This document shows, piece by piece, positions 1-64,000 of a stretch of DNA of 64,000 bases (position 1 is its first letter; each line of letters begins with the position of its first letter). The notes beneath the pieces are model-generated. The model was given only the letters and a program-made list of their open reading frames with translations, made no database searches and had not been told where the DNA came from. Position numbers and translations under genes: made by a program. Source of the DNA: Sphingobacterium allocomposti (GTDB lineage Bacteria > Bacteroidota > Bacteroidia > Sphingobacteriales > Sphingobacteriaceae); assembly GCF_008124885.1 (NCBI RefSeq), contig NZ_VNHX01000020.1:1-64000 (forward strand), in the 5' to 3' direction.

Positions 1-170
1 ATGGTCGAAAAAACTCCTGAAACAACTTTCTCCGGACCAAACGACGAACCTAAATACAATAATCCGCTTATTTTATGACCAGTCATGGATAAATTGCCCA
101 TATCAACCGCTGGCGGCCTAGGCTAATCTCCTAAAACCATTACAGACCACAAGCCCATAATAAAACTAAA
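1..170. other. Left edge, no supported gene
   Basis: A 25-codon frame opens with ATG at base 1 and stops with TGA at 76-78. It could be the tail of a plus-strand gene cut by the window edge, but I recognise no family in it. The remainder up to the terminator at 171 shows nothing I can support. Confidence 0.3.
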
Positions 171-195
171 GAAGGCGCCCTTTTTAGACGCCTTC
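171..195 (-). terminator. Rho-independent terminator of the first phosphoesterase cluster
   Basis: GAAGGCG at 171-177 pairs with CGCCTTC at 189-195 across an 11-nt loop. Read on the minus strand, the stem is followed by a T-rich tail (TTTAGTTTTATT). It lies 24 bp beyond the stop of the minus-strand phosphoesterase gene. Confidence 0.7.
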
Positions 196-218
196 ATCTA
201 TATCCATGAAACAGGGTA

Positions 219-1448
219 TTATCCCCTTAGTTGCCGGGGTTTCAATAGTACCCTGCCCACCGTTTCCTTTGTTTCCAGTATCAGCTGCGCTTCCAGCCCC
301 TCCTGGTTGGCCTCCACCTTAACGATCGTACGTTGACCTTCCTTCGGGCCGCCGCCAATCATGATAGGATACGGATGATCTTCTTGGGCCTCGTGCACGC
401 CGTAGCGATGCGTGTGCCCACTGATCACCAGGTCTACATGACCATTGGCCAAAACCGGTCCAAAGACCTTCCGGCAATGCATCGTGCCGTGCCAGTCGCC
501 CGAGTGATACGGCGGGATATGCATGAGCACCACCCGATAGCGCGCCTTTTTAGCCTCGGCCGATTCAAGCACCGTTTTTAACCAAGCCGCCTGCTTCTCC
601 CTAAATTCGTCAAATTTAGCCATACCGTGGTATGCCTCGGCATCATCGGCTTTATCTTCTCCGGTGTCGAGTGCCACGAAGAACACGGGCCCACGCGTAA
701 AGGCAAAGTACGCCCTGTCGTCAATATTCTCGAAATATTGTCCAAGCGCGTATGCGAAGTCGCCCCTGGTTTCGTGATTGCCGCGCATTAACATAAACGG
801 CTTGTTAGACGCAAAAAGTGCAGTGCAGGGCTTAATCAGGTGGTCAATCAATTGCTGTTCTCCCGTTTGGTAATCAAATGTATCGCCATTCAGAAGCACC
901 TCCTGATAATCCTTACTACCATATAAGCCTTCGAGTACCGCAAACGAGTGAGGGCGGTCGTGCACATCGTTCATCACCAGCAAAGCCGCCGTCTTGCTAT
1001 CCGGATCTACCGTCCGGAAGCTGAACGTTTCACTTGTAACGGTGGGTCCGAACGTTTTTGAATACGCCTTAAACTCAACAATTTCCTTACTGACCACACG
1101 ATAGGCGTATGATTGTCCGGGTTTAAGACCGGACAGCCTGATTTTATTTATTCTGTTGTTAGCCAGCACGAGCCCGTCCTTCACCGTGTGCTGGACCTTA
1201 ACGTCCTGAGGCGCGTCTGCCGGCCAGTACTCTACATGGCTGAAAGCGGGCTTATCCGTCATCCAGCATACAGTGACCCCATCCGTTGCAAGATGCTGCA
1301 AGTAGGGCGGAGTCAGCAACGAAAAAGCGCCGTCGTCCGGCAGGTCATGTCCCACCATTTCCATCGCTGTACCCGCTTTTGGCAGGGCGGCCGCCACCGA
1401 GCCAACGGTCAGTGCCTTTAAAAAGTGTCTTCTCTTAAAAAATGTCAT
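219..1448 (-). CDS. Exported purple-acid-phosphatase-like metallophosphoesterase
   Basis: This 409-residue protein should hydrolyse phosphate esters outside the cytoplasm; its substrate is not visible from sequence. The N-terminus (RRHFLKALTVG) resembles a Tat signal. Residues about 45-145 form a fibronectin-III-like domain as in purple acid phosphatases (PPYLQHLATDGVTVCW). The calcineurin-type catalytic domain follows, with D161-x-H163, GDTFD at 188-192, GNHE at 223-226, an MHIPPYH motif and a final SGHTHRYG. All metal-binding blocks are present, so it is probably active. It is the last gene of a minus-strand cluster, 19 bp after a SusD gene, which suggests that it processes a phosphorylated ligand for the SusC/D transporter. 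The equivalent gene of the second cluster (16598-17692) is a different metallophosphoesterase subfamily. Confidence 0.88.
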   Translation of the reverse strand: MTFFKRRHFLKALTVGSVAAALPKAGTAMEMVGHDLPDDGAFSLLTPPYLQHLATDGVTVCWMTDKPAFSHVEYWPADAPQDVKVQHTVKDGLVLANNRINKIRLSGLKPGQSYAYRVVSKEIVEFKAYSKTFGPTVTSETFSFRTVDPDSKTAALLVMNDVHDRPHSFAVLEGLYGSKDYQEVLLNGDTFDYQTGEQQLIDHLIKPCTALFASNKPFMLMRGNHETRGDFAYALGQYFENIDDRAYFAFTRGPVFFVALDTGEDKADDAEAYHGMAKFDEFREKQAAWLKTVLESAEAKKARYRVVLMHIPPYHSGDWHGTMHCRKVFGPVLANGHVDLVISGHTHRYGVHEAQEDHPYPIMIGGGPKEGQRTIVKVEANQEGLEAQLILETKETVGRVLLKPRQLRG

Positions 1449-1467
1449 CGCGTTTCTGGTTAGATTA

Positions 1468-3273
1468 TCAATACCCGGGATTCTGGTCTAATTTCGCATT
1501 TTTATTCATTTCATCCCTGAATATCGGGAAGAAATACGATTTATCGTTCCATGACCGGTCATCAAACTTCACGTGGGTCACCACCGGCGTTGTGGCCGTT
1601 GTATTATTTGCGGTCAGTGGATACACTACCCTTGCCTGATAGGCCGGGCTATACGCTTCGGGGCCTATCATCCACCTCCGTACATCAAAGTAGCGGTGCT
1701 CTTCGAACGCCAGTTCCAGACGGCGCTCATTTCTATATAACTTCTTTAGGGCCTCGCCTGTGGCTGCTGTTGCAGGCAGGCCGGCACGCCGGCGCACGGC
1801 GTTGATATACGTTCTGGCTTCAGCCTCCTCGCCGAGTTCTATGCACGCCTCGGCGTAGTTCAGGAGTATTTCCGTATAGCGGAAAAACCGCCATGTAACC
1901 GACTGCCGGATGTATTGCACATTCACGCTGGGGTCGACATACTTTCTACAATAATAGCCCGTATAGGAACCGTTCCAGTTTTCGATAGGGCCATTTCTGG
2001 TATCTATACCATACGTTTCATACATCCTGCCAGCAGCCGCATCCCAGCGTTGATAGGTGCCTGTTTGGATCCTATTGTCCGGATCGAGGCCCTGCGCGTC
2101 GGCCGGCCGCTGCCTCCACGATGCGCCGTTGTAAAATACGGTTGCATAGAAACGCGGTTCGCGGTTTGCATAAGGATCTTTCGCATGTGCCGGATTATTC
2201 CAGTCGAACGGTGTTCCATCGGCCATCTGGAAGGCGTCGACAAAATTGGCGACCGGTGCATTCACTCCCCAACCGTAATAACCATTTGGCGAAGAGTATA
2301 GGCCCCACCGTTGCCCCATTACCTGCGTAAAATACTTGACCATGATATCCTCCGAAGTGTTGTTCGTCAGGAAAATCTCGGTGATGTTCTGCGCTACCGA
2401 ATCACCTGCAGCAGGCTCCGCCTTATGCAAAGCGTACAGGCCAAGATCGATGACCGCTTTCGCAGCCTCCTTAGCCTTACGCCAACGTTCCTCCTGCGCA
2501 ATATCGGTATAGCCTAACAGCTCAGGCTTTTTAAAGGCCGATATAACAGGATTTGGCGTATGCAGATCACTGGCCGCATACAACAACACACGAGACTTCA
2601 AAGCCAATGCAGCCCCCTTGGTTACGCGTCCTATATTGCTGCCGGAATGAACCTCCGGAAGCAGCGCAGCTGCTTTATCACACTCCGAGACGATGAAATC
2701 TATACATTCTTCGTAGGAGTTTCTTGGCACAGCAAATTCGCTGTCTAAGCCATAGGCCTCCGTTACCAGCGGCACGCCGCCGTACAGAGCCAGCAGATAG
2801 TGGTAGTTAAAGGCGCGTAAGAAATGCGCTTCGCCCGTCATCCGCTCCTCATCGGTCTTGCCATCGACGACAGTTCCTGTAAATGGCACCTCTCCCACCT
2901 TGCTAAAGAACACATTACAGTAGCGGATCGACTTATAAAGCTCGTTCCACACCAGATTACGCTGATAGCCCCATGCGTACAGGTTGTCCTGCGTAGACTG
3001 GCTGTTGTTATGTAAGTTCGACGCACTGTTACCTCTGTAATGTCCTTCGTCGACAATATTGGCCGTACCCCGTCCATCCGTAAGCGGTTCGTAAAGCCTG
3101 AAATAAATCTGGTTCAGAAAGGTCTCTACCAGGGCCGGGTCGGACCATACCGCATCGTCGGTAAATTTTTCCTGCGATTGCGTATCCAAAAAATCCTGCT
3201 TACAGCCGTTCATTCCGATCACCATAAACAAAGATAGCGTCGCTATTACTATCCAATTTCTCATCACTTTCAA
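1468..3273 (-). CDS. SusD/RagB-family nutrient-binding outer-membrane lipoprotein
   Basis: This is the surface-exposed ligand-binding lid of a SusC/SusD uptake complex. The 601-residue product starts with a lipoprotein signal ending in GMNGC (Cys24), then shows the usual SusD layout: an N-terminal TPR-like region (LDTQSQEKFTDDAVW, later FLRAFNYHYLLALYGGVPLV) and a C-terminal RagB/SusD domain with AEACIELGE, the INAVRRRAG block and the ELAFEEHRYFDVRRW signature, ending LDQNPGY. Length is normal to slightly long. It follows its SusC partner by 37 bp, so the two are cotranscribed. The ligand is unknown; the phosphoesterase behind it makes an organophosphate plausible, but that is inference. Confidence 0.93.
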   Translation of the reverse strand: MKVMRNWIVIATLSLFMVIGMNGCKQDFLDTQSQEKFTDDAVWSDPALVETFLNQIYFRLYEPLTDGRGTANIVDEGHYRGNSASNLHNNSQSTQDNLYAWGYQRNLVWNELYKSIRYCNVFFSKVGEVPFTGTVVDGKTDEERMTGEAHFLRAFNYHYLLALYGGVPLVTEAYGLDSEFAVPRNSYEECIDFIVSECDKAAALLPEVHSGSNIGRVTKGAALALKSRVLLYAASDLHTPNPVISAFKKPELLGYTDIAQEERWRKAKEAAKAVIDLGLYALHKAEPAAGDSVAQNITEIFLTNNTSEDIMVKYFTQVMGQRWGLYSSPNGYYGWGVNAPVANFVDAFQMADGTPFDWNNPAHAKDPYANREPRFYATVFYNGASWRQRPADAQGLDPDNRIQTGTYQRWDAAAGRMYETYGIDTRNGPIENWNGSYTGYYCRKYVDPSVNVQYIRQSVTWRFFRYTEILLNYAEACIELGEEAEARTYINAVRRRAGLPATAATGEALKKLYRNERRLELAFEEHRYFDVRRWMIGPEAYSPAYQARVVYPLTANNTTATTPVVTHVKFDDRSWNDKSYFFPIFRDEMNKNAKLDQNPGY

Positions 3274-3310
3274 AATATCTAATTAAAAATTTCGTAACTA
3301 CAGTTGACTG

Positions 3311-6300
3311 CTAGAAGCTGACCGACAGCCCCATGTTGAACACTTTATTGGCCGGATATGCGGTGTTTGATGTACTCTCCGGATCCACATCCCTGATGCC
3401 TGTGAACGTGAGCAGGTTGAGGCCCGATACATACAGCTGTACGTCCGAAGCATACAGCTTTGCGCTGACAGATTTCGGCAGGGTGTAGCCTAAACGTACC
3501 GATTTGAGCCGGAGGTAATCCGTAGATTGCAGCCAATATGTATTTTGGTTACTCCTCCAGTATTCGTTGTATCGGTTCCAGGTACGGGGCTTGTCTGCAT
3601 CAGGATTCTCCGGTGTCCATCGTCCTTCCGCATCACGGGCAAGGTAATTGCCTATCTGTCCCTGCATTTCGAAATAGTCGTTACGGATAGCTCCCAATGC
3701 CCATTGGAAAAAGATCGACGCAGAAAACCCTTTGTAGGCCAAATCGGTGTTAAATCCGCCAATATGTGTTGGAAGCGATGTTTTGTCGATCCGGATACGG
3801 TCCAGCCCATCGATTACACCATCGCCATTCACATCTTCAAAAATAATGTCGCCCGGCCGTGCACCTGTCCAGTGCGGGTAGGCGTCCACAGCGGCTTCAT
3901 CACGGAAGATGCCTATAGCCTTGTAGTACAGGCCGGTGTTCATCGGGCGCCCTGTCGATTGCTGATATTCAGGTACGCCGGGCGTCTCATCCCAAAACTT
4001 GATCTTATTTTTATTGAGCGATACATTGGCAGACAGCGTGTAGAAGAAGTCGCCTTTCTTTCCGCTATAGGCCAGCTGAAACTCCGCACCCGTATTGATA
4101 ACTTCGCCGATATTTTCGTCCGGAAGCGTCATACCAGTAGATCCCGGAACGGAAGCATTACGGCGCCACAGGATATCGGTCCGGTGGTTGTGAAAATACT
4201 CCGCCGACAGGCTTAGCTTACTATCTAACAACTGCATATCGACCCCTAAATTTGTTTGCTTTGCGACCTCCCACGTCACCGCCGGGTTGGCAATACTGGA
4301 CTCGGCAAGTATCTTGGCCAGCTCCGTTTCATTGAATATGTAAATATCAGTCACAGCGGTTCCGTACGCGTAGCTTGGGAGGAACTGGTATGGGCTTATC
4401 CTGTCATTTCCCGTTTTTCCCCAGGATGCCCTGAATTTCAGTTCGTTTACGACGGGCTTTACCGGTTGCCAAAAAGGCTCTTCGGATACGCGCCACGCGC
4501 CGGAAACACCTGGGAAGAAACCAAAGCGGCTATCTTGCGGGAATATATACGAGCCGTCGTAGCGCCATACGAAATCAAGCAGGTACCTGTCCTTCGCATT
4601 ATAGTTCACCCGTCCAAAGTAATTGAGACGGGCCTCCTGGCTGGCCACCCCGCCGTTGTCTTTTTCCAGATCACCACCTGCGAAAAGCTGGTCGATGGCG
4701 GTGGATACATAATGTTTACGAAAAGCGAAAAAGTTCATATTATCGCCCTCGATGCGCTCCACCCCGGCCATCACATCAAACTTATGGCCATCGAACTGAA
4801 ACCGATATTTACCGAGCGCGTTCAATGTTACCAGCCTAGAGTCGCGCATATCCTGACGCAATTCGGCATTCGAATAGCCACGCTGCACACGGTCCAGCAG
4901 CGGTTGTCCGGCGTCATTGAGAGAAGTGCGGTCCCACGCGTAGAGATACCACGGCGTCTTCCACAGCTTGTCGTTCTCTATGTTATTGTCCATCGCTGCT
5001 GTCAGACTTAGCGAGAGGCCGTCCACCCAAGGGGCCCGCAGGTCCAGGATTCCCCGGGTTTCGAATACCGTCGCCTTATTCCGGTCGTAGCCTGTCTGGT
5101 TGGTCGTGATGACCACCGGGTTTCCACTGTCGCCGTTATCAGCAGCTTCGCCCGTCGGCCAGAAGTCCGGCATATTGGGCTTAGATGCGCGTAGACGGTT
5201 CCATATCGATGATGCCGATTCCGTTGGATAGTTCCTGTTTACTTCGCGGACCGCTACATTGACACCATACGAGATATAGGGTGATATCGTCCCATCCAAG
5301 TTCAGCCGCAGGTTGTGCTGCTTATAAGAGGTGGCGCTGTTTTTATACACAGCGTCCTGATAACGTGTACCCGCCGACAGGTAGTAGCGCAGACTCTCCT
5401 GCCCTCCCGAGATGTTTACATCTGCCGTACGCTGTGTAGACCAGTTTTTCAAAGTAGATTTGTACCAGTCCGTATTCGGAAAATGCAGCGGATCTGAGCC
5501 ATCGCGGTACTTCTGTATATCCTCTTCCGAATACATGGGGCTCGCTCCCTCGTAGAGCAGCACTTCGTTGAGAAGTTGTGCATAGGTTGCTGCATCCGCC
5601 GCCTCCGGCACTACTGTCGGTGCCGCAAGTCCTTCATTGTAATTAAATTGGATCTTGGGCTTGCCGGACGTTCCCTTCTTGGTGGTTACCAAGATAACCC
5701 CGTTTGCAGCCCTCGCGCCGTAAATAGCTGCCGACGCATCTTTCAGCACGGTGATGTTTTCGATATCCTGTGGGTTTAGACGTTCCCATTCCCGATTGGG
5801 CACTCCATCGACCACAACCAAGGGCGAATTATTGCCCAACGTGTTACTTCCGCGGATGGAAATATTCGAGCTGCTGCCCGGCTCGCCCGACGGTGTCAAA
5901 GCTACCAGTCCCGGGATGCGCCCTGCAATCGCGTCAGACGGGTTTATTGCCGGAGCTGCGACAACCTTTTGGCTTTCCAGCGTGCTGACAGACCCCGTCA
6001 GCAGTGCGCGTTGTTGCGTGCCGTAGCCCACCACCACCACCTGATCCAGCTCACTTCCTTCGAGCGACAGCGTGATGTCCATCGTTAAAGTTCTTCCTTC
6101 TTCCACCACGATGCTCTTACGCTGCGTGCCGTAGGAGATATACGAGATTTCGAGCGTATAGTTGCCGGGCGGGACACTCATCGAGAACTTACCGTCCACA
6201 TCTGTTCCGGTGTTCTGGTTGGTCTCGACAACTTTCAGCGTTGCGCCTATCAGCACTTCCCCGCTAACGTCTTTGACCTGCCCGACGATACGTCCGGGCC

Positions 6301-6661
6301 GCTGTTTCTTCTTCAGCACGATGAAACTGGACTTTTCCTCAAAGGTAACCTCCGTGCCCTTAAATGCATCCTGTAAGATCTGCCCCACAGGGCCTGCATC
6401 TCCTTTATGGACAAGCTTCGCAGGAATACCGGCCAGGTTCAATGCCTCCCGATCGTAGACAAACCTGATTTTTTGGCTTTCCAGATCCCTTATGATCTCT
6501 GATGCATTTCGAACTTCCCTGGCAATCCGGACACGTTTTTCGAGAAACTGGGCATTCGAAGTCTTTGCATAGAGCGAGCCGAACACCGCCGTAGTCATAC
6601 AAAACACAATCGTAGATAATCTCATGACTTTCCTAAGATTCGTTGATATTTTTAACGTCAT
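3311..6661 (-). CDS. SusC/RagA TonB-dependent transporter with STN signalling domain
   Basis: A TonB-dependent outer-membrane channel of 1116 residues. A signal peptide covers about residues 14-35. An STN domain (about 40-115, secretin/TonB short N-terminus) follows, then a carboxypeptidase-regulatory-like beta domain (about 123-205, GRIVGQVKDVSGEVLIGATL) and the plug (VVVVGYGTQQRALLTGSV from about 208, VVVDGVPNREWERLNPQDIE, AAIYGARAANGVILVTTKKG). The remainder is the beta-barrel ending in NMGLSVSF. The STN domain is the known contact for FecR anti-sigma factors, and such a gene (6967-7968) lies just upstream. The pair would sense its own ligand and switch on the cluster. Confidence 0.94.
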   Translation of the reverse strand: MTLKISTNLRKVMRLSTIVFCMTTAVFGSLYAKTSNAQFLEKRVRIAREVRNASEIIRDLESQKIRFVYDREALNLAGIPAKLVHKGDAGPVGQILQDAFKGTEVTFEEKSSFIVLKKKQRPGRIVGQVKDVSGEVLIGATLKVVETNQNTGTDVDGKFSMSVPPGNYTLEISYISYGTQRKSIVVEEGRTLTMDITLSLEGSELDQVVVVGYGTQQRALLTGSVSTLESQKVVAAPAINPSDAIAGRIPGLVALTPSGEPGSSSNISIRGSNTLGNNSPLVVVDGVPNREWERLNPQDIENITVLKDASAAIYGARAANGVILVTTKKGTSGKPKIQFNYNEGLAAPTVVPEAADAATYAQLLNEVLLYEGASPMYSEEDIQKYRDGSDPLHFPNTDWYKSTLKNWSTQRTADVNISGGQESLRYYLSAGTRYQDAVYKNSATSYKQHNLRLNLDGTISPYISYGVNVAVREVNRNYPTESASSIWNRLRASKPNMPDFWPTGEAADNGDSGNPVVITTNQTGYDRNKATVFETRGILDLRAPWVDGLSLSLTAAMDNNIENDKLWKTPWYLYAWDRTSLNDAGQPLLDRVQRGYSNAELRQDMRDSRLVTLNALGKYRFQFDGHKFDVMAGVERIEGDNMNFFAFRKHYVSTAIDQLFAGGDLEKDNGGVASQEARLNYFGRVNYNAKDRYLLDFVWRYDGSYIFPQDSRFGFFPGVSGAWRVSEEPFWQPVKPVVNELKFRASWGKTGNDRISPYQFLPSYAYGTAVTDIYIFNETELAKILAESSIANPAVTWEVAKQTNLGVDMQLLDSKLSLSAEYFHNHRTDILWRRNASVPGSTGMTLPDENIGEVINTGAEFQLAYSGKKGDFFYTLSANVSLNKNKIKFWDETPGVPEYQQSTGRPMNTGLYYKAIGIFRDEAAVDAYPHWTGARPGDIIFEDVNGDGVIDGLDRIRIDKTSLPTHIGGFNTDLAYKGFSASIFFQWALGAIRNDYFEMQGQIGNYLARDAEGRWTPENPDADKPRTWNRYNEYWRSNQNTYWLQSTDYLRLKSVRLGYTLPKSVSAKLYASDVQLYVSGLNLLTFTGIRDVDPESTSNTAYPANKVFNMGLSVSF

Positions 6662-6966
6662 TATTATATTCTATAACCTGATTCCAATCCGGCAAACAAG
6701 CGTATATTTCCTCTACCAAAAAGTTGCTGACGGCAGAGGAGAGATCGATAAATCGCTTTTATATGCAGCGCAATTATATTGCAACTAAAAGGCAATTTGT
6801 CTAAGTTTGTGGTTGGAATCAGTAATTGTTTCACTACAAATTACTTTATACATGCTGGAAACACGCTTCCAACGTTTTCCAGCTACCTCATTCCTGCCGG
6901 TAGCGCATCGCAACTGCCTACCGGCTTCTTATTATTGATTCCCGGGCACGTATGCCGCCCACTTGT
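6662..6966 (-). promoter_or_regulatory. FecR-SusC intercistronic region with two hairpins
   Basis: No gene fits here. Two inverted repeats stand out: GCTGGAAA at 6854-6861 with TTTCCAGC at 6876-6883, and GCCGGTAG at 6896-6903 with CTACCGGC at 6918-6925. Neither has a U-tract in the direction of transcription (minus). They may stabilise or separate the FecR and SusC transcripts. The second cluster also has a hairpin between FecR and SusC (11381-11404). I found no clear TAnnTTTG element on the minus strand just before SusC. Confidence 0.4.
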
Positions 6967-7968
6967 CTAAAACATGATCACCTGCCCTCCTTCCTTTCTA
7001 ATCCGGTTATTGTTCACTGCACTTACGGCCTCGACGATGTCGTCGAAAGGCACCTTCCGGTCTATCACCAGCGTATAGCGCTGTTTCTCGATCGCCTTAT
7101 TTCCGGCAGCCAGCGTTACGCCATAGCTATTTTTCAGCACCAATGCGAGTTCCACAAACGATGCCTGATCCAGGAAGGTGACTCCCTCCCTCCACGAGCT
7201 ACTTTGCTCCTGCTCCGTCTTGCCGCGATCAAGCCGATGATTTTCCTTACCGATCTTGATGAATTCTCCGGCGCCCAAAATGTGTACTTGATTTCCGTGC
7301 TGTACAGACACCTGCACCTTTCCGCTCGAAACCGATATCTGTTCGTACGGCAGTTCGTTATACGCTTTCACCGTAAAGCTGGTCCCCAGCACCTTGGTGG
7401 TAGCGAAACCCGAGTTCACCACAAAGGGCTTTAGCGTGTCCCGCTTCACATCGAAGTGTACCTCGCCATAGTCGAGGTGAATTTTCCGTTCGGCCGACTT
7501 ATGGAAGGCCTTCTCAAACCGCACCTTCGTACCGCCGTTCAGCCACAGCACGGTACTGTCTGCCAGCGTGAGCTGCTTGACCTGCCCCTGCCCCGCCTCG
7601 ACCACAACCTCCTCGACAACCTGCTGCCGGCTGTCGCCCGGATTCAGTATATTCCACTGACGGGCTAGGTAGAAGGCAAAAAAGACGCCTGCCAGCACCG
7701 CGGCGACCCCCGCTAGCCGGACAAGCTGCCGCCGCCACCGGCGATCGTTGGCGGCCTCCTGCCGATCCTCTGCAGACTGGGTAGAATCTATTGCACGAAG
7801 AATCTGTTGATGAATGCTGTTTCTGATTTTTTTCTGTTGCTGGGCATCCCAATTGGGGAGCGCATCCCCAAATTCCTGGTACCATTTATTTATCAACCTG
7901 ACCTCATGGTCAGTGGCATTGCCCGCGCGGTATTTGCGCAATAATTTCTGAAATTCCTTACTAGTCAC
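6967..7968 (-). CDS. FecR-family anti-sigma factor
   Basis: This 333-residue single-pass membrane protein would hold the neighbouring ECF sigma factor inactive until the SusC STN domain reports ligand. The cytoplasmic part covers residues 1-82, one membrane helix lies at about 83-103 (LAGVAAVLAGVFFAFYLA), the periplasmic FecR domain spans about 118-225 (VEAGQGQVKQLTLADSTVLW) and a DUF4974-like C-terminal domain (SFVELALVLKNSYGVTL to the end) probably contacts the STN domain. It starts 57 bp after the sigma gene and is in the same orientation, the standard arrangement for Bacteroidota cell-surface signalling. Confidence 0.92.
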   Translation of the reverse strand: MTSKEFQKLLRKYRAGNATDHEVRLINKWYQEFGDALPNWDAQQQKKIRNSIHQQILRAIDSTQSAEDRQEAANDRRWRRQLVRLAGVAAVLAGVFFAFYLARQWNILNPGDSRQQVVEEVVVEAGQGQVKQLTLADSTVLWLNGGTKVRFEKAFHKSAERKIHLDYGEVHFDVKRDTLKPFVVNSGFATTKVLGTSFTVKAYNELPYEQISVSSGKVQVSVQHGNQVHILGAGEFIKIGKENHRLDRGKTEQEQSSSWREGVTFLDQASFVELALVLKNSYGVTLAAGNKAIEKQRYTLVIDRKVPFDDIVEAVSAVNNNRIRKEGGQVIMF

Positions 7969-8024
7969 TTATGCTTCTTTTACCCAAAGACTAAAAAAAG
8001 CCGTGAAACTACTTCAATAAAAGG

Positions 8025-8636
8025 TTAATTGTATGTTAACATTTCATTAAGGGCATACAGGAACAAAATCACATATTGGGGGTGGTGATTTTCGAATCGC
8101 CGTGGAAGGTTCTCTTTCAGTCGTCGTCTGGCTTCGGTAAGCAGATTGTTTACGGTCTGGTCGGCAAGATTCAATGATTGGGCTATCATAGGTATACTCT
8201 GGTTATCGAGCCTAAGCAGGAAAGTTTCCCGCATGTTCTTCGGCATTTTAGCCAGCTCCTCTTCCAGAATCCCTTCAGTTTCCTCGTAGGAGAGCCCTAA
8301 TTCCGACCGGTCAACCACCGATTCCATGATGAGGAAAGCTCGCTCCAGGGCACTTTTCAGTACGTTTTCCGATTGAAAATAATCCATTATCCGATTTTTC
8401 AGCACCGCATGTAGGTATGCGGGGACTGTTCCCGTAATGGTTATTGAGTGCCGGCCCTCCCAAAGCTTTACGAAGACATCCTGTACCATGTCTTTCGCTA
8501 CATCCTCGTCTTCTACCCGCCGCCATGCCTGTGCGTACAAGTTACGCCAGGTCGACAGGTATATACGATCGAAGGCTTTCCGATTGCTTTGTGTCCTGAC
8601 CTCTACCCACCAGCTATTTATTTGCGCCTGATCCAT
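8025..8636 (-). CDS. ECF RNA polymerase sigma factor, FecI type
   Basis: The 203-residue product has the two domains of sigma-70 ECF factors. Region 2 is at about 20-90 (VAKDMVQDVFVKLWEGR) and region 4 at about 130-180 (MPKNMRETFLLRLDNQSIPM, then AQSLNLADQTVNNLLTEA). It is the first gene of the leftward cluster and should direct transcription of the SusC/SusD/phosphoesterase genes when FecR releases it. A good housekeeping promoter precedes it (8654-8681), so basal expression probably comes from the primary sigma factor. The ATG at 8636 leaves a normal short N-terminal extension. Confidence 0.92.
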   Translation of the reverse strand: MDQAQINSWWVEVRTQSNRKAFDRIYLSTWRNLYAQAWRRVEDEDVAKDMVQDVFVKLWEGRHSITITGTVPAYLHAVLKNRIMDYFQSENVLKSALERAFLIMESVVDRSELGLSYEETEGILEEELAKMPKNMRETFLLRLDNQSIPMIAQSLNLADQTVNNLLTEARRRLKENLPRRFENHHPQYVILFLYALNEMLTYN

Positions 8637-8653
8637 GATCTTTAAATACCATT

Positions 8654-8681
8654 CAAATTTAGAGGTATAATGTTAACACAA
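8654..8681 (-). promoter_or_regulatory. Bacteroidota-type promoter of the first sigma gene
   Basis: On the minus strand a -7 element TAAATTTG (8661-8654) lies 17 bp from an upstream TTG (8681-8679), matching the Bacteroidota pattern of a TTTG-like -33 and TAnnTTTG -7. The predicted start of transcription falls about 10 bp before the ATG at 8636. Confidence 0.6.
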
Positions 8682-8739
8682 TATTAAATCATCCAGAAGA
8701 AGGTCCGCGCTTTGGGGATACAGAGAACGGATGTTCGAA

Positions 8740-9244
8740 GGGAGAAGTGAGAAATCAGAAGTGAGAAGTTAGATATTAGAAATGAGATTTGAGTAGTGAG
8801 TATTGAGTAGCGTAGGCTCACTCATCTAACTTCACCTCACGACTTTACAAATCCACGACTTTACGGCTTATAGCCATTCGCCATTTGCCATTAGCCTTCT
8901 GCCATCCGCCATTCCCTACTAACCTCTCTCTTTACGACTTTACAAATCCACGACTTTACGGCTATTATTAGGAGTTAGAGTAGTTAGATGGGTTAGAATG
9001 GTTAGATGACGCTCGTTGCTATCAAAAACCACTTCACGATTTATAGCCGTCCGCCACTAGCCATCTGCCATTCGCTATCTGCCTCTCGCTTTACGACTTT
9101 ACAAATCAACGAATTTACGGCTTATAGCCATCTGCTATCTGCCATCTGCCATCCGCCATCCGCCATTAGCCTCTCCCTTTACGACTTCACAAATCAACGA
9201 CTTCACAAATCAACGACTTCACAAATCAACGACTTTACAAAACA
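8740..9244. repeat. Low-complexity word-repeat block between the two clusters
   Basis: This stretch is built from three recurring word families: AGAAGTGAGAAATCAGAAG-like words (about 8743-8800), GCCATCTGCCATCCGCCATT-like words (about 8871-8920 and 9040-9175), and CGACTTTACAAATCMACG-like words. At 9181-9260 the last family forms five tandem 16-bp units beginning ACGACTT. A 107-bp segment (8942-9048) recurs without change at 17999-18105. The same word families return at 17861-18177 and 46460-47065. I see no gene; frames that cross this block are only readings of the repeats. Confidence 0.8.
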
Positions 9245-9425
9245 ACGACTTTACACCTAACCCCTATTCCAAGGCAGCCCTGTGCGTGGGGAAAGGACCG
9301 GCATCGGTTCGACTGTGTCAGCGGGCCGCCATAATAGCCGTTAAGAACCGTTCCTTGTCTGAGCGAAGTGAGTTTGGAACGGTTTAGGCTAGGATAAGGC
9401 ACGGTAGCATCAAGAACCTCGGCCG
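9245..9425. repeat. 181-bp dispersed repeat, copy A
   Basis: This 181-bp unit matches 18178-18358 with eight substitutions and no gap (about 96 percent identity by eye), and its left half matches 46736-46830. It contains a 9-bp inverted repeat (AACCGTTCC 9346-9354, GGAACGGTT 9376-9384) around a 21-nt loop, so it can fold as a hairpin. It contains no supported reading frame. It lies directly before the promoter of the second cluster. Confidence 0.85.
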
Positions 9426-9471
9426 TATCCTGACGACCTATAAACTTAACGATACGTTAATATTGAAGCAC

Positions 9472-9479
9472 TAACTTTG
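9472..9479 (+). promoter_or_regulatory. -7 promoter element (TAACTTTG) of the second sigma gene
   Basis: TAACTTTG fits the Bacteroidota -7 consensus exactly; I see no convincing -33 partner. Transcription would begin near 9486, which rules out the in-frame TTG at 9477 as start codon and leaves ATG 9516 or ATG 9561. Confidence 0.5.
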
Positions 9480-9560
9480 GTAGATATAAACAGTTATCGG
9501 CATGAAGAAAAACGGATGCATAACCGATCACATATTGACAAAAAGAAGGTGGAGGAATTA

Positions 9561-10097
9561 ATGGACCTTTCGTTGGAAGAAGTCTTCCGCAAGCTATACG
9601 ACCCGTTACTATATTTTGCCACGCAATACGTGCCGACTGTCGAAGTTGCAGAAGAAATTGTATCCGATTCGTTTATTCTGTTCTGGAAAAAGAAAGACGA
9701 TTTTTCACACTATCATCAGATTAGATCGTTCTTATATATCTGCACAAAAAATGCGTGTCTCAACCACATCCGCAAATCTAAAAATACCCGTATTATAGAA
9801 GACCCCGAAAATATAGAGTCGATTCTGCAAGATGATACCGATCTCCTAGCACATATCATCCGAATAGAACTTTTAGAACTGGTCAACAACAAAATAGACG
9901 ATCTTCCTGAAAAACAACGGGAAGTATTTCGATTGGCCTATATCGAAAACCTTACCCACGAAGAGATAAGCTCCCAGCTTCAGATCAGTCTATCGGCCGT
10001 TTACATCCATAAATCCCGTGCACTAAGCTACTTGAAGAAAAACATTAAACTGGACTATTTTCTCCTGCTATATCTTTTTGGACATTCCCCGTTCTAA
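9561..10097 (+). CDS. ECF RNA polymerase sigma factor, FecI type
   Basis: From ATG 9561 the product is 178 residues, the normal size for a FecI-like factor. It opens at the family's usual position (LSLEEVFRKLYDPLLYFA), continues with region 2 (VAEEIVSDSFILFWKKK) and ends with region 4 (LPEKQREVFRLAYIENLTH, then EISSQLQISLSAVYIHKSRA). I chose 9561 because GGAGGAATTA precedes it and the putative -7 box at 9472-9479 excludes the earlier TTG; ATG 9516 remains possible. It is the first gene of the rightward cluster, mirroring 8025-8636, and is only distantly similar to that paralogue by eye. Confidence 0.9.
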   Translation: MDLSLEEVFRKLYDPLLYFATQYVPTVEVAEEIVSDSFILFWKKKDDFSHYHQIRSFLYICTKNACLNHIRKSKNTRIIEDPENIESILQDDTDLLAHIIRIELLELVNNKIDDLPEKQREVFRLAYIENLTHEEISSQLQISLSAVYIHKSRALSYLKKNIKLDYFLLLYLFGHSPF

Positions 10098-10196
10098 AAT
10101 ACACCGATATATTAAATAAATATTAACCACATTTAATAAAAGCTTAACGAAAGGTTTCGTCGTCTAGGGTGTTTTATCGGTAAATCATAGCGATAC

Positions 10197-11366
10197 ATGA
10201 ACGACTTCGAAAAGTTAGTTAGCACAATATTCAGTTCTCTTTTTGCAAAGAAGGATAAACCTGCGGATCAGTCATCCCTAGAAGATGAGCTGGGCAAGTT
10301 GCCCCCCGAAACGCGAACCATAATTGAGCAACTGGAAGCAAAAGACATCCTCCAAGAATCCGCCGCTTACAGTCGTTTCAAAAAAGCCAACGACGCTCGA
10401 CGGGCTACTGTGCTCCGTCACATCCGTGAACAGACCGGGGAGGGTAAACGTAGTAATACAATCGCTTTCCACCGTTACCTCACAGCGGCGTGTACAATAA
10501 TCAGTTTGGGAGTCTGTAGTATCCTATTTATGCCCAAATTAAACGATAGCCACAATTCAGAAAACCAAACAGCAACGCATACTATCGAGCCTGGAGGCTC
10601 TAAGGCCACGTTAACCCTCGGCGATGGTCAGGTGATCCAGCTAGATTCTATTCCCGGCGGTATCGTCATAGACCAGGGGCTACACTATGCCGATGGACGG
10701 CCGGTGCAACTTGGTGCTGTACAGCCCGAAAATATGATGGCTACGTTGCAAACACCACGTGGTGGCGAATATATTTTGACCCTATCCGATGGTAGCCGGA
10801 TACACATGAATGCCGACAGTAAATTAACATATCCGATATCGTTCCATGGAAATACAAGAGAAGTTACCTTACATGGAGAAGCTTATTTTGAGATAGCATC
10901 CAATAAAGAAAAACCATTCCATGTGCACACCAAACATAACGAGATTGTGGTGCTTGGAACCCATTTTAATATCCGTTCGTATCAAGAAGAAACGTTAAGC
11001 TACGTAACCTTAGTTGAAGGAAGAGTCAGGTTACAAGATGGATTCCATAACCCCGAACTGACGCCTGGTATGCAAGGTATATCAGACGGTACGGCAACAC
11101 GCATTAGATCGGTTAATGTTGAAGATTTCATTAGCTGGAAAAACGGTTTATTCGTTTTTCAAAATGAAAATCTAGAAGCTGTTGCCGCTAAGATAAGCCG
11201 TTGGTACGATATCGACATTGAGATCGCGCCGAGCGCTAGACAAGTACGTATTTGGGGCGGTTTAAGCAAATACGACACGTTCGACAAAGTGTTGGACATA
11301 CTACAACTGATTGATAACGATTTAATAATAAATATCGACGGGAGGAGGGTCCATATTATGAAATAA
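10197..11366 (+). CDS. FecR-family anti-sigma factor
   Basis: A 389-residue single-pass regulator for the sigma factor 99 bp upstream. The N-terminal cytoplasmic part is about 95 residues, the membrane helix lies at about 97-117 (AACTIISLGVCSILFMP), the FecR domain covers about 185-285 (LQTPRGGEYILTLSDGSRIH, then HGEAYFEIASNKEKPFHVHT) and a DUF4974-like domain ends the protein (ENLEAVAAKISRWYDIDIEI). The STN-bearing SusC that should signal to it is the next gene. No separate promoter is evident, so it is probably cotranscribed with the sigma gene. Confidence 0.92.
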   Translation: MNDFEKLVSTIFSSLFAKKDKPADQSSLEDELGKLPPETRTIIEQLEAKDILQESAAYSRFKKANDARRATVLRHIREQTGEGKRSNTIAFHRYLTAACTIISLGVCSILFMPKLNDSHNSENQTATHTIEPGGSKATLTLGDGQVIQLDSIPGGIVIDQGLHYADGRPVQLGAVQPENMMATLQTPRGGEYILTLSDGSRIHMNADSKLTYPISFHGNTREVTLHGEAYFEIASNKEKPFHVHTKHNEIVVLGTHFNIRSYQEETLSYVTLVEGRVRLQDGFHNPELTPGMQGISDGTATRIRSVNVEDFISWKNGLFVFQNENLEAVAAKISRWYDIDIEIAPSARQVRIWGGLSKYDTFDKVLDILQLIDNDLIINIDGRRVHIMK

Positions 11367-11380
11367 TAGACAATAAAAAA

Positions 11381-11404
11381 CCGGAAAAGCGCCAACTTTT
11401 CCGG
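11381..11404 (+). terminator. Intercistronic hairpin between FecR and SusC
   Basis: CCGGAAAAG (11381-11389) and CTTTTCCGG (11396-11404) form a perfect 9-bp stem with a 6-nt loop, 14 bp after the FecR stop. No U-tract follows on the plus strand, so it is either a weak attenuator or an RNA-stabilising hairpin that lowers regulator relative to transporter expression. The first cluster has hairpins at the equivalent place. Confidence 0.45.
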
Positions 11405-11461
11405 CAGTATGCCAGTAACCACAAAGAGATTGGAATTATAATTACATAGCTATCAAAATTA

Positions 11462-14400
11462 ATGAAAAAAAAGAAATTCGTGCCACAGATGGCCTATAAA
11501 AGCCATCTGAAAACATTTTTAATCATGAAAATGATTTTAACCTTCTTAATCGTCTGTGTACTGCAGGTACACGGCGAGATATTAGCGCAAACCATTACCT
11601 TGAAACAGCGCAAAGTTAACATCGAGCAATTGTTCCGCGAAATCAAACGACAGACCGATTACAATGTTATATGCAGTACCGATATTATGGAGACCACCGG
11701 ACCGATTATTGTCGTAGCCGATAACAAGAAACTATCCGACTTTCTCAAAGACGTATTGTATCCTCAACGGCTGACGTACACAATTAAAGACAAAAATATT
11801 ATCGTGGCGCGTGCGTCAGTTCGATCATTACCCGCTAACCAAACGTCCATTTCAGTCCAGCAACAGCAATATACAGGCCTTGTTGTCAACGAAGAAAACG
11901 ACCCCATTCCTGGCGTAAATATTAACATAAGAGGTAAAAATGAGACAGCCTTATCGGATGAAAATGGACGCTTCCGTGTCGCCGCAGCGCCCGGCGACAC
12001 CTTGGAGTTTAGTCATATCAGTTATCAGAAACGACAGTATACTTTACGTGGGGAACATCAGCTTGCTATCGAAATGCGCCAAAAGCAATCAGCTGTGGAA
12101 GAGGTCGTCGTTGTAGCCTATGGCACGCAACGCCGCAATAACCTAACCGGAGCCATATCAACGGTGGGAAGCGAGCAGCTGGAAAGAAGACCGACGGTAT
12201 CCGCGTCTACTGCTTTGCAGGGACTCGCTCCCGGCGTGACCGTGACCGCACAAACCGGGGCTCCCGGTGGTGATGGCGCCAATATCAATATACGCGGTAT
12301 CAATTCCTTCGGCGGATCAGACAATGCCCCTCTCGTCATCATTGATGGTGTAGCGGGCTCGATAGATAATGTAGACGTCAATCACATCGAATCTATCTCC
12401 GTATTGAAAGATGCAGCCTCAGCAGCCATTTATGGTTCACGGGCAGCCAACGGTGTTATCCTCATCACGACCAAACGTGCCAAAGAGCGTCTGGCCATCG
12501 ATTATCGAAATTACGCCGGATGGCAGGAACCTACGGACATTCCAACAGTGACCGACGGGTTAACCTATATGGAAGTATTCAATCAGGCCAATATCAATGA
12601 CGGTGGTGGTGCCATTTACAGCGAAGAAGATATAGAACAATTCAGGGCTGCATTCGCGAAAGATCCAGCCAATTACGATTGGCAAAAAGCAATCCTCCAA
12701 GGAAGTGGCTTTACCCACAACCATTATGTTTCCCTGATGGCAAATACCGGCATCATAAAGGTGTCCCCTTCGATCAGTTACGTCAAACAAGAAGGGATCA
12801 TAAAAAACACGGACTTTGAACGGTATACCTTACGTAACAACATGGATATTACCCCTAACGAAAATTGGAATATACGGTTAGACTTATCCATGACCAACAA
12901 GGATCGTTTACAAATAGCAGAAGAAGATGTAGTCTGGAATTATCTGGGCCGGATGCCTACCAACATCCCCATAAGACACAATGGCTTATGGTCTGAAGCT
13001 TGGGTTAATCGCCATCCCGTCGCCTTTATCGAGGAAGGAGGTAACCGGAAAGTTCATAACCTCGAACTTCTAGGTAACCTGAACCTGACCTATAAACCTA
13101 CCGACTGGTTATCACTTTCAGGTATGGTGGCGCCCCGATACCTTACCCGCAATACGCATACTTTCACACGGAGTGTGATGACCTATAACGAAGATGGTTC
13201 GGAGGCCGGAGCAGCGAATACTTTTACCGATCTTACCGAGACAGGTTACCGCTATTTTTACGGCACTTATCAATTTACGGCAAATGCTCAGAAAAAATGG
13301 AACGAGCACAATCTGAGACTACTTTTGGGTGCCTCGCGGGAAACGTATGACGAGAAATACCTGATGGGCTACCGTCGTAATTTTACCTACGACACTTACG
13401 AGGTACTCCGTGCCGGTGCCGACGACGAAACAAAAAACAACGATGGCTCTCACGCACAATGGCTGCTGGTTTCTACATTTGGCCGTCTGAACTATGACTT
13501 CAAGGATCGCTATCTTCTTGAAGCCAATTTCAGATACGACGGCACCTCACGGTTCATGGCTAATAATCGGTGGGCCGTTTTTCCTTCCTTTTCAGCGGGA
13601 TGGCGTATCTCAGAGGAAAACTTTATGCAACCCGCAAAACCTTATATCAACGAACTGAAACTACGCGGATCCTGGGGTAAACTGGGCAACCAAAATATTG
13701 GAAGTTCTTATTATCCGTTTATCGAAACGCTTAACCTGGGTAGTACCGCCATGGGCGGAAACATCCATCAGATGGTTACACTGTCCACGATGGCTAACCC
13801 TAATTTACGTTGGGAAACGACGACGATGAGCGGCTTCGGGCTAGACGCACTATTCTTCAATAAATTAAACTTCACTTTCGACTGGTATGATAAAATGACG
13901 GAAGGTATTCTTTTAAAACTGAATACCTCGCAGCTCACCGGCTTGGGCGCCCCGTTCCAGAATGCAGCTAAAGTTTCGAACAAGGGCTGGGAGGTTTCAG
14001 CACGATATAACGATTCCTGGAAAGATTTTACCTTCGGCATAGGCTTCAACCTATCGGATGTGCGCAATAAAATCGTAGATATGCGTGGACAGACATCCGG
14101 AACACTGTTGCGGCAGCAGGAGGGCTATGCTATTAACTCCATTTTTGGCTATCAAGCCGACGGACTTTACCAGTCACAAGAAGAGATAGATAACGGACCT
14201 ACCCAGATCGGAGAGCTTAAAGCCGGCGACATCCGCTACCGCGACATCGCGGGCGCTTTCGACGATACCGGAAACCCAATACCGGACGGTCGTATTACCG
14301 ACGATGACAGGGTCATTATCGGTAGCACTATACCTCGCTATACCTATGGGGCCAATCTCGATTTCGGATGGAAAGGTATCCGTTTCAGCGCATTTCTACA

Positions 14401-14833
14401 AGGTGTTGGTAAAGCCGACGGCTATCTCAATTCCCACTACGTTATCCCGGCGGTGAATTCCAGTGCGGTAAAAGAATGGCAGCTCGATTATTGGACTGAA
14501 GAGAATCGCGATGCCTCCCTACCAAGGTTGTCCATCACCTCAAGCAATAATACCCAAAATTCCACTTTCTGGATGCGCAGCAGCGCCTATCTTCGCTTGA
14601 AGAACGTACATCTCGGGTACGAGTTGCCCAAACAACTCTTTGCCAATAGCAAACTGGGAGGTGTCTATCTATACGCCAACGGACAAAATCTCTTTACCAG
14701 CACCAACTTCTATGAGGGGTACGATCCTGAAATCAACTACGACGCTGGGCAGGCGGCCGGCGTTTCTCTGGGCGGGGGAGCTTATTACCCACAAGTTAAG
14801 GTATATACATTTGGTGTGGATATTAAATTCTAA
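11462..14833 (+). CDS. SusC/RagA TonB-dependent transporter with STN signalling domain
   Basis: A 1123-residue outer-membrane transporter. The basic N-terminus is long, with the hydrophobic signal at about residues 22-42 (MKMILTFLIVCVLQVHGEIL). The order is STN (about 45-118, ITLKQRKVNIEQLFREIKRQ), carboxypeptidase-regulatory-like domain (about 137-212, VVNEENDPIPGVNINIRG), plug (EVVVVAYGTQRRNNLTGAI; VIIDGVAGSIDNVDVNHIES; YGSRAANGVILITTKRAK), then the barrel ending in YTFGVDIKF. An internal ATG at 11525 could also serve as start and gives a more typical signal peptide. It is paired with the SusD gene 5 bp downstream. Confidence 0.94.
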   Translation: MKKKKFVPQMAYKSHLKTFLIMKMILTFLIVCVLQVHGEILAQTITLKQRKVNIEQLFREIKRQTDYNVICSTDIMETTGPIIVVADNKKLSDFLKDVLYPQRLTYTIKDKNIIVARASVRSLPANQTSISVQQQQYTGLVVNEENDPIPGVNINIRGKNETALSDENGRFRVAAAPGDTLEFSHISYQKRQYTLRGEHQLAIEMRQKQSAVEEVVVVAYGTQRRNNLTGAISTVGSEQLERRPTVSASTALQGLAPGVTVTAQTGAPGGDGANINIRGINSFGGSDNAPLVIIDGVAGSIDNVDVNHIESISVLKDAASAAIYGSRAANGVILITTKRAKERLAIDYRNYAGWQEPTDIPTVTDGLTYMEVFNQANINDGGGAIYSEEDIEQFRAAFAKDPANYDWQKAILQGSGFTHNHYVSLMANTGIIKVSPSISYVKQEGIIKNTDFERYTLRNNMDITPNENWNIRLDLSMTNKDRLQIAEEDVVWNYLGRMPTNIPIRHNGLWSEAWVNRHPVAFIEEGGNRKVHNLELLGNLNLTYKPTDWLSLSGMVAPRYLTRNTHTFTRSVMTYNEDGSEAGAANTFTDLTETGYRYFYGTYQFTANAQKKWNEHNLRLLLGASRETYDEKYLMGYRRNFTYDTYEVLRAGADDETKNNDGSHAQWLLVSTFGRLNYDFKDRYLLEANFRYDGTSRFMANNRWAVFPSFSAGWRISEENFMQPAKPYINELKLRGSWGKLGNQNIGSSYYPFIETLNLGSTAMGGNIHQMVTLSTMANPNLRWETTTMSGFGLDALFFNKLNFTFDWYDKMTEGILLKLNTSQLTGLGAPFQNAAKVSNKGWEVSARYNDSWKDFTFGIGFNLSDVRNKIVDMRGQTSGTLLRQQEGYAINSIFGYQADGLYQSQEEIDNGPTQIGELKAGDIRYRDIAGAFDDTGNPIPDGRITDDDRVIIGSTIPRYTYGANLDFGWKGIRFSAFLQGVGKADGYLNSHYVIPAVNSSAVKEWQLDYWTEENRDASLPRLSITSSNNTQNSTFWMRSSAYLRLKNVHLGYELPKQLFANSKLGGVYLYANGQNLFTSTNFYEGYDPEINYDAGQAAGVSLGGGAYYPQVKVYTFGVDIKF

Positions 14834-14838
14834 AAACA

Positions 14839-16596
14839 ATGATCAAAATAATAAAACATTTCACGATAAGCAGTCTTTTATACAGCCTTTTATTCTCTTC
14901 ATGTGATCTAGATAGATTACCAATGGAGGGACCTTCTACCGGCAGCTTTCCGGCAAACGAACAAGAAGCCATTTTAGGTTTGAACGGAGCCTATCAATCC
15001 ATTTCCACCTTGGATGCTGCCAGCACGCCGATATGGCACGTTATGGACAACATCACCGATGTCGGTTACGCACGCCCCGGAACCAACTACACCTCTCCGA
15101 TTACCAGTTCGCTAACGACGGACAATGCGCTAGCCACCAAGCCCTGGCAGTACCACTACCGCACCATCGCCCGCGTACACCTTGTGCTGGACAACCTATC
15201 CAACCTCGAAGGATCCATGGACCACGACAGTTACTTACAGCTAGCAGCCGAATTACGCTTTGTGCGCGCATACTGCTACTCCCAGCTCATTGAACTGTAT
15301 GGTAACGTTCCCCTTCTCCGGCATGCGGTAGGACTGGATAATGCTGACGTTCCGCGTACACCGAAGGCTGAAATACAGCAGTTTATTCTTGACGAGATGA
15401 GTGAAATCGCCGAGCATCTGCCGATCAGCCAATCGGCATACGGCCACGTTCGGGCCAGCCGTGTCGCCGCCTATATGCTCAAAGCGCGTGTGGCATTATA
15501 TGCAAAACGCTATGCAGAAGCTGCTGAAGCCGCAAAAAAAGGGCTGGAATATGCCGAAGGTGTCCATGACCTAACATCATTCAACGCAACGATCGATGTC
15601 GCTGGAAAAAATCATCAAGCGGGAGAGCCGGACGTAAGTAATATCTTCGGACACGAAGGATACGCAAACAGTTCCGAGTGGATATGGGTGGCCGAATATA
15701 GTATTGCGGCGGGTAATACACACAATCGCCAGTACTATGGCGCCTCGCGCCTAGGGAAGGGTGTTTGCTACTGGGGACCAACCCAAAATTTCATCGATTC
15801 TTTTCAGGCTCTTGACGGTCTTCCAATCGACGAATCGCCCTTATATGATCCCGAGCAGCCGTTCAAGAATAGAGACCCGCGTCTCGATCTCTATTGCGTA
15901 CGACCGGCATCAAGGTTTATGGGCTATCAGTTCCAACCGCAAACGGAGCATCGCACTGTTCTTAATTATTGGCCGGTAAATAATGGAAGCTCATCAGAGC
16001 CAAGTTCAGTAACAAATACAGATGCCACCAATGCCTATCGTTCCTTCAGCGGTTACCTGTGGCGCAAACACCTCGATATAAATGACTTCAACAGCACCTC
16101 CGTAAGCGGTCAATCCGAATTGAACGCAGGCATCTTTCGGCTGGCAGAATTGTTATTGATTTATGCCGAGGCAAAAATCGAATCCAATGAGCTTGATGCC
16201 TCTGTTTACAACGCTATAAACAGGATCCGCCGCCGTGCACATATGCCACTACTTACCGAAGGGCTTAACCAGCAGCAACTGCGTTCTGCACTTCGCTACG
16301 AGCGTAAGGTCGAGCTAGCGAACGATGGTCTACGATGGTATGATCTACGTCGATGGGGAATCGCGAAGGACGTTATGAACGGTTATCTATACCTAAACCG
16401 AGAAGGCAACGGCTGGTCGGCCAGTACCTTACAATACATCGACGAGAACCATAATCCGGTGTATAATCACACCGAAGCCACCAAGTACTTCACCACCCAG
16501 ACGGTTATCTATAAAGAAAATAAAGATGAGTATTGGCCAATTCCTGCGACCGAAATGGACGCCAATAAGCAATTAATACAAAATCCAGGTTACTGA
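14839..16596 (+). CDS. SusD/RagB-family nutrient-binding outer-membrane lipoprotein
   Basis: The 585-residue product has a lipoprotein signal with lipobox LFSSC (Cys22). The N-terminal SusD region includes LNGAYQSISTL and LRFVRAYCYSQLIELYGNVP; the C-terminal RagB/SusD part includes LAELLLIYAEAKIESNELD, AINRIRRRAHMP and the ELANDGLRWYDLRRWG signature, ending LIQNPGY. It follows SusC by 5 bp and ends 1 bp before the phosphoesterase gene, so the three are one operon. It binds the (unknown) ligand for the SusC channel. Confidence 0.93.
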   Translation: MIKIIKHFTISSLLYSLLFSSCDLDRLPMEGPSTGSFPANEQEAILGLNGAYQSISTLDAASTPIWHVMDNITDVGYARPGTNYTSPITSSLTTDNALATKPWQYHYRTIARVHLVLDNLSNLEGSMDHDSYLQLAAELRFVRAYCYSQLIELYGNVPLLRHAVGLDNADVPRTPKAEIQQFILDEMSEIAEHLPISQSAYGHVRASRVAAYMLKARVALYAKRYAEAAEAAKKGLEYAEGVHDLTSFNATIDVAGKNHQAGEPDVSNIFGHEGYANSSEWIWVAEYSIAAGNTHNRQYYGASRLGKGVCYWGPTQNFIDSFQALDGLPIDESPLYDPEQPFKNRDPRLDLYCVRPASRFMGYQFQPQTEHRTVLNYWPVNNGSSSEPSSVTNTDATNAYRSFSGYLWRKHLDINDFNSTSVSGQSELNAGIFRLAELLLIYAEAKIESNELDASVYNAINRIRRRAHMPLLTEGLNQQQLRSALRYERKVELANDGLRWYDLRRWGIAKDVMNGYLYLNREGNGWSASTLQYIDENHNPVYNHTEATKYFTTQTVIYKENKDEYWPIPATEMDANKQLIQNPGY

Positions 16597-16597
16597 T

Positions 16598-17692
16598 ATG
16601 AGAAAAACAACATTCCTTATGATTGCCCTGCTCTACGTCACGCAAGCGGCGGTAGCGCAGCGGCCCACCCTAGAAAATCCAAAATCGTGGTCCATGGTTG
16701 TGCTTCCCGATATACAAAACTACTCAAAATGGGAGCGTAATCAACCTATACTCGATTTAATGACCGCGTGGATTGCCGAAAATATTGACAGCTTGAATAT
16801 ACAGATGGTACTTTGCGTGGGCGACCTCGTCGAACAAAATGATCTTATTAACCAAGGCCATGACGGCAACCAAACTGGCAGACAACAATGGGAAACGGTA
16901 TCCCGTTCGTTCGCGCGGCTGGACAACAAAGTGCCGTACCTACTGGCCACCGGCAACCATGATTATAATGTTGATAAACGGGGTATCAGGCATAGTCGGT
17001 ATAACGAATACATCACTATCGAAAAAAACTGGCTTAATCGAAAAGCTATCGTGCAAAACGCAACGAACGAACATGGTGAACCCACCTTGGAGAACAGTGC
17101 GTTCGAGATAAAACAGCTTCATGGCCAGGATTATCTGTTTCTAAACATGGAATTCGCACCACGCGACACGATCGTAACCTGGGCATACCGTGTAGCCAAC
17201 CTTGCGCAATACAAAAACCACCGCGTTATCCTGTTGACCCACGCGTATCTCAACAATAAGGATCAGCGAACGAACAAGCATCCAAAATGGTTTACTTACG
17301 AGCCTTATGCTATTGATCGGGTTGTCCAAAAATCGCCAATGATCCCACTTCCAAATGCTAATCACGGCGAACAAATATGGGAAAAACTGGTTTATCCTTC
17401 CGGTAACATCGAGATGGTCATCTCCGGACATATTTCTGGCGAAGGCTATCGCATGGACCGCAATAAACAAGGCAAAGCAGTACATCAGATGCTATTTGAT
17501 ACACAGTCTGAAGGCGGCGGGCACCGCAACGGCAATGGTGGAGACGGTTGGATCCGTATTTTAGAATTCTTCCCCGACAACAAGACGGTTAAAGTTAAAA
17601 CGTTTTCGCCCCTATTCGGTGCATCCCCAAAAACACAGCAACTGGCGTGGAAAAAAGACGAAAGGAATGAATTCGTGCTATCGTTTGATTAG
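16598..17692 (+). CDS. Secreted calcineurin-like metallophosphoesterase
   Basis: This 364-residue periplasmic or surface enzyme should cleave phosphomono- or diesters. A Sec signal peptide ends at AVA-Q (residue 20). The catalytic domain starts at once: LPDIQNYS (Gln where many family members have His), CVGDLVEQND, ATGNHDYN, LLTHAYLN and ISGHISGEG. It lacks the fibronectin-like N-terminal domain of the phosphoesterase at 219-1448, so the two clusters use different enzyme subfamilies in the same position. The start is 1 bp after the SusD stop, implying translational coupling. Confidence 0.87.
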   Translation: MRKTTFLMIALLYVTQAAVAQRPTLENPKSWSMVVLPDIQNYSKWERNQPILDLMTAWIAENIDSLNIQMVLCVGDLVEQNDLINQGHDGNQTGRQQWETVSRSFARLDNKVPYLLATGNHDYNVDKRGIRHSRYNEYITIEKNWLNRKAIVQNATNEHGEPTLENSAFEIKQLHGQDYLFLNMEFAPRDTIVTWAYRVANLAQYKNHRVILLTHAYLNNKDQRTNKHPKWFTYEPYAIDRVVQKSPMIPLPNANHGEQIWEKLVYPSGNIEMVISGHISGEGYRMDRNKQGKAVHQMLFDTQSEGGGHRNGNGGDGWIRILEFFPDNKTVKVKTFSPLFGASPKTQQLAWKKDERNEFVLSFD

Positions 17693-17710
17693 TTTCGTTT
17701 CACCTCAAAC

Positions 17711-17744
17711 AAAGAAAAGCAGGCTTTGCGGCCTGCTTTTCTTT
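17711..17744 (+). terminator. Strong rho-independent terminator of the second cluster
   Basis: AAAGAAAAGCAGGC (17711-17724) and its exact complement (17731-17744) form a 14-bp stem with a 6-nt loop; the descending arm carries CTTTTCTTT. It lies 18 bp after the stop of the phosphoesterase gene. Confidence 0.9.
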
Positions 17745-17860
17745 GATATGTTGCTTCCCTATTCAGCGGGCAGGTTTATTACCTTAGGCATCATATTAAC
17801 CAAATAACCTATACAACCTTACCGAGAGTCTAAGCCCAACAATCATTGCGACTAGCATTA

Positions 17861-18177
17861 GGGCTTATAGCCATTTGCCATTAGCCATTTGCTATCTGCC
17901 ATCTGCCATCCGCCTCTTCCTTCACGACTTTACAAATCAACGACTTTACGGCTTATAGCCATCTGCCATCCGCCATTAGCCCCTCACTTTACGACTTCAC
18001 AAATCCACGACTTTACGGCTATTATTAGGAGTTAGAGTAGTTAGATGGGTTAGAATGGTTAGATGACGCTCGTTGCTATCAAAAACCACTTCACGATTTA
18101 TAGCCATCCGCCACTAGCCATCTGCTATCTGCCATTCGCCGTCTGCCATTAGCCATTAGCCATTAACCTCTCCCTTT
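17861..18177. repeat. Word-repeat block, second copy, with 107-bp identical segment
   Basis: The same word families as in 8740-9244 recur here (GCCATCTGCCATCCGCC, CGACTTTACAAATC). Bases 17999-18105 are identical to 8942-9048 in direct orientation. No gene is visible. Confidence 0.8.
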
Positions 18178-18358
18178 ACGACTTTACACCTAAACCCTAT
18201 TCCACGGCAGCCCTGTGCGTGGGGAAAGAACCGGCATCGGTTCGACTGCGTCAGCGGGCCGCCATACTAGCCGTCAAGAACCGTTCCTTGTCTGAACGAA
18301 GTGAGTTTGGAACGGTTTAGGCTAGGATAAGGCACGGTAGCATCAAGAACCTTGGCCG
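18178..18358. repeat. 181-bp dispersed repeat, copy B
   Basis: Direct-orientation copy of 9245-9425 with eight substitutions, including the hairpin AACCGTTCC (18279-18287) and GGAACGGTT (18309-18317). Together with copy A it brackets the second SusCD cluster, and together with the partial copy at 46736 it brackets the metal/sulfur island. Confidence 0.85.
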
Positions 18359-18541
18359 GAGGACCTTGTTTACTTGGGTCCTTCGCTTCGTCCTTGTTCC
18401 TCCTCGCGACGACAGGATTGTTCGCCCTTTCTATGTCCCACTGCGACGAGCGTTAGCGCGAACCGCCGAACGCAACTGCGAACAATCCGGCCATGCCAAA
18501 ATGCGAATCACCACGTAGCGTTGCTCCTCGCGGCGTCTTTG
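18359..18541. other. Gene-free tail of the repeat region
   Basis: This stretch after copy B contains a degenerate CTTCG-TCC-TTGTTCCTCCTCGCG motif near 18384-18408, related to the REP-like motif at 46427, 46549 and 47111. No gene or clear terminator is visible. Confidence 0.4.
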
Positions 18542-19120
18542 CTATCGGTTGCTTTCCACCAGTTCATTAAGAGCTTTGGTTATTTCCGGGTCTCTATAAT
18601 CCCTGCCACCCTCCATACGAACTATCATATCTCCACTTTTGTCGAGTATAACGGTAGTGGGTATTGCACCACCTAGATAGTCCGATGGTATATTGCTGGC
18701 AGGAACATATACTGGCAGATCGTAATTGTTTTCTTGCATAAAGGCGGAAGATTTCTCCATTCTGTCATCTACGTCCACCATCAGGAATACGATGTTGTCA
18801 TTTCCCTTGAACGACTGTTTCAATTCGTTGATGGACGGCATTTCGCGTATACACGGCGGACACCACGTGGCCCAAAAGTTAATAAATACAACCTTGCCTT
18901 TTAGGGAACTTAATGTCACGGTCTTGCCGTCACCGCCTTTAAAGGAAATATCCGAAGTTTCCGCCGGAGCTTCCACTTTTGCAATTTCCTCTGTCGGGGT
19001 ATTCCCATCCGTTGTCCTGTTCCCTTTGTTCTTAAATGGATTTCCACAGGCTGCAAGCGAAATGGCTGTTACGATGAAAATCCCAGAGCGTACCGCTAAT
19101 TTTTTAAATTGCATTTTCAT
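18542..19120 (-). CDS. TlpA-family thiol-disulfide oxidoreductase lipoprotein
   Basis: A 192-residue periplasmic lipoprotein (lipobox LAAC, Cys25) with a thioredoxin-like domain. The active site WCPPC has catalytic Cys87 and Cys90, and the cis-Pro loop is AIPTTVIL. It would reduce or isomerise disulfides with electrons from the DsbD encoded 32 bp upstream. It is a clear paralogue of 21327-21893 in the same operon (shared FINxWATWCPPCIxEMPSIN). It is the last gene of the efflux/redox operon. Confidence 0.9.
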   Translation of the reverse strand: MKMQFKKLAVRSGIFIVTAISLAACGNPFKNKGNRTTDGNTPTEEIAKVEAPAETSDISFKGGDGKTVTLSSLKGKVVFINFWATWCPPCIREMPSINELKQSFKGNDNIVFLMVDVDDRMEKSSAFMQENNYDLPVYVPASNIPSDYLGGAIPTTVILDKSGDMIVRMEGGRDYRDPEITKALNELVESNR

Positions 19121-19152
19121 ATTGAATGATTTTTTACTGTTGTCTTATTCTG

Positions 19153-20820
19153 TTAACTCTTATTCCTGTATTTGTCTATTGCCGATTGAAGAAAGCCGTA
19201 ATAGCTTTTCGGGTCATAATCTGCTCCGATGGGTTTTACCAATATTTCTTCACTGGACGGGTCTAAAAGCACGTAGTAAGGCTGTGAATTGGAGTTATAT
19301 TTACGCGCCTGAAAGTCGCTCCATTTGTTGCCAATGGTACGGACATTTTTCCCGCTGAACGTTGATACATACTGTTCCTCTGTAGGTAATGCAGTCTTGT
19401 CATCTACATAAAGTTGTATAAGGACAAGTTCCTCGTTCAATAGCCTATATACATCCTTATCGGGCCATACGGATGCTTCCATCTTACGGCAATTCACGCA
19501 GGCGTGTCCCGTAAAGTCCAGCATGACAGGTTTGCCTGCCTTTTTCGCATATTCCATGCCCTCTTCATAGTCAAAAAAGACATTCAGGTTTAGCGGAGCG
19601 TGGAATATATCTGAATATTTGTGCGCTTTGCCGTCATTCGTGTTGCTCGCCTGTGTTCCGCCAAACGAAGATGTGTACAGATCAAAGTCCTGTGTCGATT
19701 GCGGCGGTAAGAATGCAGAAATGGATTTTAAGGGCGCTCCCCATAGTCCGGGAACCATATACAGGGTAAAGGACAGTACAATCATTGACAGCACCATTCT
19801 CGGCAGGCTCAATTTATCCATTGGTCTATCGTGGGGAAGACGTATTTTTCCCAGTAGGTAGAAGCCCAAATACCCGAAGATGATAATCCAAAGTGCCAAA
19901 AAGACTTCCCTGTCAAACCAATTCCAATGGTAGGCAAGGTCTACATTGCTCAAAAATTTCAAAGCGAGAGCCAACTCCAAAAATCCGAGTGTGATCTTTA
20001 CGCTGTTCAGCCAACCTCCCGAAGACGGCAGGCTCTTTAAAAGGCTTGGAAACATAGCAAACAGTGTGAATGGAATTGCCAAAGCCAATGCAAACCCCAA
20101 CATCCCGATGGCGGGTCCTAAAAGCTCGCCCATTGTAGCCGCCTGTACAAGTAACGTCCCAATGATGGGGCCTGTACAGGAGAACGAAACCACTGCCAAC
20201 GTAGCTGCCATAAAGAAAAGCCCCAATAACCCTCCACGGTCTGCTTTGCGGTCTAACCTATTGGCAAGCGAGGCGGGCAAAGTCAATTCAAATGCACCGA
20301 AAAAGGAGAAAGCAAACACTACCAGAAGAACAAAAAACGCAAAATTGAATATGCCGTTGGTGGAAAGGCTGTTGAGTGCATCCGCACCGAAAATAACCGT
20401 AATCAAAATCCCCAGCAATACATATATGACTATAATTGACAAGCCATAAAGTATTGCCTGCATTATTGCTTTGCCTTTAGATTGCCCGCTTTTGGTAAAG
20501 AAACTTACGGTCAGGGGCAACATCGGAAAAATGCAGGGCATAATCAATGCGGCAAATCCCCCTATAAATCCTGCAATAAATATCGCCCATAACGAACTTT
20601 TATCCGTTTCGGGCTCATCGGTTATAATCGAATAGGCGATTTCCGATGTTTCTTTATCGGTGGATGCTGCGATACTGTCCTGCTGAACGGGCTGCTGCTC
20701 CGTTATTTCCGTAAACTCCACATCATCAAACGATACGAGGCTGTCCGTCTGCGCACTGGCAGTAACCGCCATCAAACCACTAATGAATAGTACCGTTAAT
20801 ATTTTCGCTATTAATCTCAT
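19153..20820 (-). CDS. dsbD: Thiol:disulfide interchange protein DsbD (transmembrane plus C-terminal thioredoxin domains)
   Basis: DsbD moves electrons from cytoplasmic thioredoxin across the inner membrane to periplasmic thiol proteins. The 555 residues comprise a signal peptide (1-23), an acidic linker, an eight-helix membrane domain (about 76-365) with the paired cysteines Cys96 (IMPCIFPML) and Cys215 (SFSCTGPII), and a C-terminal thioredoxin domain with Cys441-VN-Cys444. The N-terminal alpha domain is missing here but is encoded by the preceding gene (20832-21278), so DsbD is split into two genes. The likely partners are the two TlpA proteins on either side. Confidence 0.92.
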   Translation of the reverse strand: MRLIAKILTVLFISGLMAVTASAQTDSLVSFDDVEFTEITEQQPVQQDSIAASTDKETSEIAYSIITDEPETDKSSLWAIFIAGFIGGFAALIMPCIFPMLPLTVSFFTKSGQSKGKAIMQAILYGLSIIVIYVLLGILITVIFGADALNSLSTNGIFNFAFFVLLVVFAFSFFGAFELTLPASLANRLDRKADRGGLLGLFFMAATLAVVSFSCTGPIIGTLLVQAATMGELLGPAIGMLGFALALAIPFTLFAMFPSLLKSLPSSGGWLNSVKITLGFLELALALKFLSNVDLAYHWNWFDREVFLALWIIIFGYLGFYLLGKIRLPHDRPMDKLSLPRMVLSMIVLSFTLYMVPGLWGAPLKSISAFLPPQSTQDFDLYTSSFGGTQASNTNDGKAHKYSDIFHAPLNLNVFFDYEEGMEYAKKAGKPVMLDFTGHACVNCRKMEASVWPDKDVYRLLNEELVLIQLYVDDKTALPTEEQYVSTFSGKNVRTIGNKWSDFQARKYNSNSQPYYVLLDPSSEEILVKPIGADYDPKSYYGFLQSAIDKYRNKS

Positions 20821-20831
20821 AGTATATCCTT

Positions 20832-21278
20832 TTATTTTACAGGAATGCTGAACGCCACTTCTTCAGGCGGTAAGCATTGCTTGTCGTTACAAACCATATA
20901 GGTAAGCGTACCTTTTACCGTAGGCGAATTGCCTGTTAGTTTTACCTTTTGCTGGAACACTACTGATTTTTCATAATAGCCTACTTCCATATCAAAAGTC
21001 GGGTCGTGCTTCACGGTAGGTTTAGCCGCCTGAACCTTTCCGTTTAATTGGTAGGCTTTCGACGAAAGGAAAGAAAAACTTGTCGGCTGCGGACCATTTT
21101 TCGGAACCGTTTGTGAATAGATATGCCAGCCGTTGTCTATCGTTGCCTTTAACAGCAGCACCGCTTCTTTATCATTGATACGTTTTGAAGCATACGACCA
21201 TTTTACAGGCTTTAGTATTTGTCCGAATGATGGGGCACTTATGAATAAGAATGCCACAAAAAATATTATCCTTTTCAT
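20832..21278 (-). CDS. DsbD alpha-domain-like periplasmic protein
   Basis: The 148-residue protein has a signal peptide (about 1-19, ending SFG-Q) and an immunoglobulin-like DsbD N-terminal domain (ATIDNGWHIYSQTVPKNGPQ; TYMVCNDKQC). Cys130 and Cys135 match the redox pair of the DsbD alpha domain, although their spacing is C-x4-C rather than C-x5-C. It lies 11 bp before the DsbD membrane gene and supplies the domain that DsbD lacks, as a stand-alone periplasmic carrier. Confidence 0.85.
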   Translation of the reverse strand: MKRIIFFVAFLFISAPSFGQILKPVKWSYASKRINDKEAVLLLKATIDNGWHIYSQTVPKNGPQPTSFSFLSSKAYQLNGKVQAAKPTVKHDPTFDMEVGYYEKSVVFQQKVKLTGNSPTVKGTLTYMVCNDKQCLPPEEVAFSIPVK

Positions 21279-21326
21279 TGTATTATCTTTTAAGTGTTGC
21301 TAATTATTTTTATTAATTGTTGCTAC

Positions 21327-21893
21327 CTATTTTTCGTTTAACAGTTTCGTCATCAGGTCGATGACTTCCTTTGACGAATAGTCTGCGCCGCCCACCTGCC
21401 TGCCGATGATGTTGTTTTGCTTATCTACGATAATGGTAGTGGGGATAGAGCCAGTGAATAGCTCACGGGGTATCTCGCCGTCGGGAACGTGTACAGGCAG
21501 GTCAAATTTTTTCTTTTTCATCCACTCTTTTGACTTTTCTATTTTCCCGTCCACATCAACCATCAGGAATACCAAATCTTTATTGTCCTTAAAGGTCTTC
21601 CGCAGTTCGTTAATAGAGGGCATTTCGTGAATGCAAGGCGGACACCACGTTGCCCATAGATTGATAAAGACAACTTTACCTTTTAACGAGTGTAACGAAA
21701 TGGTTTTGCCGTTTTCGTCCTTAAACTTTAAATCAGGCGTTTGCTGCGTATTAGACACTAACGGCTTTTCGCCATTAGTGCCTTGTTTTGCGGTCATACT
21801 ACCGTCAATGGCATTGCCATTGATTGCTGCGTATGCCCATCCCGTAATCGCTATTAGCGGGAGCATGGCTATTTTTTTAATGTTCATTTTCAT
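21327..21893 (-). CDS. TlpA-family thiol-disulfide oxidoreductase
   Basis: The frame opens further upstream at 21944, but ATG 21893 gives a proper signal peptide (MKMNIKKIAMLPLIAITGWA) and avoids overlap with the adaptor gene, so I use it (188 residues). The thioredoxin domain carries WATWCPPC (Cys84 and Cys87) and the cis-Pro loop SIPTTIIV. It is soluble and periplasmic, unlike its lipoprotein paralogue at 18542-19120. Its place between an RND pump and DsbD suggests thiol protection or reduction coupled to the stress that induces the pump. Confidence 0.9.
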   Translation of the reverse strand: MKMNIKKIAMLPLIAITGWAYAAINGNAIDGSMTAKQGTNGEKPLVSNTQQTPDLKFKDENGKTISLHSLKGKVVFINLWATWCPPCIHEMPSINELRKTFKDNKDLVFLMVDVDGKIEKSKEWMKKKKFDLPVHVPDGEIPRELFTGSIPTTIIVDKQNNIIGRQVGGADYSSKEVIDLMTKLLNEK

Positions 21894-21897
21894 AATC

Positions 21898-23007
21898 TTA
21901 TTTTTTGATTTTACCCTCTTTGATTTCTTCCGATGGTTTGACAATGATTTTGTCTGCTGGAGAAAGATTGCCGAAAACCTCTGTCAGCGTATCTAAGCGG
22001 ATACCCTCTTTTACAGCAATCCGTTTTACCTCGTTGTTGTTCAAGGTTAAAACATAGGTTCCCGACTGCGTATTTAATACGCTCTTCGTCTGCACCCAAT
22101 TCGACGGGCTTTTACGTTTTAATTTCAGCTTAACCTGCGCATAATCGCCGCCCTGCAATTCGCCCGACGGGTTGTGTACGTCAAATTCCAGTGTAAGGGA
22201 ACGGTCTTGCTGGTCGAGCAAACCCGATGTGCGGGAAAGTTTGGCATCGAACGTTTTTCCCGGCTGTGAGCTAACGGTAAATGTAGCGGGCATTCCCTCG
22301 TGTACGGATGCTGCGTGTTTTTCGGGCAGGGATAAGGTAAGGCGGAGCTTATTGCTCTGCGCCATCATAAATAAAGGCGTATTGCTGCCTGTTCCTGCCA
22401 ATGCGCCGACCGAAACATTCCTTTGGGTTATCACGCCGTCAAACGGTGCTGTGATGCGTAGGTACTGCTGCAACTGCGAGGAATGCGCCGTACCTGCTTT
22501 GGAAGCATCATAAGCGGACTTGGCACTTTCCATTGCACTTTTAGCCCTGTCGAGTTCAATATCCGCTACGGCTCCGGTTGTTTTGGAAGCCGTTACCAAT
22601 CGGTCATACGCCTGCTTTGCATACAGGTAATCGCTATAAACCTTTTGCTCGGTAGATTTGTCGGAAAGGTACTGCTGCTGCATTTCGGGGGCTTCCAGTA
22701 CCGCCAAAAGCTGACCTTTGCGCACCCTGTCGCCTCTATCTACGTACATCCGTTGTACAAATCCCGTAACTTTTGCATACACCGCTACCTGCTCAAATGG
22801 TTTCAGTTCTGCCGGAACGGATATTTCGTATTCGGGATTGATGACCTGTACAGGAGCCGTCTTATAATTCACGGATGTAGGCTGCTCCTTTTGCGCCTGT
22901 CCTTTTTCCTGCTCTTTTTGGGAACAGGCTGAAAGCACCAATACCAGCGATGTGGTCAATGCCAGTAGGGTTGTTGATTTTCTATTTATTGAAATGCTTT
23001 GATACAT
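21898..23007 (-). CDS. RND efflux periplasmic adaptor (membrane fusion protein)
   Basis: The 369-residue lipoprotein adaptor (lipobox LSAC, Cys28) bridges the inner-membrane pump and TolC. It has the HlyD/AcrA order: barrel-sandwich half (VTGFVQRMYVDRGDRVRKGQ), an alpha-helical hairpin (about 115-185), the second lipoyl half (APFDGVITQRNVSVGALAG), beta-barrel and a membrane-proximal domain ending in EEIKEGKIKK. It lies 33 bp after the pump gene. There is no metal-binding Met cluster that would mark it clearly as CusB, so the substrate class is open. Confidence 0.92.
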   Translation of the reverse strand: MYQSISINRKSTTLLALTTSLVLVLSACSQKEQEKGQAQKEQPTSVNYKTAPVQVINPEYEISVPAELKPFEQVAVYAKVTGFVQRMYVDRGDRVRKGQLLAVLEAPEMQQQYLSDKSTEQKVYSDYLYAKQAYDRLVTASKTTGAVADIELDRAKSAMESAKSAYDASKAGTAHSSQLQQYLRITAPFDGVITQRNVSVGALAGTGSNTPLFMMAQSNKLRLTLSLPEKHAASVHEGMPATFTVSSQPGKTFDAKLSRTSGLLDQQDRSLTLEFDVHNPSGELQGGDYAQVKLKLKRKSPSNWVQTKSVLNTQSGTYVLTLNNNEVKRIAVKEGIRLDTLTEVFGNLSPADKIIVKPSEEIKEGKIKK

Positions 23008-23040
23008 TGTAATGCTAATTTTTAAAGTTTATTATATCGT

Positions 23041-26000
23041 TTATTTACCGGATTGTTTTGCGTAATACCTGCTCTCGCAATCATCAGGGTCTAACGACGG
23101 GCTAATGACTTTAGTCCTCGACATCAGGGAAGAAAAGAAATGCGGAACCAATAAAAGGATGGTAACGGTAGAGGCAATCAGCCCGCCGATAACCGCCCTG
23201 CCCAAAGGTGCTACCTGTTCTGCTCCGTCGCCTAAGCCCATTGCCATCGGCAACATTCCGGCAAGCATCGCTGCTGCGGTCATCAATACAGGTCTTAACC
23301 TTGACGAAGCGGCAAGCCTCGAAGCGTTGGCAGGTTTCAGGAGTAATTTTTTGCGGTAATATTCTGCCTGATTGACCAACAGTACCGCATTGGAAACTGA
23401 TACCCCAAGCGACATAATAATACCCATATAAGATTGCAGGTTGAGCGTACTGCCCGTTAGGAATAGAATAATAAGGCTACCCGCAATTACGGCAGGCAAT
23501 ACCGAAAGAATAATCAAAGGCACTTTGAACGATTGGTAATAAGCCGAAAGCATCAGGAATATGGCAATAATAGCTACGCCCAAACCAGCCAAAAGACTTT
23601 CCAAAGTATCATCCAATAACTGCAATGTTCCCTCTGTCCAAATAGTTGTACCACGGGGCGGCTCTCCCGCATCTTTAATGGCTTGCTTCACTGCACCGGA
23701 AGCCGTACCTAAATCGTTACCGTACACATTGGCAACAATGGTTACATAACGGTTCGGTCCCTTACGGTTGACCTGTGCCGGAGCCGTAACCCTGCGTATG
23801 GTCGCCACATCTTCCAGTACAGGGCGAAGACTTCCCCCTTTCAAAGCAAGCGACCGCAATCTTTCCTCCGACATAATGCCCTCCGGTATCTGTACCTGCG
23901 TTTGGAATACCAAGCCCGATTTTGGGTCAATCCAAAGGTTCTTGTCTGTAAAACGGGTAGATGAGGTAGCCGTAACAAGGCTGCGGGTAATATCCTGCAT
24001 CGTCAGCCCGAACTGTCCCGCAAGGTCACGGTTTACCTCTATTTCCATACTCGGATAAGCAATGGGTTCGGCAATGCGGACATCACGCAGGTAAGGAACT
24101 TTTTTAAGGTTGGCTTCAATCTTTGATGCGTGCGCATAAGCACCTTTTACCTGACCTGCGCCTACTTTGACTTCAATAGGGGTCATTGCGCCCTGTCCCA
24201 TAATTTTTTCGGTCAGCTCCATCGGTTCAAAATTGAAAGCGACTTCGGGGTGCTTCTCTATAATCTTGTTGCGGACTTTCTCTTTGAAATCTTCCATTGA
24301 ACCACCGTACACCTCCTGATTAACGGATATTTGTAATACCGCTTCGTGGGAAGAATTACTGAAAAGGAATATCGGGTTGATAGGCGAACCTGCGGGGTGC
24401 ATCCCGACAAACGCGGAAGTAATATTCAATCCGTTTTCAGGCAGTTCAGCTTTAATATCTTCGGTAATCTCTTTGACTATCCGTTCTGTTTTTTCAATCC
24501 TGCTCCCCTGCGGAGCCTGTATGCGCATCTGAAAATCGCCGTTATTGGAAACAGGCATTACATCCGTACCCACAACGGTCAATAGTAAGCCTGCGATAGC
24601 ACCTGCCACCAGCAGGTACACTACAAAAAGCGGCGCGGCTTTGGCCCGCCATTTACGCATACGGTAGGAATAGTTGACACGGAACTTATCAAAGAATGCC
24701 CGCTTTCTCGGCGTATTGGCTTCTGTGTTGTGCTTGTTCTTCATCATCCAGTTGGCAAGTATGGGCACAAAGGTCTGCGAAGCCAAAAAGGAAGCAATCA
24801 TCGCAAAGGCAACCGCCATTGACAAAGGCATAAACATATCTTTTGGTATGCCCGTCATAATAAAGGCAGGGGTCAGTACCGCAAGAATACAGAGCAATAT
24901 CAGCAATTTGGCGATAGAGATTTCAAGCAGGGCATCTACAATAGCCCGCTGTTTGGGCTTGCCCATTTCCATATGCTGGTGTATGTTCTCTATCGTTACG
25001 GTGGCTTCATCAACGAGAATACCGATGGACAGGGCAAGCCCGCTCAACGTCATAATATTGATGGTCTGCCCGAAAAGATACAATGTCGTAACTGCCGTAA
25101 GAACGGCAATCGGAATAGTAAATACAACAATGATGGCTCCCCGTGTATCGCCTAAGAACAGTAATATGACCAATCCTGTGAAAACCGCTCCCAATATCCC
25201 CTCGTGGATAAGATTGGAAAGTGAGCGTTCGATATAGCTCGATTGGTCAAATTCATAGCTGACCATTACATCTTCGGGCAATTGGTCCTTCAGCATCGGA
25301 ATGGCAGCCTTTAGGTTCTCCACGGCATCCAATGTGGAAGCATCAGCCTTTTTAATAATAGGCAGGTACACCGAACGTTTCCCGTTTATCAAGGCGTACC
25401 CTACGGTCTGGTCTGCGCCGTCTTCCACACGGGCAACATCGCCCACATATACGGTACGGTTATCGCTTGTTTTTACAGGGGTTTTCAATAACTCGTCCGG
25501 TCCTTTGGCGATGGAGTTAATGGGAGCCATCAGGTTTTCTTCTCCTATGCGGATATTTCCGGCAGGCGACGGAAGACTGTTTTTAGTAATGGCTACTGTA
25601 ATATCTTCGGGGCTTAACCCGTTTGCCTGCATCGCATCGGGGTCAATGTTAATGACAATGGAACGGATGTTACCGCCAAAAGGCGCGGGGGAAGTAATAC
25701 CCGGAATTTGTACGAACATCGGTCTGATTTTGGTCAGTGCCAATGTCTGTATTTCATTCACGGAACGCTGGTCGCTTTCAAAAACAAGGTTACCTACCGG
25801 GAGCGAACTACCGTCGAACCGCACCACCATCGGGGGGACGGCTCCGGGCGGCAGGAAGCCCATTGCCCGTGAAACGGACGTTGATACTTCTCCTGCAGCC
25901 TGTGCCATATCGGTTCCCGGATAAAAGGTCAGCTTCATCAGGGTTAAGCCCTGTACGCTTTTAAAATCAATATTTTTTACGCCACTCACAAATAGGAGTA

Positions 26001-26208
26001 CCTTTTGGAACTCGTTTGCCATAAACCCATCCATATAGGCAGGCGACAATCCGCCGTAAGGCATAGCGACGTACATCGCAGGCAATTCCACTTCGGGAAA
26101 TATATCTACGTTTATTTTTTTTACGGTATTGTAGGAAAAGAAAGCTATCGCAAGTACGACAACCATAATCGCAATGGGCTTTCTTAACGCAAATCTTATC
26201 ATGTTCAT
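23041..26208 (-). CDS. RND-family efflux transporter, inner-membrane pump
   Basis: The 1055-residue pump exports its substrate by proton antiport. It begins MNMIRFALRKPIAIMVVVLA and has 12 membrane helices with two large periplasmic loops, as in AcrB. In TM4 the proton-relay pair reads GILVDEATVTIENIH, so it has Asp-Glu rather than the Asp-Asp of AcrB, a variation also seen in metal-type pumps. The length is typical for HAE1/AcrB and CusA. TolC (upstream) and the adaptor (downstream) complete a tripartite pump. Linkage to Dsb proteins and metal genes makes metal or thiol-reactive compound export plausible, but it is not proved. Confidence 0.93.
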   Translation of the reverse strand: MNMIRFALRKPIAIMVVVLAIAFFSYNTVKKINVDIFPEVELPAMYVAMPYGGLSPAYMDGFMANEFQKVLLFVSGVKNIDFKSVQGLTLMKLTFYPGTDMAQAAGEVSTSVSRAMGFLPPGAVPPMVVRFDGSSLPVGNLVFESDQRSVNEIQTLALTKIRPMFVQIPGITSPAPFGGNIRSIVINIDPDAMQANGLSPEDITVAITKNSLPSPAGNIRIGEENLMAPINSIAKGPDELLKTPVKTSDNRTVYVGDVARVEDGADQTVGYALINGKRSVYLPIIKKADASTLDAVENLKAAIPMLKDQLPEDVMVSYEFDQSSYIERSLSNLIHEGILGAVFTGLVILLFLGDTRGAIIVVFTIPIAVLTAVTTLYLFGQTINIMTLSGLALSIGILVDEATVTIENIHQHMEMGKPKQRAIVDALLEISIAKLLILLCILAVLTPAFIMTGIPKDMFMPLSMAVAFAMIASFLASQTFVPILANWMMKNKHNTEANTPRKRAFFDKFRVNYSYRMRKWRAKAAPLFVVYLLVAGAIAGLLLTVVGTDVMPVSNNGDFQMRIQAPQGSRIEKTERIVKEITEDIKAELPENGLNITSAFVGMHPAGSPINPIFLFSNSSHEAVLQISVNQEVYGGSMEDFKEKVRNKIIEKHPEVAFNFEPMELTEKIMGQGAMTPIEVKVGAGQVKGAYAHASKIEANLKKVPYLRDVRIAEPIAYPSMEIEVNRDLAGQFGLTMQDITRSLVTATSSTRFTDKNLWIDPKSGLVFQTQVQIPEGIMSEERLRSLALKGGSLRPVLEDVATIRRVTAPAQVNRKGPNRYVTIVANVYGNDLGTASGAVKQAIKDAGEPPRGTTIWTEGTLQLLDDTLESLLAGLGVAIIAIFLMLSAYYQSFKVPLIILSVLPAVIAGSLIILFLTGSTLNLQSYMGIIMSLGVSVSNAVLLVNQAEYYRKKLLLKPANASRLAASSRLRPVLMTAAAMLAGMLPMAMGLGDGAEQVAPLGRAVIGGLIASTVTILLLVPHFFSSLMSRTKVISPSLDPDDCESRYYAKQSGK

Positions 26209-26218
26209 ATACGATTAA

Positions 26219-27604
26219 TTAAAGGTTGTTAAACAAAAAGTCGAAATCGGCAGTAAGCTCCGCTTCGTAAGCCAGCAACACCCAGTAGTCACGGGAAGCC
26301 TCGATATGGGCGTTCTCCGCCTGTTCGAGCAAGATGCGTATCTGCAACAGTTCGCTGAGCGTGATTAAACCGCTTTTGTACCTTGCCAGGTACATATTGT
26401 ACGCATCCTGCGACTGCCGTACGGCAAGCCTTGTTTTCTGGAGTTGTTCGTACTGCTGAATTATTTTTGCCTGCAAAGCGGATAAATCCGCCTGCATCGC
26501 CTGCTGGTACTGTGATTGCAATAATTTGGTGCTCTCGGCTTCTTTAAAAAGCTGCTCGCCTTTCATACGGTTGGTATGCAGGCTGGTCAAATTCCACGTA
26601 ATGCCGATACCCGCCAAAAAATTATTGGTCGTATTATTAAAGCCGTCTTTCCACGCTCCCGATACCGTTCCGTTAGGGCTGATGCCCGTACCCCGATAAG
26701 CATAACCGCCCAACAGGTTGATAGAGGGCAAAGAAGACCTTTTTTGTGCTTCTCCGCTCAACGTGTAATACTCCGATTGCTTATGCAAAGCATCTAAAAT
26801 GGGATGCGTGGGATTATTGGTATTGACCTTGTTTAAGTCATTTTCTGCGGGATTGCCAAAGCGGTTTGTAGATGCGGTATAATTAACGGTATCATTGCCG
26901 TACAATTCCAATAATTTGATGTACGCGGCATTTTTAAAACCAAACCATTTGTCGCGTTCGCCCATTGCCTGCACATACGATGATGCGGCGAGCAGGCTGT
27001 CTGCCGAAGGTCGTAAACCGGAAGCGGACAAGCCCGACGTTATTTTACGAATATCGTCCAGGCGTTCTGCGTTCTTCTCCGTCCATTGCAGTTTAGCATC
27101 GTTGTATAACAGACCAATGTACCTTTCGGATAATGTCTTTTTCAGGTTGAGTAAATAAGCATCTTTATCGCTGACCGACTTATCGTACAATGCACCCGCG
27201 GCCTCGTTCTGCTTGCGGAGCTTCCCGAAAGAAAATACTTCCCATTGCAGGATGGCGGAGCCAAAGGTATTGGCAGCTGTATAACTACCGTCCAGTGGTA
27301 CTGCCGAACCGCTTACATTGAAAAAGCCTGCCTGCGGAAAAAACGCTCCTGCGCTTCCCTCGTAAGTTCCGTAGGTATTCTGTGCCTGTGCGATTACCTG
27401 TGGGAGCATATTGCCCTTGACCGCCCGTTGGTTGAATTTTGCGGCATCAATCGCCGATGTTTTTGCGCCAACGCCCGGATAGTTTTCTTCGACTTTAGGC
27501 CACAGGCTGCCTAAAGTATGTTCCTTTTGTTGCTGTGCATATAGTGGAAGCGTAGCAACAATGGCTAACCACAATAATGCGGTTGCCATAATATATTTTA
27601 TCAT
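26219..27604 (-). CDS. TolC-family outer-membrane efflux protein
   Basis: The 461-residue outer-membrane channel has a Sec signal peptide (about 1-24, ending LYA-Q) followed by two OEP repeats of long helices (for example SERYIGLLYNDAKLQWTEKN, then YLARYKSGLITLSELLQIRI). It opens the efflux operon: TolC, RND, adaptor, TlpA, DsbD-alpha, DsbD, TlpA, all on the minus strand with gaps of 4-48 bp. Confidence 0.92.
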   Translation of the reverse strand: MIKYIMATALLWLAIVATLPLYAQQQKEHTLGSLWPKVEENYPGVGAKTSAIDAAKFNQRAVKGNMLPQVIAQAQNTYGTYEGSAGAFFPQAGFFNVSGSAVPLDGSYTAANTFGSAILQWEVFSFGKLRKQNEAAGALYDKSVSDKDAYLLNLKKTLSERYIGLLYNDAKLQWTEKNAERLDDIRKITSGLSASGLRPSADSLLAASSYVQAMGERDKWFGFKNAAYIKLLELYGNDTVNYTASTNRFGNPAENDLNKVNTNNPTHPILDALHKQSEYYTLSGEAQKRSSLPSINLLGGYAYRGTGISPNGTVSGAWKDGFNNTTNNFLAGIGITWNLTSLHTNRMKGEQLFKEAESTKLLQSQYQQAMQADLSALQAKIIQQYEQLQKTRLAVRQSQDAYNMYLARYKSGLITLSELLQIRILLEQAENAHIEASRDYWVLLAYEAELTADFDFLFNNL

Positions 27605-27625
27605 ATTACTCTACAAATTTTGGAC

Positions 27626-27644
27626 AGGTCGCAAGCGGCGACCT
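27626..27644. promoter_or_regulatory. Inverted repeat ahead of the efflux operon
   Basis: AGGTCGC (27626-27632) and GCGACCT (27638-27644) form a perfect 7-bp inverted repeat with a 5-nt centre, 22 bp before the TolC start. No T-run follows, so an operator is more likely than a terminator. No regulator gene lies next to it. Confidence 0.4.
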
Positions 27645-27716
27645 TAGATTATTTTAAAATGAAATCAATAGAAATTCGTCCCGTTGAACAGGTGCGGTCA
27701 ACAGGGAAAAAGGGAA

Positions 27717-28124
27717 TTAGCAGGCGTAATGAATGATAAGTTTCCGGTATTCGAGAAAGATGGGAATAGAACTCCGGATTTTCCCGCTACCACTGTAAAG
27801 CGGGTGTTTGCTTTCTTTGCTTACAGGGCGTAAGCCGAATAAAAATAGAAATGCCGCCGCGAAGATAACGGCAGGCAGTAAATCGTTCGCACTGAAAGAA
27901 ACCTTTTGAACGATTTGTGTATCTGAAGCATCAAACTGCGCACATTTTTCAATTGTGTGTGTCGAAAAATTTTTGTTTCCTTTTGGTACGCCCCGCTCTG
28001 TTTTCGAGGGAATACCAGCTAAGTTTTTGATGCTTGTTTTGATCGCACAGGACGAAAGTAATACCAAAAGCATTGCAGCGAACACTAAAAAGCTTCGCTT
28101 ACAATATTCTAAAATATTTGGCAT
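27717..28124 (-). CDS. Small lipoprotein with a membrane helix, unknown function
   Basis: I do not recognise a named family. The frame opens at 28139, but a promoter-like element (28144-28174) would start transcription at about that point, so ATG 28124 is the better start (135 residues, MPNILEYCKRSFLVF). A lipobox-like LLSSC ends the signal; a hydrophobic segment (LLPAVIFAAAFLFLFG) lies in the middle and the C-terminus is basic. It sits 113 bp upstream of the efflux operon in the same orientation and may belong to the same response. Such small lipoproteins are often seen near metal-resistance genes in Bacteroidota, but that is only a general impression. Confidence 0.6.
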   Translation of the reverse strand: MPNILEYCKRSFLVFAAMLLVLLSSCAIKTSIKNLAGIPSKTERGVPKGNKNFSTHTIEKCAQFDASDTQIVQKVSFSANDLLPAVIFAAAFLFLFGLRPVSKESKHPLYSGSGKIRSSIPIFLEYRKLIIHYAC

Positions 28125-28143
28125 AGTCCTGTTCATCAATTTA

Positions 28144-28174
28144 CAAAAGTAGTGTTATTTGCGTAAGTGGACAA
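28144..28174 (-). promoter_or_regulatory. Promoter-like element before the small lipoprotein
   Basis: Minus strand: TACTTTTG (28151-28144) as -7 and TTG (28174-28172) as -33, 20 bp apart. The predicted start of transcription coincides with the first ATG at 28139, which supports the later ATG at 28124. Confidence 0.5.
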
Positions 28175-28256
28175 GTAGCAAAATTGAATTTATCGCATTT
28201 TAACACTATTTTCTTTTACAGAATTTGGTTCCTGATCGTGTTCATATCATTTAAAG

Positions 28257-28287
28257 TTACAGGAACAATAGTATATTGTTCCTGTAA
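28257..28287 (-). terminator. Terminator after the isochorismatase gene
   Basis: A perfect 14-bp stem (28257-28270 with 28274-28287) and a 3-nt loop lie 8 bp beyond the stop of the minus-strand isochorismatase gene. The U-tract is poor, but the stem is very stable. Confidence 0.7.
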
Positions 28288-28295
28288 TTCACTCT

Positions 28296-28844
28296 TTAAG
28301 CGTTGATAAATTCGTCAGCGGTTTTAACCGTTGCGTAGAAGAACGTCAGTGCTGCAATAAATGCGGTGTGCACATCTGCGGCTTTTACAACTTTACCGTC
28401 CAATTCCTGGTCTTTAGAAGCACAGGCATCACTGATGACCGTACAGTCAAATCCAAAATCTTTAGCGGCTCTTGTGGTAGCATCGACACACATATGGGAC
28501 ATCATACCTGTCACAACTACTTCGGTCACATCATTTGCTTTCAGATATTCCAACAGATCTGTTTCCCTGAAACTGTTCGGATAGAATTTTTGGATAAGTT
28601 TTTCTCCCTCCAATGGTTTTACGTTCTCATGGATTTCCGCTCCCTGTGTTCCCGGATGGAAGAAAGGAATATTACCATCAACGGCAAAATGCTGGATATG
28701 TGCTATGGGAAGATTGTTCGCTCTAAAGTGGTCTATCACTTTTCTTGCTTTCAGGCTTGCTTCTTCGGCTCCCACGAGTTCCCAAGCCCCATTCTCAAAA
28801 TAATCGTTCTGGATATCAATAACCAGTAATGCTTTTTTACTCAT
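28296..28844 (-). CDS. Isochorismatase-family cysteine hydrolase
   Basis: The 182-residue cytoplasmic protein has the isochorismatase/nicotinamidase fold: catalytic Asp in LLVIDIQNDYF, a Lys in the KFYPNSF segment, and the nucleophile region VVTGMMSHMCVDATTRAAKD with Cys in MSHMCVD. The family hydrolyses amide or vinyl-ether bonds; the exact substrate cannot be read from sequence. Its promoter carries the same two-part operator as the flavin monooxygenase at 30042, with the AraC gene between them, so it belongs to that small regulon. Confidence 0.9.
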   Translation of the reverse strand: MSKKALLVIDIQNDYFENGAWELVGAEEASLKARKVIDHFRANNLPIAHIQHFAVDGNIPFFHPGTQGAEIHENVKPLEGEKLIQKFYPNSFRETDLLEYLKANDVTEVVVTGMMSHMCVDATTRAAKDFGFDCTVISDACASKDQELDGKVVKAADVHTAFIAALTFFYATVKTADEFINA

Positions 28845-28884
28845 CGTTTTAAAATTTAATAATTTATACGCTCTTTAATAAAAA

Positions 28885-28952
28885 CAAAGTTCGGCTAATA
28901 GCAGTGGGGATATGCTACCAAAAGATTGGATATAACTACCATTTTGATAAAT
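28885..28952 (-). promoter_or_regulatory. AraC operator and promoter of the isochorismatase gene
   Basis: Read on the minus strand, ATTTATCAAAATGGTAG (28952-28936) is followed 21 bp later by a second GGTAG (28919-28915), then exactly 25 bp, then CTTTG (28889-28885) as the end of a -7 element. The promoter at 29939-30006 has the same 17-bp sequence and the same two spacings, so both are probably bound by the AraC regulator between them. Confidence 0.75.
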
Positions 28953-28982
28953 AGAACGCAGGATTATTATTTTTATCAGCTA

Positions 28983-29873
28983 CTATTGGGAATAAAGCTG
29001 ATGCTCACTGTCTGACAGGAACTTACTTGTCGTCATTCCCGTTTGACTTTTAAAAAAACGCATCAGGTGATTGGGTTCAGAAAAATTGAGTTTATAGGCA
29101 ATTTCGCTGACGGTTAATTTGGAATGGATAAGATAGTTCTTTATTTCCAGTAACAACCGTTGCTTTAATAGATGCGTGGCTGTTACATTAAACTGTTCTT
29201 TGACGGCGGTATTTAATGAAATTCGACTGATGCCGAGCATTTCGGCATAATCGCCGACCCGTTGTTTGTCCTTAATATGTACTTCGATCAATTGTTTGAA
29301 TTGAAAAGCATAATGATTGTTTTCCTTTTCCAGATCGAGGTGGTTTCTCGTTGCATACTCTCTATTGAGTTTCTGAAGAATATAGTACAAAAGTGAACGT
29401 ATGATGTGAACGCTATCTGCTTTGGTATGGGTAAGTTCATTTTTTATTTCGGTGAGAAATGTACAATAATTTTGTATCAGCGGTTTATCGACCATCATAT
29501 TTACCGGAAAATGAAGTTGATAGAAATACAGTAGTTTATAGGTGAAAAGTTTGTCGGCAAAAAATTCATTGAGAAAATCCTCTTGGAAAAGAAGTATGGT
29601 AAAATCCTGTTCCTTATTTTCTTCAAAATGCCACTGCCTTTTCTGAGAGGGAGAAATAAAAACAATACTGTTATCCGCCAATTCAATCTGTTGGTGGTTC
29701 AATATAAGCTGGCCATTGCCTTTTTTGAAGAACACCACTTCAAAAAAATCGGTATTGAACGGTACTTTTTTAAGGTACGTTCCGTCTGCACTTTCCAAAT
29801 GGACAACATTCAGGAGAAAATCTACACCGCAGTCCGTTTTATGAAATTTATAAGTCTCCATCCTAATCAACAC
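28983..29873 (-). CDS. AraC-family transcriptional regulator
   Basis: The 296-residue protein has an N-terminal cupin-like sensor domain (about 1-165) and a C-terminal double helix-turn-helix (about 195-290: RVGDYAEMLGISRISLNTAV, then LTVSEIAYKLNFSEPNHLMR, FFKSQTGMTTSKFL). It lies between, and is divergent from, the flavin monooxygenase gene, while the isochorismatase gene is downstream. Matched operators in front of both genes make it the likely controller of both. Its inducer is unknown. Confidence 0.93.
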   Translation of the reverse strand: MLIRMETYKFHKTDCGVDFLLNVVHLESADGTYLKKVPFNTDFFEVVFFKKGNGQLILNHQQIELADNSIVFISPSQKRQWHFEENKEQDFTILLFQEDFLNEFFADKLFTYKLLYFYQLHFPVNMMVDKPLIQNYCTFLTEIKNELTHTKADSVHIIRSLLYYILQKLNREYATRNHLDLEKENNHYAFQFKQLIEVHIKDKQRVGDYAEMLGISRISLNTAVKEQFNVTATHLLKQRLLLEIKNYLIHSKLTVSEIAYKLNFSEPNHLMRFFKSQTGMTTSKFLSDSEHQLYSQ

Positions 29874-29938
29874 GCTAATGATCCATAGTCTGCAATTTAC
29901 AAAATTCAGATTAAATGGTATCGCAATTATTGAGGTTT

Positions 29939-30006
29939 ATTTATCAAAATGGTAGGATAAGGGGTTGGTTTGGTATCCTTTTCCGCTTCGATTACAGATA
30001 CCTTTG
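29939..30006 (+). promoter_or_regulatory. AraC operator and promoter of the flavin monooxygenase gene
   Basis: ATTTATCAAAATGGTAG (29939-29955) is followed 21 bp on by GGTAT (29972-29976), then 25 bp, then CTTTG as the end of TACCTTTG (29999-30006), a good -7 box. This reproduces the isochorismatase promoter (28885-28952) base for base in the distal half-site and in both spacings. Confidence 0.75.
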
Positions 30007-30041
30007 TACTTTAAATTACGTATAAAATCAAAGGATATAAA

Positions 30042-31178
30042 ATGACCGAAAATAAAAAAGAACAGCGGAACAATTTCAAAACGGTATCAAAACAAGGGAA
30101 TGCCCCCGTGCCACTTTCCATATTGGATTGGGCAACGACGGGCAAGGGATTTTCCCCGATCGAGGGTATAGACAAAAGTATTGAACTGGCGAAACTTGCT
30201 GATAGCCGTGGGTTTGCCCGCTATTGGGTTGCTGAACACCATTCCATGCCTGCTGTTTCCACATCGTCTCCGGCAGTCATGCTTGCCCGTCTGATCGGCG
30301 AAACAAAACACATCCGATTGGGAGCTGGGGGAATGATGCTCCCTAATTTTCCTCCATTGATAATTGCCGAACAGTTTGGCATGCTCGAAGCAATGGCTCC
30401 GGGCCGGATAGATCTCGGAATTGGGCGTGCTCCGGGAACGGACGGGTTTACGGCAACGGCCATTCGTGGCACACGTAATATCGGAGCCGAAAATTATACA
30501 GAACAACTCGAAGAATTGTTCCATTTTCTTGATAATGACTTTCCTGAAGACCATCCGTATAAGGATAAGGTTTGGGCTGTACCCGGCCCTGGACAGGATA
30601 TGGAAAACGGTATTGAACGTTCTATGGGAAAACCTGTTACATGGCTATTGGGTTCTTCGGGCTATTCGGCACGTTTAGCCGGAAAACTTGGGCGTCCTTA
30701 TGCTTTTGCTGCACAACTTTCACCGGAAAACCTTGAAAGGGCATTTGCCATTTATAAGGAAAATTTTCAACCGTCGGAAGTACTCGAAAAGCCCTATACC
30801 TTAGCCTGTTTTGCCGTATTTGCGGCGGACACGGAAGAAGAAGCCCTAACGGAAACTGAAAGCTACGCGCATAGCATGATGCGGATGATGAAACGTCAGT
30901 CGTATGTAATGCCGTCTCCTGCGGAACTGGCAACTTACCCATACACGCCACAGGAAAAATATATGATGGAAAGCTGGCGGTCAAAAATGATCCATGGTAC
31001 GGGAGAAATGGTTGCAGGTGGCCTGAATAAGGTGCAGCAAATATCGGGAGCAGATGAGCTGATGGTCGTAAACTTAGGACATTCGCCTGAAAAAATGGTA
31101 CATTCGGCAGAACTTATTGCCGATGCGTTTCAGTGCCGGAACTTTAAGTTTCCCGAAAGTTCGGGTTTTTATGATTAA
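30042..31178 (+). CDS. LLM-class flavin-dependent oxidoreductase (luciferase-like monooxygenase)
   Basis: The 378-residue cytoplasmic enzyme is a bacterial-luciferase-like monooxygenase that uses reduced flavin. Diagnostic segments are SILDWATTGKGFSPIEGI, RYWVAEHHSMPAVSTSSPAV, IRLGAGGMMLPNFPPLIIAE, and RIDLGIGRAPGTD, matching the YhbW/YwcH group. The first 24 residues are a hydrophilic extension. Substrate unknown; co-regulation with an isochorismatase-like hydrolase suggests a two-step detoxification or degradation route (inference). Confidence 0.92.
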   Translation: MTENKKEQRNNFKTVSKQGNAPVPLSILDWATTGKGFSPIEGIDKSIELAKLADSRGFARYWVAEHHSMPAVSTSSPAVMLARLIGETKHIRLGAGGMMLPNFPPLIIAEQFGMLEAMAPGRIDLGIGRAPGTDGFTATAIRGTRNIGAENYTEQLEELFHFLDNDFPEDHPYKDKVWAVPGPGQDMENGIERSMGKPVTWLLGSSGYSARLAGKLGRPYAFAAQLSPENLERAFAIYKENFQPSEVLEKPYTLACFAVFAADTEEEALTETESYAHSMMRMMKRQSYVMPSPAELATYPYTPQEKYMMESWRSKMIHGTGEMVAGGLNKVQQISGADELMVVNLGHSPEKMVHSAELIADAFQCRNFKFPESSGFYD

Positions 31179-31202
31179 ATGCGGAAGTCCATCTCCGCAT
31201 TT
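31177..31202. terminator. Bidirectional terminator
   Basis: AAATGCGGA (31177-31185) pairs with TCCGCATTT (31194-31202); T-rich sequence follows on both strands. It lies between the convergent monooxygenase (+) and metallo-beta-lactamase (-) genes and can end both transcripts. Confidence 0.75.
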
Positions 31203-31236
31203 ATTCTTTATATCACCTCTAAAATCGGAATAAATT

Positions 31237-32712
31237 CTATTTCACTAATTCATTGTTTTTTTCCGTCCATTCGTTGATGCCTCCCGAATAAATTTTGAGG
31301 TTTTGTATTCCGTTTCTTTTCAAAATGGAGTATGCCATCGCCGCACGCACTCCGCTTTGGCAATGCACAATAACCGGTTTGTCTTGATCGATTTTGGCTA
31401 AATTGTTTTCCAAAGAAGTCAAAACGATATTTTCCACGCCTTTGATATGTCCGACGTTATATTCGCTTTCGCTTCGCACATCTATGATTTGTGCGTCTTT
31501 TTTGTCTAAATGCTTCTTCAGTTCCCCGATATTAACGAGGTCTGACTTCTCCAATTCAATATTCATTTTCTCCAAGTCGGTTACAAAACCGTAGATATTA
31601 TCCATTCCGATACGCATCAGCTTACGGGTCAGCTCCTCCGTGTGTAGTTCATTGGTTATCAAAACCAATTGTTGCTGGTAGTCAACCAATGATCCCATCC
31701 ATGTAGAAAGCGAATTACTGTTTGCTATATGAATACTGTTTGGAACGTGACCTTTGGCAACCTCATCTTTGCTTCGGGTATCGATGATCAGAAGATTGTT
31801 GTCTATTGCTTTCTGAAATGCCGTCTGATTGAGTTTGGGGTGTACAGGAACCTGAATCAGTAACGGACGTTCAACCCGGTTGAGTTGTTTCATTACTGCA
31901 AAATATTTGGGCGGGGTCGGCTGTCCGTCTAAAATGTATTTTACAAATCCTTGTTCATCATTTTTCAACTGAAAAGCCCTACTATACTGCTTTTCTGCTT
32001 TTAATGTAGAATGCGGAATAGTGCTTAGGCTCTTACCACAAAACGAACCTGCTCCGTGTCCTCCCCATATTTCCAAATCATCGGGCAGTTCGGAAAACTT
32101 CTGAATGGAAGCATATAGCTGTCTTGCGCCAATCTCCCGCGAACCGATCTCTCCGGCGGCCTTTTCCAATAAATCAGGACGCCCCACATCGCCCACGAAA
32201 ATAAAATCTCCCGTTATGGCTCTTTGCGGCGTAGCGGGAACTTTGGTATCTCTCACCAAAAAAGTGATGCTTTCGGGCGTGTGTCCGGGTGTGTGCATTA
32301 CTTTCAGCTCTACCTGTCCGATTGCAATTATGCTTCCGTCTTTCAGCCCTGTGTGGGAGAACTGATATTGCCATTCTGTTCCGCCCTCATCGGATAGCAA
32401 CAGTTCAGCATTGGTAACGGCTGCCAATTCACGGGAACCACTTAAAAAGTCGGCGTGGATATGTGTTTCGGCGATTTTTGTAATTTTAAGGTGGTTGGTC
32501 TGGGCTATTTCCAAATAAACATCCATATCCCTTTGCGGGTCGATGACAATGGCTTCTTTGGTATTCAAATCGCCTATGATGTAACTTGCCTGTGCAAGTG
32601 TTTCATCAAATACACGTTCAAAAAAATAGCTTTGTGCCCGTAAATTATTTCCCTGTGTGAATAACAGGGCAAAAAAGAATAGGGCAGTTGTTACGGTCAC
32701 TTTGTTCAGCAT
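31237..32712 (-). CDS. Exported metallo-beta-lactamase-fold/rhodanese fusion (persulfide dioxygenase-like)
   Basis: The 491-residue protein has a signal peptide (1-26, ending LRA-Q), then an ETHE1-like metallo-beta-lactamase domain with H84-x-H86-x-D88, HTPGHTPES and a GDFIFVGDVGRPD block, then two rhodanese domains. The first rhodanese lacks the catalytic Cys (LVLITNELHTE), the second keeps it (VIVHCQSGVRAAMA). It should oxidise glutathione-type persulfide or transfer sulfane sulfur in the periplasm. A cytoplasmic paralogue without signal peptide is at 35833-37242. A Crp/Fnr-type operator (32771-32786) precedes it. Confidence 0.9.
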   Translation of the reverse strand: MLNKVTVTTALFFFALLFTQGNNLRAQSYFFERVFDETLAQASYIIGDLNTKEAIVIDPQRDMDVYLEIAQTNHLKITKIAETHIHADFLSGSRELAAVTNAELLLSDEGGTEWQYQFSHTGLKDGSIIAIGQVELKVMHTPGHTPESITFLVRDTKVPATPQRAITGDFIFVGDVGRPDLLEKAAGEIGSREIGARQLYASIQKFSELPDDLEIWGGHGAGSFCGKSLSTIPHSTLKAEKQYSRAFQLKNDEQGFVKYILDGQPTPPKYFAVMKQLNRVERPLLIQVPVHPKLNQTAFQKAIDNNLLIIDTRSKDEVAKGHVPNSIHIANSNSLSTWMGSLVDYQQQLVLITNELHTEELTRKLMRIGMDNIYGFVTDLEKMNIELEKSDLVNIGELKKHLDKKDAQIIDVRSESEYNVGHIKGVENIVLTSLENNLAKIDQDKPVIVHCQSGVRAAMAYSILKRNGIQNLKIYSGGINEWTEKNNELVK

Positions 32713-32741
32713 AGCTCCTCATTTTAGAAATTCTTAATCTG

Positions 32742-32790
32742 CGAATTTAAACTATCTTTTCTCACCGTACTGTTACTTTTGTCACATAAT
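32742..32790 (-). promoter_or_regulatory. Crp/Fnr-type operator and -7 region, site 1
   Basis: The imperfect palindrome TGTTAC-TTTT-GTCACA (32771-32786) is centred 36.5 bp from the edge of TAAATTCG (minus strand, 32749-32742), a near match to the -7 box. The centre falls near position -41 from the likely start, the position of class II activation. Sites 2 and 3 have the same spacing. Confidence 0.7.
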
Positions 32791-32927
32791 GGAAATGATT
32801 TAGGGTTATCCTCCTTTTTTATGGTTTTTCGAGTTGGTAGGTCAAGTTCAGATAGAGGTTGTCTTCGTACATTTTTGTTGCGCTAAGTAAAGGGGGGTAA
32901 TGTGTATAACCTATGCATAACTGTTAT

Positions 32928-33428
32928 TTAGTGGGGAAGTTTCTCTCTTAATTTACCGTACACCCAAGTACCTGCAATCGCACTCAATAACGTAACTGCA
33001 ATGACGGTTGCACCTGTCCCGATCTGTGCGAACAACGGGCCGGGGCAAGCTCCGGTCATTGCCCAGCCCAGACCGAAAATCAGACCGCCGTAGATTTGTC
33101 CTTTGTTGAATGTTTTTGGAGCAATCTTAATGGGTTCGCCGTAGATGGTTTTGATATTGAATTTCTTTATCAGGAAAACGGAAATCATACCTGTCAAGAC
33201 CGCACTCCCTATAATACCGTACATATGGAACGATTGCAATCGGAACATTTCCTGTATGCGATACCAACTGACTACCTCCGATTTTACGAAGACGATACCA
33301 AACAGTATTCCGATGACCAGGTATTTCAGGTTGTGATACCATTTGTGTTCCAGACGGCTTTCGTTTACACACATCGCATCTAACTCACGAAGCTGTAAAT
33401 CTTTTTCTGTATCTGAATTTTGTTGCAT
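32928..33428 (-). CDS. YeeE/YedE thiosulfate-transporter half, C-terminal type
   Basis: The 166-residue membrane protein begins with about 30 hydrophilic residues and then four or five helices. It carries the conserved WAMTGACPGPLFAQIG motif whose Cys relays thiosulfate in YeeE (TsuA). It is the partner of the other half encoded 12 bp upstream (33441-34004); in single-chain YeeE both halves are joined. Expected role: import of thiosulfate or a related sulfur anion across the inner membrane. Confidence 0.87.
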   Translation of the reverse strand: MQQNSDTEKDLQLRELDAMCVNESRLEHKWYHNLKYLVIGILFGIVFVKSEVVSWYRIQEMFRLQSFHMYGIIGSAVLTGMISVFLIKKFNIKTIYGEPIKIAPKTFNKGQIYGGLIFGLGWAMTGACPGPLFAQIGTGATVIAVTLLSAIAGTWVYGKLREKLPH

Positions 33429-33440
33429 TTCTTGTTGGGG

Positions 33441-34004
33441 TTAAAGTGAAAGAATAATCGGTAAAATGAGGTTTGCCATAATGAAACCGCCAATCATAAA
33501 ACAAGTGGTGGCAATCAGCGAGGGCAACTGTAAATTAGACAAACCCATAATGGCGTGTCCGCTTGTACAGCCTCCTGCATAGCGTGTGCCGAAGCCTACC
33601 AAAAAACCTCCGGCTACCATCAGGATAAAACCTTTCAGCGTAAATAAAGACTGCCAATTGATGATGTCTTCAGGGATTAGGTTGTTATAGCTGGTAATGC
33701 CGTAACCTGCCAATTCTTCTGCCAATTTCGGATTGATCTCAACAGGGTTGGGATTGGACAACAGGTTTATGGCGATGGCTCCGCCTAAAAATATACCAAA
33801 TACAAAGAACAGGTTCCACGTTTCTTTTTTCCAATCGTACTTAAAGAACGGAATGTTGGCAGGTACACACGAGGCACATATATGCCGTAGTGAGGAACTG
33901 ATACCGAATGATTTGTTACCGATGATTAAAAGTATTGGTACGGTAAGCCCGACCAACGGGCCTGCAACGTACCAAGGCAACGGTTGTTTCAAAAATTCTA
34001 ACAT
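33441..34004 (-). CDS. YeeE/YedE thiosulfate-transporter half, N-terminal type
   Basis: A 187-residue integral membrane protein with the conserved GTRYAGGCTSGHAIMG motif (Cys used to pass thiosulfate through the membrane) and a RHICASC segment near residue 40. It pairs with the 166-residue half downstream. The gene follows thioredoxin by 8 bp in a five-gene operon (34722 down to 32928). Confidence 0.88.
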   Translation of the reverse strand: MLEFLKQPLPWYVAGPLVGLTVPILLIIGNKSFGISSSLRHICASCVPANIPFFKYDWKKETWNLFFVFGIFLGGAIAINLLSNPNPVEINPKLAEELAGYGITSYNNLIPEDIINWQSLFTLKGFILMVAGGFLVGFGTRYAGGCTSGHAIMGLSNLQLPSLIATTCFMIGGFIMANLILPIILSL

Positions 34005-34012
34005 TTATATTT

Positions 34013-34306
34013 TTATCTGTTTTCGTTAATTAGCCTTTCTAATTCATTTGCCGGAAAAACGCCCGATTGCCTCCAGCGTATTTCACCGTTTTTAAATATA
34101 ATGAGCGTAGGTACACCACGTACCTGAAAAGCAGCTGCTGCCTGTGGGTTCTTGTCCACATCAATTTTAATGATACTTGCATTATCGCCAATGCGCCCTT
34201 TTAATTCTTCGAGAATGGGCGACATCATTTTGCAGGGTCCGCACCACTCGGCAAAGAAATCTACCAATACGGGCTTGTCGCTGTTAATTATTTCCTGAAA
34301 CGTCAT
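34013..34306 (-). CDS. trxA: Thioredoxin
   Basis: From ATG 34306 this is a 97-residue thioredoxin with no signal peptide ([20 protein letters not shown]), active site WCGPC and the cis-Pro loop GVPTLIIF. An upstream in-frame start at 34348 would add 14 residues inside the previous gene and is unlikely. It overlaps the DUF6132 gene by 23 bp. Role: cytoplasmic dithiol donor, here probably for sulfur-transfer enzymes of the same operon. A broken paralogue lies at 38882-39185. Confidence 0.92.
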
Positions 34307-34505
34307 ATTGCTTTTTGTCTTTTTTAAATGTTGATAATAGAAACCCACCCATTACGGCTCCATACAAGGTGCTGTTTACCGGGTTGGAAGTAATGGCGCA
34401 ACTACCCGTGTTGCATCCGATAAACTTCCAATATAAATAGCCTGCGACTGCACCGATTGTCATGCCTATCAGGGTGGACAGATGCTTTTTACCGAACTTC
34501 CTCAT
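34284..34505 (-). CDS. DUF6132-like small membrane protein
   Basis: From ATG 34505 the product is 73 residues ([20 protein letters not shown]). It has two hydrophobic segments (residues about 10-27 and 48-62) joined by a [12 protein letters not shown] loop with two Cys. The pattern fits DUF6132, seen beside rhodanese and YeeE genes in Bacteroidota. The function is unknown; the Cys pair in a sulfur operon hints at sulfane-sulfur binding (inference). It overlaps both neighbours, so it is translationally coupled. Confidence 0.75.
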
Positions 34506-34722
34506 ACGTGATATCTTCTGTTTTTTTATTACTTCTCGGAACAGGTGTATTGCAACCTGATACACCGCAACAACCCATATTCATCAAAGGCATCAGGGAG
34601 AACAGACCGCCCAATCCCACGAGCAACCATGCGTTTGCCATGATACCCTGTACAATAATAATGATACCCAACGCCAAACGCAGCACCCGCATAAAATTCC
34701 AATTCTTCAAATAGTTTTTCAT
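34489..34722 (-). CDS. DUF2892-family inner-membrane protein
   Basis: The 77-residue protein has two membrane helices (LALGIIIIVQGIMANAWLLV, then GLGGLFSLMPLMN) and a cysteine-rich end NMGCCGVSGCNTPV. DUF2892 is the domain fused to rhodanese in E. coli YgaP, so a sulfur-relay role is reasonable. It is the first gene of the operon DUF2892-DUF6132-thioredoxin-YeeE-YedE. Confidence 0.82.
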   Translation of the reverse strand: MKNYLKNWNFMRVLRLALGIIIIVQGIMANAWLLVGLGGLFSLMPLMNMGCCGVSGCNTPVPRSNKKTEDITYEEVR

Positions 34723-34787
34723 CGTCTTTTCCGTTTAAGAGTGTTGATACTAAAAAGGCATATACTATATACCGTTGCACCTACATA

Positions 34788-35402
34788 CTATTTTTTTATG
34801 GCGAAAATTCTTACCACATCGGCCTCTCCCAGATGATGCTTCCCCTCATTCAGTTCCGTTTTCGTTTCGATAGCTTCAAGAAATTCAAACCCCTCAAAAT
34901 CGGACATTAATTCCTCCAGTCTATAAAGCATTGCTACGTCCCTCGGCCCACCCGCATTTGGATTTATCTTTTGGTTTTCCATGTGACGCTTCCCAAAAGC
35001 TTCCAAAATGAGTGTACCACCTTTCCTTAGATAAGTGCTTAATTTTTGATGGTATGCCGTTCTTTTTTCCGAATGAAAATGTGCATACACCAAAGCCAAT
35101 ACATCAAATGAATTTTCGGGATACCGGATATCTTCCAAATCTGAAATAGTATAGTCGATTGCTACCTCGTTTTTTTGAGCCAATCTCTCCGCTTTTTTCT
35201 TTCCAGTAGTGCTTTGGTCAAAGGCTGAAACCATCCAGCCTGATTTTGCAGCAAATACGGCATTTCTTCCTTCTCCCTCTGCGGGTAGTAGGATTTTACC
35301 CTTACGTAGCTCCGTTAGTTTCGCTTTTAGGTATTCGTTTGGATTTTCTCCATATACAAAATCCTTTCCGCTATATCGTTCGTCCCAAAAAGCTTTCATC
35401 AT
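34788..35402 (-). CDS. Class I SAM-dependent methyltransferase (TehB-like)
   Basis: The 204-residue cytoplasmic methyltransferase has motif I ILLPAEGEGRNAVFAAKSGW, the acidic FDQS loop, and DVLALVYAHFH. It resembles TehB/thiopurine-type enzymes that methylate small thiols or chalcogen compounds. Its start overlaps the stop of the rhodanese gene by 4 bp (ATGA), so the pair is coupled. In this sulfur module it may methylate sulfide or toxic thiols (inference). Confidence 0.87.
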   Translation of the reverse strand: MMKAFWDERYSGKDFVYGENPNEYLKAKLTELRKGKILLPAEGEGRNAVFAAKSGWMVSAFDQSTTGKKKAERLAQKNEVAIDYTISDLEDIRYPENSFDVLALVYAHFHSEKRTAYHQKLSTYLRKGGTLILEAFGKRHMENQKINPNAGGPRDVAMLYRLEELMSDFEGFEFLEAIETKTELNEGKHHLGEADVVRIFAIKK

Positions 35403-35770
35403 TTATTATTAAGTTCCTGATTTACATTTTGCAACGTTCCACCGTTGGTCACATTCCGAAAACCGTTCTGTTCCAAAATGCTTTTTGCCTGTCCGCTCCG
35501 GTTTCCGCTCCGGCAGAAGACAACAATATTTTTCTTGCCCTTGAATTTGGATAATTGGCCTGAGACTTTATCCAGCGGAATGTTTACCGCTCCTTTCACA
35601 CTGCCTGCGGAAAACTCGGCAGGTGTGCGAACATCCACTAAAAACGCACCATTGCTTACGGCTTCTTTCAATTCGCCGTCGTCTGTCGGTGCAAACATAT
35701 TTTTGAAAATTCCAAACATTGTTATTACGGTTATTGTGATGATAATTAGCTTAACATTTTCCTTTGCCAT
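35399..35770 (-). CDS. Single-domain rhodanese, membrane-anchored or exported
   Basis: The 123-residue protein has an N-terminal hydrophobic segment (KLIIITITVITMFGIF) and one rhodanese domain with active loop VVFCRSGNRSGQ (catalytic Cys present). It transfers sulfane sulfur from thiosulfate or persulfide. It is the first gene of a two-gene operon with the methyltransferase. Confidence 0.9.
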   Translation of the reverse strand: MAKENVKLIIITITVITMFGIFKNMFAPTDDGELKEAVSNGAFLVDVRTPAEFSAGSVKGAVNIPLDKVSGQLSKFKGKKNIVVFCRSGNRSGQAKSILEQNGFRNVTNGGTLQNVNQELNNK

Positions 35771-35832
35771 ACGAATTGTCTTGGGGAATTGACTTCTCTC
35801 CGACAGGTCGAAAAAATCCCATTATTCATATT

Positions 35833-37242
35833 TTAAGCATCGGTGCAGGCAAAACCCGTTGTTTTACCATTGGCTGCCAACCATTCTGTCATACCGCCCG
35901 AAAAGTTCTTTACGTTTTCAAAGCCGTTCTTGGTAAGGATGGAATAAGCTATCGCCGAGCGGTCGCCTGCCTGGCAGTGGATGATTACCTGTTTGTCCTT
36001 ACTGATTTTATCCAGATTGTCCGGCAAGGTTCCCACAAAGACATTATCTGCTCCCTCAATGTGTCCCGCTTCATATTCTGATGCGCCCCGAACATCTACT
36101 ATCTGTACATTTTCCTGCCCGATGTTGGTTTTAAATTCGTCTAAGGAAATCACATCTGCCGTCTGGAGTTCTATACCCAAATCGTTTACCTCTGAAATGT
36201 AGCCATAAATGTTGTCCAAGCCTATACGCATCAGTTTACGGGTCAAGTCTTCCATCCGGCTGTCATCAGCTACCAATATAAACTGCTCCTGATAGTTCAA
36301 CAGCCAACCGCACCACGTAGAAAATGAGTTATTGCCTTGAATGTTCAGGCTTCCGGGAATAAAGCCATTGGCAAAATCCGTCTTATTGCGGGTGTCTATC
36401 ACCCTGATACCTTTTTCATAGGCGGAAATAAACTGCTCTTTGCTCAATTTCGGGTGTTTCGGCACTTCAACCAATAAAGTACGTGGCACTTTATTGAGGT
36501 GCTTCATCATTGCAAAATATTTAGGCGGTTCTGGCTGGTCTGCTAAAAGGTAATCGGTAAAGCCTTTTTCGTCTTCGCCATATTGGAACGCCCAATTACG
36601 GATTTTTTCATAACCTACGGTAGAACTGTGTACCGCTCCCAAAGCCTTTCCGCAAGCTGAACCTGCTCCGTGTGCCGACCATACCTGCACATATTCCGGC
36701 AATGCGGCAAACTTTTTCAACGATTGGAACATCTGTTTGGCTCCGGCTTCTTTTGTACCGATAAGCCCTGCGGCTTTCTCCAGTAAATCAGGACGACCAA
36801 TATCGCCTACAAAAACAAAATCGCCTGTGAATACCATAACGGGCTCGTCCGTTGCCGGATGGTCCGTTAGCAAAAAGCTGATGCTTTCGGGCGTGTGACC
36901 AGGTGTGTGCATGACCTCCAATGTAAGGTTACCTACTTTAATCACATCACCGTCTTTCAGTCCCTTGTGCGGGAACTGATATTGCCAGTCTTTGCCGCCC
37001 TCGTCCGAAAGGTACATTGTTGCCCCGATTACTGCCGCCAGCTCTCTTGAACCGCACAGAAAGTCGGCGTGTATATGGGTTTCGGCTATGTGCGTAATCC
37101 GCAAATTGTTTTGCTTTGCAATGTCGAGATATACGTCAATATCCCTTTGGGCATCTATTACGATTGCTTCACCAGTTACCTGACAGCCTATTATATAACT
37201 GCCCTGTGCCAAACTTCTATCATATACGTGCTGAAAAAACAT
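35833..37242 (-). CDS. Metallo-beta-lactamase-fold/rhodanese fusion (persulfide dioxygenase-like), cytoplasmic
   Basis: The 469-residue protein lacks a signal peptide. It has the ETHE1-like metal site H56-x-H58-x-D60, HTPGHTPES and GDFVFVGDIGRPD, followed by two rhodanese domains: the first without catalytic Cys (ILVADDSRME), the second with VIIHCQAGDRSAIA. Likely job: oxidation of persulfides produced by sulfide detoxification. The exported paralogue at 31237-32712 suggests the pathway works in both compartments. A Crp/Fnr-type operator lies 69 bp upstream. Confidence 0.92.
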   Translation of the reverse strand: MFFQHVYDRSLAQGSYIIGCQVTGEAIVIDAQRDIDVYLDIAKQNNLRITHIAETHIHADFLCGSRELAAVIGATMYLSDEGGKDWQYQFPHKGLKDGDVIKVGNLTLEVMHTPGHTPESISFLLTDHPATDEPVMVFTGDFVFVGDIGRPDLLEKAAGLIGTKEAGAKQMFQSLKKFAALPEYVQVWSAHGAGSACGKALGAVHSSTVGYEKIRNWAFQYGEDEKGFTDYLLADQPEPPKYFAMMKHLNKVPRTLLVEVPKHPKLSKEQFISAYEKGIRVIDTRNKTDFANGFIPGSLNIQGNNSFSTWCGWLLNYQEQFILVADDSRMEDLTRKLMRIGLDNIYGYISEVNDLGIELQTADVISLDEFKTNIGQENVQIVDVRGASEYEAGHIEGADNVFVGTLPDNLDKISKDKQVIIHCQAGDRSAIAYSILTKNGFENVKNFSGGMTEWLAANGKTTGFACTDA

Positions 37243-37281
37243 AGTCCTTTATTTTTATGATTCATTATTTCTTTTATACTG

Positions 37282-37330
37282 CAAATTTCCGTTACTTATT
37301 TTTATCCTACAGCTACTTTGGTCACATAAG
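37282..37330 (-). promoter_or_regulatory. Crp/Fnr-type operator and -7 region, site 2
   Basis: AGCTAC-TTTG-GTCACA (37311-37326) followed by TAAGG, with its centre 36.5 bp from a CAAATTT element (37282-37288; AAATTTG on the transcribed strand). Lies between the TauE/SafE stop and the start of the lactamase-rhodanese gene at 37242. Confidence 0.7.
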
Positions 37331-37334
37331 GAAA

Positions 37335-38135
37335 TTATTTTAGTATGGTTTCTTTAATGATTATATAAATCCCCATTACCAGCACAAACCAACCGAAAGC
37401 GGACTTTAATCTGTTCGCCTTTATTTTCGTAGAAAGATAGCTGCCTATCAGGATGCCGATAATGGCAATAGCGGCAATGCTCAATAAAAATCTCCATTGC
37501 ACGGAAGTATGCGACAGGGAAAATAAAAAGCCCATTAATGAATTGATGGAAATGATAACCAATGATGTGCCCACGGCTGTTTTCATCGGTAGCCTCAGCA
37601 GGTTTACCAAAGCAGGTATTATGAGGAAACCGCCACCTGCTCCAATCAGCCCCGTAATCACCCCGATAAAAATTCCCTGCATCAGAATTTGGAAGTAGTT
37701 GAGTGATTGCCTTTTCGGGGCTTCTTCATTTGACTTCCCGTCGTCTTTCTTTATCATACTGTACGATGCTACAATCATCAGTACGGCAAAGAGCAACATC
37801 AGTAAAATGTTTTTGGTTACGGTATAGCTCCCGATAGTAAAGACGTGCTGCGAGATAGCAGGCAGAATGTAATGCCTTGTCAGAAAAATGGCGGCTATGG
37901 ACGGAATACCGAAAACGATAGCTGTTTTGATATTAACCAATCCTTTTTTGAAATAAGAAAACGAGCCGACCACACTCGTTGCACCAACGATAAAAAGAGA
38001 ATAAGCGGTAGCCAGTACTGCATCGAGGCTAAACAAGTAAACCAGCATCGGAACCGTAAGAATACTGCCGCCACCGCCGATTAGCCCTAATGCTATTCCT
38101 ACAAAAATTGATGCCAAGTAACCTGCTATGTCCAT
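37335..38135 (-). CDS. TauE/SafE-family sulfite/organosulfonate exporter
   Basis: From ATG 38135 (MDIAGYLASIFVGIALGLIG) the product is 266 residues. The reading frame extends to 38177, but that ATG would lie upstream of the likely -7 element. It has about eight membrane helices in two repeated halves, each starting with a GLIGGGGSILTVP or GLIGAGGGFLIIPAL motif typical of TauE/SafE. It should export sulfite or similar sulfur anions made by persulfide oxidation, which fits its neighbours. Confidence 0.9.
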   Translation of the reverse strand: MDIAGYLASIFVGIALGLIGGGGSILTVPMLVYLFSLDAVLATAYSLFIVGATSVVGSFSYFKKGLVNIKTAIVFGIPSIAAIFLTRHYILPAISQHVFTIGSYTVTKNILLMLLFAVLMIVASYSMIKKDDGKSNEEAPKRQSLNYFQILMQGIFIGVITGLIGAGGGFLIIPALVNLLRLPMKTAVGTSLVIISINSLMGFLFSLSHTSVQWRFLLSIAAIAIIGILIGSYLSTKIKANRLKSAFGWFVLVMGIYIIIKETILK

Positions 38136-38157
38136 AAGATGTCTGAAATTGATACTG

Positions 38158-38206
38158 CAAAATTGTATCAATTTCAAATCCTATACAGTTACTTTAGTCA
38201 CACAAG
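38158..38206 (-). promoter_or_regulatory. Crp/Fnr-type operator and -7 region, site 3
   Basis: AGTTAC-TTTA-GTCACA (38187-38202) then CAAGG; centre 36.5 bp from CAAAATTG (38158-38165). It lies between the Crp/Fnr gene stop (38198) and the TauE start (38135), and in part overlaps the last codons of the regulator gene. Confidence 0.7.
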
Positions 38207-38821
38207 GATGATTTTGTTTCTGCCCAGCTGCACCTTGCCCATGTCTTCCAATTGCTTTAAAAGGCGTGATACAACGGTTCGGGCAGTACCCAGCTCATTG
38301 GCTAATTGTTCGTGCGTTATGTTTAAAATATTGCTTCCCGTAAGTTCCTGTTTTTTGTATAATAAAGATAACAATCGCTCATCGACCTTTTTAAAAGTGA
38401 CATCGTTGACTACTTCCAACAGTTCCTCAAAACGCTTGTGGTACAAACGGAAAATATAATCCAGCCACTGCGGATATTCCTTAATGAACAAGGATACTTT
38501 ATCCATAGGCAGAAAAAGAACCTCGGCATCTTCTTCCACTACGGCTTTTACCTTGCTTGTTTCGTTGTGCATACCACCCAAAAAGGACATAATACAGCTT
38601 TCTCCGGATCTGATGTAATAGAGCAGGATTTCTTTGCCGTCTTCATCTGTTCGCATAACTTTCAGCGTTCCTCTGGTAACAATGGGGATAGAACGTATGT
38701 AGGCGTTTTCATCCAAGAGAACGGTTCCTGCTCCATACTCTTTTCGTATGCTGTATTCATAAAGCTTCCCAATTAATTCAGGCGATGATTTAAATTCTGT
38801 TATATGTTCAAGTTGCTCCAT
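38198..38821 (-). CDS. Crp/Fnr-family transcriptional regulator
   Basis: The 207-residue regulator has an N-terminal cyclic-nucleotide-binding-like beta roll (about 15-125) and a C-terminal winged HTH (about 160-205: THEQLANELGTARTVVSRLL). It has a single Cys (GESCIMSF), so it does not have the cysteine set of iron-sulfur FNR, and the cAMP-binding signature is not evident; the signal is unknown. Three palindromes near by match the general Crp/Fnr half-site GTnAC, and all three precede sulfur genes, so I infer it activates them, perhaps in response to sulfide or persulfide. Confidence 0.9.
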   Translation of the reverse strand: MEQLEHITEFKSSPELIGKLYEYSIRKEYGAGTVLLDENAYIRSIPIVTRGTLKVMRTDEDGKEILLYYIRSGESCIMSFLGGMHNETSKVKAVVEEDAEVLFLPMDKVSLFIKEYPQWLDYIFRLYHKRFEELLEVVNDVTFKKVDERLLSLLYKKQELTGSNILNITHEQLANELGTARTVVSRLLKQLEDMGKVQLGRNKIILV

Positions 38822-38876
38822 TTTTCTATGTCGGGTTACCAGTTTTTGTTCATTTGTCCTTTGACTTTCATAAATA

Positions 38877-38884
38877 CAAAGTTA
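38877..38884 (-). promoter_or_regulatory. -7 element (TAACTTTG) of the Crp/Fnr gene
   Basis: CAAAGTTA on the plus strand gives TAACTTTG on the minus strand, 56 bp before the regulator's ATG. It overlaps the end of the thioredoxin pseudogene. No clear -33 partner. Confidence 0.4.
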
Positions 38885-39185
38885 AACTTTTGGTGCTAAC
38901 TGTTCTGCTATCAAGCCCATTAATGCTGAAGCCGGAAACCCCCTGACTGCCTCCACTTTAAATCTCCATTTTTAAAATCATTAAAGTAGGCACACTGCGT
39001 ACCTGAAGCTGTGTGGCAAGTTCCCCGTTTTGATCAATATCAACTTTAATAACCGGAGCATTTTTTCCCATCCTTTTGCCTTACTTCATCTACGATTGGC
39101 CCTGCATTTGGCACGGCCCACACCACGTGGCAAAACAATCAATCAATATGGGTTTGTCCTGAATTATTATTTCTTGAAATGTCAT
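38882..39185 (-). pseudogene. Broken thioredoxin gene
   Basis: The minus strand from ATG 39185 reads [20 protein letters not shown] and then [10 protein letters not shown] before an in-frame TAG. After a shift of frame the rest of a thioredoxin continues (KNAPVIKVDIDQNGELATQ, VRSVPTLMILK, and after another shift WRQSGGFPASALMGLIAEQL) down to a TAA at 38882. The total length (304 bp) equals that of an intact gene. It is a degraded paralogue of the thioredoxin at 34013-34306 ([20 protein letters not shown]) with at least two disruptions and so cannot make a full protein. Confidence 0.85.
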
Positions 39186-39221
39186 CGTTTTACGTTTTTG
39201 AGTTGATAAAATAGCTAATGA

Positions 39222-39251
39222 AAAGAAAGCCGTTTGGAGACGACTTTCTTT
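39222..39251 (-). terminator. Terminator after osmC
   Basis: AAAGAAAGCCGT (39222-39233) pairs with ACGACTTTCTTT (39240-39251) with one mismatch; the minus-strand product ends in CTTTCTTTTC. It begins 3 bp beyond the OsmC stop. Confidence 0.75.
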
Positions 39252-39254
39252 ATG

Positions 39255-39668
39255 CTATTCCAATGTAGCCTTTAAGCTGATTTCGGCTTTGATCGCATTG
39301 CCTACAGCACACATTTCTTTTGCTTTTTGAGCAAAGCCTTGGAATTGTTCTTCTGTTATGTCTGGAATTTTAGCTGTCAATGTAAGGTCTGAATTAGTGA
39401 TAACTTTGTTTTTCAACGTCAATTCGGCTGATGTTTCCAATTTTTCCGCACGGATACCCGCTTGCGACAAAATATAGCTAAGCGTGAGGTTATAACAGGT
39501 AGCATGGGCTGACTCCAAAAGCTCTTCGGGATTGCTTATTGCTGTGGTTTCATTTTTCGCAAAAACGGGGGCGAATGTCACATTGTGTAGAGAAGAATGT
39601 GCTGCGTCTAATTTTCCCGATCCCTCTTTAAAACTTCCTTGCCATACGGCTGTAATCTTTGATTGCAT
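39255..39668 (-). CDS. osmC: OsmC-family peroxiredoxin (organic hydroperoxide resistance)
   Basis: The 137-residue cytoplasmic enzyme reduces organic peroxides with a pair of cysteines, here in ESAHATCYNLTLSY and KEMCAVGNAI, with the N-terminal Arg-type site replaced by the usual AVWQGSFKEGSG block. Length is typical of OsmC. It is transcribed alone from a TACCTTTG promoter (39707-39700) and ends in its own terminator. Confidence 0.92.
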   Translation of the reverse strand: MQSKITAVWQGSFKEGSGKLDAAHSSLHNVTFAPVFAKNETTAISNPEELLESAHATCYNLTLSYILSQAGIRAEKLETSAELTLKNKVITNSDLTLTAKIPDITEEQFQGFAQKAKEMCAVGNAIKAEISLKATLE

Positions 39669-39699
39669 ATATCTATTATTTGATTAAACATTATACATA

Positions 39700-39707
39700 C
39701 AAAGGTA
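39700..39707 (-). promoter_or_regulatory. -7 element (TACCTTTG) of osmC
   Basis: Exact TAnnTTTG match on the minus strand, 32 bp before the osmC ATG at 39668. No clear -33, which may mean that an activator, for example the AraC regulator just upstream, is needed. Confidence 0.5.
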
Positions 39708-39770
39708 CTTCAAGGGCCACCTCCAGACAATGGAGATACTTCTCATAGTATAGCATATTTCGCCCTACCT

Positions 39771-40625
39771 TTAATATATGCTTGCTGTTTTCCTAAATTC
39801 AAGAGGTGATTTCTCTGTTTGTATTTTAAAAAAACGGACAAAATAAGATTGGTCGTCATATCCAAGCTGGGCAGAAATTTCCTTTACCGAAAGGTCTGTG
39901 TGGGCAAGCAGACGCTTTGCCTGAAGAATAATCCTGTTTTTGACAAATGTATTGGGCGACGTTCCTTTTTCCTTTACGATCTTTCGGTTTAAGGTCTTTG
40001 GGCTGATATGGAGTAGCGCTGCATATTCTGAGACGCTGTGCAGTTTGTGATAATTGGTTTCTACCAATTGACTGAACTTTCTGCTTAGTTCATCTTCTAT
40101 TGTACCAAGACCTTTTTGGTCAGGCGTTCGATCAAGCCAAGCTCTGCTTGCCGTGATGATAAGTTCTTTCAGCTTCGTTCTCGACATTTCTTCTGTCCAG
40201 TAATCTTCCTTGCTGAGTTCCTGCTTAATCTCGTCCATTATCCTGTTGAATGAAACATTTTCATGTTCTTCCACGACGATAGAGGGCGTTTCAAAAACAT
40301 TATTGAACAATACGCCGTCACAGGTAAGTTCCTTATCGTGAAAGGCAATACAATAAAACTCGGGATTGAAATAAACCAGCTTACCTCTGCTGTTATTGCC
40401 GATCTGAAACTGTTGTCCGATATTGAAAAAAAACAGGGTATCCCGTTCAGTTCTGTATTCCACAAAATCAGAAGTTATGGTGCTTCCGCTTTCTGCATAA
40501 AGAACAACGTAGCAATCTTTTGATTTTCGACAAGGTAGCCGAAAATCATCAAATGAAATGATTGTATCGAATGGTATATAACCGATTTTTTTGTTTCCAA
40601 AAGATTTTAAGACTTCCATATACAC
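39771..40625 (-). CDS. AraC-family transcriptional regulator
   Basis: The 284-residue regulator has an N-terminal sensor (about 1-165) and a C-terminal AraC HTH pair (about 185-280: SVSEYAALLHISPKTLNRKI, LSVKEISAQLGYDDQSYFVR, FFKIQTEKSPLEFRK). It lies 19 bp after the HMBD lipoprotein gene and ends 102 bp before the osmC ATG. It could control osmC, the efflux genes of its operon, or both; the sequence does not decide. Confidence 0.92.
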   Translation of the reverse strand: MYMEVLKSFGNKKIGYIPFDTIISFDDFRLPCRKSKDCYVVLYAESGSTITSDFVEYRTERDTLFFFNIGQQFQIGNNSRGKLVYFNPEFYCIAFHDKELTCDGVLFNNVFETPSIVVEEHENVSFNRIMDEIKQELSKEDYWTEEMSRTKLKELIITASRAWLDRTPDQKGLGTIEDELSRKFSQLVETNYHKLHSVSEYAALLHISPKTLNRKIVKEKGTSPNTFVKNRIILQAKRLLAHTDLSVKEISAQLGYDDQSYFVRFFKIQTEKSPLEFRKTASIY

Positions 40626-40644
40626 ATTGCTACATCAATTATAT

Positions 40645-41598
40645 TTAATGCTCGTGGTGGCCGTGATGCCCATCGTCATGCGCATTCTTCTCGCCCTCCG
40701 CTACATCTACGGTAAAGTCTGCTGTATGCACTTTTCCGTTCGTCTGGAACTCTACCCAAATTCTGTAAGTACCTGTTTTCTTAATGTGCGTTTCGGCGTA
40801 AATAGGAAAACGGTCGTCTGATATGGGATGGATATGCAGAAAGTCCTTATTCTCTTTACTGACCATGGCGATATGGGCAGTTGCTGCAAGGTATGGCTGT
40901 ATATCGCTTTCGGTTAATTTCTTGCCGTCTTTTACAACCGATATTTCCAATGCCTGTGAACGGTTGGTTTTTAAATCCTTTCCGTTTTCAAGTGTCACCG
41001 TATAGCCGTCCACCACGGAAACAAGTTTGGTTGAGAAATCTGCCTTACTATCGGAACTTCCCTTTACGATAATTTCTTTTTTATCCACTACGGAAGCTGC
41101 CCCCTGTGGTTTAAAGTCTGAAAAAAGAATGTATTTTCCACCGTTGGGAAACGTTTCGGCAATGGTATAGGAACCATCTGCCTGTTCTTCGGGATGGATG
41201 TGCCTGAACCATGAAAGGTTTTCATCCACGATCATCAAATGGACTTTCATTTCGTGCGATATATCCAACGGAACATGCTTATTGTTTTCCTGAAAAGCGA
41301 AAGTCAATTTTGCTGATGTTCCTGCTTCAATGGTCTGTGGTTCCGTATGCAGTTTAACCTCAACTTTAGAGGCATTCTCATCGGAAACGGGGACTAAATC
41401 CATTCCGCATTTAGGGCATTTATCACCTTTTTTTCCTGTTTCTTCGGGGTGCATAGGACAGGTATATATGCCGTCGCTATGGCTGTGCTGATGCTGTTCC
41501 ATATCTGATCTTTTATTTTGTGTGTTATTACAGGCTGTAAGGAATAAGCCTGCAACAACTGTACCTGCTATTACCGATGTTTTAAATATTTTTTTCAT
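40645..41598 (-). CDS. Heavy-metal-binding-domain (HMBD) lipoprotein
   Basis: The 317-residue lipoprotein (lipobox LTAC, Cys23) has a His-rich segment (QHQHSHSDG) and a heavy-metal-binding domain at about 45-70 with YTCPMHPEE and KCPKCGMDLVP, as found in CusB-type copper proteins. The rest is a beta-sandwich-like region with several His-Met pairs (HMAMVSKENKDFLHIHP-like), ending in a His-rich tail HDDGHHGHHEH. It probably binds copper or silver in the periplasm. Neighbours are an MFS pump upstream and copper ATPase genes further on. Confidence 0.88.
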   Translation of the reverse strand: MKKIFKTSVIAGTVVAGLFLTACNNTQNKRSDMEQHQHSHSDGIYTCPMHPEETGKKGDKCPKCGMDLVPVSDENASKVEVKLHTEPQTIEAGTSAKLTFAFQENNKHVPLDISHEMKVHLMIVDENLSWFRHIHPEEQADGSYTIAETFPNGGKYILFSDFKPQGAASVVDKKEIIVKGSSDSKADFSTKLVSVVDGYTVTLENGKDLKTNRSQALEISVVKDGKKLTESDIQPYLAATAHIAMVSKENKDFLHIHPISDDRFPIYAETHIKKTGTYRIWVEFQTNGKVHTADFTVDVAEGEKNAHDDGHHGHHEH

Positions 41599-41630
41599 TC
41601 TGTATTCTTGATTTAAGATAGACCATGTTT

Positions 41631-43088
41631 TTATTGTTTTCCCGTCGCATGCTGAACGTTGGCATTGATGACAAAAAAGCTGATAACCCCGATAGTGATA
41701 AGTGTAAACGCACCTACTATAAGGGCGGCTGAATAGCCGTTTATCAAAGCGTTGTTTGCTGCGCTGATAAGCCCATCGTTTTGGGAAGCATGCGCCTGAT
41801 GGAGTACGGAAAATGCATCGGGAAGTTGCTTTGCCGATACGGTTACGGCGATTGACGATAAAATGGCAAGACCAAGAGCCGTACCTATTTGCTGTGATGC
41901 ATTAAGCAATGCAGACGCGATACCGGATTGGTGAGCCTGTACTTTATTAACGGCTGCAAGCGTTAACGGAATAAAACTCATTCCGAACCCAAATGCTACG
42001 AAAAATATCGCAGGCATAAGATGTCCCGCATAACCTGTGTGCTCATGGACTGTGGATAGCCAAAACATGCTGCCGCTACATATAAACATTCCCAATGCCA
42101 CGATACTCCGGGGGCGGAATTTGGCAACCAACTTCGAAATTATCGCTGTTGCCAGAATAACACCCGCACTGAAAGGAAGCCAAGCTAAACCTGTTTGCAA
42201 CGGACTAAAGCCAAGAACAATCTGCATATACAATGTCAACAGATACACTACACCCATCGGTGCAAAAGCCAGGAATACCATTCCCAGATACGAACCTGAA
42301 CGGCTACGGTCTTTGAATAGGCTTAACGGAAGCATCGGTTCTTTGCCGCGGGCTTGGCTGGCGATAAATATCGCTAACACGACCATAGCCGTAATGAAGA
42401 ATGTTATCGTGGCACTATCCGTCCAGCCATATTCCCCCGCTCTGGTAATCGCATAGACCAGCGATGCCATTCCCAGCGTTCCTGTTACTGCGCCCAATAG
42501 GTCCAATTTCCCTTTTTGTCGTTCTGCATCTACTAATTTCCGAGAACCTGCAAGGATTCCTAAGCCTATCGGAACAGTAATGAAATAAACCCAGCGCCAT
42601 CCGAACGCGCTTGTCAACACTCCGCCTAGCAGCAACCCTATAATCATTCCAAGCCCCGACATCGCACCATATACTGCCAAGGCGGTATTGCGTTGTTTTC
42701 CTTGTGGAAAGGTAACGGCAATCAATGCCAATACATTGGGGGCTATCATTGCAGCTCCTGTTCCTTGAATAAACCGGGCGGCAATAAGGGATATGTCGTT
42801 TTGTGCCAGACCTGCTGACATGGACGCTATGGTAAATACCACAACGCCTACCTGTAGGATAAGCTTACGCCCGAATATATCACCCAGTTTCCCGCCGAAA
42901 AGCAACAATGCGCCGAAAGCCAGAATATAGGCGTTGATTACCCAAGGCAAATTGGATGCAGATATACCCAAGCCCTGCTGTATGTTTGGTAAAGCGATGT
43001 TGGAAATAAAATCGTCCATCACAATGGTAAGCTGCGCCGTGGCAATAACAAGCAGGGGCAATAGATATTTACTGTTACTTTTATTCAT
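41631..43088 (-). CDS. MFS drug:H+ antiporter, DHA2 (14-TM) type
   Basis: The 485-residue transporter has the MFS loop motif GGKLGDIFGRKL and the DHA2-type start VMDDFISNIALPNIQQGLG, with about 14 helices. Expected role: proton-driven export of drugs or dyes. It precedes the HMBD lipoprotein by 32 bp and the AraC gene, forming a three-gene unit. An imperfect palindrome lies upstream (43111-43142). Confidence 0.92.
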   Translation of the reverse strand: MNKSNSKYLLPLLVIATAQLTIVMDDFISNIALPNIQQGLGISASNLPWVINAYILAFGALLLFGGKLGDIFGRKLILQVGVVVFTIASMSAGLAQNDISLIAARFIQGTGAAMIAPNVLALIAVTFPQGKQRNTALAVYGAMSGLGMIIGLLLGGVLTSAFGWRWVYFITVPIGLGILAGSRKLVDAERQKGKLDLLGAVTGTLGMASLVYAITRAGEYGWTDSATITFFITAMVVLAIFIASQARGKEPMLPLSLFKDRSRSGSYLGMVFLAFAPMGVVYLLTLYMQIVLGFSPLQTGLAWLPFSAGVILATAIISKLVAKFRPRSIVALGMFICSGSMFWLSTVHEHTGYAGHLMPAIFFVAFGFGMSFIPLTLAAVNKVQAHQSGIASALLNASQQIGTALGLAILSSIAVTVSAKQLPDAFSVLHQAHASQNDGLISAANNALINGYSAALIVGAFTLITIGVISFFVINANVQHATGKQ

Positions 43089-43110
43089 ATATCTGCTTCT
43101 TCTTTATCAA

Positions 43111-43142
43111 ATATCGAAGTAGTGAACTGGCTACTCCGATAT
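43111..43142. promoter_or_regulatory. 12-bp inverted repeat before the MFS gene
   Basis: ATATCGAAGTAG (43111-43122) and CTACTCCGATAT (43131-43142) are complementary at 11 of 12 positions around an 8-bp spacer. It lies 22 bp upstream of the MFS ATG and 10 bp after the HMA protein stop. It lacks a T-tail, so an operator for a dimeric repressor is more likely than a terminator. Confidence 0.5.
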
Positions 43143-43152
43143 TCTGAAATTA

Positions 43153-43371
43153 TTATGCTATCGGCTCGATTTTGAAACCTTTGCTTTGGATGATAGCTAC
43201 CACTTCGTCTTCTGTAATCCCCTTAGAACTTACCGTAAGAATTTTATCTGTATTGGTCGTGTCAACGTTCCAATGGCAGATACCCTCGGCACTGTCCAAA
43301 TCAGACTGAACTTTTGACACACAACCTCCGCAATTAAGGTTTGTTTTGAATTGAAACTCTTTGTTTTCCAT
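43153..43371 (-). CDS. Heavy-metal-associated (HMA) copper chaperone-like protein
   Basis: The 72-residue cytoplasmic protein is a single HMA fold with metal motif NLNCGGC (Cys14 and Cys17), an ATX1-like chaperone that would hand Cu(I) to the ATPase encoded 99 bp upstream. The promoter carries the same 20-bp element as the ATPase gene (43448-43467), so the two are co-regulated although each has its own promoter. Confidence 0.88.
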   Translation of the reverse strand: MENKEFQFKTNLNCGGCVSKVQSDLDSAEGICHWNVDTTNTDKILTVSSKGITEDEVVAIIQSKGFKIEPIA

Positions 43372-43402
43372 TTTATAAAAATTTAATTGTTATTTGATAG
43401 TA

Positions 43403-43467
43403 CAAATTTCGGCAGAACATCATTGCCTATCGTTGTACAATTTCTTCTTTGATTTGTGAGATTTACT
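43403..43467 (-). promoter_or_regulatory. Copper-gene operator and promoter, copy 1
   Basis: TTTGATTTGTGAGATTTACT (43448-43467) lies 45 bp from a CAAATTT -7-like element (43403-43409). The same 20-mer with one substitution and the same 45-bp spacing precedes the CopA gene (45719-45783). The adjacent HMA-AraC protein (45783-46346) is the natural candidate to bind it. Confidence 0.65.
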
Positions 43468-43470
43468 GTT

Positions 43471-45690
43471 TTACTTTTTCCATTTCAACCGTAAACTGTT
43501 GCTTACAACACTTACACTGCTCAATGCCATTGCAGCACCTGCTATCATTGGGTCAAGCAAGAAACCGTTGATAGGATAGAGAATACCTGCGGCTATCGGA
43601 ATACCGATAAGGTTGTAGATGAACGCCCAGAACAGGTTTTGTTTGATGGTCGCGACAGTCTGCTTTGACAGGCGGATAGCTTGTGGTATCTTGGTAAGAT
43701 CGGAAGAAATGATGGTCATCTTCGCTACGTCCATTGCGATATCCGAGCCTTTTCCCATTGCGATACTTACGTCTGCGGTCGCAAGAGCCGTACTGTCGTT
43801 GATACCGTCGCCAACCATAGCCACTACTTTACCTTTGCTTTGTAATTCTTTCACAAAATCGGCTTTGTGCTGCGGCAATACGTCGGCTTTGTAATGCTTG
43901 ATGCCTGTCTGCTCCGCGATAGCTTTGGCAGTCGCATCATTATCTCCGGTAAGCATATACAGATCAATCCCCATATACTGAATTTCCTTGATTGCCTGTA
44001 CCGATGTTTGTTTAATCTTATCCGAAATGGCAATGACGGAAAGAGCCTGTTTGCTGTTTGCAAACCAAATAACGGTTTTGGACTGTTTGCCCCACTCATC
44101 GGCTTGTTGTTGCAAAGTATCGGCAATACTGATGCTGTTATCCGCTAACAATTTTTTATTACCAACATAGTAAGTTTCGTTGTTATAATCAGCTTTCGCT
44201 CCTTTGCCCGTAATACTGTCAAAGTTGGTCAAAACAGTTGTAGAAACGTTTTGCAGTTTTTTCACTACTGCTTCAGCCAATGGGTGTTCCGATTGCTTTT
44301 CGATGCTCAATAGAATATCTTCGGTCATATCGTCATTGTCGAGCCATTGAATACCTGTTACCTCCGGTCTTCCCTCGGTTATCGTACCTGTTTTATCCAA
44401 TACGATGGCATTTACTTTTTTCGCCAATTCAAGGCTCTCTGCATCTTTAATCAAGATACCTTTTTCAGCTCCTTTACCCACACCTACCATGATAGCCGTT
44501 GGCGTTGCCAATCCTAATGCACATGGACAGGCAATAACCAATACGGTAACTGCCGCTAATAATCCCTGTACCACACCATTATCGCCACCCAAAATGAACC
44601 ATAATATAAATGTGAGAACTGCGATACTCATTACGACAGGAACAAAGATACCTGCGATTTTATCCACCAATTTTTGTACAGGTGCTTTGCTACCCTGTGC
44701 ATCCTGCACCATTTTGATGATTTGGGCAAGCATGGTCTCTTTGCCCACTTTTACCGCCTTAAACTGGAAGCTACCTTTTTGGTTAATCGTCCCGGCGAAC
44801 ACTTTTTCGTTTTCCTTTTTCAGTACAGGTACGGGCTCGCCGCTTAACATACTTTCGTCAACATAAGAGCCGCCCGATGTTACCATACCGTCCACCGCAA
44901 TTTTTTCGCCCGGCTTCACAAGGATAACATCACCGGCGTTTACATCTTCAATAGCTTTCTGCCGTTCTGTTCCATCAGCTTCTACCACAATAACCGTTTT
45001 GGGTTGTAATCCCATTAGTTTTTTAATGGCAGATGAAGTATTGCCTTTCGCCTTTTCTTCCAACAATTTACCTAAGAGAATAAATGCGATAATTACGGCC
45101 GCCGCTTCAAAGTAAACGTGGGCATGTAGTCCTCTTTGATGCCAAAAATCTGCAAAAAGCATATTGAATACGCTGAACAGGTAAGCAATGCCCGTACTCA
45201 ATGCCACCAATGTATCCATATTGGCAGAACGGTGTTTTGCCTGTTTCCACGCATTGATAAAAAAGTCTTTGCCCAGCCAAAGTACTACAGGGGTTGAGAA
45301 TAACCACATGATCGGATCTGCATAGGGCATATCCATAAAGAACATTCCTATAACGACCACGGGTAAAGACAGGATAATAGCCCAAATGGTCCTGGCCTTT
45401 AGGCTTTTGAATTTCTTTTCGTGGATAGCTTCTAACGTTTCCCGCTGTTTGGTCTCCTCTTCCACTAATAAATCGTAACCGACAGATTGCACCGCTTTTT
45501 GCAGGATTTCAACGTTGGTAGTATCAGGGAGGTAATCTACGGTAAGGTTGCCCGTTGCAAAATTTACAGAAGCATTCACAACACCCTCCTGATGTTGCAC
45601 GATGCTTTCTGCGCTACTTGCACAAGATGCACAAGTCATCCCCAATACAGGGAAAGTCTGTGTAACTGTATTTTTATCTTTTGTTGCCAT
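43471..45690 (-). CDS. copA: Copper-translocating P1B-type ATPase
   Basis: The 739-residue inner-membrane pump exports Cu(I) or Ag(I). It has one N-terminal HMA domain (GMTCASC, Cys20 and Cys23), the phosphatase loop SGEP (283-286), the metal-site CPC at 388-390, phosphorylation motif DKTGT at 432-436, SEHPLA at 467-472, a TGDN motif and GDGINDSTALATADV. C-terminal helices carry the SVVSNSLRL segment. These are the marks of P1B-1 copper exporters. It has its own promoter with the shared operator and the chaperone gene downstream. Confidence 0.95.
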   Translation of the reverse strand: MATKDKNTVTQTFPVLGMTCASCASSAESIVQHQEGVVNASVNFATGNLTVDYLPDTTNVEILQKAVQSVGYDLLVEEETKQRETLEAIHEKKFKSLKARTIWAIILSLPVVVIGMFFMDMPYADPIMWLFSTPVVLWLGKDFFINAWKQAKHRSANMDTLVALSTGIAYLFSVFNMLFADFWHQRGLHAHVYFEAAAVIIAFILLGKLLEEKAKGNTSSAIKKLMGLQPKTVIVVEADGTERQKAIEDVNAGDVILVKPGEKIAVDGMVTSGGSYVDESMLSGEPVPVLKKENEKVFAGTINQKGSFQFKAVKVGKETMLAQIIKMVQDAQGSKAPVQKLVDKIAGIFVPVVMSIAVLTFILWFILGGDNGVVQGLLAAVTVLVIACPCALGLATPTAIMVGVGKGAEKGILIKDAESLELAKKVNAIVLDKTGTITEGRPEVTGIQWLDNDDMTEDILLSIEKQSEHPLAEAVVKKLQNVSTTVLTNFDSITGKGAKADYNNETYYVGNKKLLADNSISIADTLQQQADEWGKQSKTVIWFANSKQALSVIAISDKIKQTSVQAIKEIQYMGIDLYMLTGDNDATAKAIAEQTGIKHYKADVLPQHKADFVKELQSKGKVVAMVGDGINDSTALATADVSIAMGKGSDIAMDVAKMTIISSDLTKIPQAIRLSKQTVATIKQNLFWAFIYNLIGIPIAAGILYPINGFLLDPMIAGAAMALSSVSVVSNSLRLKWKK

Positions 45691-45718
45691 ATCCTCTTTT
45701 GCTTTTGTCTTGATAACA

Positions 45719-45783
45719 CAAAATTGGCAACAATTTGCCGGCCGGCTATTATGAAATTATGGGTTTGATTTGTAAGATTTACT
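45719..45783 (-). promoter_or_regulatory. Copper-gene operator and promoter, copy 2
   Basis: TTTGATTTGTAAGATTTACT (45764-45783) stands 45 bp from CAAAATT (45719-45725), the same arrangement as 43403-43467. A separate inverted repeat around GCCGGCCGGC lies between them (45738-45747). Confidence 0.65.
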
Positions 45784-46346
45784 TACACCTTATCCAAAGG
45801 TTTTCTTTTGTCTTCTTTGATCTGTTTAAAATGGCTTGGGGTAAGCCCTGTTACTTTTTTGAATTGGTTGCTCAAGTAAGCAACACTCGAATAGTTTAGG
45901 CGGTCGGCAATTTCACTTAACGATAGCTCATCATACACCAGCAGTTCTTTTACCTTTTCTACCCTTTGGGCAATAAAATATTTTTCAATGGTCGTACCCT
46001 CCACCTCTGAAAATAGATTAGACAAGTAATTGTAATCGTGATGCAACTTATCACTCAACACATCAGAAAGGTTGGTTTTGGTATCGTTATCCTGGTAGTG
46101 AACCAGATCAATAATGATATTTTTTATCTTTTCGATAATCCTGCTTTTTTTATCGTCGATTACCTCAAACCCAAGCGCGTCTAATACTTCTGTCAACGCA
46201 TCTTTTTGTTTAGAAGTTGGCTCTTCGGCGAGAGCAACTTCGCCCAGCTTTACACTTTTAACATTTAAGCCGAGTTTATCTAACTCATTCTGCACCACCA
46301 TTATACAGCGGTTGCAAACCATATTTTTGATAAAGAGTGTTGCCAT
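45783..46346 (-). CDS. AraC-type regulator with N-terminal HMA-like metal-sensing domain
   Basis: The 187-residue protein joins an HMA-like domain (about 1-70: FIKNMVCNRCIMVVQNELDK, Cys11 and Cys14) to an AraC HTH pair (about 95-180: DYNYLSNLFSEVEGTTIEKY, LSLSEIADRLNYSSVAYLSN, QFKKVTGLTPSHF). It looks like a copper sensor that binds metal through CNRC and controls the two copper genes downstream. It is short for an AraC protein because the usual cupin sensor is replaced by the HMA fold. Confidence 0.88.
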   Translation of the reverse strand: MATLFIKNMVCNRCIMVVQNELDKLGLNVKSVKLGEVALAEEPTSKQKDALTEVLDALGFEVIDDKKSRIIEKIKNIIIDLVHYQDNDTKTNLSDVLSDKLHHDYNYLSNLFSEVEGTTIEKYFIAQRVEKVKELLVYDELSLSEIADRLNYSSVAYLSNQFKKVTGLTPSHFKQIKEDKRKPLDKV

Positions 46347-46377
46347 AGCTATTTGTTTGCATTTATAATCTGTTTAG

Positions 46378-46385
46378 CAAATTTA
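46378..46385 (-). promoter_or_regulatory. -7 element (TAAATTTG) of the HMA-AraC gene
   Basis: CAAATTTA on the plus strand reads TAAATTTG on the minus strand, 32 bp before the ATG at 46346. The shared copper operator is not seen 45 bp upstream, so autoregulation is not supported. Confidence 0.45.
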
Positions 46386-46426
46386 CGATTAAAAGCGCTT
46401 CTTCCGGCATCAAAAGGCTCATTTAA

Positions 46427-46455
46427 GATCGCGTCGTCGTTCCTCCTAGCGATGA
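46427..46455. repeat. REP-like motif, copy 1
   Basis: GATCGCGTCGTCGTTCCTCC followed by TAGCGATGA. It is one of three related copies here (46549-46578 and 47111-47140) and resembles a short GTCATTGCGAGGAGGAACGA-type repeat that I know from many bacterial genomes. Confidence 0.6.
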
Positions 46456-46548
46456 ACGGATGTGAGAAGTGAGAAATTAGAAGTGAGAAGTGAGATATTA
46501 GAAGTGAGATTTGAGTAGTGAGAAAAGTTAGATGGAGTTAGAGGGGTA

Positions 46549-46578
46549 GATTGCTTCGTCGTTCCTCCTCTCGATGAC
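46549..46578. repeat. REP-like motif, copy 2
   Basis: GATTGCTTCGTCGTTCCTCC then TCTCGATGAC. This copy is the closest to the widespread form of the element. Confidence 0.6.
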
Positions 46579-46636
46579 GGGGTTTTATGCCCTTTTTAGG
46601 CGTTTTTCACCTCGCTATGCCTATCGCGAAGATATT

Positions 46637-46701
46637 CGACCCCGTCGGGGTCGTGTAAATTAATGCCCGGTTTCTATTGGGATATGACCTCTACGAGGTC
46701 A
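46637..46701. repeat. Pair of perfect palindromes
   Basis: CGACCCCG-T-CGGGGTCG (46637-46653) and TGACCTC-TAC-GAGGTCA (46685-46701) flank CCCGGTTTCTATTGGGATA. Paired GACCCC/GGGGTC and GACCTC/GAGGTC palindromes joined by a TTTCTAT-type linker resemble intergenic palindromic repeats common in Bacteroidota; no gene is involved. Confidence 0.6.
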
Positions 46702-46735
46702 ATCGTTGTGCTTAGACCCGCGACTTTACATCTTT

Positions 46736-46830
46736 ACGACTTCACACACCTAAATCCTATTCCACGGCAGCCCTGTGCGTGGGGAAAGGACCGGCATTGG
46801 TTCGACTGCGTCAGCGGGCCGCCATAATAG
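46736..46830. repeat. 181-bp dispersed repeat, partial copy C
   Basis: Matches the left half of copies A and B (ACGACTT... to GCCATAATAG) in the same orientation with a 2-bp insertion near the left end, and then stops before the hairpin half. Confidence 0.75.
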
Positions 46831-47070
46831 ATATTAGAAGTGAGAAATCAGAAGTGAGAAGTGAGAAACTGAGTTAGATGTTAGGCCGCTTACAAATCAA
46901 CAACTTTACACCTTCGATTTACGACTTTACAAACCGACGACTTTACAGCTTATAGCTTATAGCCATCTGCTATCTGCCATTAGCCATCTGCTATCAGCCT
47001 CTCCCTTTACGACTTTACAAATCCACGACTTTACAAACCGACGACAACGACTTTACATCTTTACAAACCT

Positions 47071-47140
47071 GAGGAACAAAGGTGACGCGATCCTCCCGTA
47101 TATCGGCTAAGATCGCGTCGTCATTCCTCCTCGCGATGAT
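47071..47140. repeat. REP-like motif, copy 3, foldback form
   Basis: GAGGAACAAAGGTGACGCGATC (47071-47092) is an imperfect inverted copy of GATCGCGTCGTCATTCCTCC (47111-47130), so this copy can form a long stem with an 18-nt loop. It lies 12 bp downstream of the last gene of the minus-strand operon (47152-48754) and may serve as its terminator. Confidence 0.55.
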
Positions 47141-47151
47141 TGGGGTAACAA

Positions 47152-47328
47152 TCACCGGCGGCGGTTCCGCCGTCGTCCTTCAAGGAGCCGGCTGGTCAGG
47201 TAGCTGACGGTAGCGCCGACTACCGCCATCACCGCCGTATTCATCATGTCCGACCAGTCGAAGCTGCTCCACACCGAAACGAGGGTGCCGCCCAGCGTTC
47301 CGGCCTGCACGTTATTCAGCGCCTTCAT
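47152..47328 (-). CDS. Small putative holin-like membrane protein
   Basis: A 58-residue frame starting MKALNNVQAGTLGGTLVSVW has one hydrophobic stretch (NTAVMAVVGATVSYLTSRLL) and a very basic end (EGRRRNRRR), the layout of small holins. It overlaps the end of the preceding gene by 17 bp and has the same orientation. Its role in membrane permeabilisation is inference from size, charge and the neighbouring DUF5675 gene. Confidence 0.6.
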   Translation of the reverse strand: MKALNNVQAGTLGGTLVSVWSSFDWSDMMNTAVMAVVGATVSYLTSRLLEGRRRNRRR

Positions 47329-47509
47329 GGCCCTCCTCCTTTCCTGCGGGCGGCGACTCCTGCCCTTCGTCTTCCTCCAGCACGGTCTCCAGGATCCCCA
47401 GCCCCAGCGCTACGTACTTCAGCACGCCCAGCACCTTGCCGGGCAGTTTCACCGGTGCGAGCAGCACCACCTGCACTGCATCACGCACCTTCCGGATTAT
47501 CTTCTTCAT
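47312..47509 (-). CDS. Small basic membrane-associated protein, unknown
   Basis: From ATG 47509 (MKKIIRKVRDAVQVVLLAPV) the product is 65 residues: a basic amphipathic start, a hydrophobic centre (VLGVLKYVALGLGILETVL) and a Glu/Gly-rich tail (EEDEGQESPPAGKEEGHEGA). No family recognised. It lies 14 bp after the DUF5675 gene and overlaps the 58-residue gene, so all belong to one operon. Confidence 0.6.
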   Translation of the reverse strand: MKKIIRKVRDAVQVVLLAPVKLPGKVLGVLKYVALGLGILETVLEEDEGQESPPAGKEEGHEGAE

Positions 47510-47523
47510 CCTGATACTAACTA

Positions 47524-47937
47524 CTAACCACAACTCCTAATCGCCAGAAACACGTCGTCTCCCTGGTCCCACAGCGCGTATACCAGCGCTTTCAGTTCCT
47601 GCAGGGCCGCCCTGCTGCCGGTCCCCTGCCCTTCGCCCGTCAGCGCCGTTACGGGAGCGATGCACCCGAGCAGTTCCTTCAGGGCATTGTTTGCGGGGTG
47701 TATCAGGATGGCCTCGCGGTTCAGCACATTCGGAATACCGATCTGCTCGCCATGCCGCGGGTATTGCCGCTTCTGCAGCTTATAGCGCCCCTCAGGTATG
47801 CAGCTGATGCGGGGGATATTATTGCGGTCGGGCAGCTCGATCGTATGGCAGATGTGCCGCCCCTGATAGGTGACGGTTCCGTTTGTTCCCTGTTCTCCGT
47901 ATTTCCGGCGGAGCACCAGGGTATGTGTATTCTTCAT
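47524..47937 (-). CDS. DUF5675-family protein (putative peptidoglycan-active)
   Basis: The 137-residue protein starts KNTHTLVLRRKYGEQGTNGT and contains ICHTIELPDRNNIPRISCIP, EGRYKLQKRQYPRHGEQIGI and AILIHPANNALKELLGCIAP. The IELP, EGRY and IHPAN-x-LKELLGCI blocks fit DUF5675, a phage-associated family with an L,D-transpeptidase-like pattern; the His and Cys in IHPANN...LGCIAP could be catalytic. It follows the 252-residue gene by 58 bp. Confidence 0.75.
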   Translation of the reverse strand: MKNTHTLVLRRKYGEQGTNGTVTYQGRHICHTIELPDRNNIPRISCIPEGRYKLQKRQYPRHGEQIGIPNVLNREAILIHPANNALKELLGCIAPVTALTGEGQGTGSRAALQELKALVYALWDQGDDVFLAIRSCG

Positions 47938-47995
47938 TTACGTATAAATTAGTAAGCAATAAGGCGGGACGGAGTGTCCCGCCAAGGATCATGGA

Positions 47996-48754
47996 TTATG
48001 GCAGATCCACGTCAACGATGGTCAATGCGTTGTGCGGATTGTTTTTCAGGGGGTAGAATGCACCATTCGCCTCCTGATAGGTAGATATCCCGACCAGGAT
48101 ATAGACCACCTTATCGGTTGCGGGCGGCAGGTTCACCTGAATCGTCTCGGCCTGATGTACCCCTATGAGCGGAATATAGGAGGAGTGCTGCACCTCGGGC
48201 CGCGGAAGGTCGTCCATATCCAGCGCCTGCTCTACCGCTGCCAGCGTAAACTGTACGTGTGTGGCTCCCTCGAGCAAGGTGACTTTCTCACGCGGGTTGA
48301 ACTCCGGGATGTTCAATGTCACCTCGCCCGACGACCGGTCGTACGCTGTGGGAAGATCGCCGCCGAACATAAACCGCAGGCTGCTCGCTCCGTTGATCTC
48401 CAGACCCTTCAGCTGTCCGGAGTTTTCCGGCCGGAAGGTCCGCTGCCCGCGGGGGCTCACTGTATCGGCCTTCTGGATGCGATATACCGTAGACACAAGC
48501 CGGTTGCGGAAGGATTTGTCTGCCACGCCCCTGCTCAGGTTATTCAGCTGCAGGCGGATCACTTTGGCCATCTGTGTGGCCGAGGCAAACTCGCTCATGT
48601 TTTCACGCGTACGTTCGAAGTTTGGATCGCTCATGATACGCGCCCTGTCTACGCCGCCCTTCATGCGCACCTCGTACCCTCTTTCGCGGTGTTTGCTAAA
48701 GGAAAGATCCCCGATCGTTCCTCTAATCTTTACTAAACTTTCTTGTTTTGCCAT
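47996..48754 (-). CDS. Bacteroidota-specific protein with RTRENMSEF motif, unknown function
   Basis: The open frame reaches 48940, but ATG 48754 (MAKQESLVKIRGTIGDLSFS) is the likely start, because the upstream part lies in tandem repeats and a CACCTTTG -7-like box is at 48784-48777. The 252-residue protein has an N-terminal part (GGVDRARIMSDPNFERTREN, QLNNLSRGVADKSFRNRLVS, DTVSPRGQRTF) seen in a group of Bacteroidota hypothetical proteins, and a beta-rich C-terminal half. It has no signal peptide or membrane helix. It heads the operon with DUF5675 and the two small membrane proteins. I do not know its function. Confidence 0.75.
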   Translation of the reverse strand: MAKQESLVKIRGTIGDLSFSKHRERGYEVRMKGGVDRARIMSDPNFERTRENMSEFASATQMAKVIRLQLNNLSRGVADKSFRNRLVSTVYRIQKADTVSPRGQRTFRPENSGQLKGLEINGASSLRFMFGGDLPTAYDRSSGEVTLNIPEFNPREKVTLLEGATHVQFTLAAVEQALDMDDLPRPEVQHSSYIPLIGVHQAETIQVNLPPATDKVVYILVGISTYQEANGAFYPLKNNPHNALTIVDVDLP

Positions 48755-48804
48755 GATATTATTTGTTATGACAATCCAAAGGTGCAACAGCAAAAAATAA
48801 CTTC

Positions 48805-48914
48805 TGTCCAAAATGTCCGGATATGGCGAAAATGTCCTCTTTTGTCTTGATATGTCCGAAAATGACCAAAGTGTCCAAAAACGACCAAAATGTCTAAAAA
48901 CGACCAAAATGTCC
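48805..48914. repeat. Phased tandem array 1: 12 units of (T/C)G(T/A)CC, 9-10 bp period
   Basis: Pentamers TGTCC/CGACC and close variants begin at 48805, 48814, 48824, 48833, 48843, 48853, 48863, 48872, 48882, 48891, 48901 and 48910. Steps alternate between 9 and 10 bp. The units are separated by A-tracts, best seen in TGTCCAAAAACGACCAAAA. The period is not a multiple of three, so it is not a coding repeat. The array starts 21 bp upstream of the -7-like box of the gene starting at 48754. Confidence 0.85.
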
Positions 48915-48924
48915 AAAAAAGGTG

Positions 48925-49071
48925 ATACACCTGACTGCAAAAAAGGTACGCAGAGTGTACGGGGAGTGTACAGCGAGTGTACGGAAAAGGTACTGAAAAG
49001 GTACTACAGAGGTACTACAGAGGTACCAGAAAGGTACTAGAGAGGTACGGGAGATATACCGGGCACCGTAC
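48925..49071. repeat. Phased tandem array 2: GTAC every 11 bp
   Basis: GTAC begins at 48946, 48957, 48968, 48979, 48990, 49001, 49012, 49023, 49034 and 49045, ten copies in exact 11-bp steps, then ATAC at 49056 (11 bp) and GTAC at 49068 (12 bp). An ATAC at 48925 may be a degenerate left unit. Spacers are purine-rich and usually end in AG or AGT. It directly follows array 1 in the divergent promoter region between the minus-strand operon (48754) and the HTH gene (49392). Confidence 0.9.
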
Positions 49072-49391
49072 TTCTGTGGTAGTTGATCGACGGTTTGCTG
49101 GTCAGGCCGTATATCACGGTTAGCGACTAGTTAACCAATAGTTCATAGAAAAAACAAAAAACCATGAAACAAATATGTAACTCCTGTTGTTTTAATGTCG
49201 TTATTAACTTTCTTCATATAGGGGTATCCGTCGCCGGTATGCGACAGGCATTTTGGACGTATACATGCCGCCTTATTTGCCGCAGCGGGCGTACCGATAG
49301 GAGGTGTCATGCCGACCGGAGAATCATTGTCTAACCATGGTTGTCCGGCCATACCACTTATTGGCCACGACAACCCTCAGATTATGAACCC
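49072..49391. other. Gene-free stretch between tandem array 2 and the HTH gene
   Basis: A minus-strand frame (49143-49373) and the upstream extension of the HTH frame (TTG 49341) cross this region, but neither has a credible start or recognisable protein features. The promoter of the HTH gene must lie here; I see no clear TAnnTTTG box. Confidence 0.4.
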
Positions 49392-49592
49392 ATGCACGAA
49401 AAATCCCCCCGGCTGTGTATCACGCCGAAAGATATCGCTTATATTCTGAACGTCAGTCTGCGGCAGGCTAGCAGACGCTATAACCAAGTAAAAGACGCTT
49501 ACGGCCGTCTCCGCCACCAGGAGCTGACGGTCCAGGAGTTTGCCGATTACTACGGCCTGCCTGTGAACGAGATCTACGCGCGGATGCGCTAG
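49392..49592 (+). CDS. Small helix-turn-helix protein
   Basis: From ATG 49392 the product is 66 residues. ITPKDIAYILNVSLRQASRR reads as a helix-turn-helix, followed by YNQVKDAYGRLRHQELTVQE and FADYYGLPVNEIYARM. Similar short proteins with a conserved FxxYYG-type end are common in Bacteroidota. It is divergent from the operon at 47152-48754 with the tandem arrays between them, so it is a candidate to bind the arrays. Confidence 0.7.
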   Translation: MHEKSPRLCITPKDIAYILNVSLRQASRRYNQVKDAYGRLRHQELTVQEFADYYGLPVNEIYARMR

Positions 49593-49597
49593 GCACC

Positions 49598-50635
49598 TTA
49601 GGAGCGGTCTTCGTCGTCGCTGCCATCAGGCAGCAAAGTATGCAGCCAGTCCAGCGCACCCGGCGGCGTATCTGATCCAAGCGCGTTCCGGTACGCCGTT
49701 ATCCGCTCCTTGATATCTTTCAGGGTAGATGCCGACACCTTGACCTTCCTGTCCTCGCCGAAAAGCTGTACATAGGGCACTCCAGAAGCATATCCGACGG
49801 CGCGAATGGACATCAGCGGCACCAGCAGGCTCCGTTTAAGCTTAACCATCCAGAACGGAAACCGGCTGCCGATTTCCTGCAGAGAATCCTCCCGCACCTC
49901 GCCGACATGCCCACCGGGGAGACCAGCCTGCAGCATCTTCTGCCCCGCAAAAACCTTATCGATATAGACGGAGTCTGCCCGCACGACCGGCACCGGAACA
50001 AACTCCTTTCCGTCCAGGCGGACGTAAATGGGCTGTGTCAGCTCGAGCAGCCAAGCCCGCAGCTTCACGGCATCGCGCTTGGTGTTGGCAAGCTTGGGCT
50101 CCAATAATTCGATGCGGCTTAGGAGGCTCTTCTCCCTCGCGCCCGCCGTAGCGAGCGCCTCTGACAGCCTTTCAATGCGGATCCTGTTCTTCCGAAACTC
50201 AAAAAACACCTGCTCCATGATGACACAGAACACCACAACCACAAAATCGCGGTTCACATAATCGTGCTCCCATAAATTCGCCCCCAGAAAGCGGCTGTAA
50301 ATAAAATAAACCGCATACAGGATAACCGTCGGCAGTATAACACACAAGAGCGCTGCCTGCAGCAGCCAGCGCGCCAGCTCGTTCCGCTGAAAGTATGCAG
50401 ACCTATCCAAGCGGCAAACAACGATGGCGACCACCCACACAACGGGCACCATGAGCAACCATGTAAATAATAGGGTAAACAGATGAGGCCCCGTGCCTAC
50501 GCTCTGGAGCATCGGCAGGCGTGTCGCATAGAACGTAATCAATGCAGAAGCGACGAGCGCCATCGACAGAATGCCCAGCACTTTACCATACCATGAGCCA
50601 AAAAAAGATTTTTCGAACAAGCCATTTTTTTCCAT
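49598..50635 (-). CDS. Membrane-anchored LytTR-type DNA-binding regulator
   Basis: The 345-residue protein has four membrane helices (about 15-35, 48-75, 88-112, 118-135), a cytoplasmic coiled-coil (about 150-190, FFEFRKNRIRIERLSEALAT) and a C-terminal LytTR domain (about 215-320: FPFWMVKLKRSLLVPLMSIR, YVQLFGEDRKVKVSASTLKD). LytTR domains bind direct repeats in promoters. No histidine-kinase partner lies adjacent, so signal and control are probably in one chain. It converges on the small HTH gene, and the two stops are 5 bp apart. Confidence 0.85.
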   Translation of the reverse strand: MEKNGLFEKSFFGSWYGKVLGILSMALVASALITFYATRLPMLQSVGTGPHLFTLLFTWLLMVPVVWVVAIVVCRLDRSAYFQRNELARWLLQAALLCVILPTVILYAVYFIYSRFLGANLWEHDYVNRDFVVVVFCVIMEQVFFEFRKNRIRIERLSEALATAGAREKSLLSRIELLEPKLANTKRDAVKLRAWLLELTQPIYVRLDGKEFVPVPVVRADSVYIDKVFAGQKMLQAGLPGGHVGEVREDSLQEIGSRFPFWMVKLKRSLLVPLMSIRAVGYASGVPYVQLFGEDRKVKVSASTLKDIKERITAYRNALGSDTPPGALDWLHTLLPDGSDDEDRS

Positions 50636-50669
50636 AATCGAAACCTATTGGTCAGTCGGTTAAGTAGTC

Positions 50670-50703
50670 AAATTTAACGAAAAACAGTAAAACATCACAA
50701 AAA
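50670..50703 (-). promoter_or_regulatory. Promoter of the LytTR-type gene
   Basis: Minus strand TAAATTTG (50677-50670) as -7, and TTTTG (50703-50699) as -33, 21 bp apart. The start of transcription would be about 30 bp before the ATG at 50635. Confidence 0.6.
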
Positions 50704-50856
50704 TATTTCAAGTAACTTGCAATTTATATTTTTCTTTTGCGGAAACTAGGGTCGTTAAAACAAGCGTAGAAGCGCATTTCTGCGATCATTCGCGTCAGCT
50801 CCTAGACCGTTCGCGCAAAAGTACCGGATTTATTTCTGATCCTATTTGGGCTGTGT

Positions 50857-50864
50857 TATTTTTG
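50857..50864 (+). promoter_or_regulatory. -7 element (TATTTTTG) of the 143-residue gene
   Basis: Fits TAnnTTTG, 39 bp before ATG 50903, and so favours that ATG over the in-frame start at 50846, which would lie upstream of transcription start. Confidence 0.45.
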
Positions 50865-50902
50865 CCTCTGATCGATCGATCCATTATAAACTTTTATACG
50901 AT

Positions 50903-51334
50903 ATGAAAAGATATGAATTTACCCCTTCCGGCGTAGACCAATGGCAATTGGATCTATACCACTCATCTGTCCAGGACCAGGCTTACGAGCAGATGCTCAT
51001 TGGCAAGTCTCTGCACCAGTGGGTGCAGCAACGGTTTTTGCTCACACCGGACCAGATTTCTTACCTCTATTTACTGGAGAGCCAATTCGTCGTTCTACTG
51101 CAGGACGCACTTATCGACGCGATCAACTACCAGCTACCGATCCGGCTGCAGAAAGACGAGCGTCGTGTAGCCCAGGCAGGGTCTTCCGATTCTGTCAAAG
51201 TGATCGCCATCAGCAAGAACACGCAGCAAAGCACCAGTATCCATGTGCCGGACGGCAGCAAGGTGCTTCCCCAGCCGGGAAGCACCCAGGTAGAAGGAAG
51301 CCTGCTCGTACACATCTACTATAAAGATTCGTAG
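50903..51334 (+). CDS. Unrecognised 143-residue protein
   Basis: From ATG 50903 the product begins MKRYEFTPSGVDQWQLDLYH. I recognise no family. It is soluble and without signal peptide: an alpha-helical first half (SLHQWVQQRFLLTPDQISYL, LLQDALIDAINYQLPIRL) and a polar, beta-prone end (GSKVLPQPGSTQVEGSLLVH). A small frame (51360-51488) follows in the same direction. It lies between the LytTR gene and the AraC gene. Confidence 0.55.
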   Translation: MKRYEFTPSGVDQWQLDLYHSSVQDQAYEQMLIGKSLHQWVQQRFLLTPDQISYLYLLESQFVVLLQDALIDAINYQLPIRLQKDERRVAQAGSSDSVKVIAISKNTQQSTSIHVPDGSKVLPQPGSTQVEGSLLVHIYYKDS

Positions 51335-51359
51335 GCGAGGCCCACGTTAACCCGCCGCC

Positions 51360-51488
51360 ATGCCCACACCTCCGCGTGGCGGCGATTTTGACATACAGCA
51401 GGTCACCACCCAGCTGGAGCAAGGCGACTTCCGGGGCATTTGGCACTATACCGTGCAAAAAGCACAGAAATATCTTCTATCCGGCTGA
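51360..51488 (+). CDS. Possible small protein, 42 residues
   Basis: MPTPPRGGDFDIQQVTTQLE opens a 42-codon frame, 25 bp after the previous stop, ending AQKYLLSG. Base composition is like its neighbour and it reads as a compact helical peptide (LEQGDFRGIWHYTVQKAQKY). No family recognised and no independent evidence of expression. Confidence 0.35.
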   Translation: MPTPPRGGDFDIQQVTTQLEQGDFRGIWHYTVQKAQKYLLSG

Positions 51489-51566
51489 CAAATGTCGAAA
51501 GTAGCCTGTCTTAGCAGGCAGAAATCCGTCAGTAACCATCCGGAACTTTGGTAGAAACTAATGGGA

Positions 51567-51656
51567 ATGAAAACGAAAGCAACACATATCGCCTCATCCT
51601 GCATCAGCACATTTCTGACGGCGTTCTGGTTGTATGTCGCATTAGATAAGCTGTAG
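51567..51656 (+). pseudogene. Truncated MauE/DoxX-like gene remnant
   Basis: The 29-codon frame MKTKATHIASSCISTFLTAF followed by WLYVALDKL and a TAG matches the start of the intact gene at 53672 (MKAQIRHIISHSLHIFLMLF, WLYVALDKFWDLP). The shared WLYVALDK and the aligned starts show a fragment of a paralogue. After the stop I see no continuation in any frame. Confidence 0.7.
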
Positions 51657-51804
51657 GATCAAAGGAATGAGGTGTATCAGTTGATTAGGAGTTAGTAAAA
51701 CTGAAAAAGTTATCAACTTTATCCACCTGACCAACCTACAAATATCTCGACAAACAAAAAAACACGAACATACATGAGGACCATTAACCATCCACCTTTT
51801 AGTC

Positions 51805-52800
51805 ATGAAAAAGAGTTTTCACTTAGGTCTGTACGAACATTTCGATCCGGTTAGGACAGCAGACTCCCTTGTACATCTGAAACAGGGGGTCACGATGCCT
51901 AACGCCGAGGCGAGCTATTGGAAACAGCAGGACGAGGAAGCCGTGCTGCAGGAGTTCGACGGACACTACGGCTTTCTCTACTATATCGACGTCCGGCTAG
52001 ACAGGCAGCGGCATATCCCCGTTGAGGTTGACCGCGCCGATATGCACATTTTATACGTCCTGCAGAGCCCGGGCCAGACCCGCCTATACGATACGGACGT
52101 ACGCCCGGTGTGCCAGCTGGATTCACAGCGCGCCGTATACCTCTATCTTCCGCCCGAAGAATACAGCTTATGCCTGCCACGTGGACGGACACGGCTTTTC
52201 GGATTTTACTTCCGGGCTAAAATATTCCGACGGGGCAACGAGCGCCCTTACGATTTTCTTAGGCCGCTGCTTGAGGCCTACCGAACGGGGTCGGGCACAG
52301 CTCTATCCACCGCTGATTTTAGCATCGGCCTGCGCACACGCTTTCTGATCGAGACCCTTTGCCGCGATATACGTCCCAAAGAACTCCGTAACGAAAGTTT
52401 TATTATGGATAAGCTCACGCGGTTAATTGCGCTGTCCAGAGAGACAATTCTTCCGGCGGCCACCCGTGCCGAGCGGCTGCGCAGAACCGCGGAACGGGCC
52501 CGGGAACTGCTCGCCCTGTATGTGGAGCGCGACGGGCAGAGCGTACAACTCTCGCAGATCGCCGCCGACCTCGGCGAGAGCCTGACCCGCATCAGCCGCA
52601 AACATAAGCAGTACTTCGGGCAGACGCTGCAAAAGCACCGCGAAGAACTGCTCCTTGCCAGAGCCTGTGATCTGCTGCACAGCGGCCTGTCCCCTACGGA
52701 GTGCGCCTACGCACTCAACTACAACTCGCCCGAAAGCTTCTTCCATTTCTTTAAGGCCAAAATGGGACTGAGCCCGCTGACTTATCTTAAGACACAATAG
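51805..52800 (+). CDS. AraC-family transcriptional regulator
   Basis: The 331-residue protein has an N-terminal beta-rich sensor domain (about 1-200) and an AraC HTH pair (about 225-330: VQLSQIAADLGESLTRISRK, LSPTECAYALNYNSPESFFH, FFKAKMGLSPLTYLK). It may regulate the SusCD/TlpA operon or the MauE gene near by. The GC-rich codon use matches 47-61 kb rather than the island to the left. Confidence 0.88.
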   Translation: MKKSFHLGLYEHFDPVRTADSLVHLKQGVTMPNAEASYWKQQDEEAVLQEFDGHYGFLYYIDVRLDRQRHIPVEVDRADMHILYVLQSPGQTRLYDTDVRPVCQLDSQRAVYLYLPPEEYSLCLPRGRTRLFGFYFRAKIFRRGNERPYDFLRPLLEAYRTGSGTALSTADFSIGLRTRFLIETLCRDIRPKELRNESFIMDKLTRLIALSRETILPAATRAERLRRTAERARELLALYVERDGQSVQLSQIAADLGESLTRISRKHKQYFGQTLQKHREELLLARACDLLHSGLSPTECAYALNYNSPESFFHFFKAKMGLSPLTYLKTQ

Positions 52801-52821
52801 ACGTCCGGCCACGCCAGCGCG

Positions 52822-53445
52822 TCATTTATAGTAATATTTTACATTGCAGAACAGCACAGTATCGGTCTCTGCCGTCATATCCTCCAGGCCGTCAAACCGG
52901 TAGACGCCATCGTCAAAGAAGCCTTTGCCGGTCAGAAATCCCGTTTCGCTGCCGGAAAGCAGAATGGAGGGACCGTCTGACCGCACCTTGACGAAGCGAT
53001 AAAAAGAGCGGTTGTACACCACACCGTTATCATCCGGCAGCTTAAAACCATAAAACTGCCAGAAATCAGCATTGGTATTCCAGCGGAACAGGGAGTCGCC
53101 CGCAGCAACCTTGAACACAAATCTGTTGGCGGCAGTCTCCAGCGGAAATTCAGCCAGTGTATCCTGTACAAGCTGCAGCGAGTCTTTAATGTACACATCA
53201 AAACTGCTACCTCCGCCATATATCTTCGGAAAATACGAAGCGGGATCGTCTATGATATGCGATCGGTCTACACCCCCATCCTTGGAGCCCACGAAGAGCT
53301 TGGTTTCCACAACCTCGATCCTGTCAAACCGGAAGACCGCGGGCGGAACTTCGGCGGGAACAGGTGCAGGGCTGTCTTTTGAACAGCTCAGGAAGAACAG
53401 GAATAAAAAACCGGATACGGCAGATAACGAAGCTTTATTGATCAT
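52822..53445 (-). CDS. Secreted lipoprotein, unknown function
   Basis: The 207-residue protein has a lipobox FFLSC (Cys21) and a beta-rich body (FRFDRIEVVETKLFVGSKDG, FVFKVAAGDSLFRWNTNADF) without a known domain. It is convergent with the AraC gene (21 bp between stops). The second half contains YRFDGLEDMTAETDTVLFCN. Such proteins are common around SusCD loci, but I can assign no ligand. Confidence 0.6.
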   Translation of the reverse strand: MINKASLSAVSGFLFLFFLSCSKDSPAPVPAEVPPAVFRFDRIEVVETKLFVGSKDGGVDRSHIIDDPASYFPKIYGGGSSFDVYIKDSLQLVQDTLAEFPLETAANRFVFKVAAGDSLFRWNTNADFWQFYGFKLPDDNGVVYNRSFYRFVKVRSDGPSILLSGSETGFLTGKGFFDDGVYRFDGLEDMTAETDTVLFCNVKYYYK

Positions 53446-53596
53446 AATACGGTGATTAATGTATAATAGAGTGACAGTGCAAGTATAACCAAAACAGCAT
53501 AATTTTCAAAATAAAGTGAATTGCCGAATACACAAATACGATTTTCCATCAGTCTGCTGTATCGGTTTTTATCAGCCTAAACCAGCTGCCGCAATT

Positions 53597-53604
53597 TATT
53601 TTTG
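53597..53604 (+). promoter_or_regulatory. -7 element (TATTTTTG) of the MauE/DoxX gene
   Basis: Exact TAnnTTTG match 67 bp before ATG 53672. The -33 region is not well conserved. Confidence 0.4.
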
Positions 53605-53671
53605 TTTCAGGCGCTGATAACGCGCGTGCATATGATTATATAAAGTAAGAATAAAGCAGTAGTTAAAAAAA

Positions 53672-54325
53672 ATGAAAGCACAGATCAGACATATCATTTC
53701 ACATAGCTTACACATCTTTCTGATGCTGTTCTGGCTGTATGTGGCCCTCGACAAGTTCTGGGACCTGCCTTCGTTTCATGCGGCGCTGCTCAGGCAGCCC
53801 TTTCCGGATGCCTGGGCCGACGTGCTGTTCTGGAGCCTGCCCATGACGGAGATGGGGATATCGCTACTCTTCGTCTTGTCGAGGAAAAGGACAGCCTACC
53901 TCCTTTCCGTGCTGCTCATGCTCGCCTTCACCCTATATATAGGTTTGGGCGTGGCCGGCTTCTACCCGAAGAAGCCCTGCGGCTGTGCTTCCGTATTTAG
54001 CGGCCTATCGTGGTCGTCGCATCTCCTCGTCAATGGCTTATTACTGGTTTCTTCTATATTGGGTTGGGTGCTCTGCAGGCGCGCGGCAACTGCAGGACGG
54101 GGCGGAAGGCGGTCCGGCTCCATGGCGGGCTGGCTCCGCCCCGTATTTATGGACAACGCTGCGCACATGGTGTTTTTCACTTTCATATACGGTCGAAGAA
54201 GATTTCCACGGAAGTTTGCTCCTTTCCCGGCCTGGCCGGTACGTCTAAGCGAAAAAGGATACGTTTGCGGCATGATCGAAAAAAAGACGCCTATCCGGAT
54301 GATATGCGTTCTTTCTGAGGGGTGA
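53672..54325 (+). CDS. MauE/DoxX-family redox-associated membrane protein
   Basis: The 217-residue membrane protein has four helices in the first 145 residues (HIFLMLFWLYVALDKFWDLP, VLFWSLPMTEMGISLLFVLS, LLSVLLMLAFTLYIGLGVAG, SSHLLVNGLLLVSSILGWVL) and a KKPCGCASVFSG motif, where the Cys pair is typical of MauE-like partners of thioredoxin-fold proteins. The last 70 residues are an unusual basic extension. A small secreted protein, then (convergent) the SusCD/TlpA operon, follow. It may supply reducing power to the TlpA fusion protein at 59491 (inference). Confidence 0.8.
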   Translation: MKAQIRHIISHSLHIFLMLFWLYVALDKFWDLPSFHAALLRQPFPDAWADVLFWSLPMTEMGISLLFVLSRKRTAYLLSVLLMLAFTLYIGLGVAGFYPKKPCGCASVFSGLSWSSHLLVNGLLLVSSILGWVLCRRAATAGRGGRRSGSMAGWLRPVFMDNAAHMVFFTFIYGRRRFPRKFAPFPAWPVRLSEKGYVCGMIEKKTPIRMICVLSEG

Positions 54326-54462
54326 ACCCTACCAGAAAAAAATGCTGCCGGGGTTAAGAAAAGAGGCTGTGCCGCCCCGTTAGAGCCCGACACAGCCGTT
54401 AAGGTAGATACATAGCGTTTTTTGTGGTAACCTTTTTTTAGGCGTAAAAAAAAGGCCATCAA

Positions 54463-54786
54463 ATGAAAACTATAACAATAATAAGAAAAAATTTTTTAAT
54501 GGTGGTAGCATTAGCCACCGTAATCGGTTTTTCGGCATTTAAAATGGCGGAGACAACGAAGTCTGAAGATTCGCAAAGCCAGTTCTGGTTTGCTATGGAT
54601 GCAAGCGGAGAAACACCGCTTCCCGGTCCGATAAGCAGCGTCGATGAAATCTGTCCTGATAAGGAGGAACAGGCTAATTGCGCACGGCTGTATAACGCTA
54701 ATCAAACCACCGGATCCGGCAACTCGAGAACGGTAATCCCGTCGGAAATTAACAACGAAGTGGACCACCGGACTCGTGTAGATTAA
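54463..54786 (+). CDS. Small secreted DUF6520-like protein
   Basis: The 107-residue protein has a Sec signal (about 1-27, MVVALATVIGFSAF) and a short secreted part with two Cys in DEICPDKEEQANCARLYN. This fits DUF6520-type small exported Bacteroidota proteins that lie next to MauE and SusCD genes. Function unknown. It is 137 bp downstream of MauE, with a hairpin (GGCTGTG 54365-54371, CACAGCC 54391-54397) between them that may end the MauE transcript. Confidence 0.7.
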   Translation: MKTITIIRKNFLMVVALATVIGFSAFKMAETTKSEDSQSQFWFAMDASGETPLPGPISSVDEICPDKEEQANCARLYNANQTTGSGNSRTVIPSEINNEVDHRTRVD

Positions 54787-54791
54787 GAAGC

Positions 54792-54926
54792 AGGGCGTCT
54801 AAAAAACTGAAATGTATCATCCATTCCACTCAGGATCACACTTCAGCGTACTCTGTCGCACATCGACTACGCTTGCACATAGCTGGTCATATGCTCTGTG
54901 TGACAGAATACACCTTTAGACGCCCT
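54792..54926. terminator. Nested inverted repeat between convergent genes (bidirectional terminator or structured element)
   Basis: AGGGCGTCTAAA (54792-54803) is complementary to TTTAGACGCCCT (54915-54926). Inside it CTGTCGCACA (54853-54862) pairs with TGTGTGACAG (54897-54906) with one mismatch. The whole fills the space between the convergent small secreted gene (+) and SusD (-), with T-rich sequence on the right. The outer loop of 111 nt is long for a plain terminator. Confidence 0.55.
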
Positions 54927-54930
54927 CATT

Positions 54931-56292
54931 TTATTGCCTTTCATTTTGAATCATCCCCGTCAGCTCTATCACGTCAGGCTGAATAGGATATACATAGTTA
55001 GGGCTATTCGGCAACAGCTGATAAGTCCGTCCTCCCAATCTCCTGGAAATTGTCCGTGCCGTTTCAGGTTTCAGATTCAACCGCTTCAGATCCATCCATC
55101 TAACGCCCTTAAAAACCAACTCCTTTCGTCGTTCAGATAGTACATACGCCAACGCCCGGTTTCTATCCAGTGCGGTAGGCGGCACATAGCCTTCCACCCT
55201 ATTCCTCAGCAGTGTTGTCAGATCGCGGAGCCCGGCATCCAGTTCTCCCTGTCTTATCAGACATTCGGCTCTTGTCAGTAAGCATTCTGCCACTGTCAGT
55301 CCATTAAAGTAGACAGACGAACCATCGTAACTACCCCGGAACCCTAATCTGCCAGCGTTCATCCGAAACCACACGGTCTTCCTGAGATCATCGTCGCCAT
55401 AAGACGCGTAGAGTACGGAATCCACATTCAATCGGGAGGCGGTCATCGGCGATGGTGTGGAAGCAGCAGAATGAAATATTACTTCGCGATTAAACCTCGG
55501 CATCGGGAAGGTTAGCGCACTATTTACTGACGACAAATCTATAATCCCCCCTTTGAAATTCGAGATCGCCAGACCCGCATAGCGCCCCGCTTCTTCGTAC
55601 TTCTGAAGGTATAGGAAAACGCGGGCGAGCAGTGCTTGACAGGCCGCCTTAGAGGGCCGCGTTCTTATGTGGGTATCAACATCGGCAAAAAGCGATTCAG
55701 CCTCCTGAAGATCGGAGACGACCCTTTGCAGGCTTTCTTCCAGGGAAGCACGGACGGACGTTTCGTGCAGCCCCGAGTTCAGCCGTAGGGGGACCCCGAG
55801 CGTGGCACGATTGTCGCCACCGGTATCATAAGCCGGTGCGTATAATATAATCTGCCTAAAAAACTGCCAGGACCTGAAGAAAAGTGCGCGGGCTTTGATT
55901 TCATTATAGCGCACGCTGTTCATATTCGAATTTATTTTCAAAAGGCCATCCAGTACGACATTTGCCTGAAAGATGATCCTGTAAGGCGTCTTCCAATCGG
56001 AAGTGCCCGCGTCTCCTTCAAATATATCTTTCGCCCAGACATAGGCATTCCGGTATTCCGGAGTCGAGGACAATGTTTGCCAATTTTCCTCCAGTATATA
56101 GTAGTCGTCGGCCTGTACTTCCTCCATCCAGGGCAAAAAACGGTTCATGAGGTCAGTATAGTCGAGCAGCGCCTCCATGTCGTCGAAACTTTCGGGTATG
56201 ACCATCTGTTTATCCGCTTTCAGGTCTAAAAATTCTTCGCGGCACCCCATGACGAGCAGTAGTAGTATACCGTATAAAATCCTTACTTTCAT
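54931..56292 (-). CDS. SusD/RagB-family outer-membrane lipoprotein
   Basis: The 453-residue lipoprotein (lipobox VMGC, Cys17) belongs to SusD: FRSWQFFRQIILYAPAY in the N-terminal half, AECLLTRAECLIRQGELDAG, TLLRNRVEGYVP and LVFKGVRWMDLKRLNLKP in the C-terminal half. It is clearly shorter than the SusD proteins at 1468 and 14839. It follows its SusC by 4 bp and is the last gene of a three-gene operon. Confidence 0.9.
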   Translation of the reverse strand: MKVRILYGILLLLVMGCREEFLDLKADKQMVIPESFDDMEALLDYTDLMNRFLPWMEEVQADDYYILEENWQTLSSTPEYRNAYVWAKDIFEGDAGTSDWKTPYRIIFQANVVLDGLLKINSNMNSVRYNEIKARALFFRSWQFFRQIILYAPAYDTGGDNRATLGVPLRLNSGLHETSVRASLEESLQRVVSDLQEAESLFADVDTHIRTRPSKAACQALLARVFLYLQKYEEAGRYAGLAISNFKGGIIDLSSVNSALTFPMPRFNREVIFHSAASTPSPMTASRLNVDSVLYASYGDDDLRKTVWFRMNAGRLGFRGSYDGSSVYFNGLTVAECLLTRAECLIRQGELDAGLRDLTTLLRNRVEGYVPPTALDRNRALAYVLSERRKELVFKGVRWMDLKRLNLKPETARTISRRLGGRTYQLLPNSPNYVYPIQPDVIELTGMIQNERQ

Positions 56293-56296
56293 ATCA

Positions 56297-59200
56297 TTAA
56301 AAATTTACTTTAATACCGACAGAATAGCTGCGCATCGGCGGTATGGGATAATATGCATATTCAGGGTCGATTCCATCCGTGTTTGAAACCCACAGCAGCC
56401 CGATATTATCGACATAGCCATATACCGTGAGACTTGATAGCTGTCTAATATTTTTCGGCCGGAACGTGTAGGAAACGTTAATATCCCTCCACCTGATATG
56501 ATCGCCTTTCAGCACCAAAACATCTGCGTTGGCATACACAAAGTCTCGCATAGGAGACACACCAACCGCAGGCATAGCGGGGACGTCGGTGCTGTTTTCA
56601 TCACCGGGCTTTTGCCACCGCTGGGCGTAGTCCACGTTGCCAATCCAGCGATCGAATAAATCCGTGTAGCGCAAACTGCTTTTTCTGAACCAATATCCAA
56701 ATTTGTAGTTAATCGTAACTCCTAGAGACAGACCGCGCCACGTATACGTCGGTACCAGCGCCCCGAAATGTCGCGGCAGGGCTGATCCATGATATATGAC
56801 GTCATCGTCATCGATAGCCGACAGCACCGAGGCATACTCCTTAAAAAGCTGTCCGTCCACATATACCTGTGGGTCGCCGCTCCCGTCAAGGCCTCCCCAC
56901 CGTAGGCTGTACAGCGCGTGCCGGGTCCGGCCCTCTCTTGGCCTAGGGTAGTTACTGAAGTACGACGATATTGTGTTTTCATAGTCATAGGAAACGATAC
57001 GGTCTGTATTATAGCTATAGGTGTTTCTGATATGTAGATTGGCATCTTTCCACCGCTTGGTAAAATTCAGGTTTACGTCGACACCACTTGCTCTTAAGGA
57101 GGCACTGTTGCCAATGAAGATGTTTCTGCTGCCGACACTAAAGCCTGCTGTTGGATCGAGCGTAATCTGTCCGATGAGATCGATGGCCTTTTTCCTGTAG
57201 TATTCGACGCTTCCATTAAGCATATCTCCAAACAGCCCAAAATCCAGTCCGACGTTTAACATGCCTACCCGCTCCCAACGCAGGTCAGGATTCGGCGGCG
57301 TGAGCAACTGTATGTACGGTAGATCGGTCAAGCTTGACACGCCATATATGCCGGTGGGGTACGCCGTAAGACTTTTATTGACGTTTCCGCTATAACCGTA
57401 GGTGGTGCGAAGTTTCAGGTGGGAAAACACCGCTGTCGGGAGCCATCCCTCCTCCTTGTGAAGCAGCCATGATAATCCTGCTGACCATAAGGGGACGCCC
57501 TTTTGATTTGTTCTGACACCGAACAGGTTTGATTCGTCCTTTCTGGCACTAAGAGATGCCAGATATCTCCCCTGGTACTCGTAGCCGATATTGGTAAAAT
57601 AAGATAGATACCTATCGGTTAAATCCGAAAACATCACATTGTCCGGTATCCGCTCGGTGTATCCGTCAGGAGACAAAAGGTAGTAGCTATGATAATCTAC
57701 CCTGGTGTACGTCAGCGTATTATGGTTATATCCGTACATTCGGTGGCTATTGCTCCGGTCAATATTCTCCCGACCTTCCATACCTAAGATCGCTTTTATG
57801 CCATGGTCTTTCCAGCTCTTGTCGAAGTAAGCCTGCAGCCGGACCGAATGACTACTTCCCTGCTGTTCCCGTCTGTCTAAAACTGAACCTATCGGAACGG
57901 GAAATTCAAATCCATTATCTGAAGGCTGTGCATAGCGGTTGATAAGGGACCGCGTGGAATACAGCGAACGATCCTGTAGCGATCTGGTAGACGCCCTACG
58001 CCCATCGTACTGGTATCTTGCTTCGACCTTCAACCCTATCGGCAAAGCATATGTCAATGCGGTGTTCAGCCTGGTATCCTGTCCATTCACAGCATTATCC
58101 ATGTTCTGGAGATCATGGATCGGATAAAACTCCCAACTCTGCAATCCCCGGCTTTCCGCATCTTCCGTGAACGCACGTCTATAGTCCCGCCAGACCGGCA
58201 GAAAATTACCTTGGTCGTCTTGCAGCCGGGCATACGGATAGATCCGCGCCCCCCCGCCATAGAGCTGGTTTACGACCTCATGATCGTATCTTTCTCTTTG
58301 GAATATAGAGGAAAAAAGAGCGGTAAGTTCGAGACGCGGGCCGAGCTTTTGTGCAAGTGATAAGTTTATGCTCGTTCTGGTACTCCCCGTGTGGCGTACC
58401 TGTGCGTCTCCACGGTCGTGGCCGATGGATGCCATATATCGCTGGTTGACACCGCCCCCTCTTATACTAAATGCATACTGCTGATTAAACAGTCTTCTAT
58501 ACACATGATCTGACAGCTCCCGCCGGATATCCACCCGTTTGAGCTTTTCTATTTCGCTGTCAAGCTGCGCGTCATCCAGCTGGCCATCCCGGTTAGCTAT
58601 CCAGAGTTCGACGGCTGGCGAAAGCAGGGGCCTGGCGACATCAGTCTCCTTGTTAAGATAAAAACCCTGATCGAAAAGCCACCTTTCGACCTCGATAAAA
58701 TCAGGCGAAGGCAGAAAGTTTCTGTTTACGAAGAGGTCAGGTTTTTCGCTAAGCGTATTGTTGACGTTAAATTCTATATTAACAGACTCTCCGTACCGTC
58801 CCTGTTTCGTTGTTATCACCACGACGCCATTTCCGGCGCGTGCGCCCCATATAGCCGAGGCCGCTGCGTCCTTGAGGATGGTGACACTTTCAATATCGTT
58901 GGGATTGATGGCGTTCAGATCGCCCTCGTACGGAAAATTATCCAACACGATCAATGGCGCATTATTAGACTCAATGGTACTTTGCCCTCTTATAAAGAGC
59001 TGCGTCTGGCCATCCGTCCGTTTATCAAAAAGGACAGCGTTGCTCATGTTCTCCAGCCTGCTCAACAGATCTGGGCTTACCCTCCTGTCCAACGTCTTTC
59101 TGTCCAGAAACTCAAAAGCTCCGGTAGATCGCTCTTTTGACATCTGCTGATAACCTGTTGTAACCTGCACCTCTTCCAGTACGGAGGAGGCCGGAACCAT

Positions 59201-59494
59201 CCTTACCCTTATTTCTGTCAGATCGGACGATAACGGGACGGTCTGTGCCTCAAAGCCCAGTTTGGTGACCCTGATCTCTTTGGATATGCCCGCTAAGGCT
59301 GCAGGTATCCGGAAGGTTCCCCGCCTGTCCGACTTGACTACATAATGACTTCCGGCTACTGCGATGTTGACATCTTCCAGCGGATTTCCCAGTGTATCCA
59401 CAACAAATCCCTTTAGCCCGTCTTCCTGTGCAAATAAACGGACCGGTATTGCTAACAGGGCGAGTAACAGAATAAATAGCACCTGCTGCCTCAT
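56297..59494 (-). CDS. SusC/RagA TonB-dependent transporter without STN domain
   Basis: The 1065-residue transporter has a signal peptide (about 1-22, ending LFA-Q), a carboxypeptidase-regulatory-like domain (about 27-110, FVVDTLGNPLEDVNIAVAG), a plug (EVQVTTGYQQMSKERSTGAF; LIVLDNFPYEGDLNAINPND; SAIWGARAGNGVVVITTKQG) and a barrel ending SYSVGIKVNF. No STN domain is present, in line with the absence of a sigma/FecR pair here. It overlaps the upstream TlpA-fusion gene by 4 bp (ATGA), so translation is coupled. Confidence 0.93.
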   Translation of the reverse strand: MRQQVLFILLLALLAIPVRLFAQEDGLKGFVVDTLGNPLEDVNIAVAGSHYVVKSDRRGTFRIPAALAGISKEIRVTKLGFEAQTVPLSSDLTEIRVRMVPASSVLEEVQVTTGYQQMSKERSTGAFEFLDRKTLDRRVSPDLLSRLENMSNAVLFDKRTDGQTQLFIRGQSTIESNNAPLIVLDNFPYEGDLNAINPNDIESVTILKDAAASAIWGARAGNGVVVITTKQGRYGESVNIEFNVNNTLSEKPDLFVNRNFLPSPDFIEVERWLFDQGFYLNKETDVARPLLSPAVELWIANRDGQLDDAQLDSEIEKLKRVDIRRELSDHVYRRLFNQQYAFSIRGGGVNQRYMASIGHDRGDAQVRHTGSTRTSINLSLAQKLGPRLELTALFSSIFQRERYDHEVVNQLYGGGARIYPYARLQDDQGNFLPVWRDYRRAFTEDAESRGLQSWEFYPIHDLQNMDNAVNGQDTRLNTALTYALPIGLKVEARYQYDGRRASTRSLQDRSLYSTRSLINRYAQPSDNGFEFPVPIGSVLDRREQQGSSHSVRLQAYFDKSWKDHGIKAILGMEGRENIDRSNSHRMYGYNHNTLTYTRVDYHSYYLLSPDGYTERIPDNVMFSDLTDRYLSYFTNIGYEYQGRYLASLSARKDESNLFGVRTNQKGVPLWSAGLSWLLHKEEGWLPTAVFSHLKLRTTYGYSGNVNKSLTAYPTGIYGVSSLTDLPYIQLLTPPNPDLRWERVGMLNVGLDFGLFGDMLNGSVEYYRKKAIDLIGQITLDPTAGFSVGSRNIFIGNSASLRASGVDVNLNFTKRWKDANLHIRNTYSYNTDRIVSYDYENTISSYFSNYPRPREGRTRHALYSLRWGGLDGSGDPQVYVDGQLFKEYASVLSAIDDDDVIYHGSALPRHFGALVPTYTWRGLSLGVTINYKFGYWFRKSSLRYTDLFDRWIGNVDYAQRWQKPGDENSTDVPAMPAVGVSPMRDFVYANADVLVLKGDHIRWRDINVSYTFRPKNIRQLSSLTVYGYVDNIGLLWVSNTDGIDPEYAYYPIPPMRSYSVGIKVNF

Positions 59495-61023
59495 CGCACA
59501 CCTCCCCGCTGCCGCGATTTAATGATAAGCATATCAATAGAACGCTTTTCCAGCACCAGCACTATCCCCTGCTCACGCAGTATTTCTCTCGTCCTTTCAA
59601 ACCCACCCTCGCCTTTTATATAACGGAGGTTAACTTTCTCACTGAGGCCCGTCTCGTCGACAATGGGGTGGGTAACCCGGCTGAAATCTGACGAAAGACT
59701 TCTGGCGAACGAGGATATGTCCGTGCTCTCGAAGTGCATGATGTCTCCTTCTTCGAAGACACGGCGTTCCTGTCCCTGAGCTGCAAACGGCAATCGGTTT
59801 TCTTCACTGACTTTCATTACCCAGCAGTCTGTCGGCTGAGGCATTATCGCAGCCTCCAGCCCATACCTGCTAGCAAAAAAGCGGTTCAATTCAGTAAAGG
59901 CGATGTCAGCGACCTCCGCCTTCTGGTCCATCGGCACTATCAGTTCATAACTATAGTAGTGCTCCCGGTGATCTGGAATAGAAGCCGACAGCGAAAAGAG
60001 GGAATCTCTATCCACCCCTTCAACGATAACGCGGTTACGGTTCCAGAAAACCCTGTCCACCCGCGAACTGACGCTTTGATACATCGTTACGGGCGAGCTG
60101 TTTAAAATCCGGAGCCTATAACGGCCGGGCAGCACCTCGTCGACACCGCCTCCTCCGATACCATCAAGGTAGCCCGTAACGACGGAGTGATATAATAGGT
60201 CCGAAGCTGTCCCGCCGTTCCCGTCGACGAGCAGCGGAATGGTCCGGTCGTAGGAGCTATTGAATCTTTTCTCTGGCAACGCGGCCACATCGCCGGCCAT
60301 AACCGCAGCCACGATATACTCCTCTATCTGAGCCGCATCCGTGATAGCAAAGACCTTGTTCTCCTTGATCCAGATCTCGTGCGGGATGGAGTTTCTCGGA
60401 AACGTCGATTTAAATATCGAATCATTCACGACGGTCCAGACGTTCAGCGCCCGCTTTTTCAAAAAGTCGCTAATTTTCCCCCTGGGCTCAGAAGTTATCG
60501 CGACGGCCTGAAAGTCGCTGCCCATTTCTTCCGCGATCGACTCCAGTTTAGGTATTAATTTTATACACGGAGCGCACCATGTCGACCAAAAATCCAGTAT
60601 GATCAGCTTTTTGTCGCGGTAGTCGTTCAGCGTGATCGTCTCCTTGCCGTCGGGATGGTTTACCACTTCCAAGGGCAGGTTCCACAACCCCTCGGGAATG
60701 GTGTCTCCCACCTGCAGCTGCCTGATCTCTAGCCGCCCATCGGCCCCGCTGTCCTTGCGGGGCTCCTGGGCATGAACTAGATTACTAAACAACGAAAACA
60801 CAAAGATCGTCAGCAGGCGGCACACGGCCGCCCGCCTATATACTATAGGTAGATGCAGAGTCGTGGATAGATCGGTTAATTTTACCTCATCTAGTAAAGA
60901 ACAGATGACAGCACAAAATAAGGTGCGGCTCCTATTGTAGCGAGCGCAAAAAAATCTCTTCCATGTGCGGGCAAGCCGGCATCGCATAAGTGCATACCGC
61001 TCCCCTTTGCGTAATTTTCGCAT
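59491..61023 (-). CDS. TlpA-like thioredoxin fused to a TIGR03435/DUF3738-type domain
   Basis: The frame is 510 codons long, but the first 66 residues are unlike a signal peptide. A GTG at 60825 gives a textbook Sec signal (VCRLLTIFVFSLFSNLVHA-Q), so the true start may be there. The thioredoxin domain (about 95-245 of the long form) has FWSTWCAPC and a cis-Pro loop SIPHEIWI. The C-terminal part (about 300-510) fits the TIGR03435 family: ESTDISSFARSLSSDFSRVT, PIVDETGLSEKVNLRY, and a final LVLEKRSIDMLIIK. It is the first gene of the operon with SusC and SusD. It may reduce a disulfide in, or process, the imported ligand (inference). Confidence 0.82.
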   Translation of the reverse strand: MRKLRKGERYALMRCRLARTWKRFFCARYNRSRTLFCAVICSLLDEVKLTDLSTTLHLPIVYRRAAVCRLLTIFVFSLFSNLVHAQEPRKDSGADGRLEIRQLQVGDTIPEGLWNLPLEVVNHPDGKETITLNDYRDKKLIILDFWSTWCAPCIKLIPKLESIAEEMGSDFQAVAITSEPRGKISDFLKKRALNVWTVVNDSIFKSTFPRNSIPHEIWIKENKVFAITDAAQIEEYIVAAVMAGDVAALPEKRFNSSYDRTIPLLVDGNGGTASDLLYHSVVTGYLDGIGGGGVDEVLPGRYRLRILNSSPVTMYQSVSSRVDRVFWNRNRVIVEGVDRDSLFSLSASIPDHREHYYSYELIVPMDQKAEVADIAFTELNRFFASRYGLEAAIMPQPTDCWVMKVSEENRLPFAAQGQERRVFEEGDIMHFESTDISSFARSLSSDFSRVTHPIVDETGLSEKVNLRYIKGEGGFERTREILREQGIVLVLEKRSIDMLIIKSRQRGGVR

Positions 61024-61935
61024 TCGTGTTGTTGGTTATGGAACGGGTACGGCGCTGACAAGCAGCAGGCCTCCTACCCTGTTCCCGGTTAGTAATAAAG
61101 TTGAAGAAGAAGAATGCGACTGCAGCGGTTTCTGATGCTGGGCTAATACGGTATCGACTGTCGCATTCTGGATAAGAACCGACCTTGTATGGCTGTAAAA
61201 AAATGCTACTCCCTTTTTAGAGAATTATTATTTGGAAGGAAAGAGAAAAGTCATTAATTTTAGAGTGCGAATCATAAATAACGACCGATCTATTGACCTA
61301 TCCAAACGTTTGTTTTTTAACAACCGAAGGTCGGTAGCAGACAGCAGGTCTGAGGGAGCCTTTTTCGAATACACGTCCCTGCCCGATGCTTTGCCAGCGC
61401 AAAACAACACGGCAGCATGGCGTTTTCGTTGCCCCTCGCCCCTTTTGTCTGTTTGTCGGACACGTTATTCAGGAGATCGAATGACGTTCTTTATAAGTAA
61501 TACATGCGAAAACCGGTGACACCGATCCTTGATCGGCTCTGGGTGGTTTTTCTTGGTGGTTTTAATCCGTTCAATCATAATCTAAAGTTTATTGAACGAT
61601 GTAACTCTACAAGCTTGAGGTAGGTTTACTATTGGTTAATTATAAAAATTGCCAGCAAGACGAACCTCTTTTAGCTTGACCACTTTTCGGCCGCCAGACC
61701 GCCTACGTTCACCGAACATAGGAACCCTCAAGTTTATCAAGAGGTCGCCCCACTGGACTTACATATCGTAAATATATGAGAAATCCAGCACATAGGCGAA
61801 CTCAAGGTTTAACTCGCGGGCTATTCTGGCGGAATGTGGGCGAGCAAACATCGTAGTAAGTAGAGAAATACCCCTACCTAACTTATTCGCTTTTAATACA
61901 AAGCAAATATAAAAACAATAATCGACAAAACCAAC
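61024..61935. other. 912-bp gene-free region with a 10-bp inverted repeat
   Basis: No convincing gene lies here. AGAATGCGAC (61111-61120) pairs with GTCGCATTCT (61160-61169) across 39 nt, about 90-145 bp before the TlpA-fusion gene, and may be an operator or leader structure. A CAAACGTTTG palindrome is at 61303-61312. The small frames 61228-61410 and 61759-61998 (minus) have no recognisable features. The composition turns AT-rich after about 61550. Confidence 0.45.
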
Positions 61936-62334
61936 ATGTTGGGTAACAAAAATATAAAAAACATGATTATAGAAATTCTTGAAAGGGAAATGTCTCAACT
62001 TGATTATCTACTTATCGAGCATGTAAAATCCCTTCGTGAGAAGAAGAAATGGACGCAGCAGGTATTGAGCAAGAAAATGGGAGTTGCTATAAGTTTCGTG
62101 AGTAATGTTGAAAGCTTAACTGAAAGGCATAAGTATTCAATTAGACATTTGGCACTACTTGCAAATGCATTTAAATATAAATCCGTTTCAAAGCTATTCG
62201 ATTTTCCAACACCAACCCACGACAAAGTTGTATTGAGAATAGAAGTAACTAAGACTGTAGAATCTAAAAGCAAAAAATCGAAAATTATAAAATCGGAGTT
62301 GAAAGAAATCATCCTTCTTGATCCCCTTGATTAA
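61936..62334 (+). CDS. XRE-family helix-turn-helix regulator
   Basis: The 132-residue protein has an XRE-type HTH at about 35-85 (LREKKKWTQQVLSKKMGVAI, SFVSNVESLTERHKYSI) followed by a short basic C-terminus rich in Lys and Ser (VESKSKKSKIIKSELKEI). The first about 25 residues before the domain may be over-called; ATG 61963 and 61990 are alternatives. It ends 2 bp before the thermonuclease frame. It may control the genes to its right. Confidence 0.85.
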   Translation: MLGNKNIKNMIIEILEREMSQLDYLLIEHVKSLREKKKWTQQVLSKKMGVAISFVSNVESLTERHKYSIRHLALLANAFKYKSVSKLFDFPTPTHDKVVLRIEVTKTVESKSKKSKIIKSELKEIILLDPLD

Positions 62335-62348
62335 AAGTGAGTGACGGT

Positions 62349-62834
62349 ATGAATAAGCAAGTTATCCTGTTCCTGCTAACACATCTTTTCTTCCCTGCTG
62401 TATGCTTATGTCAATTCATCAATGGCACAGTAATACACATTGCAGATGGCGATACAATCACATTATTAGATTCAACTAATACACAGGTACGGGTAAGGCT
62501 ATACGGAATAGACTGTCCCGAGAACGGGCAAGATTTTGCTAATGTGGCAAGGAAGTTTACGTCGGAACTCTGCTTTGCAAAAACAGTAAGCGTAGATGTG
62601 AAAGACATAGATAGATACGGACGAATTGTAGGAATCATTTGGGCAACTGATTCGATAAATGTAAACCTTGAACTACTAAAAGCAGGACTGGCGTGGCACT
62701 ATAAACATTTCGACAACTCGGAGGAATTCGCTCGAGCAGAAAGCATCGCGAAGGCTAACCAGAAGGGCCTATGGATCCAGGGAAATGCCGTCCCGCCCTG
62801 GGAGTACAGGAAGACAAAGAGAGAAGCAAAATGA
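62349..62834 (+). CDS. Secreted thermonuclease (staphylococcal nuclease-like)
   Basis: From ATG 62349 the product is 161 residues with a Sec signal (MNKQVILFLLTHLFFPAVCL). The SNase domain has HIADGDTITLLD (metal-binding Asp), RVRLYGIDCPENGQDF (catalytic Arg and Glu) and DIDRYGRIVGII (second Arg), then LAWHYKHFDNSEEFARAESI and GLWIQGNAVPPWEYRK. All catalytic residues are in place. It should cut DNA and RNA in the periplasm or outside the cell. The frame extends to a GTG at 62337, 3 bp from the previous gene. Confidence 0.9.
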   Translation: MNKQVILFLLTHLFFPAVCLCQFINGTVIHIADGDTITLLDSTNTQVRVRLYGIDCPENGQDFANVARKFTSELCFAKTVSVDVKDIDRYGRIVGIIWATDSINVNLELLKAGLAWHYKHFDNSEEFARAESIAKANQKGLWIQGNAVPPWEYRKTKREAK

Positions 62835-62898
62835 TTGGTGGCGCAGAAAACAAAGCATGACCATAATAGCTCATATTAGTTAACCAAATTCTATATTT

Positions 62899-63792
62899 AT
62901 GAATGCAAAGAACGTCAAGATCTCTTTTAACACTTTAATAAAGCGCAATTATGGTACGCAAATTGAGGAACCATATGCCGAAATCCTTACGATCATCAAG
63001 TATCTTTCAAGTATAAAATCAAAAAAGGATCGTCAAATGGATCTAAAAGAAAATAAATTCATGAGGCTTGAGAGATGTCAGTATGATAAAACAGACAAAA
63101 ATATTGTCGTAGGTTTTTTTAAAAGTGCTAAACACACCTATCGTCCGAATCTGTTGGATAGAGATAGCGGAGAAGAACGGCGGAGTCCAAAGAGACTATC
63201 GGAAGGGGAGGCTGAAAAGACGCACTTTGCGGTAAAGACGACTAAAGATGACGTCTTTTTGTTATTGGAGGTGAATGGCAACGGCGTAACAATCGGCCAA
63301 GTTGTTGAATACTTTAACCGAATGGCTAGAGCATACAGAAAATCTATAAAACAGACTAAGCCCTTTTCATTGAAGTATTATAAAATGGGCAAAGATGATT
63401 TTAAAGATGAGATTACCAAAATGCGACGGGTTAGGCTCGCTACGATATATTATGATAAGAAGATCTTAGGAAACGATTATCTTAATTTTTCACAACGCAC
63501 CGCTTCAATCCAACGCAATATTGAAATTACAGTAAAAGCAGAAAAGTCGCAAGATATTAGGGAGCCACTTATAGATATCGCCAATCATTTTTCGAGTAAA
63601 GCTAATCAAACGAAGCGTACGATGACTAAAATTAGAATCGAAGGAAAGGACGAAAATGGCACTCCAACCGTCATCGACACTTCGTTTATCGAAAAGGTAG
63701 ATAGCGCCAATCTTTCGGTCAACCCTACGACGGGCCAGGTCGAGACTATTGAGGCCTATAGTAATCTAATCGCATTTGTAAAAAAACTTTAG
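62899..63792 (+). CDS. Unrecognised 297-residue protein paired with a membrane protein
   Basis: I do not recognise a named family. The protein is soluble and strongly basic, with beta-rich stretches (DKNIVVGFFKSAKHTYRPNL, FAVKTTKDDVFLLLEVNGNG) and a later region (FSQRTASIQRNIEITVKAEK, TMTKIRIEGKDENGTPTVID, TSFIEKVDSANLSVNPTTGQ). It ends 1 bp before the start of a membrane protein, so they are one operon. A cytoplasmic protein plus a small multi-helix membrane protein is the layout of several phage-defence pairs, but no catalytic motif is visible. Confidence 0.75.
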   Translation: MNAKNVKISFNTLIKRNYGTQIEEPYAEILTIIKYLSSIKSKKDRQMDLKENKFMRLERCQYDKTDKNIVVGFFKSAKHTYRPNLLDRDSGEERRSPKRLSEGEAEKTHFAVKTTKDDVFLLLEVNGNGVTIGQVVEYFNRMARAYRKSIKQTKPFSLKYYKMGKDDFKDEITKMRRVRLATIYYDKKILGNDYLNFSQRTASIQRNIEITVKAEKSQDIREPLIDIANHFSSKANQTKRTMTKIRIEGKDENGTPTVIDTSFIEKVDSANLSVNPTTGQVETIEAYSNLIAFVKKL

Positions 63793-63793
63793 C

Positions 63794-64000
63794 ATGCTTA
63801 ATTTAATCATCATACTAAGCGATTATTTCCGAACAAGAAATTTGCAAGGATTATTGTGGAATATTACTATATCGTCAATTATCTGCGTCTTAATACATGT
63901 CTCCACAAGTGAATGTCAACTTCCCCAACTTATAAATTCTTATATAAATAATACCTTAAATGTGCTAAGCTTGATAATAGGCTTTTCAATCGCTCTCTTC
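63794..64000 (+). CDS. Membrane protein, 3'-truncated by the window end
   Basis: An open frame of 69 codons starts at ATG 63794 (MLNLIIILSDYFRTRNLQGL) and is cut by the window edge. It has at least two hydrophobic stretches (LLWNITISSIICVLIHVS; LNVLSLIIGFSIALF). It starts 1 bp after the preceding gene and is probably its partner. No family can be given from this part. Confidence 0.6.
   Translation, partial: MLNLIIILSDYFRTRNLQGLLWNITISSIICVLIHVSTSECQLPQLINSYINNTLNVLSLIIGFSIALF

Follow-up and report, generated by a model that had tools for sequence, protein, structure and literature searches.

The DNA analysed here, a window of 64,000 nucleotides from Sphingobacterium allocomposti, holds a conserved, selected pair of phased repeat arrays between two divergent genes, one of which encodes a small helix-turn-helix (HTH) protein. 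We consider it rather probable that the arrays form the operator region of a divergent module that is itself conserved, and that the small HTH protein would bind there head to tail and cooperatively. The parts of the module and its surroundings are as follows.

47524..47937, minus strand: the DUF5675 gene, downstream of P0001.
47996..48754, minus strand: P0001, 252 aa, annotated without a function; modelled with helices at the N-terminus and with a C-terminal part rich in beta structure.
48805..48914, upstream of P0001: array 1, eleven TGTCC/CGACC-like pentamers at a mean step of 9.55 bp.
48946..49059, plus strand: array 2, ten GTAC at exact 11-bp steps with a further in-phase ATAC; core TAC.
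49392..49592, plus strand: P0002, 66 aa, predicted tandem HTH protein, divergent from P0001; the proposed array binder.
49598..50635, minus strand: P0003, 345-aa membrane protein with a weakly LytTR-like C-terminus.

The gene positions are as the first-pass annotation gave them, both arrays separating P0001 (minus) from the 66-aa HTH gene P0002 (plus), with 333 bp from the end of array 2 to the HTH start. Its ten GTAC copies at exact 11-bp steps were confirmed by a recount and by a scan of tetramers and periods. The copies lie at 48946, 48957 and so on to 49045 (n = 10, step exactly 11 bp) and span 48946–49048. Beyond them an ATAC at 49056 keeps the phase; a GTAC at 49068, 12 bp further on, is out of phase. 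When all 256 tetramers were scanned at periods of 5–23, the runners-up in the window were runs of six, GGTA and AGGT at 11, and these are the same array. Across the shuffles of the window that were listed, about two thirds of 100, no GTAC run was longer than three. Array 1 is less regular. It comprises six TGTCC, two CGACC, two TGTCT and one TGACC, at steps of 9, 19, 10, 10, 10, 9, 10, 9, 10 and 9, with one slot degenerate; the twelve pentamers first reported are thus eleven, and twelve only if that slot is included.

Do the arrays present their motifs on one face of the helix, as had been proposed? A turn of B-DNA is about 10.5 bp. Relative to it array 1 drifts by about 33° per step and array 2 by about 17°, so neither array lies strictly on one face of free B-DNA and the proposal holds only approximately. 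With an exact pitch of 11.0 bp and sites that precess round free B-DNA, a chain of protein imposing a pitch of its own, or one wrapped by the DNA, would be more natural than a flat array on one face. We found no description of the array element, and nothing on 11-bp repeats of Sphingobacterium or on GTAC in helical phase, in the titles and abstract openings of an open-access library. The window has other short-period arrays at 8737–9255, 17870–18163 and 46462–47045, with periods of 7, 14, 16, 21 bp and others and with motifs such as GCCATCT, GAAGTGA and ACGACTTCACAAATCA.

How well is array 2 kept in other species? In what follows, genus means Sphingobacterium and class means Bacteroidia. The P0001/HTH loci were found via P0001, not via the repeat; the array frame is the phase with most TAC, and the shuffles that set levels for in-phase TAC, for lag 11 and for a promoter element (below) keep base composition only. 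The TAC array is present at all 13 close P0001 orthologues (59–70% identity, from 13 other genomes of the genus), with 6–9 in-phase TAC per 110 bp, where 200 shuffles of each gave five at most. Its distance from the P0001 start varies from 116 to 310 bp. Only short open stretches, of 24–115 residues, cross the array at the P0001/HTH loci examined, and we conclude that there it is noncoding. In 15 pairs of noncoding orthologous arrays the TAC positions differ at 14 of 405 comparisons (3.5%) and the other eight positions, the spacer, at 200 of 1080 (18.5%); the middle A of TAC never differs (0/135). Variable spacers beside a constant TAC and a constant 11-bp step lead us to reject a simple microsatellite.

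The gene arrangement is kept as well. The HTH gene is divergent from P0001 at 23 of 24 further loci of the genus, the 24th (L200) being cut by a contig end. A profile detects relatives of P0001 in 38 of 295 genomes of the class and 27 of 155 genera. Upstream sequence is available for 28 class-level loci; the HTH gene is divergent at 17 of them and on the same strand at one, L244. Judged by sequence, the divergent P0001/P0002 pair recurs in other families of the class.

If the TAC core is so nearly frozen among close relatives, what is kept among distant ones? To judge by a ranking of 27 lags (5–33 without 22 and 33), it is the period. Lag 11 takes first place in 20 of 25 genus regions (L200 and 24 that have the HTH gene) and, among the 17 class regions whose HTH gene is divergent, in 11; pooled, it is on top in 31/42, against 8/139 control intergenic stretches from the same loci, from which 24 had been dropped as targets and 6 for holding a TAC array. 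At eleven more distant genus loci (34–46% identity) there are no more than four in-phase TAC and lag 11 still leads in nine, the motifs being GTAT, GCAT, GCAC or AGTA-like. Thus the motif drifts through GTAC, TTAC, GTAT and GCAT while the period stays at 11. Several class loci (L240, L245, L248, L251) have a repeat of roughly GYATAGATARW. Against this reading, a GYAT-type motif is absent from L242, L246, L247 and L261, the best window of L253 lies on the P0001 side, and in two genus regions (L192, L198) lag 11 does not rise above the best of 50 shuffles. Examined one by one, the arrays of the class are often short and weak: the 95% shuffle level is clearly surpassed by lag 11 in 8 of 28 class-level regions, five of them among the 17 with a divergent HTH gene. 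The stronger conservation of TAC than of spacer, and the retention of lag 11 in other species and families, bear out the first-pass view of a selected element at the level of DNA.

At some class-level loci the array meets the start of the HTH gene. A promoter element TAnnTTTG lies at the array start in 6 of 17 (0.8 expected); it does so in only one of 25 genus regions, which is L200 and not that of the window. At six of the 17 (L241, L243, L248, L253, L257, L258) the HTH start codon falls, by eye, in or at the last repeat.

Is array 1 also a feature of the module? Close to the P0001 start (up to 170 bp away) a lag of 9, 10, 19 or 20 comes out on top in 21 of 25 regions of the genus and in 8 of 17 of the class, but in only 21 of 145 control stretches, and TGTCC, TGGCC or TGACCC motifs are seen by eye near P0001 in many regions. 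From this enrichment we conclude that both arrays, and their two differing periods, belong to the module.

What might read the arrays? The conserved divergent HTH gene beside them makes a putative binding platform, which the first-pass annotation had suggested, the likely role. Array similarity follows HTH identity with a rho of 0.60 and with a partial correlation of 0.38 given P0001 identity, none of 2000 permutations reaching as high; P0001 identity itself retains 0.23 after HTH identity. This used 35 of the 42 regions, those with an array score of 0.44 or more and both proteins aligned. In 60 genomes of the genus, six TAC units and an HTH match occur together in 23, the array alone in 4, the HTH match alone in 6 and neither in 27 (counts made by hand; p 3e-7, a value that, like the others here, overstates independence because the genomes are related).

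Several observations go against P0002 as the reader. G013 and G059 combine a TAC array and a P0001 of 69–70% identity with an HTH protein only 34–35% identical to P0002. Four of the 27 array-bearing genomes of the genus (G007, G014, G024, G031) gave no HTH match. The genome of the window has one P0002 match for at least nine arrays, and its P0001 copy on C10 (89% identical) has an array and no HTH match. This leaves two options, a loose specificity or further factors that read the array too. Might the arrays then bind another factor altogether, be it a nucleoid protein, a wrapping enzyme or the membrane-bound, LytTR-like P0003, with the HTH gene a mere neighbour? The same exceptions would fit such a factor, as would the exact 11-bp pitch with flexible spacers, which would suit wrapping; P0003, moreover, adjoins the HTH gene in eleven other genomes of the genus. 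We regard this as rather unlikely, because motif similarity tracks HTH identity even after P0001 identity is allowed for. A single global factor does not fit the drift of the motif between paralogues within one genus, and P0003 does not fit G013 and G059, which have array and HTH gene and in which a search for P0003 within the genus found no match. Its resemblance to LytTR is itself slight (Pfam E 0.055, 14.1 bits, below the cut-off of 22.6).

With P0002 as the preferred reader, one protomer, or one HTH, would bind per repeat of the 11-bp array, and the protein would assemble head to tail, cooperatively, as a chain. Its occupancy would control both its own gene and the divergent P0001–DUF5675 operon. 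The 9.5/10-bp array near P0001 would be a second operator, for P0002 in another register or for another regulator. All four elements, the binder, the head-to-tail assembly, the autoregulation and P0001 as the output, are inferred.

Do the proteins themselves point to a known system? The model of P0002 (mean pLDDT 83.6) has four helices, which we read as two HTH, and its relatives align over the full length. Family searches gave weak HTH matches. A further match, over 25 residues (42–66), is to PADLOC mad1 (mads_1; E 9.3e-6), which we take to be Mad1 of the methylation-associated defence system. One P0002 relative (L191) matches the Cox-like phrog_575 at E 4.5e-4, P0002's own matches being weak. 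Foldseek returned no match to P0002 at E 0.001 or better. A second structural look placed BldC (6ama, Z 3.1; 6amk, Z 2.8) and RdfS (Z 2.5) among its neighbours, tied with unrelated rows; many of the top rows are calcium-binding (EF-hand) proteins of equally weak Z. P0001 has no family match in Pfam, PHROGs or NCBIfam, its relatives match Pfam at chance level only, and a fold search with it brought up nothing in PDB or BFVD at E 0.001 or better. It occurs in none of 50,697 phage records and one of 72,556 plasmid records, and a viral contig collection holds one distant relative, 28% identical. This near-absence indicates that the module is not a phage switch as it stands; it may have descended from one. 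DUF5675 follows P0001 at 19 of the 24 further loci in the genus and at 8 of the 29 in the class, the remainder carrying other genes there, some short and membrane-like by eye.

Small DNA-binding proteins comparable to P0002 include Apl of phage 186, Cox and Xis, the recombination directionality factors. The trait of their operators, direct repeats about one helical turn apart, is present here. The differences are several: in phage 186 the promoters face each other, whereas here the genes are divergent; the module is chromosomal and its partner operon is P0001 with DUF5675; there are ten or more units, with an adjoining second array of another period. No integrase was found among the 10 window proteins scanned. 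BldC of Streptomyces, of 68 residues, is reported to line up head to tail on direct repeats whose number varies (PMC5859096). It takes 9 bp per subunit where the repeats here are 11.0 and 9.55 bp, a comparison of repeat geometry alone, and the P0002 model, as we read it, has two HTH and no clear wing. BldC is among the weak structural neighbours of that model; the family searches found no BldC-type family. RdfS, the excisionase of a Mesorhizobium ICE, forms a head-to-tail oligomer on DNA and also regulates transcription, and its sites are described as having no obvious motif (PMC11963761). It belongs to an ICE system, unlike the P0002 module. An operator for P0002 that would work like those of phage Apl or BldC is the best reading.

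The first-pass annotation had also named a partition-like site, and the geometry invites it. The parC centromere of plasmid R1, with which ParR acts, has about ten 11-bp direct repeats, much as array 2 has. ParR, however, is a different kind of protein from the predicted tandem HTH of P0002. No actin-like ParM domain was found in P0001, DUF5675, P0003 or the other neighbours scanned, P0001 matches neither an ATPase nor a filament family, and its scarcity on plasmids and phages, given above, also speaks against such a role. We give a partition-like site, a centromere of the parC kind, scarcely any credence.

The 11-bp array is not confined to the module. In the window's own genome four GTAC units at 11 bp give 51 forward matches at a minimum of nine places (reversed control, 0). 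Eight of nine such arrays have a common unit order, a first unit of GAGT type or similar and then A/G-rich spacers; C5 differs. They lie beside genes of many kinds, among them a ribosomal protein operon (rplC), a dnaJ-type gene and one for a sigma factor. Of 60 genomes of the genus, 27 have six TAC units at 11 bp; five GTAC units are present in 8 of 59 relatives, the window's own genome included, and in none of the 23 from outside the genus. In public genomes at least 119 stretches match, in many phyla, and by eye those among the matches listed are mostly plain 11-bp tandem repeats. In the genus, then, the 11-bp element is copied to other sites in addition, and the first-pass suggestion that the repeat spreads is borne out. 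As to whether the arrays keep to the same flanking genes, which that annotation took as the point on which its reading would fall, the outcome is mixed: many lie away from them, and every close P0001 orthologue has its array.

Some of these arrays differ from plain tandem repeats or have companions. Eight loci (L033, L034, L045, L053, L058, L070, L084, L086), from Planctomycetota, Limisphaerales, Shewanella and a Bacteroidetes MAG, have GTAC at 11-bp steps with variable spacers. L008:9051-9821 holds a P0001 copy whose match ends after only about 25 codons, where a short-period array takes over; array 2 is still present upstream. In L009, L010 and L012 arrays of TTCG-N7 and CGAA-N7, of 11 bp, lie upstream of the GTAC array, with a TTACGCAAC..GTTGCGTAA-like palindrome between; in L017, L019 and L069 an 11-bp ACCCAAG array takes the place of the TTCG and CGAA arrays.

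Is the 11-bp array then mainly a self-spreading dispersed repeat, a satellite or mobile element with no regulatory role that persists beside P0001 by chance? Its many places and diverse neighbours in one genome, the shared unit order of eight of the arrays and the perfect 11-bp tandem repeats with GTAC in many phyla lend themselves to this explanation. We hold it to be decidedly unlikely. Chance persistence sits poorly with an orthologous array in all 13 of the species, where TAC hardly changes and the spacers change freely, with a period that is conserved across families while the motif diverges, and with the conservation of TAC at third codon positions described below.

Might the arrays act in RNA instead, as a structured leader of the HTH transcript? 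The RNA of the window array folds well, with a z of −4.42. In the own genome the array is co-oriented with the next downstream gene at 6 of 8 loci, or 7 of 8 if the 66-aa HTH gene, which falls under the script's 70-aa limit, is counted, and in some families the array lies at the promoter element of the HTH gene. Such folding is not conserved, however. Only 8 of 42 regions have a z below −2 (median −0.40), TTAC arrays fold no better than shuffles (L189, z 0.70; L190, z 0.30), and the interval 48000–50700 of the window has no Rfam match up to E 0.1. RNA structure was rejected as a general role, and an RNA leader is very improbable.

What of arrays that lie inside reading frames? The first-pass annotation had argued that a period that is not a multiple of three bespeaks selection on DNA and not on protein. 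The argument fails, since at 23 of 44 array loci (8 of the own genome and 36 of other genomes) the array lies within a long stop-free frame; the window's own overlapping 75-aa frame is excluded from these 23. Among 6,992 codons there are 2 stops in the coding frame, and 405 and 426 in the other forward frames; both in-frame stops are from L169, where the scan set out from the contig edge, ahead of the open stretch. In the majority, the frame opens at an upstream start, spans the array and continues through a signal peptide into a protein that by eye is TlpA-like or SusC-like; no signal peptide end could be located in 4 of the 23 (L151, L152, L159, L165), and that of L149 is doubtful. The amino acids of the extension are weakly constrained: dN/dS is 0.44–1.26 in 12 pairs, and change is roughly equal at the three codon positions. 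A protein-coding repeat as the sole explanation is rejected, on these ratios and on the short open stretches at the P0001/HTH loci.

The conclusion as to nucleic acid, on the other hand, stands. At third codon positions TAC differs at 22 of 702 comparisons and the spacer at 364 of 1872 (13 of the 23 loci, 10 having failed the peptide pattern), so that the array seems to be under constraint as nucleic acid even when it is translated. The point is softened by the search, since loci L142–L177 came from a scan for the TAC pattern, which is biased towards intact TAC.

The extensions, of about 150–470 codons, contain 11-bp and 7-bp phased DNA (L142, L144–L147, L149, L151–L153, L156, L159, L165–L174, L176, L012). 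Inverted repeats of about 14 bp are seen by eye in the signal peptide region of L012, L146–L147, L153, L156, L167–L174 and L176; they are perfect or nearly so, and their sequence differs between loci while the pairing is kept. At the same loci a second inverted repeat lies, by eye, at the signal peptide cleavage site. Site-specific recombination at an inverted repeat near the cleavage site was considered and set aside: 14 frame loci match one half of the pattern there, and both halves in strict form are limited to L153, L168 and L169. In the window nothing beyond stray half-matches was seen.

It is a tentative, somewhat doubtful possibility that the 11-bp TAC array is a portable nucleic-acid signal, which a chain-forming small DNA-binding protein would read at many chromosomal places and which this genus has built into translated frames ahead of TlpA-like or SusC-like signal peptides, so that one stretch would serve both as a weakly constrained protein extension and as a strictly phased DNA code. 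Such re-use of the array in stop-free coding extensions would make the superposition of a DNA code on a protein code open to test.

If the arrays are the operator of P0002, they would define an undescribed family of regulators with a conserved, two-period repeat operator, present in several families of the Bacteroidia and controlling the P0001–DUF5675 operon. The fixed period and drifting motif would then form a natural series of proteins and operators, in which the reading of pitch may be separated from the reading of sequence.
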